Position numbers and translations under genes: made by a program. This document shows, one piece after another, positions 1 through 64,000 of a stretch of 64,000 nt of DNA (position 1 is its first letter; every line of letters starts with the position of its first letter). The notes below the pieces were generated by a model. That model was not told the origin of the DNA. It saw only the letters and a list, made by a program, of their open reading frames with translations, and did no database searches. This DNA is from Gerris lacustris (Eukaryota > Arthropoda > Insecta > Hemiptera > Gerridae). The stretch lies in the NCBI GenBank assembly GCA_951217055.1, contig OX578283.1, positions 28,705,427 through 28,769,426 of the forward strand, written 5' to 3'.

Positions 1-267
1 CTGAACCAAAAATTATAAATAAACATTAAATTTGTGTAGCACAAATAAGAGGCTGATTGCTGATTTATTTTTGCGTGGATCGCTTGGGACACATGAGAAA
101 AGCTTAACTCCAATTTGTCGGGAACATCCGGACGGCGGAAGTACGGGGTACGGAGTACAAGAGTCAAAATATCCTTGGAAAGCTCTCTAAGAGGACAGTA
201 AAATTGTGTAAAAAGGTGTGTAAAATTGTGAAAAAAGTTTATACAACAAAAATTACTGTACTCTACT

Positions 268-888
268 AGCTATGTGATCACTGCGATGATCGAAATTATT
301 TTATGCCTCCGATTTTAAAATTCCAAGACTGAAATCCGTTTCAGACATTGGGGAACATTTTTGGTCTCGTGTCTGTCTGTCTGTGTGTCCGCGATCCCTT
401 CTGTGTGTCTGAAACGTGTGACGATAACTTGAGTAAAAGTAGACCGATTTTGATGAAATTTGGTAAACATGTTTATTTTACCAATGCCCAGGACAAATTC
501 GCTAGACTACGTTATTCGCCCAAGCGTTCGCGCGCATTGCTCGCGTAAACGTGAACTCAAATTTATAATTGGAATTTTAGGTCGGGAAGAAAATCTCACT
601 TCATCTATTCAATGAGATAAACATTTTTTCTAATAACATTTTTTATTAAACCCACAGTGAGACTGCTATGAAGTGTTAAAGATCGCTAAAACTTATTACG
701 GGGAGGGAGTTAGATGATGGGAATAGGAGGTGACTTAGTTCCCTCTCCTCTCTATTTGATCTACCTATTCAATAGCACAGCGAGCCTAGGGACCTCGACA
801 ATAATGGATTTTAAAAGCCTAAAATTATTAAAGTATACGCAGTAGGACGCGAGGATGCTATGTGCTCCTCTAATTGGCAGTGTATTTT
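268..888 (+). repeat. Family K repeat, subfamily A copy
   Basis: Decayed copy of a non-autonomous repeat seen many times in the window. It shares the block 'TCCGATTTTAAAATTCCAAG', a CTGTCTG-rich run, an ACCAATGCCCAGG block and an inverted-repeat segment around GTTCG/CGCG...CGTGAAC (about 515-555). It ends near 860-885 with 'GCTATGTGCTCCTCTAATTG', a variant of the family 3' terminus. The 5' hairpin is degraded. The stretch 690-810 does not match other copies and may be an insertion. Short reading frames inside are repeat-derived, not genes. Confidence 0.6.
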
Positions 889-1880
889 TCTCTCTTTCCC
901 TCTTCTTAACCCCATACAAAAGCCCCACTGCTTTTTAACATCCCCAGTTAAGATTTTTAATTAAAGATTATTTATGAAATTGATTATTTTGAAACTTTTT
1001 ATAAAAAATTTCAAAAACAATAATGTAAACAATTGGTGAATAAACCAAGTAAAATCTTTCCACATCCTAACTTCTTTACTTGTTTACCTACTTTAGGGTG
1101 GGTAACCAAGTAAAGAAGTACCGTTCAAACCCGGTTTTTAACACTAGTGGTAACCAGAGTGGAAATAAATCAGATTTAAACTTTTGTCTCGCCTCCTGCA
1201 CTGGCTAATTTTAATGTTATACAAATAAACAAAAATGTTACTCTATGCTAGAAATAACCATGTGCACATAAATGCATCTCTCTCTCTAGTGACAATTTCA
1301 CAAAGGAATGATAGAAAAATCATGCACTCAGATTTTTATTTATTATACCTGTCATCCTGGAATATATTTACTTTTTAAAATCATGGAGTTTGGCCAAAGA
1401 TATTGGTAGAACAGCGAAAAAGGGAAAATATAGTTTATACCGTCTCCCAAATATAGGAATTTTAACTTTACCTTCGCTTGAACCTTCAGTCTTATTTTAT
1501 TAAATATTTCCAACCCCATAATAAAAATATGTGCATAAACATGATACATGAATACATATTTTTACATGTATGCATGATGCATGAAGCAGTCTGTGTACTA
1601 AACATGTAAAGAATATGATACTCTGCTCATAGTAAAGTCAAGATGGAGAACGGTCCGAGCAAAGCTATATTCCATACCTGTAGCAATTTTGTTTTACTCC
1701 ACGACATCCCGGAAAATAAATTCTTATCTATTTATTTTTATCGGATTATAGCCTGAATGAGTTAGATGTCATGTTGTTGGGTGTATCCTCATTTTTGTTA
1801 GAAAAGTAAAAAAAATGTTTTACTCATATGTTTTATTTTACTATACTTAAAAATTATTCCGTATTTATACATATAATATA
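889..1880. other. A+T-rich stretch without a recognisable gene
   Basis: I see no ORF with recognisable content and no clear repeat family member here. A short direct repeat 'GTAAAGAAGT'-like pair lies near 1070-1110. Confidence 0.5.
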
Positions 1881-1881
1881 T

Positions 1882-2468
1882 TGCTTCCGAGCTTACCGAA
1901 GGTAACGGAAGCATTGCGTTCACTTTTGAGCACGAAAAAGTTTTATGTCTCCGATTTTAAAAATTCCAAGACAGAAATCCGTTTCAGACATCAGGGAACA
2001 TTTTTGGTTCAGTCTGTCTGTCTGCCGGTCTGTGTGTCCACGAATCATGAAACGTGCGACGTTAATTTGAGTAAATGTCGACCGATTTTGATAAAATTTG
2101 GTAGACATGTTCATTCTACCAATGCCCAGGAAGAGTTCGTTGGACAACGTTATCTGTTCTAGCGTTCACGCGCAACGCCCGCTTAAACGTGAACTTCAAA
2201 TTTATAATTGGAATTTTAGGTCGAGGAAAAATCACAACTTCATCTATTCAATGAGACAAACATTTTTTTCAAATACATTTTTTTAGTAAAACCAACAGCG
2301 ACACCGCTATGAAGTGTTAAAGATCGCTAAAAACTTTTAATAGTTTTTACACAATAAGCAATAAAGTAATACATACGAGTATAACGTTAATGTTAATATA
2401 ACAAATAAAGTAAATGATAGAATGTGAGGACGTTATGTACCACACTAATTGGCAGCCTATTTTTATAA
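1882..2468 (+). repeat. Family K repeat, subfamily A, nearly complete
   Basis: Starts with the family hairpin GCTTCCG-AGC-TTACC-GAA-GGTAA-CGGAAGC (1883-1912) and ends with 'GTACCACACTAATTGGCAG' at about 2437-2456. The middle carries subfamily A sequence: ACCAATGCCCAGG at about 2119 and a GTTCACGCGC...CGTGAAC inverted repeat near 2163-2192. It is about 585 bp long. This is the cleanest subfamily A copy and a good seed for building a consensus. Confidence 0.7.
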
Positions 2469-2476
2469 ATGTCTCT

Positions 2477-2590
<114 letters not shown>

Positions 2591-2869
2591 GTATTTACAA
2601 TGAAATTAAAATATTTTTTTTAGAGCAATGGACTCTCCTTTATTTACTAGTATGATATATGCACTCGGATTATATGGGAGAGGCAATTAAAATAAATATA
2701 TTTGCTGTTGAGAGTCCGTCGCTTTTTCTTTAACATGAACTGTTTATTACTTGCACGAAATTGTTTGCAGTCTTGAACACATTGCTTAGGTTACATTATA
2801 ATGTATTTAATATAAATGTTGGTAAATGTATACGAAAATGATTAATTTATACGAATAATGTTTTGAATT

Positions 2870-3172
2870 TACCATCCAAATTAAGAAGTTTTTAGGATGT
2901 GTTGCAAAAATACACGGACGACAGAAAGACACGGGACCAAAAATGTTCCGAATGTCTTGAAACTCAGATGAGTAATTTTGAAAATATAGCTGCAAATAAA
3001 TGTATGTTTACGCGCATCTGGAAAATAAACAAATGGTCGTAGAAGGTTGAAATTTCGATACGACCAACAATAAATTGGATAGTTTTTAAGATATTTTGGT
3101 TCGCAAAAGTTGTGGAGAGAACGACAGAAGTTTATTTTGTCCTTAAGAAATATCAAATAGCTTCCGTTACAT
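2870..3172 (-). repeat. Family K repeat, degraded minus-strand copy
   Basis: Read on the minus strand, it starts with a degraded 'GAATGTAACGGAAGCTATTTG' head (rc of 3152-3172). It continues with the family's GCGAACCAAAATATCTTAAA, 'CCAATTTATTGTTGGTCGTA' and TACATTTATTTGCAGC blocks, in disturbed order. The reading frames across it have no protein character. Confidence 0.5.
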
Positions 3173-3381
3173 TCGATAATCTAGAATGCAAGATGGAAAA
3201 AACATTTAAATAAATTAGACAATTTTAGGTTGTCAAAACATTACATAAATTAAGCAAGTGATATGATGCGAAGAAGCTGTGTGCAATTTACGCACTATTT
3301 GTTTTAGTTCTATGTGCAGTTTTTATTATAAATATTCATTAGAACTCACTAAGAAGAAACAGCAGTAGCCTACAAGTCTTA

Positions 3382-3387
3382 TTTATT
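3382..3387 (-). promoter_or_regulatory. Candidate polyadenylation signal of the EcKinase-like gene
   Basis: AATAAA on the minus strand, about 70 nt downstream of the stop codon at 3459-3461. An overlapping AATAAATAAG context gives a second possible hexamer. Confidence 0.45.
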
Positions 3388-3458
3388 TATATCTCTACTC
3401 TACATCTATACATAAAATCCATACATTACGTGTTCATTTAATGTGCTATTATACATTT

Positions 3459-4670
3459 TTATGGTTGTTTTTTTATAATTTTGTATTCTTTGTAAAGGTC
3501 ATTGATTACTTCTGTGCAAGATTCTCTGTAAGCCTTATTATTTTCAAAAGCTTTTGAGCGAAATTCTACATCACCATCTGTCATAAACTTGAAGAATTTT
3601 TCAGGAGTGTTAATCGTTTTTAAGTATTCTTGAGGGAGAGCTGTTGTCATGGTGTAAAATGCTTTAGCAATTATGCCTGCGCATCTGTAATAGTCGCACG
3701 ATTCTAGAAACATTTGTTTTGGAAGTATCTTGGAAGGTTTAAGTCCTGCTTTGGTCAAAGTTCTTGATAGAGCGTCGTAATAGACTGTTAAGAATGCCGG
3801 TATTTTAAACTTCAAAACATCGTAAGAATACTTAACTGTTAAGAAAACATTAAGTTCGAAAGCAGGAGGTGCTATCCGACAAGCTTGAAAATCAACCAAT
3901 AAAACGTCTTCCACTTTACCTTCTGACGTACATTTGTACATGAAGTTCATAGTCCATGGATCCCCGTGATTCAAAACATTTCTGTACTTCTTACTAGGTT
4001 TAACAGCTTCTATAATTGTGTTTTTAGCCCAGTCTGCCAATTCTAACTTGTCTTCAGGCGGTATTTCGTCCATTTTCTCCAAAATGAAATGTTTTAAAGT
4101 ATTATAAAGACCTCGTAAGTCTCTACTTTCGTCTTTGACAACATCGCTTATTAAAGTTTCGAAACAGATCCAAGGGAATTTTTCAGATATCGATTTATCT
4201 GATTTTTCTTCAAGAATAATCGAAGCAGCGTGAAAAATAGCTAATTTTTCAACAGTCATTTTATTAAGACCGTCGTTTGTCACGAATTTAATTTCGTATC
4301 CCGCAGCTGATAAATCCTCGAAAATCGCGAACTTGTTAAATTCGTTCACGTAGCATCTAGCTGTTAATTTTTCATCTACTTGAGATTGCAGCTCGTCGAT
4401 AATTCCATCTAACATATAATACTCTTTTTCAAAATATCTATTTTTTTTTAAATAATCAAAAATCAACGGATCATCCGACGCCTTTTTAATGAAAAAACTG
4501 AGAATATTTTCGTCTTCAAACATTTTAAACCTTATCTTTAATATGCAGTGCTCTCCATGAAAGCCGATTATTTGATTAAATTTCTCTATTTTCCAATCGA
4601 TTATGTCGAAATTTTTATGGGCATAAATCTTATTTAAAATATGACTACACAATTCTTTGCTTACTTCCAT
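3459..4670 (-). CDS. EcKinase-like (DUF227/CHK) small-molecule kinase
   Basis: A 403-residue protein encoded in one uninterrupted exon, the only convincing protein gene in the window. It belongs to the ecdysteroid-kinase-like/CHK family, which has a choline-kinase/aminoglycoside-phosphotransferase fold. Known members phosphorylate hydroxylated small molecules such as ecdysteroids, and the family is linked to steroid storage and detoxification in insects. Visible signatures are a Lys-containing FFIKKA strand near 59-64 (ATP-anchoring position), an EKEYYML helix near 81-87, the hinge-like FAIFEDLSAAGY (114-125), the Brenner-type catalytic loop NHGDPWTMN (H235, D237, N242) and the metal-binding LLVDFQ (D260). 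Length matches the usual 400-420 aa. All catalytic residues are present and no frameshift is seen, so it appears functional. There is no signal peptide or membrane segment, so a cytosolic enzyme is expected. A TCAGT initiator-like motif lies about 20 nt upstream of the ATG (4691-4695, minus), and a poly(A) signal follows the stop. The true substrate cannot be told from sequence. Confidence 0.93.
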   Translation of the reverse strand: MEVSKELCSHILNKIYAHKNFDIIDWKIEKFNQIIGFHGEHCILKIRFKMFEDENILSFFIKKASDDPLIFDYLKKNRYFEKEYYMLDGIIDELQSQVDEKLTARCYVNEFNKFAIFEDLSAAGYEIKFVTNDGLNKMTVEKLAIFHAASIILEEKSDKSISEKFPWICFETLISDVVKDESRDLRGLYNTLKHFILEKMDEIPPEDKLELADWAKNTIIEAVKPSKKYRNVLNHGDPWTMNFMYKCTSEGKVEDVLLVDFQACRIAPPAFELNVFLTVKYSYDVLKFKIPAFLTVYYDALSRTLTKAGLKPSKILPKQMFLESCDYYRCAGIIAKAFYTMTTALPQEYLKTINTPEKFFKFMTDGDVEFRSKAFENNKAYRESCTEVINDLYKEYKIIKKQP

Positions 4671-5629
4671 TTCGATTTGAGATCCACTTCACTGAATGTA
4701 AATAGTTAAACTCAATAATGAATAATGTTTAAACTCTTTTAATAATTTCATGAATTTCTCATTTACATGGAGATGGCTTTATATACATAAATTAGAAATG
4801 CAAAATTACCCTAGGCCTGGAAAGCATTTTTTTTTAAGTTCTGATAACTGATAAGTTTAACATTATTCAAATGAAAACATGGTATAGTTCGAGGTTAATG
4901 TTACCGTAAGAAAAAAACCTTTTTTTTCCAGCTAATTGTTCCATTTGAGGTTACTCTGTTAATGACTACGCAATGTTATATCGTGTTTATAGCATTTGAA
5001 AGAAAAAAATATATTTTCCTAAAGTAAATTATGCATGTATTTTTACGACTTTTATTATAATTTGCAATGTCTATAAAGCTTTGAATTTTTATTTGAAATG
5101 TAAATGATTATGATAACTATAGCTCAACATCCTTCATATAAATATCATAAAATACTAATCACTTAAATATTAGACTAATGGTTTTATCTTGCGAATGTTA
5201 AGTGTGTATAAATATTTATGAAAATATTCTAGCCAACAGACAATTTTATTATCAATTATGAATAATAAATTTAAAATATTTTTTTTCTTATAAGAATTTG
5301 AAATTATTTATGATGGGATAGTAAACCTTTTTTTCGCCTTGATTTAATTCTTAAACGACCAATTTGATTATAATTTTTCAGTAAATTATATTCAGGGATT
5401 ACTAAAAATAAAAAATAAAGAAGTACTATACAAACTATTTACTAATTAATTTCGTTAATTGATGTCAACATAAAGTTTGTTATTTATATATATATATATA
5501 TATTATTTTTTATTTTATAGTCTTATTTCTTATAGACTCATTGAGTAATACTATCAAAAATATCATCGTATTTTAAGTATTATTATATTGATTTTATATT
5601 AATCAAATCCTTACTTTTAGAAATTCAAA
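4671..5629. other. Upstream region of the kinase gene, A+T-rich
   Basis: No further gene is visible. The stretch contains a short (TA)n run near 5486-5502. The kinase promoter should lie at its left edge. No convincing TATA box was found at the expected distance from the TCAGT motif. Confidence 0.5.
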
Positions 5630-5631
5630 TT

Positions 5632-6216
5632 TTGCGTCCGAGCTTATCGAAGGTAAAGGAAGCTATGTGCGAAAAAATTTTAGGTCTCCGATTTCAAAAA
5701 TTCCAAGACTGAAATCCGTTTCAGACTTCAGGGAACATTTTTGGTTCCGTGTATGTCTGTTGGTCTGTCGTTCAGTTTTTGCGAACCAACGTATCTTAAA
5801 AACTGCACGTCCGATTTTAATTAAATTTGTATGGTAGGGCATTATTAGCTCATTGTTGGTCCCATATAAGTTTCAACCTTCTGCGCTCATTTTTTATTTC
5901 TCTTCCACATGCGCACAAACATACATTTATTTACACCTATACCTTCAAAAGTACTCATCTGATTTGTATGAAACTTTTATAGTTTATCGAAAGTTGCCTG
6001 CAGATATCTCTAGATTAATGTGCACCGTCTGCGCTCTTTAACTTTTGCTAAATTGATAGTTTATTTTATGTAAAAATCCAAACACTTTTGACAGATTATT
6101 AAACGGGGAAACAATTAGACAAATTAGACAATAATGGCTTGTAACAGTATAAAATCAATAAAGTATGTGATAGGATGCGAGGAAGCTATGTGCCACTCTA
6201 ATTGGCAGTCTATTTT
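5632..6216 (+). repeat. Family K repeat, subfamily B, near full length
   Basis: Begins with a slightly mutated head hairpin (GCGTCCGAGCTTATCGAAGG) and ends with TGCCACTCTAATTGGCAGTC (6191-6210). Subfamily B blocks are visible: 'GCGAACCAACGTATCTTAAA', 'CTCATTGTTGGTCCCATATA' and AAACATACATTTATTTACACC. It is about 585 bp long. The region immediately downstream enters a tRNA-unit copy. Confidence 0.7.
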
Positions 6217-6235
6217 TTTTTCTTTTTATTAGTTT

Positions 6236-6291
6236 TAGATAGTATTCATACTACGGAAAGATTAAATTTTTAATTTAAATCAAATTATAAT
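6236..6291 (-). repeat. tRNA-unit family, left fragment of an interrupted copy
   Basis: It matches the tRNA-unit segment running from GTATTCATACTACGGAAAG to AAATCAAATTATAATT. The continuing unit sequence is found again only after 7440, on the far side of the LINE fragment. Confidence 0.65.
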
Positions 6292-7398
6292 TGTTACGTC
6301 TTGCACTATCTGCCTTCAAGACCAGCCCAGTCAACAGTATTTTGGTCAAGGCAAATGAACCTCCTCTTGCCCTGAGACGCGACTTTTTACTTCTACGCTA
6401 CGGACTAAAAATAAAACGCTTCCCGGACAACACTTGCTTTAAATTATTTCAGGACCTAAAACTTACAAATAAATATACACAAAAACCCACATGTCTACGA
6501 CCGCCAGGTCACAGATTCAAAGCTCTTGTAGATGAATTAAACCTTTCTTCAGAATATGGCAAAATTAAAGAATACAGTATCCCTCCCATTGCACCTTGGA
6601 GCACTAAACGTCCCGGCACACGATACTTGACAAGACAAAGAAAAGACCAAGCCCATCTGCAACAACTCCACCAAGACCACCTAAAGGACAAGAATGACCA
6701 CCGGACGAACTCACATCATTACACTGACGGCTCCAAGACCCGCGAAGGGACCGGCTGTGCCTATGTCTCATCATCAGAACAAGGAATGTTCTCCTGCTAG
6801 AAGTGGAGTTCGATCCTCACAATAGAGCTGGAGGCCATCCTACATGCTCTGAATTCAGCCGTAAACCAAGGACTAGACGCTGCCACAATTTATACTGACT
6901 CAAAATCAGCTATAGCAGCTTTAGATAAAATGTTCATTCAAAATTTGACAGTTTTCAAAATTAGATATTTGATAGCAAGGACAAAATTAAAGGTACAATA
7001 TTGTTGGGTACCTAGCCATGTAGGGATTTCCGGAAATGAGACTGCTGACTTACTAGCGAGACAAGCAATAACTGACAGACTGAGTACTGAGACAGAGGTT
7101 ATACCTAGAGACTTGGACTGTAATATCAGGGCAAAAATTAAAGAGAAATGGCAACAGACTTGGACAGACACCACTAACAACAAACTACGACGCATAAAAC
7201 CTTTAATAGGTGACTGGACTTCCTCATATAGAAAAACAGACAGGAAGAGACAATACTTTGCAGACTGAGAATAGGACATACTCGACTTACGCACAGTTAT
7301 TTGTTAACTAGAGATAGAGAAATACCAAGATGTAGATTATGTGACGATACTCTGACTGTAGCTCATATACTGGCTACAGTACAGTCATGCGGCTCATG
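6291..7398 (+). pseudogene. Non-LTR retrotransposon RT tail, RNase H and zinc-knuckle-like end
   Basis: A 5'-truncated retrotransposon remnant. Translation starts in the RT C-terminal region (LRLALSAFKTSPVNSILVKA), characteristic of I/Jockey-like LINEs. It then enters an RNase H domain with HYTDGSK (first catalytic Asp), TIELEAILHAL (Glu), IYTDSKSAIAAL (Asp) and WVPSHVGISGNETADLLA (final Asp). An in-frame TAG at 6798-6800 breaks the reading frame, which continues unchanged until a frameshift and stop near 7266. In the shifted frame the terminal RIGHTRLTHSYLLTRDREIP and CRLCDDTLTVAHIL (Cys-Cys-His) follow, ending about 7398. An A-rich tail (7421-7432) fits a retroposed 3' end. The remnant is dead: it has one nonsense and one frame disruption and lacks the catalytic RT core. 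Confidence 0.85.
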
Positions 7399-7435
7399 AC
7401 CGCATGTTGTGCGGTGCCAAAAAAAAAAAAAATAT

Positions 7436-7490
7436 ATATAAATATTATTATTAACTATGGGAGACATACAGAGAAAAATAAACTTACTTT
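7436..7490 (-). repeat. tRNA-unit family, right fragment of the interrupted copy
   Basis: ATTATTAACTATGGGAGACA followed by TACAGAGAAAAATA continues the unit sequence that stopped at 6291. The unit is lost beyond about 7490 and the tRNA module is missing. Confidence 0.6.
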
Positions 7491-9300
7491 TAGCACCTTA
7501 CTTTTAGAATTCTACTGAGATTCGTTGGCTTCTGCGGGATGTTTCTTACTGCGGTTGTCTTTTAATGGTTGCCTCTTAATGGTTGTCTCTTCTGAGTCCT
7601 ACGATTCCTCGTAGGACACCTATTGCTTTGGAAAGCCAAGAAATGTTTTTTTGGTTAACATGTTATAGATTAAAATATTATTATATCGTTCTCTACATGA
7701 TTCTATCCTGCACATACCAAGTTAGTATAATGATAATGATTATAAAACTTTTTTTTTAAACAATCATAATATATTTGAAATATTATTGACAATCCTGGGC
7801 AAGATTTCTGAAAGTAGTTAAGTTCAGCGTGTCTTTTGGATCCGCTACTTTACTCTAATATTTGTGGATTTTGGAAAAACGCTTATAAATGTTTATCAAT
7901 TTTAAAAGAAAACACTGCAGTTATAGTGTATTTTATAATCTCACAGGCATATTACTAATATTTAATTCCATTATTTATATGGAATATATATGTAAAAATA
8001 GGTTTCAATAATTGACTGTTTAGTTTCTTATTCATTTCCAATACGGGTTTAAAGCATAAATATATTCTTATTCTTTGTGAGACAACGAAATTGGTTTAGA
8101 AGAGTAGGTAGCTGAAATCTTGGCGACACAATAATTCTTTCAAACACTAATTTCCCAAGCTTTTATCCTCTTTTACACTGTTATACTCAGTATTTGACCC
8201 ATTCAAACCTATTACTTATGGAACCTTTTCTATCCAACTTGGTTGGGGGTGGAGAAATAGCGCTAAAATGTAGGAACATTTTTTCTCACAACGAAGTTCT
8301 AATGCAGTGTGTAAAGCTCTTGGTATGACGCTATTAATCTAGCACTATATGATAGTAACTTGACGCTTTTGAGATATTTGGTGAAGTATCCTACATTTAA
8401 AAACACCTTGCGTACATATTTAAACTATATCCGACATTTTTTAATTTATTGGTTTTATTATTTTTTTTACACAGAAGTTACAGCATGCTCCACCGTTTTA
8501 TTAAGAATTATTGCATTCATTTGATCGATTGTTTTTATAATAATGTCCTTTTAAGTCAGTATTACTATAACCCCAGGCTATTAATCCCCTATTACAAGTA
8601 GGTTTTAATGTTGTTATGAGATCGTGCCATTGGTTAGAATGTATTTGAGTTTTGGGGGTTATACACATTTTGAGGTTTTATAATTTATTTGTATCCAGTA
8701 TGATATTTTTGGGGGAAAGGACTTTAAGTACCGTGTATGTTGGATTTTATTTGTATTATTATTCCAACTTTTTCTATCTTCTTGTTTGTCTCATCTTATT
8801 ATATTGTAGCCTTTAAAGGTAACCTTAATTCCTTGTAAACCTGAGAGACAGGCTGTAATAATTTTGATGAATATAAAAGGCGTTTTAGTTCAATTTATTT
8901 AATTATTTACCGCACTTATATTCTATTGCAATATTATAAAAGTTCATAATTTAGACTCAAGGACATTTAAATCAATAGAATGGATATTTGAAAAGTATCG
9001 AAGTCGATCCATACTAAGGGAAATTTATTTTCGAATGGATATTTTTTATGACGGTATCGTAAATTTTAATCGTTATATCCGTGTTTACTACTTTTATCTA
9101 GTAGATATATTTATTTTAATTATTTTTGTAACGTAGGTTGATGAGATTTTTGTCTAGATTGTTATGTAGGGTTTGTATTATGTGTGTAAGGTTTTTTGCG
9201 TCTGTTTAACTATATTAGTCCCCGGGGTGTTTGTTTTTAGGGAGGGATAACTTTTTGAAAGTAGAATTCTTTATTCGTTTGTTCATGATTTAATCGTTGT
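7491..9300. other. A+T-rich stretch, no recognised gene
   Basis: No family-level similarity was noticed and no long ORF exists. The part from about 8560 onward is unusually T- and GT-rich on the plus strand and leads into the 9339-9701 ORF. Confidence 0.45.
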
Positions 9301-9338
9301 CGTTGTATTGAAGGGGTATAAGTTGAGATTATATTGTT

Positions 9339-9701
9339 GTGAATAAGTATTATTTTTGTTTTAGCTTCAACGTTATACCGATTTTGACCATAATTTCTTT
9401 AATAGATTGTTGTGATTTAAATTCAGGACATTGTTTTATGACTTTTTTTTGCAATAGAGACATAATGGGTTTTTCATTAACAGGGCAAGGTCATTTAGTA
9501 TATGATGATGGCCCAATAGTGGCTGAAAGCAGCTCTAAATTTATTTATAGTTTTGAGGGGGGTAAAATTGAACAAAAAACTGTTTATATAGCGGTTTCTA
9601 CGATTTGGTTGCTGTGTTATTTGTTTATTAAATTTATTATATGTGCGCTAACATTTGGCGCATGTTGGAGGCTTTGTTTCTACGAAAAATGTTCAAATTA
9701 A
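9339..9701 (+). CDS. Unrecognised small membrane protein or terminal exon
   Basis: A 120-codon frame opening with GTG. There is no upstream ATG, and a pyrimidine-rich tract ending in TTTTAG sits at 9353-9364, so translation may really begin at a splice acceptor, making this a last exon. The product has a hydrophobic start, then a Cys-containing segment (CCDLNSGHCFMTFFC), a short hydrophilic stretch (GHLVYDDGPIVAESSSKF) and one strong C-terminal membrane segment (VYIAVSTIWLLCYLFIKFII and beyond) followed by a Cys-rich tail (CWRLCFYEKC). This layout suits a type I membrane or glycoprotein C-terminus. I do not recognise the family. An envelope-like remnant or a host membrane protein are both possible, and a chance ORF cannot be excluded. 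Confidence 0.3.
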   Translation: MNKYYFCFSFNVIPILTIISLIDCCDLNSGHCFMTFFCNRDIMGFSLTGQGHLVYDDGPIVAESSSKFIYSFEGGKIEQKTVYIAVSTIWLLCYLFIKFIICALTFGACWRLCFYEKCSN

Positions 9702-9764
9702 AGACTAATTTATCAAGGTATTTTTATTTCTTAAACTGATCCTTTCTTTGCGTACTAGAGCGAG

Positions 9765-10085
9765 GAAGCTATGTGCCACACTAATTGGCAGAGTATTTTG
9801 TTATACTATCATTTTTTGCATTTATTATAAAAATATGGGCAAAAAAGCTAAAATATTACTTTTTAATAAACTGGATAAGAAGAAAAGTACTTTCTTTCTT
9901 CGTACACATATGTTCGATTTAATTCCTAATATACGACGCAAAATTTGCACTCTCAAATTTTTTGACATTTTCAAGTCTTTACTTAGGCACATAAACTCGA
10001 AATGCGTTACCAAAAAACGACACCAAAAAGCGTTACATGAAAATGTCTCACTGTCTTGCAGACTCGTATGCAAGCAATTTTTTTC
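9765..10085 (+). repeat. Family K 3' end plus small-ORF module
   Basis: It starts at the family K 3' terminus (CTATGTGCCACACTAATTGG) and continues into a second module. That module holds a frame beginning MGKKAKILLFNKLDKKKSTF (ATG near 9835), then tandem AAGCGTTACC-like motifs, and ends with TCTTGCAGACTCGTATGCAA, a 6-bp-stem hairpin (CTTGCA/TGCAAG). The same module recurs at 49485-49835 and 56780-57075. Confidence 0.6.
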
Positions 10086-10130
10086 TATATTACCTTGTTA
10101 TTAACTTTTTAGTTTTAGAATTTATGTGTG

Positions 10131-10491
10131 TCATGGTGTAGAAAGGTTTTTCTTGAGTTTTATGCTAATTCCTCCTGTTTTGAAGGTATCTAGGTCTTAT
10201 TTAGGTATCTACCTATGTTATTACGTAGAGTTTATGCGGAGTGGTGTAGGTAGGGTTTTCTTGAATTGTATGCTAATTCATTCTGTTTTGAAGGTTTCTA
10301 GGTCTTATTTAGGTATCTATCTTTGTTAGGCATGGTGTAGAAAGGGGTTTCTTGAGTTTTATACTAATTCCTCCTGTTTTGAAGGTATCCAGGTCTTATT
10401 TAGGTATATACCTATGTTATTACGTAGAGTTTATGCGGTGTGGTGTAGGAAGGGTTTTCTTGAGTTTTAAGCTGATTTATTCTGTTTTGAG
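10131..10491 (+). repeat. Tandem repeat, four units of about 91-108 bp
   Basis: Units start near 10135, 10243, 10334 and 10442. Each contains TCTTGAGTTTTATGCTAATT and TTAGGTATCTACCTATGTTA variants. Units alternate in length (108, 91, 108), implying a higher-order dimer. A short secondary duplication (TTATTCTGTTTTGAGGGTCT) ends the array at 10477-10525. The repeat produces a repetitive peptide in one frame, which I regard as incidental. Confidence 0.8.
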
Positions 10492-10525
10492 GGTCTTAAA
10501 TTTATTCTGTTTTGAGGGTCTTAAA

Positions 10526-12560
10526 GAATATAATATCTATTTTATTTTAATTTATTTTTGCCGTCCATGTTATGTCACAATTGATGATAAATAAATTTAA
10601 ACGTATTTCATGATTATAGTATAAACGGAAATTGATTAGTATAATATAGAGTGTTTACTTTGCTACTCTAATTTACATTCATTTTATTAATAGTATTCGT
10701 TCAACATTATATTTTTATTTTATCTAGTTTTCTACGCATAGATAAGCATTATTTTTCTTTGTAAGTAAACAGCTATCTACCCAGAATTAAAATGATAAAC
10801 ATAACTATCTCTTATTGCTATGTTGACCTCGCTTCCAGGGTCCTCATTGATATGCTAAACTTGTTATCCCGTACTTCTATTTTAACATGGTTTCATCTCT
10901 ACCAACTCTAATGTTTAATAATCCCTCTATAGTACTCCACGAACAGACCTTCACCGTAGATTATATCATAAACAATTTTGTGTATTTTTTATAGTAAATA
11001 CTTATCCTGTATTAAAATAATTATTTTAGATGTATTCGGTTCTAATTCACAGATATTTACAATTACTCCAATAATCTAAAATAATAAAAGTAAATATACA
11101 CGTTTATAGATAAAATTTTACTCATTTCTAAATATTATAATTTCAGTCCTTTTTATTTACCAGTTCAATTAATTGTAATATTTTTTTGCGGTTTAATTGG
11201 TTCTGTCCTTTTCTGCTTATTTACTCTACCACAAACGATTTTTTTTTTTTTGTAAGTACAACAAATTAAAGGCATTTTCTTTTGCCTAAAAGCAATTTTG
11301 ATAAATTGACCTCTCTTTTTTTTAATATGTTAAAATCGACAGATCTTTTATGTTTAATGCTTTATACTCCTATAATAATTTTAATAAACTTAACGGAGTA
11401 ATTAATTTCTAATTCTTCTTTTTACTCTGACAAGCTCGTAGTAATAATTCAAAACTACACAATAAATTAAAGAAAGTAATTTAACATTTTTTTTTTTTTT
11501 TTTTTTTTTTTAAGAAAAAAGAAATAAAGCACAATGTATTTACGAATATTAAGAAAAATTTATGGTAAGCTTAGCTCATAAAGCAAACACATTCTAAGGG
11601 CTAAGAGTTTAGAAAACAAAAAAAAGCATGAATACTTAAAAAATGTTTTTTTTTTAACGTAATAAATTATTTTAAATTTCTAGCGTTGTTTAGAAGTACT
11701 ATTTTTAGACTTTATTAAAATAATAAAATACTTAAAATATTTAAGAACATTTCTCATTGGTAAATATAGCACCATTAACTATATTAAAAGAGAATTGTTC
11801 TGAGCTCTTTCTCCTAAACTACCATTTATTTTTGTTCTATCCCCTTTATCCTTGTATATTATTGTTTGTTTTTATTTCCTTCTTTTATTTAAACATGTTA
11901 AATTTATATTCTACATGTAAAGAAGTCTATTAGTAGAAGTGTTAAATTTATTTAAATTAAATGTTGTTCTTTTTAGAAAATTAAATTATCATTACATAAA
12001 ATACTACAGTAATACATTTAGTAATAAACCATACTTATATTTGAAGTAAATATGTAATAATAATCTAAATATCTGAAGATAAAGTTTTGTCTGTACCCAT
12101 AATAGCTTTTTTTTATTTATTTTTTTTTTTTTTCATCACATAATCCAAAAACGGCCTTAACCTTTTTCATGTCTGTCTATATGATGCAAAACTAGCTGAA
12201 GAAATCCAATAATTTTTGCCAAATTCCAATGCGCCGAGTTTTTTATTCTTAAAATGGAACCACTGAGGGATAATATTGTCCTGATTCTTCTTTCATTAAT
12301 TGCTTTGCCTACATGATAATAGGAAACCGCCTCTGATACCCAGCAGGAGCCCAGCGCGGAGCGCAGGGTGAAGGCTATTTAGACATAAAATTGCTGCCTT
12401 AAATATTAATTGGTACTCTTTAATGAGATTTTGTGGTATCCCTTGATAATTATGACTATAGATGTTAATAAAATAGGTAACAGAAAAATATCGTCACCAC
12501 AATGGTACATTAAAATAACAAAAATAAATTCCTACTGTAGTGATTTTACTACATTAATTA
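10526..12560. other. A+T-rich stretch, no recognised gene
   Basis: It contains homopolymer T runs (about 11487-11510) and a small G+C-richer spot near 12325-12372. No coding signal was seen. Confidence 0.45.
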
Positions 12561-12564
12561 TTGG

Positions 12565-12696
<132 letters not shown>

Positions 12697-13843
12697 GTCG
12701 ATGCTTTAGTTCACAGATGTGTTAAAAGATAATATTCTGATTTCTAAAGAAAACATTTGAATATTCAATTCAGTGCTATTAAGACCTTCAGAGAAACGAC
12801 TGTATTTACTTCATTTGTAAACCTGGTCATCTCTCTTCATTCACCAGTAAACCACGTCATTCGTAAATCTTCTTAAACCACCTACAGAGCAATACTGAAT
12901 TTATTATATCTGCGTATTTAAGAAATAATAATTCAGATTATTAGTTAATAATCATATCTCAAAAAATGTCCCTTACAGCATTTGTGTACTATGGTATCGT
13001 GCAAGTCTAGTATTTTTAAATTAACGTTAAAATAAGTTATTTTTAAAGAAATGTTTTACTGTTTTGTTTTTGTTCTTAATAGAATATAACAAAATAACAA
13101 GAACCCCAAATAATTCCAATATAACATGAAAGTTTGACGGTTATTTCTATAAAAGAAACAATTTGGGAATAGCAAAATTCGTTGCGTTATTTTTGTCACG
13201 TTGAATATTAGATTTTGCCTAGCTATATTTTATTGAATTTTTGTAACTCTTTCTAGATAGAGATTGAATTTGGCTCTAGTTTCAGAGGATTTAGTGGATT
13301 AGAATCAATTTGGAGGATTCGAATTTCGGAAGTTGGAAAAATATTGAAGTTGACTTTCTTATTGGTTATAGCTCTCAATATATAGATATAGGTATATGTA
13401 TTTATATTAAGCCAGAGAGAGGAAACATCTTTTAATAAAAATTAAGCTTTAGTTTACTTTATAAGTTTTATTTAAAGAAAGCTCTGATATAACTTTGCTC
13501 CAGTAATTCTCGTTCATTTAACTTTCTATTATAAAAAAAACTCAAACAGCATAAATTTGATTAAATTATTTAAACTCAATTAAAATTTGGTAAGAAAAAT
13601 CTTGTTTCTAACTAAGGGCTTGTTGATTGCTTTTGTATTTTCCTCTTATAGAAACTCCTTTAATTTTAGTCCTTATTTATCAAACCGTCACTATATATTT
13701 GTGAAGCTAGTGGGAAAATAGGAAGAAGAATGTTTGTCTGGTGAAATGGGAGGATATTTCCCCTAGTTTATAATTATTTTATATTCTGATAATTTGTTTA
13801 CCTGTTCTTTTAAGACGATTGACATTAATACAGAACTGGTATC
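12697..13843. other. No recognised feature
   Basis: A+T-rich sequence without a gene or repeat member that I can identify. Confidence 0.4.
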
Positions 13844-13961
13844 GGCCCATTTACACATCGAAATTCCCTATACATGATTTTACGTCCTGTTCATACAATA
13901 TAGGCCCATTTACACATCGCAATTCCCTATACATGATTTTACGTCCTGTTCATACAATATA
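13844..13961 (+). repeat. 59-bp tandem duplication
   Basis: Two nearly identical copies begin at 13844 and 13903 with GGCCCATTTACACATCG, differing at one position (GAAATT versus GCAATT). This is a recent local duplication. Confidence 0.9.
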
Positions 13962-15225
13962 GGATGCCTATTAATTACTTTTCTCTTATGTTCTGACCCA
14001 ATCATTAGATCGCCACAAATATTTGGCACTCAAGCCTTGATAATTGTTATAGGTATATAAACTTAACTCCCCCTCAAAGTAAATTCTAATCTGAAAGCTG
14101 GCTTTTGGCATCTAGGCCGTCATCAGTGTCTACATCGAATAACTACATCAGTCTTATAAGTTATTATAATGCAAATCTTAATAGAAGTATCTTAATTGAA
14201 ATACTTATACTTAAGGCCGCATTACACGTCCGTGTTGTGGGCCGAGACAGTGGAGAGAACTACTATTTTCTTGGTCATGTACTTAGACTACTGTCTTGAC
14301 CCAGTACTTGGCAGGTGTCATGAGACCTTTATAGATAAGTTAGAACATGAATCGTTGGTGGAGATCATCATTATATGGTTCAAAGAATCTCTACGTTTTA
14401 CCTAAAGACTATTCTCGCAACCGTCGTCTTTGAATATAATTCATAATGAGGCGTTCTTTTTTATCTTTCTATTAATATTAAGTGCACTTGCTCACCATTT
14501 CCACTTAACAAAACGTATTTAGATGAGAATGCAATAAGGGATTAGAAACTTACGTTTCTACTTATCACTTACGTTTATAGATAGCTTTCTCCCAAACTAC
14601 CCTCGAAAATTCTCTAGATTTTTTTTTTTAAATTGCTTTCTTGGTTACTATAAAATTAATTATAGCTTCCTTAATTAACGTTTGTAAACTTGCATTAAAA
14701 CTCGCTTAAATTATGTTCTTAGATAAAATGTTGTGTAAAAGATCGAGAAGTGCTCAAAAATCGTCTGAAGTAGAACCTTACTTAATCCAAACTTCGAAAC
14801 ATAGATTCGGGTTCCTTTGCCGCAGTGGTAGACATTTTCCACACTATTGAGATGTGCAAAAGACTATAAGAATTTAAATAAAAGTGACATGAAATATAAA
14901 ACTTATAAATTACGAAATATTAACAATCAAAACATGTAACTACTCTTTCTAGACTATTTCAAGTCCTGCTACGACTTAACCCGTCAACAAAGTGATCTCC
15001 CGGATTGTCAAGCACACGGTTAGGTGGTATAAAAAAGTCTGTATTAGTAATAGTTTTTAATCAAATTTAAATTTTATTTAATAAAATAAAATAATACCCA
15101 TTACATGAACATTTTTCATAAGCCATTGACAGCCCTTATCTGATCTGGAAGATGTAAAAATATGGTTTTAGCCGGTGTTCTAAAATATAAAATAAATTCT
15201 ACTCAATCTCTTATATTATCTCATT
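13962..15225. other. No recognised gene
   Basis: Two overlapping short reading frames near 14105-14405 have no recognisable content. No repeat family member was seen. Confidence 0.4.
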
Positions 15226-15325
15226 CTGTTCTTCCTCTTTTACGAATCGATCAAGACCTCATTAGGTTATTACAGGATGAGGGATCTAGTCATTTTAATC
15301 ATCTACTCAATGTGATCATCGCTTT
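15226..15325 (-). repeat. Decayed fragment of the tRNA-Ser-like SINE body
   Basis: 'CTCATTAGGTTATTACAGGA' and 'TCATCTACTCAATGTGATCA' parallel the body of the SINE at 47226-47450. The tRNA head is not preserved. Confidence 0.55.
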
Positions 15326-16918
15326 TCTTCGCTAATTTTAAATGCATTAATAAGATTAATGTCAATTAAATTAATAACTTTATTATAACTCATATACTAA
15401 GGTTAAGTGAGAATCCACTCAATCCAGGGAGTAAAAGACCTCAAGAAACTACAAATTGTAATACATCTCTCTTTCTCTGGACATTATAAAGTCACAAATC
15501 ATATCAAAAGAGTCCCTTGTCATGGTCACTCGGGTGGTTTCCACCGGTTCGTAAACGGATTAATATAAAGGGCAATTAATTAGGCACCACACACTTAATT
15601 ACTTTTTACTGCTATTGATGCAGACATATTTAAAAAATAAATTATGTAACACAATTATTTTATCGATATAATTATCATGCATAGAGATTTATATTTTCTC
15701 ATTTTTTTTGTAATATTACTTTAAATCAAAATGATATATTTGAACGAGGCTTAGTCCTTGTAGAGAAGTGTGATCGTGACAACAGCAAAGTTAAAATAGT
15801 TTTTTTTTCCTCCAAAATTCTTTCTGGGAATAGAGATATTTTACCCAGGGGACAATAATGTTAAAAATATCTTGTGGGGGCCGAGTTCTGGGCCGGCGAA
15901 CGTTCTGGTCTAGATAATATTGTGGAGAAACACCCGACCAACACACATAAAACTACTCAGAACTTCTAATATGTTCTACAATGTAATCTTTGAACCTTAT
16001 CTACTTCTCTATATCGCAGTTATGAACAAATATAGAAAAAAACACATTAATGTTTTGTTCTATTATTGTTCTTATAATGTTCATTTTATCTTTATTTTTC
16101 TTTATTAGCTCGACATTAAGGGCATTTAAATAACAACATCAAAAGGGTCCATCTTTTTATTACTTAAAAATAAAAAAATAATGTAATAATACTGAACATC
16201 CTTAACAAAAAATATCACTCCTTTAATTTAACATAAATATAAACAGGTTTTTAGTAAGATAAAAATGAAGTACTTTTGACTAATAAAACAATAGATTTAA
16301 AGTTTTAGCCCTTAGTCTAATTGCTAATAAAAAGATTAAAAAATAGTGCTTGCAATATGAGCTACACGAGAGAAAAACCAGAGATAGACAAATAGTATAA
16401 TTTTTATTTTATACGTAGAACAATCTTAATGATAATTACCTTTATCATCCAAAGAAATTGTCGTTTAACGTTTTTTGCTAATGCTGCCGGTTCTAGTTTA
16501 ACCGTGAGAAATGTTTCCTTTAATAATAATCAAACTTTGAATTTTCATGTAGTGCATAATATCCATAGATCAAACTTTTGTTTTGAGTGTATGTTCACGC
16601 TAATGTTGACTTAATGTTCGCTCGATATTTAGTTTATACTGTCAACGTTTGTGATATAAATTACGGTCGCTATCTCTTAGAAAACCAGTGCTTATATCAT
16701 ATACATAGTAGTACTGCATTTAAATCCAATAAAATCTAATTTAATCTCATATTAAATTATATTATCTCAAATTAATTATCATTTTACATATTATTATAAA
16801 TTCTCCTATATCAAATATATATAGAAGTATTTAACAAGTGGTTATTTATATGTACTCTATTTCATTTTCGGATTTAAGTTAAATTAATTTTTTTTAATAT
16901 CCCGATGTTTTTTTTTTT
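15326..16918. other. No recognised gene
   Basis: A+T-rich. Short frames at 15920-16108 and 16429-16614 show no recognisable domain. Confidence 0.4.
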
Positions 16919-16920
16919 TT

Positions 16921-17447
16921 TTGCTTCCAAGCTTACCGAAGGTAACGGAAGCTATGTGCCCGTCCTGAAAAACGAAACATTATTAGGTCTTCAAAAATTC
17001 CAATACAAAAATGCGTTTCAGACATCAGGGAAAATTTTGGTTCCGTGTTTGTCTGTCGGTCTGTAGCTCAACTTATGCAAACCAACATATCTTAAAGACT
17101 ACTTGTTTAATTTTACTTAAATTTGGATGGTAGGTCATAATTAGCCCATTGTTGGTCCCATATAAGTGTCAACCTTATGCGCCCATTTGTTTCTCTTCTA
17201 ACCGTTTGTTTTCGCACAAACATACATTTATTTACACCTGTATCTTCAAATGCACTTATGTGATATTTATCAAATTTTGAAGGCTCGTCGAAAGTAGTCC
17301 GCAGGTAGCCCCAGATTAATTTCAACTGTTTAAAGTTTGCTAAATTGATACTTTATTTCATGTAAAAAATCAAAACAGTTTTAAAAAACGGGGTATACGA
17401 AATTGGATGCATGGAAGCTATGTGCCACACTAATGGCAGAGTATTTA
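16921..17447 (+). repeat. Family K repeat, subfamily B, near full length
   Basis: Head hairpin 'GCTTCCAAGCTTACCGAAGG', internal TTGTTGGTCCCATATAAG and ACATACATTTATTTACACC, terminus 'CTATGTGCCACACTAATGGC'. It is about 527 bp, with a small internal deletion relative to 5632-6216. Confidence 0.75.
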
Positions 17448-18330
17448 AATAAATAAATAAAACAATACTTTTTAGACTCATGGGACCTTAAAACGTGTAA
17501 ATCCATCAACATCTTATATCGATTTTTTTTGACGTCACAAAGTACTTTCTCTCTTTCATATATAAATTATATACTATGTACATAAGAAAGATAAAAGTAA
17601 ATTTGTTGTAATATATTATTTATTTCTGTTTCAGGTAAGCTGATTTTCCTGATTTGTGTTTAGATTTTAACTTTTGCAGTTTAAAACACATTACTGCTTT
17701 TGTATAGTGATCTAAGGTAATTGAAATTTATTAGATAATTTATATAATATTCGAAATTTGCAAAATTGAACAACTATATTATGTCTGCCAAATTGATAAA
17801 TATGCAAATTTAACCGTACTTTTTACTCCATTTATGTCCTAACTTTTATCTTGCTTTAACACTTGCTACTCTTATAATTTAAAAGAAAAAAATACCACAT
17901 TAGGTTTTGCTATTAAATTACTCATAAATTATGAAAATTTGCCCAATATACAACATTAAAAGCTGACAAACTACTTATCATTAAAATATGGGCAATGTTT
18001 GAACTTTAAATATGACTATAGTTAGTTTGTTTAAATCCCACCACCCATATTTCTCATTACTCGGATTTCCCACCCTTGAGCTTATTTTAAATTACCTTGC
18101 ATGTATTACATACATAATTGTCGAGTATAAATACACAAACTTTGATATATAGTTGTGACTATGTATATTGCACTACACAGATAACTTTTTAAATTACTTG
18201 AGCCTTTAAATCTTTACTTCTTATATGTGTCGTATGCACTAGTTACACTATATTATCTTATAATGTATGTTAGTAATAAATTAAACGGTTTTCCCCGACG
18301 TAAGTAAGAATATTCTTGCTAAGGTATTAA
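17448..18330. other. No recognised gene
   Basis: A+T-rich intergenic or intronic sequence. Confidence 0.4.
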
Positions 18331-18332
18331 AG

Positions 18333-18540
18333 TGTTGGAAAAGGTTTAAAAACAGTATAGTATAATAAAGAGCGGTAAAAGGTTAGTGTTTAGCGCTGTA
18401 GTATATAGGCTATAAAAGGGCGGCTGGACTCCAGCCAAGACCTATTACCGCTCGGAACGCTAAAGGCTGTATTACTCTCAATAAAGAGTCTATTGTGCCT
18501 TAGCCCATGCAATAAGGAAATGAAAAACTAGCCAGCACAC
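18333..18540 (+). promoter_or_regulatory. TATA-box region with poly(A) signal, possible solo LTR
   Basis: The stretch begins TGTTGGAAAAGG, a start typical of Copia-type LTRs. It has TATAAAAGG at 18411-18419 in a locally G+C-richer context and an AATAAA at about 18480-18485. This TGTTG...TATA...AATAAA order is what a short LTR looks like. I could not find a matching terminal CA with a target-site duplication, and no internal retroelement sequence flanks it. Confidence 0.3.
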
Positions 18541-19299
18541 TTGCCTTTAGAACCCATATTATCAATAGAAACAAAATCCTTCTTTTATCAGTATAACTAC
18601 TTATTCTTCGATCTACCAACTCTAATTATTTTTCAAATTTTTCATAATATATTATTTAAAGTATGTTCATAATTATTGTAAAGAAAATTCCAAGAGGAGT
18701 TTGATAGCTTAAAATATAGTGGTAACTACAAAGTTAGCTTACAGATAAATAATAAAGATTGTCATCATAGTTAACAAATATGTTTCAAAACAATATTTTA
18801 TTTCTAATGCTGCATCCGATCTAAAGATTGTAGAATATAAAGGGAACAAAAAAATATTATAAACATTTTTATATCTTACTCGGATTCCCTTGCTTCGCTA
18901 CGGAGCGTGTTATGGTTTATAAACTATCTTCGAGAAGCATTAAAATGATGTCACTACTCTTATTTCTATAAACCCCTCCTCCCTCCCCTGAAGTAATACT
19001 GTTTTATTCCGTTTTTAAATGTTAACTTTCCCGAAAAAGCAGAGGTTTTTTCCTTGTTATTTTTAATAAATATATGCTAACATCCAAAAGAGAAGCCTAT
19101 TCCTAATTATTGTTTCCCAAACTTCAGAAAGTTCGTCTGGGCTCAATTCCTCCAATTATTTAACTTTGTCTCTCATTCCCTCTTACCGATAACATTTTAG
19201 AAAATCCTATGTTGAAAAGGTCATGTAGTTCTAATTTTATTATAAGTTATTAGGACTTAAAACAATAGTGAGAAACCAAGTTTGAAGCTTTTAAAGACC
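18541..19299. other. No recognised gene
   Basis: A+T-rich sequence without recognised elements. Confidence 0.4.
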
Positions 19300-19490
19300 G
19301 GTGCGAGCTGCTAAGTGCGAGATTAAGTTCGTTGGATAGTCGTTGGATGATTATCCGTCACCGCATTCACGCGTGCAAACGTGAGCTTAAAATTCAAAAA
19401 AGGAATTTTAGGATTCTTCTATTCTTTGAGACAAACATTTTTTTTTTTTAGTAAAACCAACAGCAACATTGTCATTAAGTCTTATAGAAG
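19300..19490 (+). repeat. Family K, subfamily A fragment
   Basis: Matches the interior of the 1882-2468 copy: TTCGTTGGATAGTCG, the CATTCACGCGTGCAAACGTG inverted-repeat block, then TTCTTTGAGACAAACATTTT. Both termini are missing. Confidence 0.55.
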
Positions 19491-20481
19491 GCCAAATCTT
19501 TAATCGTACCACAACCTTTTAAAAAGAGAAAAAAACGTGAAAAAAACATTATAATAAAAAAAATAAAATAGTGGATAAGTCCTCTACAATATTAAAATAA
19601 ACTACTTTTACTCTCCAATGCATAGAAAAAGAGATATAAAACAAAAAGTGAAAAATTTAGAAAATTTGCCGTTTTTGGGGTATGATGCAGTTCGCAGAGA
19701 TCCTTAAAAGCAGCAAACTTGCAAGATCTCTTCTCTTCTATTATTACCTTATTATTTGGCAAGATCAAGCCCTTTTTTGTTTCTAATTTGATTGGACTAC
19801 TTTGGCAGACATTCATTTTGAAGTTGTGATAATTATGTTAGTGAAGGGACAGGGACAGTTTAAATAAGTATATGACTGCAATCTTTAAACTAAATTGCTG
19901 TATGCTTTAGTAAAGTTGTACTAAACTTTGTGTTTTACTAAACTGTTATATTTATACATAAAATTGTGACAATTATTACTCTATATTAAGAATATTAATT
20001 ATAAATTATGTGAATCACAATAATAGATATAAATGTTCTATATACATACTATGATATTAATTATTATATTGATCATATTCTCCGGAATTATTATTATGGT
20101 TTTTACACGTCCAGCTCTATTGCTAGATCATCTGATTAGGCCAGCAGTTTAGATACGATTAGCAAAATTAGCTACAGTTAATTAATTAAATGTGGTTAAT
20201 AGTTTTTTAGTCTTATACAATCATAGTTACAAAATAAAATGCATCGTGTTTACATATTTCACTTTTACAAATTTCCATGTTGACTGAACTTATGTTTTAA
20301 TGAATTTAACGGCGGGGGAACCTATATTACATCATCACACTTATATTTGGTGGAGTATCAACTGAAAAAAAGTTGGCAAGTATAGGTCGTTGTTATCCGG
20401 TGCAAAATATAATATTTACACACACAGACAGAAATCTTTTCAAGCTGTCTCAGAGTTACTTTTCAGATCGTGAGGCTAATA
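19491..20481. other. No recognised gene
   Basis: A frame at 19592-19816 (minus) shows no recognisable domain. The rest is A+T-rich. Confidence 0.4.
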
Positions 20482-21545
20482 TTATTCAATAGCAATGTGT
20501 TGCAGAGACAAACGATGTTTTACTGTTGGAAAATATCGTGTTAGTAAACCTGATGGTGAGGTACTCCAAGCAGCTTCCCACTTCTCTCTGCTTTTAGACC
20601 TAGCACATTGCTTTAATTTAGTGTAGGAAAATCTCTCATACGATAACTGCGAAACTTTAAAACGTGATGCCTCTTTTGTCAGTTGCTCTGCACGTTTGTT
20701 GCCCTCTAAAGCGTCGCGATGTGTGCCTTGACCCAATTAAATAGTATATTATGTTACAAGGCTGAGAAGTGAGTTTTTTCTTTACCGCGGCAATTACATT
20801 TACTGTCGAGCGAAGCGAGACAGTAAATATTGCCAAGGTAAAGAAAAAACACTTCAAAGTCGCGTAGCATATGCTATTTTTTCCGAGGTAGCAGACAATG
20901 AAAAAACATTAAATATTAATCACTAATCAATATATAATAATAACAAATATTAGTACATACTTAAGACTTAAAAAAAGAAACCTTAAAATGAGGTTACACT
21001 ATAAGAAAAGATAAATAAAACGCATTGACATCTAGCGGATTTTTATCGTACTAGAAGCATTTCTACAAAGACTGCAGCACTACTAACGGAAGTTTTGACA
21101 ACTACCCGCCGTAAAGAAAAAATCTTTTAGTGCCTAGGACGTAAAAGATTTTTTCTTGACAGCTAGGAGTAATGAAAAGATTTTTTAAGTCCACGTAATG
21201 AAAAAATGGATTTTAGGTATGTTTTTTAGGCTCTAAAGTTACTATTTCACAGCCTACCACGGAAAAAAAATATTTCTCCTGAGTCTCTCAGTAAGCAGAG
21301 GTTCTTACGTATATTCTCAATGATAGGTTGAGGGTTGTGTGGGGTTTGAAGAATGTCCAGGCTTATTTTGTTGATCCTTACTTTGCTAGGCCTTCGTGAT
21401 TGAGCCAACCATTCAAGAACCTTCAATATTGCAAGTTGTTCTGCTTGGTCTCAGAGTTTGTCTTGGCCTCATTGGATATCCTACTTCAAAAGGATAACTT
21501 TTGGCTCCACTATCAGTCTTTTATTTGCTCTTCTTTTAATAAATT
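20482..21545 (-). pseudogene. LINE RNase H domain split by an insertion
   Basis: Minus-strand remnant of a non-LTR retrotransposon. The first half (about 21545 down to 21285) encodes an RNase H core that reads DQAEQLAILKVLEWLAQSRR then KVRINKISLDILQ and PIIENIRKNLCLLRDSG. The second half (20740 down to 20482) resumes at WVKAHI and, after a one-base frame change, LEGNKRAEQLTKEA followed by REKWEAAWSTSPSGLLTRYF, the conserved region after RNase H. The two halves are continuous in the family, so the intervening 0.5 kb was inserted later. The catalytic tyrosine-Thr-Asp segment is mutated (INKISLD), and there are frame changes, so it is inactive. Confidence 0.75.
20741..21260. mobile_element. Insertion with nested inverted repeats
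   Basis: The sequence separating the two RNase H halves. It contains an imperfect hairpin with arms 20767-20807 and 20819-20854 around a GAGCGAAGCGA loop, and a perfect 16-bp hairpin with arms 21114-21129 and 21142-21157. Variants of GTAA(A/T)GAAAAA recur throughout. Both ends carry an AAATAGTA motif in inverted orientation (about 20739-20748 and 21239-21247), a possible terminal inverted repeat. There is no coding capacity, so it would be a non-autonomous element. The boundaries are inferred from the RNase H reading frame. Confidence 0.5.
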
Positions 21546-22549
21546 ATTTTCATAGTTTGTTCATGGTATTATTATATTTTATATATAGTAAAAATAAATA
21601 ATAATAATATTATATATATTTTGTAATAATAATAAAAATTACTGACACAATAACGTATTTTTTGTAGTCTAAAGTCTAGTCTTCTATTTTGCTGTGATTG
21701 TTCGTAATATCGTCTTAGTTACCAGTACATGATTGATTTGTTTTCACGTTAGGTATTTATAATGTTTTATTATGTTATATTGTTTACTTTGTTAAAAATA
21801 ATCATTTTTTAGACGAATTATTGTGTAGTAAATTTTTATTGTTAAAATTTTGTTTTAGAAATTTGGTCTAAGTTCAGTAGCTAAGTTATTATATTAACGT
21901 AACTGACTGTAGTCAGTTTTAGTTTATTTCTTTCTTTATCTTCTCGCCTATATAGAGCACAATATCTGTTACGCTTTTTTACATTTTGTTACTAATGTAT
22001 AACTTGCCGTTATTCACTGCATGTAATACTACTCGTATTAAAGTGAAGCATGCTGAATATTAAGTAAACACACACACATACCAACAGAAACAAACAACTC
22101 CCCTCTTATATATATACAACTTTGTTATGCTTATAAAGAAAATTAATTTGTCAAAAATGTTCTAAAGGAACGTAGTTGTGATTAACAAAACTTATTGATT
22201 GATAAGCTTTATTTTAACTTTATTAATTTAATCTTTGTTATTAATTTTCTGAGATGTACAGCTTTTAAAAGTTTAGCTTGTAATATTTCTGTAAGAATAA
22301 GGAAAATAGGAGAAAGTTTTTAAAAATTATAAAGTTTTTAAGAGTTAATTAATTTTGATGTTGTTTAAGCCTTGGCTAATTGGACGGAATTTCTTTTGTC
22401 TGTAGTTCTTATAAAAGTATTAGTACAGATAATATTTCAGTTAAAGGATGAAAATTTAGATTTAATTAAATAAATTATTTAATATTAAGATCTTGATGGA
22501 TTCCAAATTTTACTTTAATATTTAAGGGCTACGCTTAGCAGCTATTACC
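21546..22549. other. No recognised gene
   Basis: A+T-rich, including a run of ATA/AAT triplets near 21590-21640. Confidence 0.4.
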
Positions 22550-23450
22550 CTATTCCCATCCCCCTCTCCACACAATCTAGCAAGTCCTCATTCTGCAGGT
22601 TGCGGGCTCTCATAGCTCTGGCCATACCTCTTCTCCAGGTTGCCCTATGACGTCCTTGTTTACTTCAACCTAGTTGCGACAATTCAATATTGGATGAGGC
22701 CATCTTTCCTCTCCTATATCCTTCGTACGTGTACCACCTAAGAGAGCGCTCCACAATCTTTTCAATAACTGGTTGTTTAGCCTTCATCTGTTTCCTGATG
22801 CCCTCATTTTTTAGATGCTGGAACATCCACACTCTTAAATTCGTTCTTAATCCATCCATTTCAACAGCTCGCAATCTTCTTTTCTACTTTTCTATTAGTG
22901 TCCAGACCTTTATGTCAAAGGTAAGGATGCTTTCTACTAGGCTTGTGTGTGTAACTTTCTTCGTTTCTCTTCTAAAAGTTTTGAACCAAAATACTCTATT
23001 AAGCCTTCTTATTGCTTTCCTTGCTTGAATAAACTCTTAATGTCCGCTTTACAAGCTACTGACTGATAAATCAATGATCCTAAATATTTAAAACTTTCAA
23101 CCGCTGCTGTTGTTTAATAACTCCTTGGTCCAGTACAATATCCTTTCCCTTCCCTCCAACAACCAGATATTTAGTTTTCTATACTCGATCTGCGTATGAG
23201 TATAGAAAACTAAATATCTGGTTGTTGTTGTTCTTCTTCAAACACCGCAAATAAATTTCTAAGCATATACTCAATCTCTTCTCGATCCTAAGCAATTATG
23301 AGTGATCGTTGGTAAAAAGAAGATAATGTATTGGTTCACGTTCATTCATGACTCCAATTCCTTCGTAAAAACTATTTCATTTTCCCAGTACATCCTAGAT
23401 TTAGAGTTTAAAAAGTGTTGGTGACATCCTGCAGCCTTTTCTTAGACCTA
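22550..23450 (-). pseudogene. Endonuclease-RT retrotransposon, C-terminal RT region, decayed
   Basis: Reading the minus strand in changing frames gives the ordered blocks of the RT thumb and C-terminal tail. A KKRLQDVTNTF-like block corresponds to GLRQGCPLSPTLF. It is followed by a remnant of the catalytic ADD motif region (FTNDHS...DREEIEYMLRNLF), KTKYLVVGGKGKDI, TLLVESILTFDIKVWTLIEK-like sequence and RAVEMDGLRTNLRVWMFQHL. The last blocks are EGIRKQMKAK and the terminal QGRHRATWRRGMARAMRA. Stops and frameshifts are numerous. A 30-bp inverted duplication (23157-23227) interrupts the coding order. Its relatives are the RT families usually annotated as craniofacial-development-protein-2-like in insects. 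Confidence 0.7.
23157..23227. repeat. Perfect 30-bp inverted repeat, 11-bp spacer
   Basis: Arms 23157-23186 and 23198-23227 are exact reverse complements with spacer GATCTGCGTAT. It lies where the RT pseudogene should read KTKYLVVGG, so one arm duplicates coding sequence in reverse. Confidence 0.9.
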
Positions 23451-23482
23451 TAGAAGTGTGGGTAATGAATTTAAGCTCTAAA

Positions 23483-23557
23483 AGCTCTAAGGGCCCCCAT
23501 ACATGATCAAACATTTTGCGCAAAATTTTTTATTGTGTATGGGGGCCTTTAGAGCGC
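23483..23557. repeat. Near-perfect palindrome of about 75 bp
   Basis: Arms meet at TTTTGCGCAAAA (centre between 23520 and 23521). The outer parts AGCTCTAAGGGCCCCCATAC and GTATGGGGGCCTTTAGAGC are complementary, with a few mismatches inside. It resembles a small palindromic MITE or the ends of a deleted DNA transposon. Confidence 0.7.
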
Positions 23558-24486
23558 TGTCTTCCAAATAATTCGAGAAATTATTATTTGTTTTTCAAAA
23601 ACCGTTCCGACCATTTTTATTTAAAGAAAAATTTAATTATGAATGTAAGTCGCTTTCTCTAAACAATAAATTTTCCGAGTATGATAGAGAATGGTTACTA
23701 TCTTAGTAAGCGGAATACGTGAACGGGAACTACGTAAAGGTAAAACAAGACAACACAAAAAAAGTGGAAATAAAGTCTAAATTATCTTATAAAATAATGC
23801 TTTCTCTCGTTTTTATACTTCAATTTTAGAGAAAAAATTTGAGAAAATCGCATTTGTATGAGGGTCATACCTCGAGGCAAAATCAATAGACATACGAGAA
23901 AGGGGACAATAACTAGATTCAAAAAAAAACAATATGTATTTTACAGAATATTTCTAAAATGTAATCTCTCTCAAGTAAGTTGACTAGAGGCGGGACACAG
24001 GAAAATAGTACTTAATTTGCAGACATTTAGCCAAAACCCCGCTTGGCCAAGGATGGAACCATTAACTAGTACACTATAACGCCGTTGCTGAAAAAAAAAT
24101 GTTTTTGTTCCCCCTTTATATTTTAGCGTCTAACTAAATTATAACTTACATTTTCACAAAATCGGTTAGTTTATTATATTTGAATACACCCCCCCCCCCC
24201 TTCCCAAAAAGTCTTATTTGCAAAATAATAGTTAAGACTGATACAAAAGATGAAGGAAATTCCCACAAACACAAAAAGTATATGAGATATACTGTCTGAC
24301 TCCTTCAAAACGTTTTGATAAAAACTAAGAAACATGAGTTTAATTATTATGGATTTTTAACTAACTTATTCTGAACGATCCTATTAAAAGTCCTAACTGT
24401 ACTAAATCTATTAAAGGTTTATATCATAATTATATTCAAAGTATTGAAAGGGGTGTTTCTACAAGTGAATTAAAGCAATCCAATTC
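23558..24486. other. No recognised gene
   Basis: Contains a C12 homopolymer near 24188-24199. Otherwise A+T-rich and unremarkable. Confidence 0.4.
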
Positions 24487-24740
24487 TTAACCCATTCAAT
24501 GTGGGTGGATCCACAGTGGATCCAAGCCCTCGCTTTCAGCCCTCTGTAGCTCTATTCTCCGTGCCTCGAGTAGAACCATCTTGCAAGGCTCTGTCAGGCC
24601 CGCTCTCGTTTGTATCCACAGTGGATCCAAACTTTTATTTTTATTTTTTATTTATTTTTAAATTAACTTTTAAAATTGTTTAGACTATATACAGTCACTA
24701 AGGTAGGTTCATGAATTGGATTACGCATTGAATGGGTTAA
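24487..24740 (+). mobile_element. piggyBac-like MITE with TTAA duplications
   Basis: The 246-bp element 24491-24736 is bounded by TTAA on both sides (24487-24490 and 24737-24740). Its ends are perfect 11-bp terminal inverted repeats, CCCATTCAATG and CATTGAATGGG. TTAA target duplication with ends beginning CCC is the hallmark of piggyBac transposons. Internally the motif TGGATCCACAGTGGATCCA occurs near 24506-24523 and again near 24604-24620, plausible transposase-binding subterminal repeats. No transposase is encoded. The 60-codon frame inside is incidental. Confidence 0.85.
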
Positions 24741-25105
24741 CGGAGTCAGAGCTATAAGCAAAAATAGTGTATTGTAATTATTCCTCTATTACATTAAAAA
24801 ATTATAAAAACTCAAAAAATATTAATCTTCGAACAATGAATGACCAATCTTTAGAAATATAAGGAAATGTACTATAATATAGTGTATGTATATTCTAACT
24901 GACTTTTTGACTTTTAATGTAACCCAAAGCTATTTAAAAACAAAACAAAAAGTTTTTTTTAATTTTAAAAAGTTAGAGCCCACATATTGCTTTAAATCCA
25001 TTGAGAGAAATGCTTAAAAAGTTAAAATAAGTTGGGGCTATTATTAATTTTTAAAACGATAGCAAATACTTTAAATGAGTGAACGAACCATTGTAAATTA
25101 AACCA
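24741..25105. other. No recognised gene
   Basis: A+T-rich sequence. Confidence 0.4.
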
Positions 25106-25106
25106 C

Positions 25107-25189
25107 TTGCAGCTGGTAAAGGGCTTATTAGTGATAATTTACATATTCTTTTATGATATCATTACTAATAAGGCCTACACCATCTGCAA
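25107..25189 (+). ncRNA. miRNA-precursor-like hairpin candidate
   Basis: Arms 25107-25137 and 25157-25189 fold into a roughly 31-bp stem with small symmetric internal mismatches and a loop of about 19 nt. Paired blocks are TTGCAG, TGGT, AGG and CTTATTAGT. The size and mismatch pattern suit a pre-miRNA on either strand. A small foldback transposon remnant would look the same, and nothing in the sequence shows expression. Confidence 0.3.
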
Positions 25190-25225
25190 CCAGAACTGTT
25201 TTCTTCAGTGTATACACATACACAC

Positions 25226-25229
<4 letters not shown>

Positions 25230-25298
<69 letters not shown>
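25230..25298. repeat. (TA)n microsatellite
   Basis: About 34 TA repeats, preceded by a short CA run (25213-25228). Confidence 0.95.
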
Positions 25299-25300
<2 letters not shown>

Positions 25301-25650
25301 TAGAGGAATGCATTTGTATACAAAGATCTCAAGTAATTAAAGTTTAAAATTGCTCTATAAGTTTATAATTGCACTAGGGAAATGGTTTGCGACATCGCTG
25401 TGAGAGAACTAAGAACAAAAATTACATTTATCGTTCTTTTTTTTTTAAAAAAAAAACAGTTGAATTATAATTGCCTTCTTTGGATTACTTTAATAACAAG
25501 CAGTAATACATCTAGGCATGCAATTTAAAAATTGTAATTTAAGTTGTAAACTTGATGTATTTTAAGTTTTCTAATTCTGTTTTTTCTACTACTATGTTTT
25601 TTAATGAATAGTTAAATGCTTTAATTAGTAAGACAAATTGCTCTGCTTTA

Positions 25651-25711
25651 GCTTCCAAGCATACTGAAATTAACGGGAGCATGAGGATAATATTAAAGAA
25701 CGACATATCTT
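25651..25711 (+). repeat. Family K, 5' piece of an interrupted copy
   Basis: A mutated head hairpin, GCTTCCAAGCATACTGAAAT, leads to AAGAACGACATATCTT. The copy continues at 26089 after the inserted tRNA-unit monomer. Confidence 0.65.
25699..25711 (+). repeat. 13-bp target-site duplication, left copy
   Basis: AACGACATATCTT, identical to 26089-26101. Confidence 0.85.
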
Positions 25712-26088
25712 AATTTATAATCAAATTATAATTACTATTTATAAAGGGAGACAGACAGAGATAAATAGACTTCAGCGCCGGGACTCGAACCACGGACCTC
25801 CCCCTCATATCCAGTGTGCGGGAGCTCTAACCAATTAAGCTACACTGAAGAATACTTTCCTCTGACGATATCGATAGGATACCTAATCCCGAATTAAGCT
25901 TTCAAATGTTTCTACAAGTCTTAGAAGTCAACAATCGACAATTGAACTGGACTGAGAAATACGCTTGTAATTATAAAGTACTCAATTAGTACCTGTACTT
26001 AGTACAATCAATTAGAAATTCAATTTTTACAAGTTATTGGTAGTATTCATACTACGAAACGTTTAAATTTTAATTAAAATCAAATTAT
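25712..26088 (-). mobile_element. tRNA-unit family monomer inserted in a K repeat
   Basis: One complete unit in minus orientation with the tRNA-like module at 25771-25849. Both outer ends carry the same ATCAAATTATAA sequence, so the copy has short terminal direct repeats, as expected if it derives from a tandem array or circular template. It interrupts a K repeat and is bounded by an exact 13-bp duplication, which defines its ends and shows it moved as a unit. Conserved landmarks are TACTACGAAAC, TACTCAATTAGTACCTGTAC and AAGCTTTCAA. Confidence 0.85.
25771..25849 (-). tRNA. tRNA-like module of the monomer
   Basis: The minus strand has a 7-bp acceptor stem (TTCAGTG/CGCTGAA), an A box around GTAGCTTAATTGG and a B box GGTTCGAGTCC. 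The anticodon region contains CTGGATA but is expanded and does not fold into a normal 5-bp stem with 7-nt loop. This is a decayed tRNA-like sequence, not a working tRNA. Confidence 0.5.
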
Positions 26089-26101
26089 AACGACATATCT
26101 T
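26089..26101 (+). repeat. 13-bp target-site duplication, right copy
   Basis: AACGACATATCTT, matching 25699-25711. Confidence 0.85.
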
Positions 26102-26510
26102 TATGTCTACGATTTCATACATCCAAAGACAGAACTGTTCATACATCCAGTGACTGTCTTTCAGTGTGTCCGTCTACCTTTTTGTGAACGTCTATATCTT
26201 AAACTGGTAGTGGAATTTTAATTATATTTGGAAGGTAGGTCCTATAATTAGTTCATTATTGGCCCCTTATTAATTTATTAACCTCCTTCAGCCATGGTTT
26301 CCGCATGCGAAAAACATGTTTTTATTAACATCTATATCATTAAAGGTATTCTCCCGATTTTGAAGAAATTTTAATGGTTTGTTGAAAGTAGCCCATAGAA
26401 GCATATTGATTTCAAACGCTTGTGTATATTTAATATTGAATAAAAATAAGTGTGACCCTACTGGGTACCAAAACAGATCTAAATCTAATTCCATCCATTC
26501 TTATCACAAA
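26089..26510 (+). repeat. Family K, remainder of the interrupted copy
   Basis: Resumes family K with the ATGTCTACGATTTCATACAT block. It then shows a GTGAACGTCTATATCTTAAA block and 'TCATTATTGGCCCCTTATTA', followed by divergent sequence. It is an old, diverged subfamily B copy. Confidence 0.55.
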
Positions 26511-26799
26511 TTTTAATTAAAATATATATTTTTCAAACTAATCTGATTTGAATAAATTTATACAGTATATGAGACTGGGGAAACATTGAACCGCAGACAT
26601 ATACGAGACCTCGTATATTGAGACGCTAGATGCACAAGTGTATGGTAAGCCACGTATGGCGCATTACTGCCATGCCTTGCTTTCCTCTAATTGGGTGCCC
26701 TGAATTAGGTTTGGCCCACGGATAATTTTATATAAATTTAAACCTTTCCCGCTCATTACTTCCTCTCGTTCATTCATAGAACCTATTTATTTTTAGTTT

Positions 26800-27540
26800 A
26801 CTTACTAAGTCGGATCCTCTTTTATCTTTTGGTGTCGAGGTAGACTACAAGATTTCCACCCTCTTCTGTCCATGGACGTGGAGAAGGTGCGAGCACCTTT
26901 TAGGGACATTCCTTTTTGAGCCAAGGAGGATTGTGATGTCTATCCAGGCTGTCCTCGTTCTCCCTCTGGAGCCTTTTCCTCTCACATCTTGCTTTATGGG
27001 CTCTTTGGGGAATACTTTCATTACTCATCTTATTTACTTGTCCTTCCCATTGGGATTTGAGAGTTTTCGTCTGTCAGCGTTGCAGGATGTATGCCCAACC
27101 CCAATCTAATGGGGGAGTTCCTTAAATTTTTTCATGCCACCTTCCTTACTTAGATAGTGTATTTCAGTTGCTTAGATTTGGCTCAGGGTTTACTTTGTCA
27201 ATGCCTGTGATTTGCAATCGTATATTAGTGTGGGTACGTAAACAGTATCGAAGGTAATCTTCTTCGTCTTTTGACTTACTTCTGGTTTTTCTGATGAACC
27301 CTCTTTTCATGGCATAGAATAGTCTTCCTATATAGCAGCTATTCTCGCTTCCAGCTCTCCCTCACACTTGCTGTCTGCACTCGCCATCACTTCTAGGTAT
27401 TTAAAGCTATTTACCTGTTCTAGCTTCTCTTTGCGACGGTGTTCCAGTGCTCGAGTTTCTGCCTCGAAATTATTATGGACTTGGTTTTAGCGACATTAAC
27501 TTAGAAGCCTCCATAGATTCGAGCTCTTCCGTCTAGACAT
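26800..27540 (-). pseudogene. Endonuclease-RT retrotransposon C-terminal region, decayed
   Basis: Minus-strand translation in shifting frames gives SSNFEAETRALEHRRKEKLE then QVNSFKYLEVMASADSKCEG and ELEARIAAI, which is the FKYLGS...E...RI segment of RT thumbs. Next come KPEVSQKTKKITFDTVYVPTL and IYDCKSQALT (equivalent to LxYGxExW), then IQATEIHYLSKEGG and HTSCNADRRKLSNPNGKDK. It belongs to the same broad RT group as 22550-23450 but is a different copy with different 3' sequence. Several stops are present. Confidence 0.65.
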
Positions 27541-28362
27541 CCATTTTTTTTATTGTTAGTATCATTCATATTGTGAAACACGTATAACTTCGTTATACTT
27601 TATTTATACGCCCAGTACCAAATAGAACGCGAGTTATGACAATGTGTATAAAAAATGGAATTATATTTAAAAATATTTAGCCTTTTAATTAAATATGACA
27701 AAACTCCAAATCTGATATTGTATTCTTGGGATCTAAAGATTTTATATTTATAGAGTAGAGAGTTGCGTGTTAGAGATGAATGAATGGATGTAGAATTAGA
27801 AGCGTGGGCTGAATGTAGCGAGGCTGAGAGTCATCTAAACTCACGGGCCTAGTTTTCTGTCGTTTAATTCATTGCTCCTCATCCTATTCATATATTTTCA
27901 TTGCTTTTAAAACCAACTTGTTCTTTCCTCGTTTGTGAACGCTTTGTCTTCTCACTAGTCACGTAAATAGTCTATTTTTAAACTAAAAAAAATAGTTGTG
28001 TGTAATAAAAACGTAGTTACAAAAAGAGTATACCATTAGCTTTATGTCTATCTTTTACACATTTCTTTTTTCAGAAAGATAAATATCAAGATTGTATCCA
28101 AAATTATATACACGTTGTTCACAAAGATTACTCTGATTAGGGTTCATTCTTCTACGGCCAAATGGGTTCATAAATTAATCTAATGGTTGCCAGGTTTTAG
28201 CTGCTAACATAAAATATCAGATTAATAATTTTTCCACTAAATCTCTATAATCTCTTAGTGTTTAGTTTGTATCAATTGCAGTTTTCAAGAAATATAACTA
28301 GAACTCAGGATTTTTTGCTTTTTCATCGTTATGATTTTTTTTGTCAATTTATTTGTTATAAA
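27541..28362. other. No recognised gene
   Basis: A+T-rich sequence without an identified element. Confidence 0.4.
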
Positions 28363-29003
28363 AAAAAGCAAATATTCACGGCAATAGAACTAGACTGAGA
28401 ATTAACGCTTATAATTATAAAGTACTCAATTAGTACCTGTACCTAGTGCAATCAATTAGAAATTTAATTTTTTAAGTTTTAGGTAGTATTCATACTACGG
28501 AAAGATTCAATGTTACTTTAAATCAAATTATAATTATCATTAACTACGGGAGACATACAGAGAAAAAAAGATCCCAGCACCGGGACTTGAACCACGGGCC
28601 TCCTACAATATATCCGTTACAGGCGCTCTTACCAACTGAGCTATACCGGAGAATGATTTTTCTCTGTCGTTACCGATACAAAGTCCCGAATCCAAGCTTT
28701 CAATCTTTTCTACAAGTCTAGCAAGCCAAATATTCACGGCAATACATGTATTTTATATATATATATTTATATAAGTATAATATTATATGATGGAATAAAG
28801 AGAATTTAATTTAATTTAATTTAATAGATCTAGACCGAGAATTAACGCTTATAATTATAAAGTACTCAATTAGTACCTGTACCTAGTACAATCAATTTGA
28901 AATTCAAATTTTTAAGTTTCAGGTAGTATTCATACTACGGAAAGATTAAATTTTACTTTAAATCAAATTATAATTATCATTAACTACGGGAGACATACAG
29001 AGG
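28363..29003 (-). mobile_element. tRNA-unit family, tandem dimer, minus orientation
   Basis: The first unit runs from AAATATTCACGGCAATAG (28370) to the same sequence at 28728, with a tRNA-like module at 28572-28650. The second unit starts at 28728 but is interrupted after GGCAATA by an A+T-rich insert (about 28745-28832). It resumes at CTAGACCGAGAATTAACGC and stops at CATTAACTACGGGAGACATA. It then flips into an inverted segment. Confidence 0.75.
28572..28650 (-). tRNA. tRNA-like module of the dimer
   Basis: The minus strand shows a good A box (TAGCTCAGTTGG) and B box (GGTTCAAGTCC). The anticodon arm contains an insertion (ACGGATATATT) and is not canonical. Confidence 0.5.
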
Positions 29004-29071
29004 TGCATAGGGGTCTATTTTTCTCCGTATGTCTCCCGTAGTTAATGATTATTATAATTTGATTTAAACTA
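29004..29071 (+). mobile_element. Inverted 3' end of the tRNA-unit dimer
   Basis: TTTTTCTCCGTATGTCTCCC to TTTGATTTAAA repeats, on the plus strand, the 3' terminal segment of the unit. With the preceding minus-strand segment it makes a hairpin with arms about 28961-29001 and 29021-29066. Confidence 0.75.
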
Positions 29072-29183
29072 AAATATTTCTATGAAAATTGGACAAAATA
29101 AATATTCTATGGAAACGTTAATTATAATCATCCTTTAAATTCCTTTCATTCATTAAATACATTTGTTGAGGGTCAAAAAATTA

Positions 29184-29421
29184 ATTAAACCCTTTAACCT
29201 ACAACAAAATTATAAATCGGTACAAAAGTATATGTACAAAATTTTTTAAAAAATCAACAAATAAAATAGCTTTAATGTAGGTACATATCAAGGCCTTTAA
29301 AATGATATACGACACATATTAAAAAAAAAAGTGGTCACGTGACACGGCGCACGGGAAAAAGTTTACTCTTATGTTCTCAGCATGTAGGATGAACTAATGA
29401 AATAAAATATAATCAATTTAC
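29184..29421 (-). repeat. Repeat family C, copy 1
   Basis: Reverse-complement counterpart of 50829-51052. Shared blocks are AAACCCTTTAACCTACAACA, CAAGGCCTTTAAAATGATAT and 'TTCTCAGCATGTAGGATGAA'. It lies beside a K head fragment on the same strand, as at the second locus. Confidence 0.65.
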
Positions 29422-29495
29422 CAGATATTTGTTAATCGATGCTGTAAAAAAGGCAGATTTTTTTTCATATCTGTCAAAATTATTTTGTTGGAAAA

Positions 29496-29755
29496 TGGAA
29501 GCAGAAGTTTGAAACTTATATAGGGCCTACAACGGGCTAATTATGGCCTACCAATAAAATTTAATTAAAATCCGAGGAGTAGGTAGTCTTTAAGATACAA
29601 TGTTGGTTTGTAAATATTGAGAGACAGACACGGAAAGTTTTCTTTGTTGTAAAACGAATTTCTCTCTTGGAATTTTCTAAATAGGAGACATAAAAATACT
29701 CGTTCTTCGAAACGGTCAAATAGCTTCCGTTACCTTCGATAAGCTCGGAAGCAAA
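29496..29755 (-). repeat. Family K repeat, 5' half
   Basis: On the minus strand it has the head GCTTCCGAGCTTATCGAAGG and GTAACGGAAGCTATTTG, then the subfamily B blocks down to 'GCCCGTTGTAGGCCCTATAT'. The 3' part is replaced by other sequence. Confidence 0.65.
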
Positions 29756-29759
29756 ATAC

Positions 29760-30785
29760 CTCATTTCCTTTTACCTGCAAGACTACTTTGTTGAAACTAG
29801 TGTTTTTACTAGTATTCACTTTAGAATCTCAAGAGAACTAGAATTCTCTCTCTTGTAATACCTTTCTAGCTAAAATTTTCATCTTTTACTACTATAAAAT
29901 ACCAAGAAAATATTAATTTTGTTTTACCTTTTTACTTGCTTTTTTTTTGGTTTATACCTTGCCTAGACCTTTTCGATATAAAAGAGGAATCTTTTCTCTT
30001 CCATATATGACTTAACCCTCTGCCGCCTTAGTAATCCTTGCTCGCTTCCCTCTCCATCCCCAGCCCACCCCTTACAAGAAAAAAGCGAGTAGATGGTGAA
30101 CCTGTAAAAATTTCATAACTAGAAAATTCTTCTTATATAGACTTTTCATAAACATCTTGCTGGCGAGATAAGATTTTTCATATCTTCATCCCCTCCCGTT
30201 ACTGTTGTATAAAAAGATTCAATATATATGTATTAAAAATTATATATGGATATTATGTGTTTGGTTTATTGGGAAATTTATGCATTAACATAAATATCTT
30301 GACTAAAAGTTTCATATTATATTTTTTCATTTATTCTATTGAATACCTTACTGTCGTGTATATTTAGGAAGTATTTAATTTATTAGTTAATATTTTATTC
30401 ATAATTATATATAAAATTTTTTTTTTTATAGTTAAAATGTTGTTAAGTCAAGTAAGTAATATTATTTCTAAAGATCGTTCACGGATAAAGTGGAAACCTA
30501 AATAAACGTAATCATTCTTAAAAATGGGATTAAAGATTAGATAGGTGACATACATATTTTCGGTCCAAGGTGTCGAGATCACTAGGTAAAATAAAATGTT
30601 CTTATAATTATACCTAAAACTATTCTTACATCTTGATCCTGTTTTAAAATTTTGTTAATTATTATATTGAAAATAATAACTGAGATTTTGGAGCGAAGTT
30701 CCTTATGGCACGTTTTGGAGACCGGGAGTGAATCCAAAAAAACGATCAAAATCACCGTCACAAAATCATAGTCACGCAAAGACTC
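29760..30785. other. No recognised gene
   Basis: A+T-rich sequence. A G+C-richer CCTCTGCCGCC/CTCCATCCCCAGCCC patch occurs near 30015-30075. Confidence 0.4.
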
Positions 30786-31240
30786 ACGAAATCTACCGAT
30801 GACGATAACTTGAGTATAAGATCACCGAGTTCGTTGAAGTTTGGTACACATGTTCATTTTACCAATGCCCAGGCTGAGTTTGTTGGAAAACTTTATCCGC
30901 CCAAGCGTTCACACGCAACGCTCGCGTAAACGTAAGGTTCAAAAAGACGGGAAAAAATGTTATTATGGAAGCCTGTTACTTGACTTGTTTATTTTTGTTA
31001 TATGTCAAAATGTCACTTGGTTTTGTAAATATCGAAAATATAATCACAGTCTTGTTAAAAGTAAAATTGATCTGTGCTTACGCTTATTTCAATATATAAG
31101 GTACATTATTATAATACTGTGTATTTAATCCAAAAAAAATTCTAACTTCACTTATTTAATGAGACAAACAACGTTTTTAAATATTTTGTTTTAGTAAAAC
31201 GACCCCGACACTGTTATGAAGTGATAATGATCGTTAAATT
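30786..31240 (+). repeat. Family K, subfamily A fragment with insertion
   Basis: Shows ACGATAACTTGAGT, 'CATTTTACCAATGCCCAGGC' and the GTTCACACGCAACGCTCGCG inverted-repeat block. It then resumes near 31140 with 'AACTTCACTTATTTAATGAG' and TATGAAGTGATAATGATCG. About 190 bp in between is foreign to the family. Confidence 0.6.
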
Positions 31241-31670
31241 TATTAAAGTTGACCCAAACGTTTAAAATAAATAAAACAACGTTTTTACCGATATCTTCCG
31301 TTCTAACGTATAACGATTTTAATCAAACTTCTTACACATAGTCTAAAGTACAATTGAAACAGGCATGTAAAATTTCAACCGGATTCAAGCAGAAGATTTA
31401 GAGTAGGGAAGAGATATATTTTATAATATTTTTAATTAATAGGCCGGGTAGGTAGAAGCAGTCCTATTTCAATCAAACATCCTTTAACAAACATACTCTT
31501 TAAACTATAAACTCATCATGATCAACTTTTTTCTTATATTCAATATATATTTATAGTAAGACGCTTGCTTTAATGATACAAATAATGATTTTCTTTTAAT
31601 TTTTCCTTAACTCTTGCTAGGTACAAACAGTTCGTTACTTTTAATTTTGTCTCTTTTCTAACTTCGCCCT

Positions 31671-31788
31671 GTATAAGTAGTTAGCAATGTACACGTATTT
31701 AGCAGTGTGATTTTATAATTTACATTTAATGAAAAATGTAAGGAACTTCGTTCCTACCGGGTGTCCCGCGACACCACACGTATTTTTT
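31671..31788 (+). repeat. Hairpin-bearing repeat, copy 1
   Basis: Nearly identical to 42248-42372. It starts GTATAAGTAGTTAGCAATGT and ends with two adjacent hairpins: GGAACTTCGTTCC and GTGTCCCGCGACAC. The pair of G+C-rich hairpins at the end suggests an element terminus. Confidence 0.75.
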
Positions 31789-32159
31789 AATACAGTCAGT
31801 TAATGTTTAGGACTGTAAAATTGTCAAGTTTTACTCAGAGTATTTCAAGTGAATGCCACTAAATCTCTGTTTGAAATATTAATTATGTTGATTCATGATA
31901 CCTGAAATGTTAAGTTAATAAATTTCTTCATTATGCGAAAATGCGCTGCATAAATTAGTGTACCACTTTATGTAATTTATTTTAATATTTAATAGTTCTA
32001 ATTGTCTTTTCCAGTTTCATCATATCTCGCCCCTTATCATTGTCAGTGGGAAATGTTTTTGGCGCAGTGACGTATCTCGAGTGACATACATCATAATTCC
32101 CATATATCATTTGAGTAGGGAGAGTGGTAGGTTATGTAGCATGTTATAATGTATATAGG

Positions 32160-32195
32160 TATAAAAGCGAGTTTAAGATAACCTATCCATCATTG
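32160..32195 (+). promoter_or_regulatory. TATA box with initiator-like motif
   Basis: TATAAAAGC at 32160-32168 is followed about 30 bp later by ATCATTGTG, a spacing suited to a core promoter. No ORF follows. It may be a degraded LTR promoter rather than a gene promoter. Confidence 0.25.
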
Positions 32196-32249
32196 TGTAA
32201 GCCCTAGTGCATTAGCTAGTCACTACTGACAGCGCCTGCAGTCCCTATC

Positions 32250-33150
32250 CCATCTGCTTGCGCCTTGAAATGTTTTCTTGGCCATTTTTCCACGGTTTTT
32301 CACTGCTCATTTCTCAATGTCATTGTCAACTCGGGTTTTTTCCTCATCTCTTGACAGTGAACATGTCCTCCACTTCACTTCAACTACTAAATTGACCGAG
32401 TCCATGCATTAAAACATGACTTTCAAACACCCTAAAGAAATAATTTAAATCGTACTACAAAAGCTGCTCAAGTGCTCTAACATTGTTGCTTCGACTAAAA
32501 TTTTGTTGGAACTTACCCATAGTTATAAAAACTTTCAAAGTCCATAACAATCTAGACAAAATATGTCACTCCACCAAAAGTTGTTGAATGTAAGAGTAGA
32601 AATAATAAAGAAAAAGAGTCATTATAAAGTAGAGATAGAATTTTAAACCCGTCTCTAAAATTTAATCCTTAGGAAGTTTAAATTAAATCTCAGTCAGATG
32701 TAAACCTCTGACTTAACTCCTAAACTTAATCTTAAGCTGTTAATCCACTATAATCATGACCGTGAGTTCCACACAGCTCTGATGGATACGAACGCAATGA
32801 AACTTCGGTGAGCACGTCTGCTTCACATTGTTGTGCGATCGTCGCGTCGGCTGATAATGCCGAAAGAATTACTCAATACATTTTGGCGTGTTATATCTTA
32901 GAAGATAGTAAAATTCCTTCTCGTTTTTCTTAGACAAATTGTATAACAATAGATGTAGGTATACTTTAAATTGAATGGAATAAGTCCGGCATTCGTAACC
33001 GGACTTTGTGGGTACCTATCCACGTTAGTATTTAGTATTTAAATCTTTATCTGAATTGTTATACTGACACTTCTTATAATTAGGGTCAGTAGTCCTCGTT
33101 TTCGCCTGCGGACTACGGACAACATTCCTGCGCTTGTAGTGCCACATTCA
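32250..33150. other. No recognised gene
   Basis: No ORF content or repeat member recognised. Confidence 0.4.
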
Positions 33151-33189
33151 TGTCTTTCTGTCTGTAACACAAGTGTTTTCTGAAAGTAC

Positions 33190-33890
33190 CAGAACAAAAA
33201 ATTTTAAATTTTATGTGAAATAAAACCAAAAGGAAAATTACAGGGAACCAACAATAAATCATACTTAAAAACTAGAGGTTATTATTTTTTTTTTTTTTAT
33301 TTATTTGTTTTTTGTTTTTTTCATGTGGGATTTTAAATGAAAGAGTAGGACGTCTTGAGTACAAATATGTATTTGGTTTCGTTTTTGTACCCATTTATCT
33401 TTGCACCATGGGTCCTTGAAAATTGCGTTTATCGTGTCCCCTTCTCTATTTTGTAAAAAAATCATGTCTTTGAGGAATTTTTCATACGTCACAAATATTA
33501 TGAGAAATTCCCCCCCCCCCCCCCCCTCTTCACAAATCTTAAAAATGTATTATCTAAGGAACGGATTGGGCTAGATACTTTGTACTAGTTTTATTACGTT
33601 TGGACATTATAAACGGCTAAATAAACTTTAAAGGGACGCCATGTTGATTTGCTTGGGCCTATTACGCTGGCTAACGTACTCGTCGTATGAGTTAAAATGT
33701 CTTTGGCTCCTTTGTGCGTATACAGAAATATTTTGTAAAAAGGTTTTTTTACAATACAATATTTTTAATTTATTTATAAATCAATACAATTTGAAGGCGC
33801 TGCAAAGACACTTGGCTTCAGCTCTAGTTATTTTATTGTCTCGGGTTTTTTATTTTGTTTTTTGGTGTCATGTGCAATTAACATCTTGAA
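33190..33890 (+). repeat. Repeat family D, copy 1
   Basis: Matches 51440-51860 in the same order: GAGGAATTTTTCATACGT, a C-rich tract (a C16-17 homopolymer at about 33511-33527), TATTATCTAAGGAACGGATT, GGGCCTATTACGCTGGC and GGCTCCTTTGTGCGTATACA. The first part also resembles 48400-48580. The frame at 33641-33889 lies inside and is not treated as a gene. Confidence 0.55.
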
Positions 33891-33900
33891 ATAATTGTCT

Positions 33901-33925
33901 TTTTTTTTTTTTTTTTTTTTTTTTT
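33901..33925. repeat. T homopolymer
   Basis: A T run of about 25. Confidence 0.9.
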
Positions 33926-34154
33926 AGCTATTTTAAGTCAAAGGTGAAATAGCGGTCTCACAGACCGATGTGCCCACCTCAGGGTTAATAATGTTTCTCT
34001 TTATTTATTTTTGATTATAAGCAAGTAAACTTAAAAATACGAAAGTATGTATAATATAATACATACTTGTACAAACATATTATAGAAGTAAATTTCCGTT
34101 AGAAGTAATATTTCCTTTAAAAGAACTATAAAGGAAACGTATATAGATATTAAA

Positions 34155-34166
34155 TATTCCTAATTG
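34155..34166 (+). repeat. 12-bp direct repeat, left flank of the tRNA-unit array
   Basis: TATTCCTAATTG, identical to 41097-41108. Interpreted as a target-site duplication. Confidence 0.8.
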
Positions 34167-34226
34167 TTAATTTAAATCAAATTATAATTATTATTAACTA
34201 CGGGAAACAGACAGTGAAAAATACAC

Positions 34227-34298
34227 TCCTGTGCCGGGATTTGAACCACGGGCCTCTATATTTCCAGTATAGCGCTCTTCCATCTAAGCTACGCAGGA
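34227..34298 (-). tRNA. tRNA-like gene, array minus copy 1
   Basis: 72 nt, sequence as in the plus copies (see 35321-35392). Confidence 0.5.
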
Positions 34299-34575
34299 GA
34301 ATGATTTTTCACTACCGTAATCGATAACTAGTCCCGAATCCAAGCTTTCAATATTCATATACATTTAGACAGTCAATATTTATGACATTAGAACTAAACC
34401 AGAATTAACGCTTATAATTATAAAGTACTCAATTAGTACCTGTACCTTGTACAATCAATTCGAAATTCAATTTTTTTAAGTTTTTGGTAGTTTTCATACT
34501 ACGGAAAGTTAAATTTTAATTTAAATCAAATTATAATTATTATTAACTACGGGAAACAGACAGTGAAAAATACAC

Positions 34576-34647
34576 TCCTGTGCCGGGATTTGAACCACGG
34601 GCCTCTATATTTCCAGTATAGCGCTCTTCCATCTAAGCTACGCAGGA
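34576..34647 (-). tRNA. tRNA-like gene, array minus copy 2
   Basis: Identical to minus copy 1. Confidence 0.5.
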
Positions 34648-34924
34648 GAATGATTTTTCACTACCGTAATCGATAACTAGTCCCGAATCCAAGCTTTCAA
34701 TATTCATATACATTTAGACAGTCAATATTTATGACATTAGAACTAAACCAGAATTAACGCTTATAATTATAAAGTACTCAATTAGTACCTGTACCTTGTA
34801 CAATCAATTCGAAATTCAATTTTTTTAAGTTTTTGGTAGTTTTCATACTACGGAAAGTTAAATTTTAATTTAAATCAAATTATAATTATTATTAACTACG
34901 GGAAACAGACAGTGAAAAATACAC

Positions 34925-34996
34925 TCCTGTGCCGGGATTTGAACCACGGGCCTCTATATTTCCAGTATAGCGCTCTTCCATCTAAGCTACGCAGGA
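34925..34996 (-). tRNA. tRNA-like gene, array minus copy 3
   Basis: Identical to minus copy 1. Confidence 0.5.
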
Positions 34997-35273
34997 GAAT
35001 GATTTTTCACTACCGTAATCGATAACTAGTCCCGAATCCAAGCTTTCAATATTCATATACATTTAGACAGTCAATATTTATGACATTAGAACTAAACCAG
35101 AATTAACGCTTATAATTATAAAGTACTCAATTAGTACCTGTACCTTGTACAATCAATTCGAAATTCAATTTTTTTAAGTTTTTGGTAGTTTTCATACTAC
35201 GGAAAGTTAAATTTTAATTTAAATCAAATTATAATTATTATTAACTACGGGAAACAGACAGTGAAAAATACAC

Positions 35274-35308
35274 TCCTGTGCCGGGATTTGAACCACGGGC
35301 CTCTATAT
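35274..35308 (-). pseudogene. tRNA-like gene, truncated at the inversion junction
   Basis: Only the 3' half (T arm, acceptor strand and part of the anticodon stem) is present. The sequence turns around at 35308/35309. Confidence 0.7.
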
Positions 35309-35357
35309 GAAAAATCATTCTCCTGCGTAGCTTAGATGGAAGAGCGCTATACTGGAA
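35309..35357. other. 49-bp spacer at the centre of the giant inverted repeat
   Basis: Single-copy relative to the two arms. It consists of GAAAAATCATTC plus the 5' part of the first plus-strand tRNA-like module. Arms extend leftward from 35308 and rightward from 35358 as reverse complements for about 1.14 kb. Confidence 0.85.
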
Positions 35358-35392
35358 ATATAGAGGCCCGTGGTTCAAATCCCGGCACAGGA
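35321..35392 (+). tRNA. tRNA-like gene, array plus copy 1 (anticodon loop reads GGA)
   Basis: A 72-nt cloverleaf. Acceptor stem TCCTGCG/CACAGGA pairs at six of seven positions. D stem is GCTT/GAGC. Anticodon stem CTATA/TATAG is perfect, with a 7-nt loop CTGGAAA and anticodon GGA at positions 34-36. The variable loop is 5 nt. The T arm is CGTGG-TTCAAAT-CCCGG with two mismatches. A box TAGCTTAGATGG and B box GGTTCAAATCC fit RNA polymerase III promoters, and a T5 terminator lies at 35398-35402. GGA would decode Ser UCC, but tRNA-Ser normally has a long variable arm, absent here. The weak T stem is shared by all family copies. The sequence can plausibly be transcribed, but whether it is ever charged is doubtful. 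A tRNA predictor may report Ser or pseudogene. Confidence 0.55.
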
Positions 35393-35669
35393 GTGTATTT
35401 TTCACTGTCTGTTTCCCGTAGTTAATAATAATTATAATTTGATTTAAATTAAAATTTAACTTTCCGTAGTATGAAAACTACCAAAAACTTAAAAAAATTG
35501 AATTTCGAATTGATTGTACAAGGTACAGGTACTAATTGAGTACTTTATAATTATAAGCGTTAATTCTGGTTTAGTTCTAATGTCATAAATATTGACTGTC
35601 TAAATGTATATGAATATTGAAAGCTTGGATTCGGGACTAGTTATCGATTACGGTAGTGAAAAATCATTC

Positions 35670-35741
35670 TCCTGCGTAGCTTAGATGGAAGAGCGCTATA
35701 CTGGAAATATAGAGGCCCGTGGTTCAAATCCCGGCACAGGA
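35670..35741 (+). tRNA. tRNA-like gene, array plus copy 2
   Basis: Identical to copy 1. Confidence 0.5.
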
Positions 35742-36018
35742 GTGTATTTTTCACTGTCTGTTTCCCGTAGTTAATAATAATTATAATTTGATTTAAATTA
35801 AAATTTAACTTTCCGTAGTATGAAAACTACCAAAAACTTAAAAAAATTGAATTTCGAATTGATTGTACAAGGTACAGGTACTAATTGAGTACTTTATAAT
35901 TATAAGCGTTAATTCTGGTTTAGTTCTAATGTCATAAATATTGACTGTCTAAATGTATATGAATATTGAAAGCTTGGATTCGGGACTAGTTATCGATTAC
36001 GGTAGTGAAAAATCATTC

Positions 36019-36090
36019 TCCTGCGTAGCTTAGATGGAAGAGCGCTATACTGGAAATATAGAGGCCCGTGGTTCAAATCCCGGCACAGGA
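36019..36090 (+). tRNA. tRNA-like gene, array plus copy 3
   Basis: Identical to copy 1. Confidence 0.5.
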
Positions 36091-36367
36091 GTGTATTTTT
36101 CACTGTCTGTTTCCCGTAGTTAATAATAATTATAATTTGATTTAAATTAAAATTTAACTTTCCGTAGTATGAAAACTACCAAAAACTTAAAAAAATTGAA
36201 TTTCGAATTGATTGTACAAGGTACAGGTACTAATTGAGTACTTTATAATTATAAGCGTTAATTCTGGTTTAGTTCTAATGTCATAAATATTGACTGTCTA
36301 AATGTATATGAATATTGAAAGCTTGGATTCGGGACTAGTTATCGATTACGGTAGTGAAAAATCATTC

Positions 36368-36439
36368 TCCTGCGTAGCTTAGATGGAAGAGCGCTATACT
36401 GGAAATATAGAGGCCCGTGGTTCAAATCCCGGCACAGGA
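36368..36439 (+). tRNA. tRNA-like gene, array plus copy 4
   Basis: Identical to copy 1. Confidence 0.5.
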
Positions 36440-36716
36440 GTGTATTTTTCACTGTCTGTTTCCCGTAGTTAATAATAATTATAATTTGATTTAAATTAAA
36501 ATTTAACTTTCCGTAGTATGAAAACTACCAAAAACTTAAAAAAATTGAATTTCGAATTGATTGTACAAGGTACAGGTACTAATTGAGTACTTTATAATTA
36601 TAAGCGTTAATTCTGGTTTAGTTCTAATGTCATAAATATTGACTGTCTAAATGTATATGAATATTGAAAGCTTGGATTCGGGACTAGTTATCGATTACGG
36701 TAGTGAAAAATCATTC

Positions 36717-36788
36717 TCCTGCGTAGCTTAGATGGAAGAGCGCTATACTGGAAATATAGAGGCCCGTGGTTCAAATCCCGGCACAGGA
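36717..36788 (+). tRNA. tRNA-like gene, array plus copy 5
   Basis: Identical to copy 1. Confidence 0.5.
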
Positions 36789-37065
36789 GTGTATTTTTCA
36801 CTGTCTGTTTCCCGTAGTTAATAATAATTATAATTTGATTTAAATTAAAATTTAACTTTCCGTAGTATGAAAACTACCAAAAACTTAAAAAAATTGAATT
36901 TCGAATTGATTGTACAAGGTACAGGTACTAATTGAGTACTTTATAATTATAAGCGTTAATTCTGGTTTAGTTCTAATGTCATAAATATTGACTGTCTAAA
37001 TGTATATGAATATTGAAAGCTTGGATTCGGGACTAGTTATCGATTACGGTAGTGAAAAATCATTC

Positions 37066-37137
37066 TCCTGCGTAGCTTAGATGGAAGAGCGCTATACTGG
37101 AAATATAGAGGCCCGTGGTTCAAATCCCGGCACAGGA
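37066..37137 (+). tRNA. tRNA-like gene, array plus copy 6
   Basis: Identical to copy 1. Confidence 0.5.
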
Positions 37138-37414
37138 GTGTATTTTTCACTGTCTGTTTCCCGTAGTTAATAATAATTATAATTTGATTTAAATTAAAAT
37201 TTAACTTTCCGTAGTATGAAAACTACCAAAAACTTAAAAAAATTGAATTTCGAATTGATTGTACAAGGTACAGGTACTAATTGAGTACTTTATAATTATA
37301 AGCGTTAATTCTGGTTTAGTTCTAATGTCATAAATATTGACTGTCTAAATGTATATGAATATTGAAAGCTTGGATTCGGGACTAGTTATCGATTACGGTA
37401 GTGAAAAATCATTC

Positions 37415-37486
37415 TCCTGCGTAGCTTAGATGGAAGAGCGCTATACTGGAAATATAGAGGCCCGTGGTTCAAATCCCGGCACAGGA
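37415..37486 (+). tRNA. tRNA-like gene, array plus copy 7
   Basis: Identical to copy 1. Confidence 0.5.
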
Positions 37487-37763
37487 GTGTATTTTTCACT
37501 GTCTGTTTCCCGTAGTTAATAATAATTATAATTTGATTTAAATTAAAATTTAACTTTCCGTAGTATGAAAACTACCAAAAACTTAAAAAAATTGAATTTC
37601 GAATTGATTGTACAAGGTACAGGTACTAATTGAGTACTTTATAATTATAAGCGTTAATTCTGGTTTAGTTCTAATGTCATAAATATTGACTGTCTAAATG
37701 TATATGAATATTGAAAGCTTGGATTCGGGACTAGTTATCGATTACGGTAGTGAAAAATCATTC

Positions 37764-37835
37764 TCCTGCGTAGCTTAGATGGAAGAGCGCTATACTGGAA
37801 ATATAGAGGCCCGTGGTTCAAATCCCGGCACAGGA
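37764..37835 (+). tRNA. tRNA-like gene, array plus copy 8
   Basis: Identical to copy 1. Confidence 0.5.
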
Positions 37836-38112
37836 GTGTATTTTTCACTGTCTGTTTCCCGTAGTTAATAATAATTATAATTTGATTTAAATTAAAATTT
37901 AACTTTCCGTAGTATGAAAACTACCAAAAACTTAAAAAAATTGAATTTCGAATTGATTGTACAAGGTACAGGTACTAATTGAGTACTTTATAATTATAAG
38001 CGTTAATTCTGGTTTAGTTCTAATGTCATAAATATTGACTGTCTAAATGTATATGAATATTGAAAGCTTGGATTCGGGACTAGTTATCGATTACGGTAGT
38101 GAAAAATCATTC

Positions 38113-38184
38113 TCCTGCGTAGCTTAGATGGAAGAGCGCTATACTGGAAATATAGAGGCCCGTGGTTCAAATCCCGGCACAGGA
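38113..38184 (+). tRNA. tRNA-like gene, array plus copy 9
   Basis: Identical to copy 1. Confidence 0.5.
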
Positions 38185-38461
38185 GTGTATTTTTCACTGT
38201 CTGTTTCCCGTAGTTAATAATAATTATAATTTGATTTAAATTAAAATTTAACTTTCCGTAGTATGAAAACTACCAAAAACTTAAAAAAATTGAATTTCGA
38301 ATTGATTGTACAAGGTACAGGTACTAATTGAGTACTTTATAATTATAAGCGTTAATTCTGGTTTAGTTCTAATGTCATAAATATTGACTGTCTAAATGTA
38401 TATGAATATTGAAAGCTTGGATTCGGGACTAGTTATCGATTACGGTAGTGAAAAATCATTC

Positions 38462-38533
38462 TCCTGCGTAGCTTAGATGGAAGAGCGCTATACTGGAAAT
38501 ATAGAGGCCCGTGGTTCAAATCCCGGCACAGGA
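38462..38533 (+). tRNA. tRNA-like gene, array plus copy 10
   Basis: Identical to copy 1. Confidence 0.5.
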
Positions 38534-38810
38534 GTGTATTTTTCACTGTCTGTTTCCCGTAGTTAATAATAATTATAATTTGATTTAAATTAAAATTTAA
38601 CTTTCCGTAGTATGAAAACTACCAAAAACTTAAAAAAATTGAATTTCGAATTGATTGTACAAGGTACAGGTACTAATTGAGTACTTTATAATTATAAGCG
38701 TTAATTCTGGTTTAGTTCTAATGTCATAAATATTGACTGTCTAAATGTATATGAATATTGAAAGCTTGGATTCGGGACTAGTTATCGATTACGGTAGTGA
38801 AAAATCATTC

Positions 38811-38882
38811 TCCTGCGTAGCTTAGATGGAAGAGCGCTATACTGGAAATATAGAGGCCCGTGGTTCAAATCCCGGCACAGGA
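38811..38882 (+). tRNA. tRNA-like gene, array plus copy 11
   Basis: Identical to copy 1. Confidence 0.5.
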
Positions 38883-39159
38883 GTGTATTTTTCACTGTCT
38901 GTTTCCCGTAGTTAATAATAATTATAATTTGATTTAAATTAAAATTTAACTTTCCGTAGTATGAAAACTACCAAAAACTTAAAAAAATTGAATTTCGAAT
39001 TGATTGTACAAGGTACAGGTACTAATTGAGTACTTTATAATTATAAGCGTTAATTCTGGTTTAGTTCTAATGTCATAAATATTGACTGTCTAAATGTATA
39101 TGAATATTGAAAGCTTGGATTCGGGACTAGTTATCGATTACGGTAGTGAAAAATCATTC

Positions 39160-39231
39160 TCCTGCGTAGCTTAGATGGAAGAGCGCTATACTGGAAATAT
39201 AGAGGCCCGTGGTTCAAATCCCGGCACAGGA
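39160..39231 (+). tRNA. tRNA-like gene, array plus copy 12
   Basis: Identical to copy 1. The unit that follows is 350 bp because of one extra T near 39330. Confidence 0.5.
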
Positions 39232-39509
39232 GTGTATTTTTCACTGTCTGTTTCCCGTAGTTAATAATAATTATAATTTGATTTAAATTAAAATTTAACT
39301 TTCCGTAGTATGAAAACTACCAAAAACTTTAAAAAAATTGAATTTCGAATTGATTGTACAAGGTACAGGTACTAATTGAGTACTTTATAATTATAAGCGT
39401 TAATTCTGGTTTAGTTCTAATGTCATAAATATTGACTGTCTAAATGTATATGAATATTGAAAGCTTGGATTCGGGACTAGTTATCGATTACGGTAGTGAA
39501 AAATCATTC

Positions 39510-39581
39510 TCCTGCGTAGCTTAGATGGAAGAGCGCTATACTGGAAATATAGAGGCCCGTGGTTCAAATCCCGGCACAGGA
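39510..39581 (+). tRNA. tRNA-like gene, array plus copy 13
   Basis: Identical to copy 1. Confidence 0.5.
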
Positions 39582-39858
39582 GTGTATTTTTCACTGTCTG
39601 TTTCCCGTAGTTAATAATAATTATAATTTGATTTAAATTAAAATTTAACTTTCCGTAGTATGAAAACTACCAAAAACTTAAAAAAATTGAATTTCGAATT
39701 GATTGTACAAGGTACAGGTACTAATTGAGTACTTTATAATTATAAGCGTTAATTCTGGTTTAGTTCTAATGTCATAAATATTGACTGTCTAAATGTATAT
39801 GAATATTGAAAGCTTGGATTCGGGACTAGTTATCGATTACGGTAGTGAAAAATCATTC

Positions 39859-39930
39859 TCCTGCGTAGCTTAGATGGAAGAGCGCTATACTGGAAATATA
39901 GAGGCCCGTGGTTCAAATCCCGGCACAGGA
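39859..39930 (+). tRNA. tRNA-like gene, array plus copy 14
   Basis: Identical to copy 1. Confidence 0.5.
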
Positions 39931-40207
39931 GTGTATTTTTCACTGTCTGTTTCCCGTAGTTAATAATAATTATAATTTGATTTAAATTAAAATTTAACTT
40001 TCCGTAGTATGAAAACTACCAAAAACTTAAAAAAATTGAATTTCGAATTGATTGTACAAGGTACAGGTACTAATTGAGTACTTTATAATTATAAGCGTTA
40101 ATTCTGGTTTAGTTCTAATGTCATAAATATTGACTGTCTAAATGTATATGAATATTGAAAGCTTGGATTCGGGACTAGTTATCGATTACGGTAGTGAAAA
40201 ATCATTC

Positions 40208-40279
40208 TCCTGCGTAGCTTAGATGGAAGAGCGCTATACTGGAAATATAGAGGCCCGTGGTTCAAATCCCGGCACAGGA
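40208..40279 (+). tRNA. tRNA-like gene, array plus copy 15
   Basis: Identical to copy 1. Confidence 0.5.
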
Positions 40280-40556
40280 GTGTATTTTTCACTGTCTGTT
40301 TCCCGTAGTTAATAATAATTATAATTTGATTTAAATTAAAATTTAACTTTCCGTAGTATGAAAACTACCAAAAACTTAAAAAAATTGAATTTCGAATTGA
40401 TTGTACAAGGTACAGGTACTAATTGAGTACTTTATAATTATAAGCGTTAATTCTGGTTTAGTTCTAATGTCATAAATATTGACTGTCTAAATGTATATGA
40501 ATATTGAAAGCTTGGATTCGGGACTAGTTATCGATTACGGTAGTGAAAAATCATTC

Positions 40557-40628
40557 TCCTGCGTAGCTTAGATGGAAGAGCGCTATACTGGAAATATAGA
40601 GGCCCGTGGTTCAAATCCCGGCACAGGA
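40557..40628 (+). tRNA. tRNA-like gene, array plus copy 16
   Basis: Identical to copy 1. Confidence 0.5.
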
Positions 40629-40905
40629 GTGTATTTTTCACTGTCTGTTTCCCGTAGTTAATAATAATTATAATTTGATTTAAATTAAAATTTAACTTTC
40701 CGTAGTATGAAAACTACCAAAAACTTAAAAAAATTGAATTTCGAATTGATTGTACAAGGTACAGGTACTAATTGAGTACTTTATAATTATAAGCGTTAAT
40801 TCTGGTTTAGTTCTAATGTCATAAATATTGACTGTCTAAATGTATATGAATATTGAAAGCTTGGATTCGGGACTAGTTATCGATTACGGTAGTGAAAAAT
40901 CATTC

Positions 40906-40977
40906 TCCTGCGTAGCTTAGATGGAAGAGCGCTATACTGGAAATATAGAGGCCCGTGGTTCAAATCCCGGCACAGGA
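40906..40977 (+). tRNA. tRNA-like gene, array plus copy 17
   Basis: Identical to copy 1. It is the last in the array. Confidence 0.5.
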
Positions 40978-41096
40978 GTGTATTTTTCACTGTCTGTTTC
41001 CCGTAGTTAATAATAATTATAATTTGATTTAAATTAAAATTTAACTTTCCGTAGTATGAAAACTACCAAAAACTTAAAAAAATTTTAAAAAAATTG

Positions 41097-41108
41097 TATT
41101 CCTAATTG
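41097..41108 (+). repeat. 12-bp direct repeat, right flank of the tRNA-unit array
   Basis: TATTCCTAATTG, matching 34155-34166. Confidence 0.8.
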
Positions 41109-41762
41109 GTTTAATTCACTTTGCTACACTGGAACTTGGTCTTAGCGTATAAGATTGTATCGGGACATTAACTGGGACCCTTGGCTTTCCACTAATGTAT
41201 TTCCAGAAGCTCTTTTACCACTCTAAAAACCAGAGAGGGTTTTCAGGGGAGGGGGTCCTTCTAGTACATTCTAAACTTTTTTGGACCATAAAAATCGACC
41301 CAAATTACTCTAAGGGTCTACCCCCACCCTTGAGACCACTTTCACTTCAGAAAAGAAATTATTTATTCACTTTTATACCCTTAATGGATTTCCCGAACAA
41401 GATTTAAAGAAAAAATAAATGAAAAAAAGTTATAATATAATATAAAAGTTACCTACAAGAGAAAATTTTCTACAACAAAATATAAAGTATTAAACTTAAT
41501 TTTTTCATATTATTATTGTATTATTTTTTTTTAATATTAGAAAAATTCTTAAGACCCATGACGAGAATATTTTTTCAAGCAAAAAATAAGAAATTATTAC
41601 AACTTTTTGCCCTTATTACTGGGTATTTTTCTCTCTCTTACTCAATCATTCAGACCATTGATTTAATAATATCGAGAGAGCGAAATATCTTAACGAGCTT
41701 TATTAAGCTCTAATAAAAAAGTTTTTTTTTTTATCAAATTAGAAATAATTTTCTTACAGTTT
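41109..41762. other. No recognised gene
   Basis: Frames at 41195-41407 and 41516-41713 have no recognisable domain. Confidence 0.4.
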
Positions 41763-42235
41763 TGCTTCCAAGATTACCTAAAGTAACGAGATTGTAATAA
41801 TTCTGAAGAACGAAATTGTCTCCGAATTAAACAATTTCTGGACAGAATTAAGTTAAATATATCAGGGTAAATTTTTTATCTTTTTGTCATTTAGTGTCTG
41901 TCTGTTGGTCCTTTTGCCTTTTAACGTATTTGCGAACCACCATATCTTCAAAATTAATCGTTCTTATTCAATGCAATTTGTATAGTAGGTCACAATTAGC
42001 CCAATATTGGGCTTTAATTAATTTCTTCGCACATTGCCTTCGCTTCGCTTCCACAAAAACTTTTTATTAAAACCAAATAGTTATGTTTGAAGTTTATTAT
42101 CCAATTTTAATGGAATTAATGGTTTGATGAAAGTAGCCCAAATATGTTTCCGCATTTAGCTCAACCGTCTTTACATATTTATTATTGAATAATAGGAAGG
42201 TCAGAAATCGAAAATAAGGACCATTTTCGATTTAT
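41763..42235 (+). repeat. Family K repeat, diverged subfamily B copy
   Basis: Head GCTTCCAAGATTACCTAAAG, then GCGAACCACCATATCTTCAA and 'TTAGCCCAATATTGGGCTTT'. It is strongly diverged, and the 3' terminus is not found before the hairpin-bearing repeat begins. Confidence 0.55.
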
Positions 42236-42247
42236 TAACTCCGCCAT

Positions 42248-42372
42248 GTATAAGTAGTTAGCAATGTATTCGTATTTAGCAGTGTGATTTTATAATTTAT
42301 ATTTAATGAAAAAATGCAAGGAACTTCGTTCCTACCGGGTGTCCCGCGACACCACACGTACACGTATTTTTT
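42248..42372 (+). repeat. Hairpin-bearing repeat, copy 2
   Basis: Second copy of 31671-31788, nearly identical including both terminal hairpins. Confidence 0.75.
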
Positions 42373-42457
42373 TTCCTTGTCAAGTATTTAAATTATCTCG
42401 AGAATCTCTGAAAGAGACGCAATCCAGTAGATGCTTGAACGTCATTACAGATGTACT

Positions 42458-42488
42458 GTCGTTGTAGAAGTGTTCCTTCTACAACGAC
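42458..42488. repeat. Perfect 13-bp-stem hairpin
   Basis: GTCGTTGTAGAAG and CTTCTACAACGAC with a TGTTC loop. Confidence 0.85.
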
Positions 42489-45589
<3,101 letters not shown>

Positions 45590-45980
45590 AAATTGTAACC
45601 GATTTTGACGACTATAAAATAAATTATGTTCTTTATTTTATTAATGTAACCTTCTATAAAAATTTTCAACAAAATATACTATAATTTGGTATATATTTCC
45701 TTCTTCTAATTATAAGAATAATCCATCCGTGAAATAAAAATTAAATGTAAGTCGGTAGAAACTTGGTTTTTCTCTTTTTACGCAATTTTGGCTTCACTTC
45801 CTTCTTCTAATAATGATGATAAGTCAACAACTTTTTCCCGTGAATAGACAGAATATTTATTTGACTGTAATTATCAGAATAATTCATCCGAACATTTATA
45901 CCAATAATAACTTGGAATATCTCTTATTCTAATTTATTCAAGTCAAGTTGTTCTTTTGCACAGTTCTTTCTTTCCTTTTA

Positions 45981-46322
45981 GAGTACAAGTACCACCATCA
46001 ACGGCTCTCCTTGGTAAGGGTATCAATTTTCTTTTGATAGCTCTATTCCAAAGCTAATTGTCTTGTCAATCTACTTTAAGAGTACATGTTGTGTACCCAC
46101 ATCAACGACTCTCCCTAATAGGGGTGTACATTTTATTTTGTTTAGCTCTATTCCAAAGCTATTTGTCAATATACTTTAAGAGTACATGTTGTAACCACAT
46201 CAACGGCTCTCTTTAATGTCGGTGTCATTTTGATTTTGTGTACCTCCATTCCAAAGCTCTTTATCAAGTCAATCAACTTAAAGAGTAAATGTTATACCCA
46301 AATCAACGTCTCTTTTTAATGA
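45981..46322 (+). repeat. Tandem repeat, four diverged units of about 100 bp
   Basis: Units start at 45981, 46080, 46180 and 46283 with GAGTACATGTT variants. Each contains ATCAACGGCTCTC and CTCTATTCCAAAGCT. Divergence among units shows an old array. Confidence 0.85.
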
Positions 46323-46862
46323 ATATTTTAAACGGATATAGAAGAGTAAAGAGTATATATATATTTTCTCTTTCGCTCTCTCTCTGTTCCTTCGTACACC
46401 AATATATTAAATATTTCGCATAATTAATACAAATTATAAATTATTCTTTGATAATAATTTATAAATTTATTTCCACTGAATTTCTCACTAAATTAACTGA
46501 ATCTCATTGAAATTTCAGTTAATACAAACAAATAGATAATTACTAACTATTGCAATTTTGTATTACATGCCAAAAATGCTTCAAATGTTTTACTCGAAAA
46601 TAAATTAAAATAAATTTCCCTATTAATAGATAATAAATTGGTGTGTATAACTGGAATGTATTTTGATATTTAATCTTTCATCAAGCTTCCACCGAAATTA
46701 TTATCGCATATATTTTTCACTTAGTTTATACTCGTAGTAACCCTCATCCCTTGTAGACTAATGAAACATTTAATTACCTGGCAATTATAAATTTTTAAGT
46801 GATTTTAATAAACTATAAAAGGAAATTATGTTCATATTACATAAGAATGATTATAATTTATA

Positions 46863-46864
<2 letters not shown>
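46323..46864. other. No recognised gene
   Basis: A+T-rich sequence. Confidence 0.4.

Positions 46865-46942
<78 letters not shown>
46865..46942. repeat. (TA)n microsatellite
   Basis: About 38 TA repeats. Confidence 0.95.
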
Positions 46943-46944
<2 letters not shown>

Positions 46945-46967
46945 TAAATTCTCGACCGTAAATATAA

Positions 46968-47224
<257 letters not shown>

Positions 47225-47450
47225 GTTTTTTTTTTTTTTTTTTTTTTTTTTTTGGTTTGTAGTTTTAGTCCCGTTCAACAGCTTTATTAGGTCATTACAG
47301 GACGGGGGTTATCCGGCCACTTTACTCATCTAGTTGATGAGATCATCAGTGTGAAACATGTCTCACCCCGCTGGGATTCGAACTCACAGCCGGGGTTTAG
47401 ACCTTGGTTTCAGAGTCGAGTGTGTTAACCCCTCGGCTACACCGGCCCCC
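47225..47450 (-). mobile_element. Complete SINE with tRNA-Ser-like head and poly(A) tail
   Basis: On the minus strand a type II tRNA-like head (47362-47448) with A box GTAGCCGAGGGGTTAA and B box GAGTTCGAATCCC is followed by a body of about 110 bp and an A run of about 28 (T run 47225-47253 on plus). The extended variable region between CCAAGG and the T arm fits a tRNA-Ser ancestor. Part of the body recurs, decayed, at 15226-15325. The long uninterrupted tail suggests a recent insertion. Confidence 0.8.
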
Positions 47451-47454
47451 TATT

Positions 47455-47640
47455 TTAACATTAATTAATTAATATCGTATTATATTATATTATATATATA
47501 TAATATTATATTATATTAATATTAATTAATTAATATTATTATATAATATTATTATATTAATATTAATTAATTAATATTATATTATATTAATATTAATTAA
47601 TTAATATTAATTAACATTATATTAATTAATATAATATTAC
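47455..47640. repeat. Palindromic AT-only tract
   Basis: Repeated ATTAATTAATATT and ATATTATATT motifs, capable of many hairpins. Confidence 0.85.
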
Positions 47641-47940
47641 CCTATTTTAATATTATGTGTGTTTTAAATTAAATTTCAGCGTTAGTGCTGTAATTTAATT
47701 ATAATGCTCCACAATTAGTACTAAATGCGGTTATAGGTCACAATAATATTTTAAAATATAGGCAATACGCACCGATAATATCAATGACTGTAAGATAATT
47801 GATAATTCAAGTTTCTGCAATTAGAAGTTACTGTAGGCGAAGTAAAAGAAAGTTAGAAACAAATAACAAGAACGGAAAAATATTAGAATGAATATAGGCA
47901 CTTAAATACAAAAATAATTACACGCAAAAATATCACATTT

Positions 47941-47954
47941 AAAAGAATATTTAT
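47941..47954 (+). repeat. 14-bp target-site duplication, left copy
   Basis: AAAAGAATATTTAT, identical to 48324-48337. Confidence 0.85.
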
Positions 47955-48323
47955 CAATTCAATTTTTAAGTTTTTTGTAGTTTTATACTAAAGAAAGTTT
48001 AAATTTTAATTTAAATCAAATTATAATTATTATTAACTACGGATGAATAATTATAATTATATATTGAATAATTATAAGCGTTAATTCTCAGTTTAGTTCT
48101 AATGTCATAAATATTGACTGTCTAAAGGTATATGAATATTGAAAGCTTGGATTCGGGACTAGTTATCGATTACGGCAGTGAAAAATCATTCTCCTGCGAA
48201 GCTTAGTAGGCAAGAGCATCTGTACTGGAAATACAGGAGACCCGTGGTTCAAATCCCGGCGCTGGAGTGTATTTTTCACCGTCTGTTTCCCGTAGTTAAT
48301 AATAATTATTATTTGATTTAAAA
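47955..48323 (+). mobile_element. tRNA-unit family copy with internal inversion
   Basis: The left segment (47955-48042) is the unit in minus orientation. At about 48043-48060 it switches to plus orientation and runs through the tRNA-like module (48192-48266) to the terminus TTTGATTTAAA. Sequence around TACAAGGTACAGGTACTAAT is missing at the junction. A perfect 14-bp duplication bounds the whole, so the inverted structure is one insertion. Confidence 0.85.
48192..48266 (+). tRNA. tRNA-like module of the inverted copy (GGA anticodon)
   Basis: Acceptor TCCTGCG/CGCTGGA (six of seven pairs), anticodon stem CTGTA/TACAG with loop CTGGAAA, B box GGTTCAAATCC. It is better conserved than the 25.8-kb and 28.6-kb modules and supports GGA as the ancestral anticodon. 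The A-box region carries small insertions. Confidence 0.5.
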
Positions 48324-48337
48324 AAAAGAATATTTAT
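48324..48337 (+). repeat. 14-bp target-site duplication, right copy
   Basis: AAAAGAATATTTAT, matching 47941-47954. Confidence 0.85.
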
Positions 48338-48399
48338 GTGCATTGTCTATCCGCCCGTCTGCAACGCACCTGATCTCCGAAAATACCTAACACAAAATT

Positions 48400-48650
48400 T
48401 GAAACTGCATTTTGGTTGAGTGTAATAACCTTATCACAGGAAAATCACAGGGAAAACCCAAAACATTAGCTCTCAGAAACTAGGGGTTAACATTTTTTTA
48501 ACGAGTGCAGCATGGGGGATCTAAAATGAAAGTGGAGGACTCCCTGAGTAAAAATGCATATTGGACATTTTCATGGCTTGGCTATGGCACATAAAAACTC
48601 GAAAAGCGTTACTAAAAATCGACACCAAAAAGCGTTACACGAGTGACAGG
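48400..48650 (+). repeat. Family D-like piece joined to small-ORF-module end
   Basis: 48400-48560 resembles 33190-33380 (CAGGGAAAACC, AACTAGGGGTTAAC, GGGATCTAAAATGAAAG). 48592-48645 matches the tail motifs of the small-ORF module (CTCGAAAAGCGTTACTAAAA, AAAAAGCGTTACACGAG). Confidence 0.5.
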
Positions 48651-48905
48651 GAGGTAGGAGGATATAGGAGGCGTGCAATCAAGTCTATCCGCTCTCGGTA
48701 TAGGGTTTCCCCCTACCGCGCCTAGGGCCTACCCACCCCTCCCCTCCCGTTTGGTTACCTGCCCCACGTCTCACTCTCTTCGCTTCTCGCTACCGCTCCA
48801 GCAGTCACTCACGTCCCCAGCGGGGCCCCCGCCCCCCTCCCAACTTCAATTTCTGTCCTACTGCTCTGCTGATTTGCACCGGACCAACGCCACAACCCTT
48901 AGAAT
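48651..48905 (+). other. G+C-rich island
   Basis: Marked local rise in C and G against the A+T-rich background, with CCCTCCCCTCCC and CGGGGCCCCCGCCCC runs. An 80-codon frame (48673-48915), proline- and serine-rich, is a by-product of the base composition. No function was recognised. Confidence 0.5.
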
Positions 48906-48951
48906 TTATTACTAATAAACTTACATAAATCAAATTTATTTTTTACTTTTG

Positions 48952-49485
48952 CTTCCGAGCTTACCAAAGGTAACGGAAGCTATGTGATCGTTTTGAAGAA
49001 CGAAAAATTTTTAGGTGTCCGATTTCAAAAATTCCAAGACAGAAATCCGTTGGTCTGTCGGTTTGTCGTTCAATTTTTGCGAACCAACATATCTTAAAAA
49101 CTTCACGTCCAATTTTAATAAAATTTGGGTGGTAGGTCATAATTAGCCCATTGTTGGTCCCATATAGGTTTCAAACTTCTGCGCTTATTTGTTTCTCTGC
49201 CAAATGCTCACATACATACATTTATTTATACCTATAACTTCAAAAATACTTCTTAAAATCTGATTTGTATGAAACTTTCATAGTTTTTTTAAAGTAACTC
49301 TTTAACTTTTGCTAAATTGATACTTTAGTTCGTGTAAAAAATCAAAACAATTTTGACAGATTTAATAAAACGGGGAAAACAATTAAACCAATTAGACAAT
49401 AATGGCTTGTAAAAGCATAAAATCAATAAAGTACGTGGATAGGACTCGAGGAAGCTATGTGCCACACCAATTGGCAGTCTATTTT
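48952..49485 (+). repeat. Family K repeat, subfamily B, complete
   Basis: Perfect head hairpin (GCTTCCGAGCTTACCAAAGG then GTAACGGAAGCTATGTGATC) and the terminus TGCCACACCAATTGGCAGTC. It is followed immediately by the small-ORF module, so 48952-49835 may be one full-length element of about 885 bp. Confidence 0.8.
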
Positions 49486-49835
49486 ATTTTTGTTATACTA
49501 TAATTTTTTACATTTATTATGTAAATATGGGTGAAGAAGCTAAAAGATGACTTCTTAATTAACTGGAAAAGAAGAAAAGTACTTTCTTTCTTCGTGCACA
49601 GCATATGTTCGATTTAATTCCTAATTTACAAACGCAAGAATCTGTACGCTCAAATTTTTTGACATTTTCATGTCTTTACTTTGACACATCAACTCGAAAA
49701 GCGTTACCCAAAAACGCGCCAAAAAGCGTTACCAAAAGCGACACTAAAAAGTGTTACCGAAAAACGATACCAAAAAGCGTTACATGAAAATGTCTCACTG
49801 TCTTGCAGACTCGTATGCAAGAAGTTTATTTTTAT
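49486..49835 (+). repeat. Small-ORF module of family K
   Basis: Begins TTATTTTTGTTATACTATAA and continues to an ATG at 49527 (MGEEAKR then a stop, so this copy is broken). The downstream LHMFDLIPNLQ-like segment is conserved. Four AAGCGTTACC-type motifs follow. The module ends at TCTTGCAGACTCGTATGCAA. Confidence 0.7.
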
Positions 49836-49928
49836 TTATTATTGTTTTTGTACCAATTCATATTTTCTTGGTGTATCCCTAAAAATTAAGTTTTTCGCTT
49901 CGCACTCTATTATTGTTATTTTTTATTT

Positions 49929-50370
49929 TGCTTCCGAGCTTACCGAAGGTAACGGAAGCTATGTGATCGTTCTGAAGAATGAAAATATTTTATATCTCCG
50001 ATTTCAAAAATTCCAAGACAGAAATCCGTTTCAGACATCAGGGAACATTTTTGGTCCCGTGTCTGTCTGTCGGTCTGTGTCGGTCTGTCGCTTAATTTTT
50101 GCGAACCACCATATCTTAAAAACTACTTGTCCGATTTTAATGAAATTTAGTTAGTAGGTAATGCTTAGCCCATTGTTGGTCCCATATAAATTTCACCTTC
50201 TGCGCTTAATTGTTTATCTTCCACATGCTCACAAACATACATTTATTTACAGCTCTATCTTTAAAAGTAACCATCTGATTGTTAAGAAAATTTTTATGGT
50301 TTGTCGAGAGTAGCCTGCAGATAGCACCTGCCAAATATCAACCGTCTGTGCATTTTAAATCGTGAATTAT
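49929..50370 (+). repeat. Family K repeat, subfamily B, 5' part of a longer element
   Basis: A perfect head (GCTTCCGAGCTTACCGAAGG) and well-kept subfamily B body, but no 3' terminus here. A matching terminus occurs at 51297-51388, with family C between (50829-51052), suggesting one longer element variant 49929-51388. Confidence 0.7.
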
Positions 50371-50828
50371 CTAAATTAATATGTCTATGTACTATAAAGC
50401 CGCATGGCTAACTGACTCACTGTCTGATATGAATATTTACCCACTTCCAGAAGAGCTAGAGACTTGTAGTTTACGGCATTCGACGCGCAACGTTCATATT
50501 GTGAACCAAAATAATTATACAAAGTTCACTATTCCCCCTCCTTCCCCCCTTAAAAAAATAATAATGGCCGACTTGATTTTTAAGCTGTGTTGGGGTCTTA
50601 TTGCGGCTAAACGATAAGTCGTATTGGAAAACGGATAGCACCAGCTGTATCTGATTTTAAAAGATCTACAACTTATGACCTTTTGTCGTATAATCATCGG
50701 TTGTACCATAGATAATGATAATTTTGGTATTTTTTTCCTTTTTGTCTTAGAATGGCCATAGTTTCTATAATAGTTGACTGACTTTATTTCTGATTGAGGC
50801 GCTTGAATCTTACACTAATGCTCTTTAA
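50371..50828. other. Unassigned sequence inside the possible long K element
   Basis: A frame at 50381-50617 has no recognisable domain. Confidence 0.4.
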
Positions 50829-51052
50829 ATTGATTATATTTTATTTCATTGGTTCATCCTTTTTGCTGAGAACATGAGAATAAACTTTTTCACGTATGCC
50901 GCTTTTTTTTTTGGTTTTTAATATATTGTGTCGTATATCATTTGAAAGGCCTTGATATGTACATTAAAGCTATTTTATTGGTATATTTAAAAAAAAAATT
51001 GTACTCGTACTTTTGTACCAATTTTTAATTTTGTTGTAGGTTAAAGGGTTTA
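50829..51052 (+). repeat. Repeat family C, copy 2
   Basis: Same blocks as 29184-29421 in opposite orientation: GCTGAGAACATGAGAATAAA, AAAGGCCTTGATATGTACAT, TTTGTTGTAGGTTAAAGGGT. Confidence 0.65.
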
Positions 51053-51296
51053 AATATTTTTTATGTTATTAGGTTTCTTATTTATATTTATTTATTAGTT
51101 TAATTAATGCCCTTTTGTATTGTGTTTTTTAAAAAAAAAATTTGGTAGCTCAAAGTAAAGGGGGAACCATTTATAATATAATGTATATCGTTGAAAAGCT
51201 CTTGAATAGTTTATTAAATTTTTTTACGATCTATTTTGTGTTATTTCTAGTTTTGAGGGGGTAAAATTTAAAAAAATTATCTTTATCTTTTTTTTT

Positions 51297-51388
51297 AGAC
51301 AATAATGGTTTGTAAAAGCATAAAATCAATAAAGTACGTGAATAGGATGCGATGAAGCTATGTGCCACACTAATTGGCAGTCTATTTT
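51297..51388 (+). repeat. Family K 3' end
   Basis: TAGACAATAATGGTTTGTAA through TGTGCCACACTAATTGGCAG. It is the same last 90 bp as in 5632-6216 and 48952-49485. Confidence 0.7.
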
Positions 51389-51439
51389 ACAAATGGAGGG
51401 AAAAAAACTTAAATTAATCATTGTTATTCTTTGTCAGAA

Positions 51440-51860
51440 AACAAAAAAAATGGTTTTTAAGGAATTTTTCATACGTAGCATATTTTGTAAGATCAAAAAT
51501 TCCCTCCCCCTCCCCCCCCCCCCAAAAAAAAATAACTTATGTTATAAAAATTATTATCTTAGGAACAAATTTGGCTTGACACATTAGAACAATAAAAATG
51601 CATATTAAGGCGTTTGTTTCACGTCATAATAATAAATGGTTCAAAAGTTATAGCCAAAACAAACTTTTTAATGACCACCATCTAGATATGGCTGGGCCGA
51701 TTATGCTTGTTCTATTTGTTAAATAGCCTACGGGCCCTTTGTGTTTGCAGAAAGCACATAATACCCTCTGTGGTGCTGAAGCCAATTTATATTTATATTC
51801 TCGGGTGCAACATTTTACTCACTCAGCTTGATATTTCAATACAAGTTTTTTGTTTTTTTT
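51440..51860 (+). repeat. Repeat family D, copy 2
   Basis: Parallels 33430-33890 block by block, including the C-rich tract near 51495-51525 and GGGCCCTTTGTGTTTGCAGA. Confidence 0.55.
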
Positions 51861-53400
51861 TTCTTCTAATAATTCTAGATTGTACAAAATAGATTAATTC
51901 TACATACAAATGAAAAAAAGAATATAATTTTTTCCTGTGTATCGTTAAAATAATAGCGAACATTTATTCCCAAATATTTATATATATATATTTTTGTCAG
52001 AGGATAATACAGAACTTGCTAAGCATGTCAGTTATCCGTTAATACTAATTATTTAAGATTTAAGAAAGAGTAAGATCAGAGTAAAATACTGAAAAATAAT
52101 TCTTTCGTAAAGCCTCGCGATATAATAAGAGATAACTCATTCGCAATTTATTATTGTATCGCAATATTAATTTATTGTGAATGAGTAAACTTATTATGGA
52201 CTCAATGTATGTTCGTTGCTAATTTAAAAGTTACTTTAATCAAGTAAAATTTTATAAATTTATGTTTCACGACTTTAACCAATTCGAAAATTTTGATGAT
52301 CCACTTAAAATTATCATAAGCATTAAGCATTTCATATCTCACCTCCCTGAGATTCGATCCAGATATGTTATTTCGGGACAATGGTTCAGGTCTGTTCAAG
52401 TGCGTTAAAAATTCTATTCCCTAAAATTTCTTTAAACTGTGGGAATTTTGTCTGTGGCAGGTGTTTCTTTTGTACTAATTATTTAAGATTATCATACAGG
52501 AATTGTTTTGTTGAATTAAATAGTGATATCGTTTCTGAGATTTGAACAATTATATCGTTGTTTCAGGCTGGTCTCAATTCAAAATATCGTTAAAATTTAT
52601 TGTATAGAATAAAAAAAAATCTCAATGTTCCACTTCATATTTGCTGACATATTTAAGATTTTAAACGTTTTTAAATTATAAATGAAAGAGATGAGGAGGA
52701 AGAGTAATAAATGCATACCAAAGTGGAAGATAGCTTGGTTTAAGAGAGTATTCAATGACAATAGATGGATCAAGGGTATTATAGTATTATGTTGGGATGG
52801 CTGTTTGATACATTTAGAGCTTCTCTGAGATTGTTTCTACATCACAAGGTTCATACAAAGGAATACATAAAATATTTAAGCATTTAAAACTGTGCATTGT
52901 CTGTGAATTAAGCTCCTCTATTCCTAGTTCCTACCTAGTTTAATCTATTGTCTTAGGTATTACATATTGAATTAACTATAAATGAAAACAGTTATTAGTT
53001 TGTATTCATATAACCAACCATATTTTAAAAACCAAACCAGTTTCGACTACTTAAGTTTATTCAACAAATTTATTTTAGTAATAAAATGCTAATAATTTCT
53101 TGCAAAGAGAATAAGTTTTTATTCATTTTGGGATTTTAACTTTTAGACACATTAACATTGCAGGATAGAGGAATCGTATACTTTGAGCCGCGTCCACACC
53201 TATTTAGATTTTATTTTTATTCTGTTTATTTTAACTTCATTATTTTTATATTTAAGGTTTATTCTTAAAATTTTTACATTCCACCAGAAGATGAATTAAA
53301 TTAATTAATTTATTGATTCATACACAATCTGCGTCTTCTTCTGCATTTGTTTAATTGTTCGTTTTTTTACTTTTACTTATTATCAATTAATATTTAAAAA
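51861..53400. other. No recognised gene
   Basis: A+T-rich. A minus frame at 52202-52399 shows no recognisable domain. Confidence 0.4.
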
Positions 53401-54112
53401 ATCTTTTACGGTAAGTTTTGATAAGGGCAATCTTTAAGTTGAGGAAAACAAAGCAGAATAAATCAGGAACAAAGCCAAACATTCACGAACAACTGTTTAA
53501 TCTAGAATGTTTTAGCGGCGTTGACATTTGCAAATGTATGCGAATCTTGTTTGCGAATGCGCGTTTGGTGTGTACCAGGCTTTACACTTCCTTACTAACG
53601 TTGCCTCAACACATGCCTTTGTGGACCCTGGCCTCTTTGAATACACATTTGCTTTCTAGGCGACTTGATCCTAGCACACACTCTTCTAGTTCCAGAGGCC
53701 AAGGTCATTTTTATCCTTCACGACATCGTTTTAGCTGCATGTGGACTTTCCTCTCCTTTTCGTGCCCATTATTTGGGCTTTAATATGTTTTCTTACAGTT
53801 TTGCATTAGTAAAACTTGCCCCAGCCCCTTCAATACATTCATTTTACACGCATTTCTTTAACTGTCTCCAAATCTTTTGACCAACTTCTTCAAGTTTAAA
53901 CATGTACAATTTAATTATTTGCGATGACAATAAGAACGATGTTTTATATCTGGCACGACCATCACATCTGGCAACACTGTAAGATCTGAGATCTTCGCTC
54001 CGATCCAAACCGCCAGCAAATGCCTCTATAGCCTTTCAAGTATCTTCAAATCGCATGACCTCATGTTAGTTACCTAAATTCGGCTTTATAAGACGTTATT
54101 TCGTCCTGTGGT
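53401..54112. other. No recognised gene, less A+T-rich
   Basis: A 121-codon frame (53418-53783) lacks recognisable domains. TGCGAATGCGCGTTTGGTGT near 53551 looks like the end of a DNA-transposon MITE, but no matching inverted end was found. Confidence 0.35.
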
Positions 54113-54345
54113 CACATACTACTGGTTAGACGCGAACCATGACTAAGGCAGGAGAACGAGTTCCTTTCGTCACGCTTTTTTCGAGAGACTCTACATCGCT
54201 TGGAAGGCCTCGGACCAGGTGGCAAAATAATGCAGAGAACGATCTCCGAGCCCTCGATGTCCAGGATTGGATTTAAGAGGCATAGCTCTAAATTGTTGTC
54301 ACGGCAAAGACCCACTTAGGGTTCTAATGGCCTACCAAGAAGAAT
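54113..54345 (+). pseudogene. Extreme C-terminus of a LINE endonuclease-RT
   Basis: A plus-strand frame reads SLGRPRTRWQNNAENDLRAL then DVQDWI followed by a stop, and LMAYQEEYG-like sequence. GRPxxRWxDxVExDLRxL...W is the conserved tail of the insect RT families seen at 22550 and 26800. No RT core is present. Confidence 0.6.
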
Positions 54346-55560
54346 ATGGCATTAAATAATCAGTCTATAGATAAATAAATAATTATAATAAGTCTGTAGA
54401 TAAGTAAATAATTTGGTCGTCATTTCTATTGATATTATAAAATTAAGAAAGTCTATAAAAGTTTTCTCTTCGAATTTGACTCTCAAAATTTCTGCAAATA
54501 AATGTGGAAAATTTATTGGCTTTTACAAACGATTTTGTAAAACTAAGAACTGATTATTGAATTTTCATTTAGGACATGTTTCTGTGCCAAATTTCAGAGC
54601 GATCGACTTTTTTAAAGTGAGCTAAATATAGATTACAAGATTTGTTCCTGGCAGACAAAAAGAACTGAATAAAAAATGTATGTTGCATTTTTATAAAACC
54701 ATTTGTTCATTTTCTTGGTTAGTTCATCCTTTTGCGTTTAATTTATAATTGTCTATTTTCTTCATTTCAGTTATTAATATTTATTTCATTTTTATGCTGA
54801 TGCTTTTAATATAGTATTGTTATTCATAGTTTTTGAAGTGAAGGGAAAGCGGAGATATAAGAATAGGGAGTTGAAGAACAATGTTCCAGAGGTCCTCAAA
54901 CTCATTAATAGCGAGAGGTTTGGCTTGAGTTAGAACCGCTTCTTGGTGTTTCTATTTAAATTGGTTTAAAACTTAATTGCCTTAATTTAACTTTTAAACG
55001 AAAAAAATTCTCCTACGCCAAGGAAAGGGGAAGAGGAAAGATTAATCCCATAAATGAATTTCATTTACTCTTCAACCTCCCTATCTTGCTCTAAGTTTTA
55101 ACTTAAATAAATTTTTTGTTTTAGTTTTATTATTTGTTTTTGTTACTTTTCTCGGAAAATAAGAGCAACGTTGCGGCATTAAACAAGCTCTTTTCCAGCT
55201 CTTGAGTCTTATTATATATTTTTAACTTCTTTATTTTAAACTTAGTCTTTAAAAGTATAATGTTTTTATAATGAATAAAATCAAACAACTTTCCTTTTTT
55301 TAAAAAAATAAATGAAGTTGTAGGATTGAGTCAAGTTAGCATTTATTTAATTAAAACCTTGTTATTTAAGCCCTTAGTTAGTAGTACTTACTTCTTTTAA
55401 ATTTATTTTTAACTCTTAAATAATTATTTCATTTTATTGAGGATACACACACATTTAATAGATACATATTCTATCTATGCATATTCTAATTTATCGCTTG
55501 CATCATTCGTCGGTAATTTTAATTTCTAACCTCATATTTAGGAATAGAATAAACGTCCCT
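54346..55560. other. No recognised gene
   Basis: A+T-rich sequence. Confidence 0.4.
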
Positions 55561-55885
55561 TTTAGATAGGACCGATTTCGTTATTCTGGTACTCAATATA
55601 AATAAGGTAGCTGTCAGCTCATTCCGTACTCCAACAAGGTCCCCACCATTGGAGTCCAACCTCATATTAATGGGTAGTACTTAAGTCAAGTGGCGTTCAT
55701 CCAGTTGCGATTGCCAATTAAAAGGTTCATATAGCTATATAGTTGTAAAAGCTTGGGACAGCCCCTGGAGCGCTTTACGAGCTGATATGCCAAGGATTAT
55801 TATCAAGCTCAATAAAATTTATTATCCTTTTTGCGTCTTAGTTATACTCTTATTTGGGTTGAAGTATAATATTAACCCCACCTAC
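55561..55885 (+). promoter_or_regulatory. Possible solo LTR (TATA, initiator, poly(A) signal)
   Basis: TATAAATA at about 55597 is followed by CTCATTCC, an initiator-like motif. Some 200 bp further is CTCAATAAAATTTATTATCC, a typical retroviral-type R/U5 poly(A) context. No flanking duplication or internal retroelement sequence was identified. Confidence 0.25.
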
Positions 55886-56054
55886 ACAAACAAAACAAAA
55901 ACATTCCCCTTATAAACTAAAATAATTCCCTACATCAAAATAAAAATTTCTCTTCATCAATAAATGTCAATGTCAATATTTTAAATAATTTAAAGATAAA
56001 AAAAACTTGTTATATACTACGTTTTTAAATTATCTGTTGAATGGCTGTTGGAAA

Positions 56055-56575
56055 CGGGGTATATATTTGAGATCTAAATTTCAATACCTTTGCAGCGTAC
56101 CCTTTTGTTATTTAGTTACTTTTATTTTTATATAATAACAATTTTTTTCTTTTTGAAAGTGACATACACTTTGCACATTTGATTTTTGTAAAAAAAAAAA
56201 AAAAAACCGAAATTTATTCAGTCCGAATATAGTCGATTTAAAAATCAAAACACTTTTTATTAGTTACTCCATACTTTTAAAATGATACCCCACAGAAAAA
56301 TTACAAAACATAAACATTTTGGGTCACCATAATAAAGTTACGGCCTAAAATTTGACTTTTCTATATTAACTCCTGGAAATATCATTGGCCCACAAATAAG
56401 TATATTTATGTATTTTTTCCTCATTTTTAGGAATTGTCCTTATGGGGGGGGGGGACTTTTTTGGGTTATTTTTTGGTAATTTTGGAAGTAAAATTGCCGC
56501 CATTTTGGAAACGTGATATATATTTGTGATCTAAATTCCAATAACTTTAAAATGATACCCCACTTAAAAATAAAT
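56055..56575 (+). repeat. Diverged direct repeat
   Basis: GGAAACGGGGTATATATTTG and GATCTAAATTTCAATACCTT (about 56052-56092) recur as GGAAACGTGATATATATTTG and GATCTAAATTCCAATAACTT (56508-56550). AAAATGATACCCCAC occurs at both about 56278 and 56549. A G9 run sits at about 56445-56454. Confidence 0.6.
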
Positions 56576-56737
56576 AATGTTGCGATCAGTGCTCAATTGC
56601 TCGCTGATCCAAGAAATTTCGTGTTGTGAAGTTTCCAACATTTTCCCTGTTTTTGTTGGAAAAAAATTTAAGTTGTATACTAAATTTCAAATCACTAGCT
56701 ACAACAAGTCTTAGTTATGATTATAGAGTAATGATGA

Positions 56738-57078
56738 TGGAGTAAGGAAGCTATGTGCCACACCAATTGGCAGTCTATTTATTTTTGTTATACTATAATT
56801 TTTTGCATTTATTATAAAAATATGGGTGAAGAAGCTAAAAGATTACTTCTTAAGAAACTGGAAAAGAAGAAAAGTACTTTCTTTTTTCGTGCACTACATA
56901 TGTTCGATTTAATTCCAAATTTAAAAACGCAAAAATCTGCACACTCGATATTTTTGACATTTTCATGTCTTTACTTTGGCACATAAACTCGAAAAGCGTT
57001 ACCAAAGAAACTACACCAGAAAGCGTTACATAAAAATGTCTCTCTGTCTTGCAGACTCGTATGCAAGTAATTTTTTGT
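56738..57078 (+). repeat. Family K 3' end plus small-ORF module with open frame
   Basis: Terminus TGTGCCACACCAATTGGCAG, then an ATG at 56822 opening a 54-codon frame that begins MGEEAKRLLLKKLEKKKSTF and continues to HMFDLIPNLKTQ. This is the best-preserved of three copies. It is lysine-rich and basic at the N-terminus, with no recognised domain. It ends with the CTTGCA/TGCAAG hairpin at about 57051-57068. Confidence 0.65.
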
Positions 57079-57541
57079 TTTGTAATTTGATGCGATTTTT
57101 ACTTAATTGACACTGTTTAAAGAAAAATCAACCTCAATGAGGTTACTATGTAACATTACTATGTAATTATCTCTGATCTACTTATCTCTGATTATTATCT
57201 CTGATCTAATTGTGATACGTATACATAATAATAACCTTTTTACTTTAATCTTCGCTCCAACTAATTATTCTTTATAAGCATTGTATGCAGCTGTCAGTTA
57301 TTTACATAGAGGACGAACGAAGCCTGTGGTATCTGATTAACTATTGACTTTTATTTGTTGGACGAGGGGTATCTATTTACACACTGGGTGGGTTTGATTT
57401 GAATATTAGCATACATCTCGCCTCGCTGAATCCAGATGTTATTGACATTTCAACCTTTATGCAAGCATCCACAATATTGGACAAGGAGGTCCTTTCAATT
57501 CTACATCAGTGGTCATATCCTTAATATATATACACAAACAC

Positions 57542-57544
<3 letters not shown>

Positions 57545-57609
<65 letters not shown>

Positions 57610-57690
57610 TCATATAATATATATATAATATATATATATAATATATATATAATATATATATAATATATATATATATATAATATATATATG
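57545..57690. repeat. (TA)n and TATAATA-type microsatellite
   Basis: Pure TA to about 57604, then interrupted ATATAATATATAT variants. Confidence 0.95.
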
Positions 57691-57969
57691 TATATAAAAT
57701 ATATAATTTGTTCTAAGGGACATGAGTTTTAGGTCATATCAATACAAAACTTCTTTGTCTCTGGAAATTGTAGAGTTCTCTAGGTATTGTAAAAACCGCC
57801 TTAAGCTTCACGAACATACTGATCCCTACTATTTCCAAATATTTAATAAATTATTTTAAACGCACATGCAAAAGCGGGTCCCCAATCACTTAGGAATTGC
57901 TCGACTCTTTACAAGGCGTCCTCCTTGCCTCTGGTTTATCTTCACTGCAAGATGCATTAACATTGTAAA

Positions 57970-58022
57970 AAATACTTCTTGCATACGAGTCCGCAAGACA
58001 GTGAGACATTTTCATGTTTTCG
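57970..58022 (-). repeat. Small-ORF module 3' end, minus strand
   Basis: Reverse complement of the module terminus: CATTTTCATG, GACAGTGAGA and CTTGCATACGAGTC. Confidence 0.6.
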
Positions 58023-58640
58023 CTCTGCGTAAACTACCGACATAAAATGAAATAAAATCGGTAATTTATTCAAGTAATTGATAAAAGTAGATGGAAGATA
58101 ATTTTTATTCTTACCTCCACACCGGCACTGCCGCGGCTTGATTACAAAATACTGAATTCAAAGGTGCCGGCCCGACTTCTACGAATTGTTAATATGCCTT
58201 CGAACTAAGTAGGCCGAGAGGACTGAGAGTTGATGGCAACCTCCTGTACTTCCCTAACTCCCTGTCACAGGTATAAATCTTTTCGAATCACTTCGGCCCT
58301 ATGACGTGCGGTGGAGGGAGGCCCAACAGCTGGAGACTGGATTACACACCTCCTATAGCTTTTTAACTCCCTGTTATACTTTCCTGCGTTTTTAAGCTAA
58401 AAGTAACGTAACGTTATTGACTTATGTTCCATAGCCTAAACATAAAAATGTCAAAAGTGATTTTCTTTGTACGAACCTGTATGTACGCGGTTTATCTCAC
58501 GCTATACTCACTTTTTGATTCATGTACGAGTCTAAGTGCGAATAGAGAAGACCTCTAAAATAAATTTTAAAAAGTTAATGCTAATACTGAAACAAAAATT
58601 TAACCTAAATATAAATTATTGTTTTCACATCATCAAACTA
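58023..58640. other. No recognised gene
   Basis: Two similar CCTCCTGT...AACTCCCTGT blocks (about 58240 and 58350) form a diverged direct repeat. No coding signal. Confidence 0.4.
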
Positions 58641-58644
58641 GGTA

Positions 58645-58985
58645 AAATAAGATAGGATATGTAACGTGAATGGAGGTCATCATTAAAAGTCTCCTTTGTG
58701 TAGGCACTGAGTATGGCCTTATAGAGGCCGAAATCGGATTTGATTTTTTAAATAAATATATTTTACGTGGAGAGACTTTTCCTTCTACTTGTAGGTACAA
58801 ATTGTCTTTCAATCAGTGCATTTACTTTAACAATATATACGACCATATGTCATTATTTGTGGGCTACTTTCAACAAACCATCTATTTTTGTTTTCAAAAT
58901 CAAATGAGTATTTTCATATAGCTATAAGTGTCAATGAAAAGAAAATTGTGTGCATGCGGAAGCAAAAGGAATGGGCACAGAAGGC
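58645..58985 (-). repeat. Family K, degraded interior copy
   Basis: The minus strand shows the TTTGTTGAAAGTAGCCCACA and ATACATATGGTCG-like blocks related to subfamily B. Termini are missing. Confidence 0.4.
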
Positions 58986-59084
58986 TGGTAATAATAAGTA
59001 AATAATAATAGTATTGTGGCTTACCGTTTAAATTTAATTAATATTATATGATTAGTTTTTACGATATAATGGTTGTTCGCAAAA

Positions 59085-59235
59085 ATGTTGAACAACGTAC
59101 AGCTACGAGAACAAAAATGATTTCTTATGTCTAAAACGGATTTCTGTCTAGGACTATTTCAATTTAGAGAAAGTAATAATTTCGTTCTTCAGAATGATCA
59201 CAATGATTCCCTTACATTCAATAAGCTCGGAAGTA
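59085..59235 (-). repeat. Family K, 5' fragment
   Basis: On the minus strand it has 'TTCCGAGCTTATTGAATGTA', 'GAAGAACGAAATTATTACTT' and 'AGACAGAAATCCGTTTTAGA'. Confidence 0.6.
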
Positions 59236-59640
59236 TATTCTAAAGATACGACTCAGTTTGTGAGACTTATAGCATTACAAATATCTCTGATAATAAAAGA
59301 AGTTAAGCTAAAAGAATTTAAACTAGTTTACTATTCAATTTAACATTCAGTTGAACATTTTGTGGAATAAAGACTTGAATTTGTTCTGTCGATTTAAACT
59401 TTAGAGTTGAAAATAGAATTGGGTTTCGTGGGTGGAAAGTCCAACTAACTTAGGTTTAGTTGGGGTACAGTTGGTTGAAATAGACTTCCGCGGTTGAACT
59501 ATACATCAGTATTCATTCATGCTGCCTTAACATAGAAATATAAGGTTTATTTAAAACACTATAATTTTCAATTAAATTAATTTATTTGTTTTTAACTTCT
59601 TATATACTTAGTATATATTGTGCGGAATGGTCTAGACATA
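59236..59640. other. No recognised gene
   Basis: A+T-rich sequence. Confidence 0.4.
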
Positions 59641-60105
59641 TTGACAAGAGAACAATAGGTCAAACAAATAATGAATTAATTAAAATCTATGATTTTCTTC
59701 ACAGTTATCAAAATGATTGACAAGAGAACAATAGATTAGAGAAATGGGAAATTATAGGAATCAATCATTTTCTTCATGTGTGTTAATATGATTTACAAGA
59801 GAACAATAGATTAAAAAAAGGTAAATAATAAAGATAAATAATTTTCTTCACAGGTGTCAAAATTATTGACAAGAGAACAATAGATTAAACAAATAAGGAA
59901 TAAATAATCATTTGACACCTGTGAAGAAAATTTTTGGTTTTTATTAAATTCCCTATTTATACAATTTATTGTTCATTTATGAAAAAAAAATTAATAATTT
60001 AATTTACTAATTCCTTTTTTTTCTCTTGTCAATAATTTTGACACATGTAATGAAGATTATTGATTTTTATTATTTTCCTATTTCTCTAGACTAGTCTAGA
60101 CAATC
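59641..60105. repeat. Tandem 75-bp repeat followed by inverted copies
   Basis: Four direct units begin TTGACAAGAGAACAATAG at about 59641, 59717, 59792 and 59866. Inverted copies follow: TTTGACACCTGTGAAGAAAA at 59910 complements 59842-59861, and CTCTTGTCAATAATTTTGAC at about 60023 complements the unit start. The block can fold into large cruciforms. Confidence 0.8.
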
Positions 60106-60177
60106 ATTTAGACAACTGTGAAATCATTTCCTACTCATCTAAACAGAAAATTTCGTATCAATCTTAGATAAACTATT

Positions 60178-60425
60178 ATATGTGATCGATCCGAAGAATG
60201 AAAAAGTTTATGTCCCCAAATTCAAAAATGCTAAGACAGAAATCTGTTGAATGGATTTGTTTATCAAGTCGTTCGCTAAATTCATACTTTTATTCATTTA
60301 ATAATACAAAAGAATTTGAATGATTTTTACAAGCATTACATTATTAAATTATGTGATGGGACGGGAGGAAATTATGTGATGGGACGGGAGGAAATTATGT
60401 GCCACACAAATTACAGACTATTTGT
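60178..60425 (+). repeat. Family K, internally deleted copy
   Basis: 5' body TATGTGATCGATCCGAAGAA to ACAGAAATCTGTT, then a jump to the 3' end ATTATGTGCCACACAAATTA. A 23-bp tandem duplication (ATGTGATGGGACGGGAGGAA and following) lies at 60352-60397. Confidence 0.6.
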
Positions 60426-60429
60426 TTTT

Positions 60430-61744
60430 GTTAAAAGTCATATTCAATTGAAGTATTGGTAAAAGTTGACTAGGATTTAATGTTAATAAAAAGTTTTATT
60501 TATAGAAAGGTCAGCAATATGAGCAAAGTATTAGTAAACTCACTGATTATTTTAAAAGTTTTGAAAAGTTTATAACTTTCCTAAACAAAGCTCTGGTTTT
60601 TTTAGAGCATTGCTAAACAAAGCTCCAATAGACTGTGAAATCTAAACAAAACATCTGGGTTGGGTAATCCCCTCTTACTTATCTACTAACGCCAGTGTCC
60701 TCAGTTACTTCCTGATTTTCATACCATACACATGTCTAGACAACATATACAATTAGGTCTTTATAGAATATATTTTATCTTCTCGTGGCAGCAAAATTAA
60801 ACATTACTTAACTGTTTTTAGGCTAGAAAGTACTATTTCCCTGATTTGTCATTAAAATATTAAAAACAGGCAGGAAAGTAGTTAAAACAGTCAGGAAAAT
60901 ACTCTCTCTGCCTAGGCCTTATAACACTATATAATATAGTTAAATAAGTAATGTTTAATAAATAAACGTTTTAATAATAAAATAATTTGTTTATATTTGT
61001 TAATTCTGTTAAATAAGTTCAATGATTAGTAGATCTTTTATTAAAACAAAATAGTAGAGTCACTGGCTATACTGTAGCGTCATGTAAACATTGAACATCC
61101 ATATTATTTTTATTATTTAAGTAATTCTAGATTAGACTAGCTACTTTTCTTGATGAATCCTAGTTACATCTTTTCTTTTAAGCAATAGAAGATATCTTTA
61201 ACACTTTTATTAATTTTTTAGTAAAAATATAAATAAATATTTTATATTGTGTGCATTATTCATTCAGTTATGTGTGTTATAAACGTGTGTTTTGTATTTT
61301 GTTGTAATAGATTGAGTTTGCATTTCACTTATTATTATTATTCCCAAGTTTCTTATTTGAACATTAATTTTAGTTAATACATATGTTATTATCTTTATTA
61401 ATATGACACATAGTTATTAAATGTTATATTAATAAAGATAACATTTTAGCAGCTTCATTTTTCTGCCGCAAGTAGATAAAATATTGTATGCAACAAGGCA
61501 GCAAAGGAAACATTTCTGCCTCGTTGATTCATTGCCAGCCTCGGCAGTCAAATAGGTAAATTACCTGCCTAGGCTTCGCCTCGGCAGTTAATTATCATAG
61601 CCTGTCCTCACCTTCGGCTCGGAGGCTAATCTAATCCATTTTGCTGCCTAGTTACATAAATAACTATAGTAGTTTTACAATTTTATTTGTAAAAATTGTT
61701 TATCGATGATTTATTATCAAATTAATTGTTTATACGTTAAGTAC
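60430..61744. other. No recognised gene
   Basis: Contains a cluster of CCTCGGCAGT/CTGCCTAGGC motifs at 61500-61660 and 60900-60917. Otherwise A+T-rich. Confidence 0.4.
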
Positions 61745-61937
61745 CTGCGCCTTTTAAACTTTGCTAAACTAATACTTTTACTCATGTAAAAATAAAAATA
61801 ATTTTCACAGATTTAAAAAAGAAGGGGGAAGGGGGAATTAAATAAAATTTGACATAATTTGATAATAGTTTGTAGAAGCATTACATCACTTATGTGCTTC
61901 ACGAGGAAGCTAAATGCTAGTTGGCAAACTATTTTCC
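61745..61937 (+). repeat. Family K, 3' fragment
   Basis: TGCGCCTTTTAAACTTTGCT, then 'ATAATAGTTTGTAGAAGCAT' and GAGGAAGCTAAATGCTAGTT. A diverged subfamily B 3' end. Confidence 0.55.
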
Positions 61938-62632
61938 TTAATAATAATAAATTTGTTACTTATTTAATAGTTTTAAGTTTCAATTATAATTCATATTTTA
62001 TTACTAGGACACCAATCGTGGCTTAGAGATAACAAATGCTATATTATAGATCATTTTTTAAAATTTATAGTTAGAACCGGGGACCGAACGCTCATGGACA
62101 TCGGAATGAAGAGCAAAAACCTTAACAACCCCCCTCGATCTTGGGCTAATTTTTCTAGTCTCTTCGGCCACTACACGGGGTATGGTATATCGATGGAACA
62201 GTTAAGATTCGGTTTTGGCGAGATCCTTTGTACAGAGATTTGTCCTTGTATGTATTAAAGATAACTTATCTAATCAGAGGCCAACAATTTTATCAAAACT
62301 TAAAATTAAAAAATTAATGTATTTCATTTATGCAATCGAGTAGTGTCCCGACGACGATGGATTTGTTATTGCTAAGGCTACCAAATTTATTAAAATAGAG
62401 GTTTGTTAAAATAACTTATGTAAATAGTGGCCCACAATTTTATGAAAACAAAAATTATAATTATTAACATTACATTTTTGATTTGTTAATAATAAAAATA
62501 AAGGTTTGTTTTGATTTAATGGTCTTTAAATAGATATAATAAATAACTTATCTAAATAGTGGCCGACAATTTTATATGAAAACTAAACATTATAATTATC
62601 TCAGAGCAAGGAAGGGGGAACAATCTGATTTG

Positions 62633-63064
62633 AAAAGTGGTTCATTATGCTCTCCCCCTATACTAAACCTCCCAAGCGAGCTCAATCCGAACTAAAGTGA
62701 TCTTGAGGTCACTGGTCCTTATCTTATTGTTCTATTCCTTGCCCTTCCACAGACGCTTGTCAACAAATCCTTATCAGTAGCATTTATTTGACACCCCACT
62801 CAAAGAAGATTGCTATTGGTTATCATAGAACTGTTACACGTTTATTAACGACGTTACTGCATTTAGATAATTAATAAGGTTAAAGAACATATTTATAAAG
62901 AAAACTGTATCAAAAATAAATATATTAAATGTCAAGAAAATATCACGTATTCTTATCATCTGATGTCATATAAATTTTGACTCTTTATCGAGTTATCGAT
63001 ATTGTTTCACAAAACTTCCGCTTGGAAGGTTTAGTATCGGGGGAGAGCATAATGAACCACTTTT
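62633..63064. mobile_element. Candidate non-autonomous element with about 45-bp terminal inverted repeats
   Basis: Left end 62633-62678 (AAAAGTGGTTCATTATGCTC and on) and right end 63019-63064 (GGGAGAGCATAATGAACCAC and on) are reverse complements with few mismatches. The 340-bp interior has no ORF. No unambiguous target-site duplication is visible. Confidence 0.6.
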
Positions 63065-63500
63065 TGAGACCCGGACCAAAGCGAAGCTCTTATACTACAC
63101 TTTGCATTTTTTCTGACGCATACTCCTAATGAATGGCTGAACCGATGTGCACTAAATTTGGCACGGTCATAGTGACTAACCACAGGAAGGTATAAATCTG
63201 AAATGGCCCGAATTGGTACACAGGGGTACGGGGTACGGGGTACAAAAGTTTCCTCCTGAACGGCTGAACCGATCCGCACAAAATACGGCACGGTCAAAGT
63301 GACCAACCACAGGAAGGTATAAATGTGAAATGGTCCAAATTGGTACACAGGGGTACGGGGTACGGGGTACAAAAGTTTCCTCCTGAACGGCTGAACCGAT
63401 TCGCACGAAAATCGGCACGGTCATAGTGACCAACCACAGGAAGGTATAAATCTGAAATTGACCAAATTCGTACACAGGGGTACAAAAGTGAAAATAGTAT
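63065..63500 (+). repeat. 127-bp tandem repeat, three units
   Basis: Landmark CTGAACCGAT at about 63137 (mutated), 63264 and 63391. Each unit has GGCACGGTCA, 'GACCAACCACAGGAAGGTAT' and GGGGTACGGGGTACAAAAGT. The overlapping minus frames translate the repeat and are not genes, since 127 is not a multiple of three. GTACGGGGTACGGAGTACAA near 141 is a related fragment. Confidence 0.85.
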
Positions 63501-64000
63501 ATGCCCTTCATGATGCTTGTCGTTGGAAAGCTCTTTACGAGTACAGTTATTGTTGTTATTTTCACTTTTGTCATATTTTCATTTAAGAGAGGGTAAAATA
63601 GAAAAACAGGAAAAAATGCTTTTTATTTAAAAATAGAGATTTTACTTTTTTTTTGATCCGATTTCAGCTATTTATAAATACAAATGTTTATTGGTTAAGA
63701 TTAAAATGTACGCTCAGCTCAATATTGCAAGCAGACAACTGCATTGCACACCTAGTATTGTTCCCTCTACCCCTTCCTTGCTCTGTCCCCTTCCTGCTGA
63801 GATAATTATTAACATTACATTTTTGATTTGTTTTGTATTGAATGCTGTACTTTTTTATTATGACATGTAAACAAACAATGCGCTTTCTTATAACACTGAG
63901 CCAACCTTCTCGTGTTATTGTTTATCCTAGGTAACCGGTTTAATTTTTCTGCATCTGTACTTCTTTACTTATACACGACCAAGGCAAAACCCCTAACAGT
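63501..64000. other. No recognised gene
   Basis: 63759-63789 is the inverted counterpart of 62601-62623 (CAGAGCAAGGAAGGGGGAAC). Otherwise A+T-rich. Confidence 0.4.

Follow-up and report, generated by a model that had tools for sequence, protein, structure and literature searches.

A target-site-flanked array of tRNA-bearing units in Gerris lacustris that resembles insertions of Penelope-like elements

An inverted array of 349-bp units

We analysed a 64,000-nucleotide stretch of Gerris lacustris DNA (the window), in which two copies of TATTCCTAATTG bracket an array of minus-strand units (34167-35308) joined head-to-head to plus-strand units (35308-41084). The features, with positions on the repeat unit denoted U, are:

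34155-34166, plus strand: left target-site duplication (TSD), TATTCCTAATTG
34167-35308, minus strand: minus arm of 3.3 units; its outer end is an A end (~U301), its inner end U207 (tRNA position 38)
34226-34298, minus strand: first of 3 minus tRNA-like domains (RF00005, 55 bits; ARAGORN anticodon GGA)
35308, no strand: head-to-head junction of the arms, one base shared
35308-41084, plus strand: plus arm of 16.6 units; its inner end is U157, its outer end a B end
35321-35393, plus strand: first of 17 plus tRNA-like domains, recurring every ~349 bp up to 40906-40978
41049-41067, plus strand: small hairpin CCGTAGTATGAAAACTACC, found by eye, in the stretch from the A to the B end site (last unit shown)
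41085-41096, plus strand: 12-nt stretch TTAAAAAAATTG that copies part of the unit's 3' end once more, by slippage or as filler, finishing at U349 and preceding the TSD
41097-41108, plus strand: right TSD, TATTCCTAATTG

As the initial annotation had stated, the 12-bp direct repeat stands only at the outer edges of the array: the window has exactly two copies of TATTCCTAATTG, compared with a mean of 0.06 in shuffled sequences, none of 100 of which reached two copies. Between the copies lie 3 complete minus and 17 plus tRNAs. Of 16 complete plus units, 15 share one 349-bp sequence and the other has a T added; both complete minus units have that shared sequence too. The annotation was right about minus units and 17 plus units of 349 bp, but not about a 49-bp spacer between them. 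The minus arm halts within the tRNA at U207, the plus arm begins at U157, and the two abut at 35308 with one base in common and no separate spacer sequence; the 49 nt are the gap between the perfectly inverted parts and nothing more. A single central spacer was rejected, as the arms meet in a direct joint. None of the 12 open reading frames (ORFs) of at least 110 amino acids in the window overlaps the array, which in this respect differs from an autonomous Penelope-like element (PLE) with its reverse transcriptase and GIY-YIG domains. A protein search gave two EcKL-type relatives, at 40% and 26% identity, and the Pfam family EcKL would point to an insect source.

The tRNA occupies U170-242, about 170 nt into the unit, and is a tRNA-like domain without a long variable arm and with A- and B-box-like sequence. 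Directly 3' of it is a tract of five T residues. Such a tract is expected to terminate Pol III, so a full unit RNA would require another promoter. In a cmscan search of 801 bases comprising the full unit (E up to 5), only tRNA was matched and no hammerhead or other Rfam ribozyme was found, in agreement with the earlier impression that the unit has no hammerhead core. A very reduced hammerhead motif may be present, because Rfam likewise gave no hammerhead for six ends of PLEs, although hammerhead-like motifs occur in four of them. A special fold of the unit RNA was rejected, its structure being no stabler than that of shuffled sequences (z -0.59; 23 of 100 shuffles were equally stable), and a scan of viral contigs with a 35-mer gave no matches.

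A family of insertions with target-site duplications

The array is not a one-off. An exact 40-mer of the unit is present 2,269 times in the 937-Mb genome, and the array belongs to a large family of mobile elements that typically consist of tRNA-bearing 349-bp units strung together head-to-head. We parsed 60 insertions, taken from the best 40 of 412 candidates (a choice biased to long arrays) and from 20 of 42 further 40-mer clusters, which were the first ones on contig C1 and are less biased. There were 46 two-armed insertions, 12 with a single arm and 2 compound ones (L009 and L041), which lie outside the two-arm count. The parsing covered matches of at least 94% identity in clusters that measured at least 100 bp and lay more than 60 bp from a locus end, so older copies are under-represented.

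When genome-wide copies were checked for flanking duplications, as had been proposed, TSDs of at least 10 bp were found in 47 of the 60 insertions and in 44 of the 46 with two arms, where they mostly measure 12-14 bp. A TSD of at least 11 bp was present in 33 of 40 arrays, compared with 18 of 1,560 mismatched flank pairs. One locus scored as TSD-less by the script (L020) has a 13-bp repeat, TATTTTTAATTGT, that is readable by eye. Joining the flanks revealed a non-self match across the joint at 8 of 49 loci, that is, a repeat paralogue representing the unoccupied site. An array-less site with both TSD copies, which the initial annotation would have held against insertion, was sought in these paralogous repeats, and each had a single copy, cleanly for L012, L013 and L017 and in diverged form for L010, L024, L034, L052 and L055. 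At the window locus, joining the flanks gave only the self-match around the joint, plus three short left-flank matches, and no paralogous empty site. An ordinary tRNA gene cluster or satellite grown in place by unequal exchange is ruled out by the TSDs and unoccupied sites. Family-wide TSDs, together with unoccupied paralogous sites for eight siblings, bear out the earlier suggestion of entry as one insertion, and the sequence evidence supports the view that the array is a single insertion with a true target-site duplication.

The outer ends follow a fixed rule. Two-arm insertions pair an A end with a B end in 44 of 46 cases and never A with A. After trimming of the TSD, A ends fall at U289-303 (42 of 43) and B ends at U336-349 or U1-5 (44 of 44), so that the two sites are ~50 nt apart on the unit. 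The exceptions to the pairing are L029 and L067, the former having B/B ends, being mixed with an 85-88% subfamily and lacking a 10-bp TSD. The plan also holds in five two-arm insertions shorter than one unit (L051, L052, L054, L059 and L062). No single-arm copy (n=12) begins at the tRNA 5' end. In uncontrolled counts of microhomology between outer ends and TSD (n=87), 50 ends overlapped by at least 1 nt, 7 showed no overlap and 30 had a gap.

Penelope-like elements and the plan of insertion

GIY-YIG PLEs are abundant in this genome, and we scored the best 150 of 1,680 candidates. Scored neighbours no more than 10 kb apart were head-to-head in 16 cases, tail-to-tail in none and on the same strand in 4. 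The one PLE insertion read whole (L075) has two arms that are 99.8% alike, a 13-bp TSD and ~30 extra nt at one end only (TSD and tail identified by eye). Excerpts of a published account (PMC3846280) describe rotifer Penelope copies with inverted ends, one of which may bear a tail, and PLE TSDs of 8-10 bp that are absent in some copies; they attribute the head-to-head plan to self-priming on an antisense template. The tRNA family resembles these elements (EN+, with pLTR) in its head-to-head inverted ends, tandem copies, TSD and tail on one outer end (PMC3846280, in part; L075). What a PLE passenger should share with the local PLEs, namely head-to-head arms, a TSD and a tail at one end, was found, with one PLE insertion read whole. 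Unlike PLEs, the unit is only 349 nt long, has no ORF and carries a tRNA where the PLEs of this genome have a minimal type-I hammerhead-like motif. Its TSDs of 12-14 bp compare with 8-10 bp in the published PLEs (PMC3846280, in part) and 13 bp in L075. Between the A-B tail of the unit and six PLE 3' regions there was no clear homology, only A+T-rich matches, the best of 33 nt at 88%.

The initial annotation had read the duplication as a mark of LINE-type retroposition, but head-to-head arms with fixed A and B ends are the layout of local PLEs and, in the excerpts, of published ones (PMC3846280). If a LINE had retroposed a multimeric RNA with twin priming (5' inversion), the inverted part, the TSD and the short overlaps at joints would all be accounted for. 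Twin priming has one fixed 3' end and a second priming site that varies. Here both ends are fixed, as A plus B in 44 of 46, a terminal poly(A) is lacking, and PLEs of the same genome share the orientation and, in one copy, the plan, which makes this origin quite improbable. The array is probably a retrozyme-like, non-autonomous passenger that PLE machinery inserted in one event, with a tRNA-bearing RNA of 349 nt as its monomer.

In the mechanism that we propose, a PLE reverse transcriptase/GIY-YIG endonuclease would make a staggered cut in the target, and the two target 3' ends would pair with the RNA at A and at B respectively, each priming cDNA. The template would be a covalently closed 349-nt RNA, which each arm would go round several times, and the two cDNA ends would then be joined via microhomology or with filler. 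The tRNA would take the place of the PLE hammerhead, and host tRNA enzymes may act at the anticodon loop to open the circle or to seal it, which is the least certain step. We infer both the circular form of the template and the role of the tRNA.

Counted against the passenger reading are the 12 single-arm and 2 compound insertions among 60, the 2 of 46 two-arm insertions that break the A+B rule, the lack of clear homology between the A-B tail and the six PLE 3' regions and the shorter or absent TSDs of published PLEs (PMC3846280, in part), although the local PLE has 13 bp.

The template and its relation to known elements

We located 110 inner ends, of which 23 lie at U206-208 (tRNA position 38±1, next to the canonical intron junction) and 8 at U195-197 (tRNA position 27), both windows having been picked after inspection of the data. 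A third cluster at U190 was rejected (3 of 110 at U189-191; p 0.07, not significant). Arms end preferentially within the tRNA. In tRNAs, bases A37 and G26 frequently bear modifications, and they lie just 5' of positions 38 and 27. It is a serious possibility, which we rate just short of even, that the pile-ups are plain reverse-transcriptase stops at these modified bases and that the tRNA has no circle-making role; this would be compatible with the passenger reading and contests only its last step. In a comparison by pass over 100 arms, the rate of stopping at U207 was similar on first (9 of 84) and later passes (12 of 197), which fits a partial block. At U196 it dropped from 5 of 73 to 2 of 180, which a constant block does not predict. 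Modifications on the base-pairing face usually give misreading, but we saw no A37 substitution and a single G26 change, in a divergent arm of L019. A fuller version of the proposal, which we hold tentatively and think rather doubtful, is a ribozyme-free retrozyme: the tRNA would replace the hammerhead, host tRNA-processing enzymes would cut and seal at 37/38 to form the 349-nt circle, and a Penelope-like reverse transcriptase would copy it by symmetric two-ended target-primed rolling-circle reverse transcription from A and B.

Array-wide substitutions were found in 12 of 40 arrays, and in all 7 that could be tested the variant was carried by both arms, as in all 16 covering units of L032. Because the arms share such variants, each array would derive from one monomer; at least in arrays with informative variants, every covering unit of both arms stems from a single one. 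This ancestry supports a retrozyme-like multimeric or circular template, much as the initial annotation had suggested for a concatemeric or circular RNA. Pol II read-through of an existing array could instead yield a long tandem RNA for reverse transcription by PLE machinery, with no circle. Homogeneous arrays would give homogeneous transcripts, and the many arms that finish at U207 could reflect an RNA whose 5' end arose by cleavage in the anticodon loop. We consider such a linear multimer unlikely, however, as the 12 of 40 arrays in which all covering units carry a variant require passage through one monomer, and as such a multimer predicts patchy inheritance of single-unit mutations, which was seen only in L047, aside from poly-A length, L009 and L029. 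Highly improbable is an origin at the DNA level, by insertion at staggered breaks of circular DNA of 349 bp, or of a product of rolling-circle DNA synthesis, and partial later expansion by unequal exchange. It would produce identical tandem units and filler at joints, but leaves three things unpredicted: the use of one A and one B end at fixed places, the stopping of arms at tRNA positions 38 and 27, and a layout like that of PLEs. Later expansion is also unneeded, given sub-unit two-arm insertions with the same plan.

The family also stands close to metazoan non-LTR retrozymes. As excerpted (PMC7229834), these have tandem 150-450-bp low-G+C units, from dimers to long multimers, no LTR, PBS or PPT, TSDs of more than 4 bp when present, and circular RNA. 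The tRNA family shares with them the small low-G+C units in tandem, the range from dimers up to long multimers, the absence of LTR, PBS and PPT, and a TSD. Circular RNA would be a further likeness; differences are the tRNA and a unit in which Rfam showed neither a hammerhead nor another ribozyme. The integration partner of animal retrozymes is not deducible from their sequence, according to the part consulted of a 2020 review (PMC7761336), whereas the insertion plan of the tRNA family points to a PLE. The family bears on which machinery integrates animal retrozymes. It connects PLE-like insertion with small tandem elements and suggests a tRNA as a possible substitute for a self-cleaving ribozyme. 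Since the family is young, numerous and nearly identical, the insertion reaction can be read directly, through both priming sites, the joints, the stop positions and the monomer bottleneck, and self-priming on an antisense template, as the excerpts explain the PLE plan (PMC3846280), becomes testable against two-ended priming. The literature searched, a single collection seen partly as excerpts, contained no tRNA-bearing PLE passenger or ribozyme-free retrozyme.

With tRNA-derived SINEs the family shares a tRNA domain with box-A- and box-B-like sequence, TSDs and many copies. Their 5' tRNA head, LINE-like 3' tail and monomeric form do not describe it: the tRNA lies at U170-242 rather than at a 5' head, the units are mostly in head-to-head two-arm tandems, and outer ends lie near U297 or U349. 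A tRNA-containing circle closed at the intron site would share the form of the permuted-tRNA intermediate. Circularly permuted tRNA genes and tricRNAs are, from the excerpts, related tRNA-circle systems (PMC3978253, PMC6614914); unlike in these, the circle itself would, as proposed here, be the mobile template.

The array and its family

In the array of head-to-head tandem 349-bp tRNA-bearing units, ARAGORN found three minus-strand and 17 plus-strand tRNAs, in agreement with the unit counts of the initial annotation, and Rfam scored them at 55 bits apiece. Fifteen of the 16 complete plus units are identical, and the remaining one has an extra T. The minus arm (an arm being one tandem run of units) ends within a tRNA. 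The 49-bp spacer previously placed between the arms is not a separate piece, and a central spacer as its own segment was rejected, as the two arms join directly at 35308. The sequence TATTCCTAATTG occurs twice in the window, both times at the array edges and with no third occurrence, and none of 100 shuffles contained two copies; the single target-site duplication (TSD) described at the outer edges therefore stands.

Features of the window (strand in brackets where assigned)
3459-4688 (-), ecdysteroid-kinase-like ORF (Pfam EcKL)
6223-6296 and 7444-7484, diverged family copies or fragments
6801-7268 (+), RNase H domain, probably from a retroelement
25707-26090, older family copy
28371-28707, older family copy
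28825-29075, older family copy without a TSD-like repeat
34155-34166 and 41097-41108, TSD copies TATTCCTAATTG at both edges of the array
47956-48322, older family copy

The older copies and fragments in the window are 77-93% identical to the family. All of the four older copies except that at 28825-29075 have TSD-like repeats (13, 11 and 14 bp), and an otherwise isolated tRNA-Ser, at 48191, falls within the copy at 47956-48322. Older copies differ from young ones at acceptor position 67 and in an anticodon-stem pair changed on both sides (for example, CTATA/TATAG to CTGTA/TACAG at 48191), and the anticodon GGA is kept in all six aligned forms. It is doubtful that the tRNA functions in translation, since the acceptor stem of the young form contains a C-A mismatch and the T arm a bulge.

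The 937-Mb assembly, which contains the window, was searched for the unit as the initial annotation had proposed. With a 701-bp query there were 412 candidates and 40 scored places; all 40 of these, the window array included, are tandem arrays. An exact 40-mer over the 3' part of the tRNA has 1,176 + 1,093 occurrences in the assembly (reversed control, 0), and 100 of these places formed 45 clusters, in which the strand changed from minus to plus 19 times and never from plus to minus. Extrapolated from 45 clusters per 100 places, the number of young loci genome-wide would be about 1,000. The array belongs to a real, young and abundant mobile family. At four loci (L009, L029, L063 and L065), arrays lie beside or intermixed with an 82-88% diverged subfamily.

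Target-site duplications and fixed outer ends

Flank repeats of at least 11 bp were found at 33 of the 40 arrays, as against 18 of 1,560 mismatched pairings of a left flank with other arrays' right flanks. Together with 20 less biased loci, these arrays gave 60 parsed insertions: 46 simple two-arm, 12 single-arm and 2 compound. TSDs of 10 bp or longer were present in 44 of the 46 two-arm insertions and in 47 of the 60 overall; in those 44, the TSD measured 12 bp in 17 cases, 13 bp in 12 and 14 bp in 7, with an A+T content of 89%.

A search for an empty site with one TSD copy had also been proposed, and we compared the joined flanks of 49 loci with all sequence collected in the analysis. Non-self matches crossed the joint for eight sibling loci, and alignments of these paralogous repeat copies show one TSD copy, clean for L012, L013 and L017 and diverged for L010, L024, L034, L052 and L055, and L038 yielded none; the joined flanks of the window locus gave no paralogous empty site in the sequence collected. 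Given its own TSD and the sibling loci, a single insertion event at the window locus is well supported.

We numbered the unit (U) from the position directly after TTAAAAAAATTG, so that the tRNA spans U170-242. With the TSD trimmed, outer ends fall at two sites: A, at U289-303 in 42 of 43, and B, at U336-349 or U1-5 in 44 of 44, and a small hairpin is located between them. Two-arm insertions pair A with B in 44 of 46 cases, 23 in one orientation and 21 in the other, and A with A in none; the exceptions are L029 (B with B) and L067 (B with an odd end). At 50 of 87 ends, unit sequence overlaps the TSD by 1-9 nt; 7 ends are flush and 30 show a gap, in part owing to differing A-runs. Such overlaps would be expected if the ends of the target DNA anneal to the RNA template at the outer-end sites.

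Within arrays L019 and L038, units differ by 2 to 4 extra A in the A-run close to the B end, and one L019 unit carries a 24-nt A-rich insert there; the unit outside the A-run is free of such unit-to-unit variation. The old copy at L065 shows the same B and A ends.

Templates of the arms

A substitution not general to the family is present in every covering unit of 12 of the 40 arrays (L009, L012, L013, L016, L020, L021, L023, L024, L031, L032, L037 and L046), including 16 of 16 units in L032. Where both arms cover the site, both carry the variant (7/7: L009, L012, L013, L016, L020, L021 and L032). The 89A>G variant of L013 recurs in two L047 units. Leaving aside differences in poly-A length and the compound arrays L009 and L029, L047 alone looks patchy. 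A monomer stage would most simply allow new variants to reach all units. Shared variants could also arise by gene conversion, or from a linear monomer if the jumps from end to end were perfect, but each of these explains them less well; we infer that a circular template RNA, copied round several times by each arm, would explain them best.

Inner arm ends, those at the head-to-head joint, fell at U206-208 in 23 of 110 cases (19 at U207) and at U195-197 in 8 of 110; under a uniform spread the probabilities are 4e-25 and 6e-6, figures that are descriptive, as the sites were picked after viewing the data. U207 corresponds to tRNA position 38, immediately 3' of A37, and U196 to position 27, adjoining G26. 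One account of tRNA introns places the canonical position one nucleotide 3' to the anticodon (PMC4090602). Single-arm copies also stop at U207 (L025, L047, L049 and L053) and U196 (L060). The frequency of stops at U207 was 9/84 on the first pass and 12/197 on later ones; the corresponding figures for U196 were 5/73 and 2/180. These stops inside the tRNA point to an RNA template, but do not discriminate between reverse transcriptase being blocked by a modified base and an anticodon loop that carries a cut or seam. We hypothesize that the template is circular and that the tRNA has a part in making the circle.

Two plus-only arrays, L025 and L026 (C2:112.67-112.68 Mb), lie about 6 kb apart, both end at U76 and have a right flank in common, reflecting either a local duplication or rearrangement that cut the arrays. 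Locus L041 has four arms (-+-+) with both minus-plus joints near U133-137, which would reflect either a switch of template or foldback recurring at the same place.

Penelope-like elements and the tRNA unit

A GIY-YIG search of the genome gave 1,680 candidates, of which 150 were scored, with open frames of up to 900 aa; scored matches less than 10 kb apart were head-to-head in 16 cases, same-strand in 4 and tail-to-tail in none. One small Penelope-like element (PLE) insertion, L075, was read whole. It has two arms that are 99.8% alike and, by eye, a 13-bp TSD, TTTAAATTCAATT, on both sides and a tail of about 30 extra nt at one outer end only. For rotifer Penelope copies, one account describes inverted pLTRs, one of which may bear a 31-bp tail; TSDs there measure 8-10 bp or are absent (PMC3846280).

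Five PLEs have a minimal type-I hammerhead-like motif close to the 3' end: GGC-CTGAAGA-stem-GAAATATA-GCC (CUGAAGA core) in L069 and L071, and a variant core, AUGAUUA, which may be inactive, in L070, L072 and L075. These motifs were identified by pattern and eye against what we take to be the hammerhead core. The same reading noticed no such motif in L073 or L074, and Rfam detected no hammerhead in the PLE ends of L069-L074.

No ribozyme was found in the tRNA unit, as the initial annotation had observed for the hammerhead, and comparison of the unit with six PLE ends revealed no sequence kinship beyond A+T-rich matches. Unlike retrozymes, the family thus lacks a detected ribozyme, their defining feature, and unlike PLEs it is missing their defining protein; the array family nevertheless works like a Penelope-mobilised retrozyme, with PLEs as the probable source of its insertion machinery. 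In L075 the motif precedes the A-like end by about 75 nt, and in the tRNA unit the anticodon junction 37/38 precedes the A end by about 90 nt, so the tRNA occupies roughly the position that the motif has in these PLEs.
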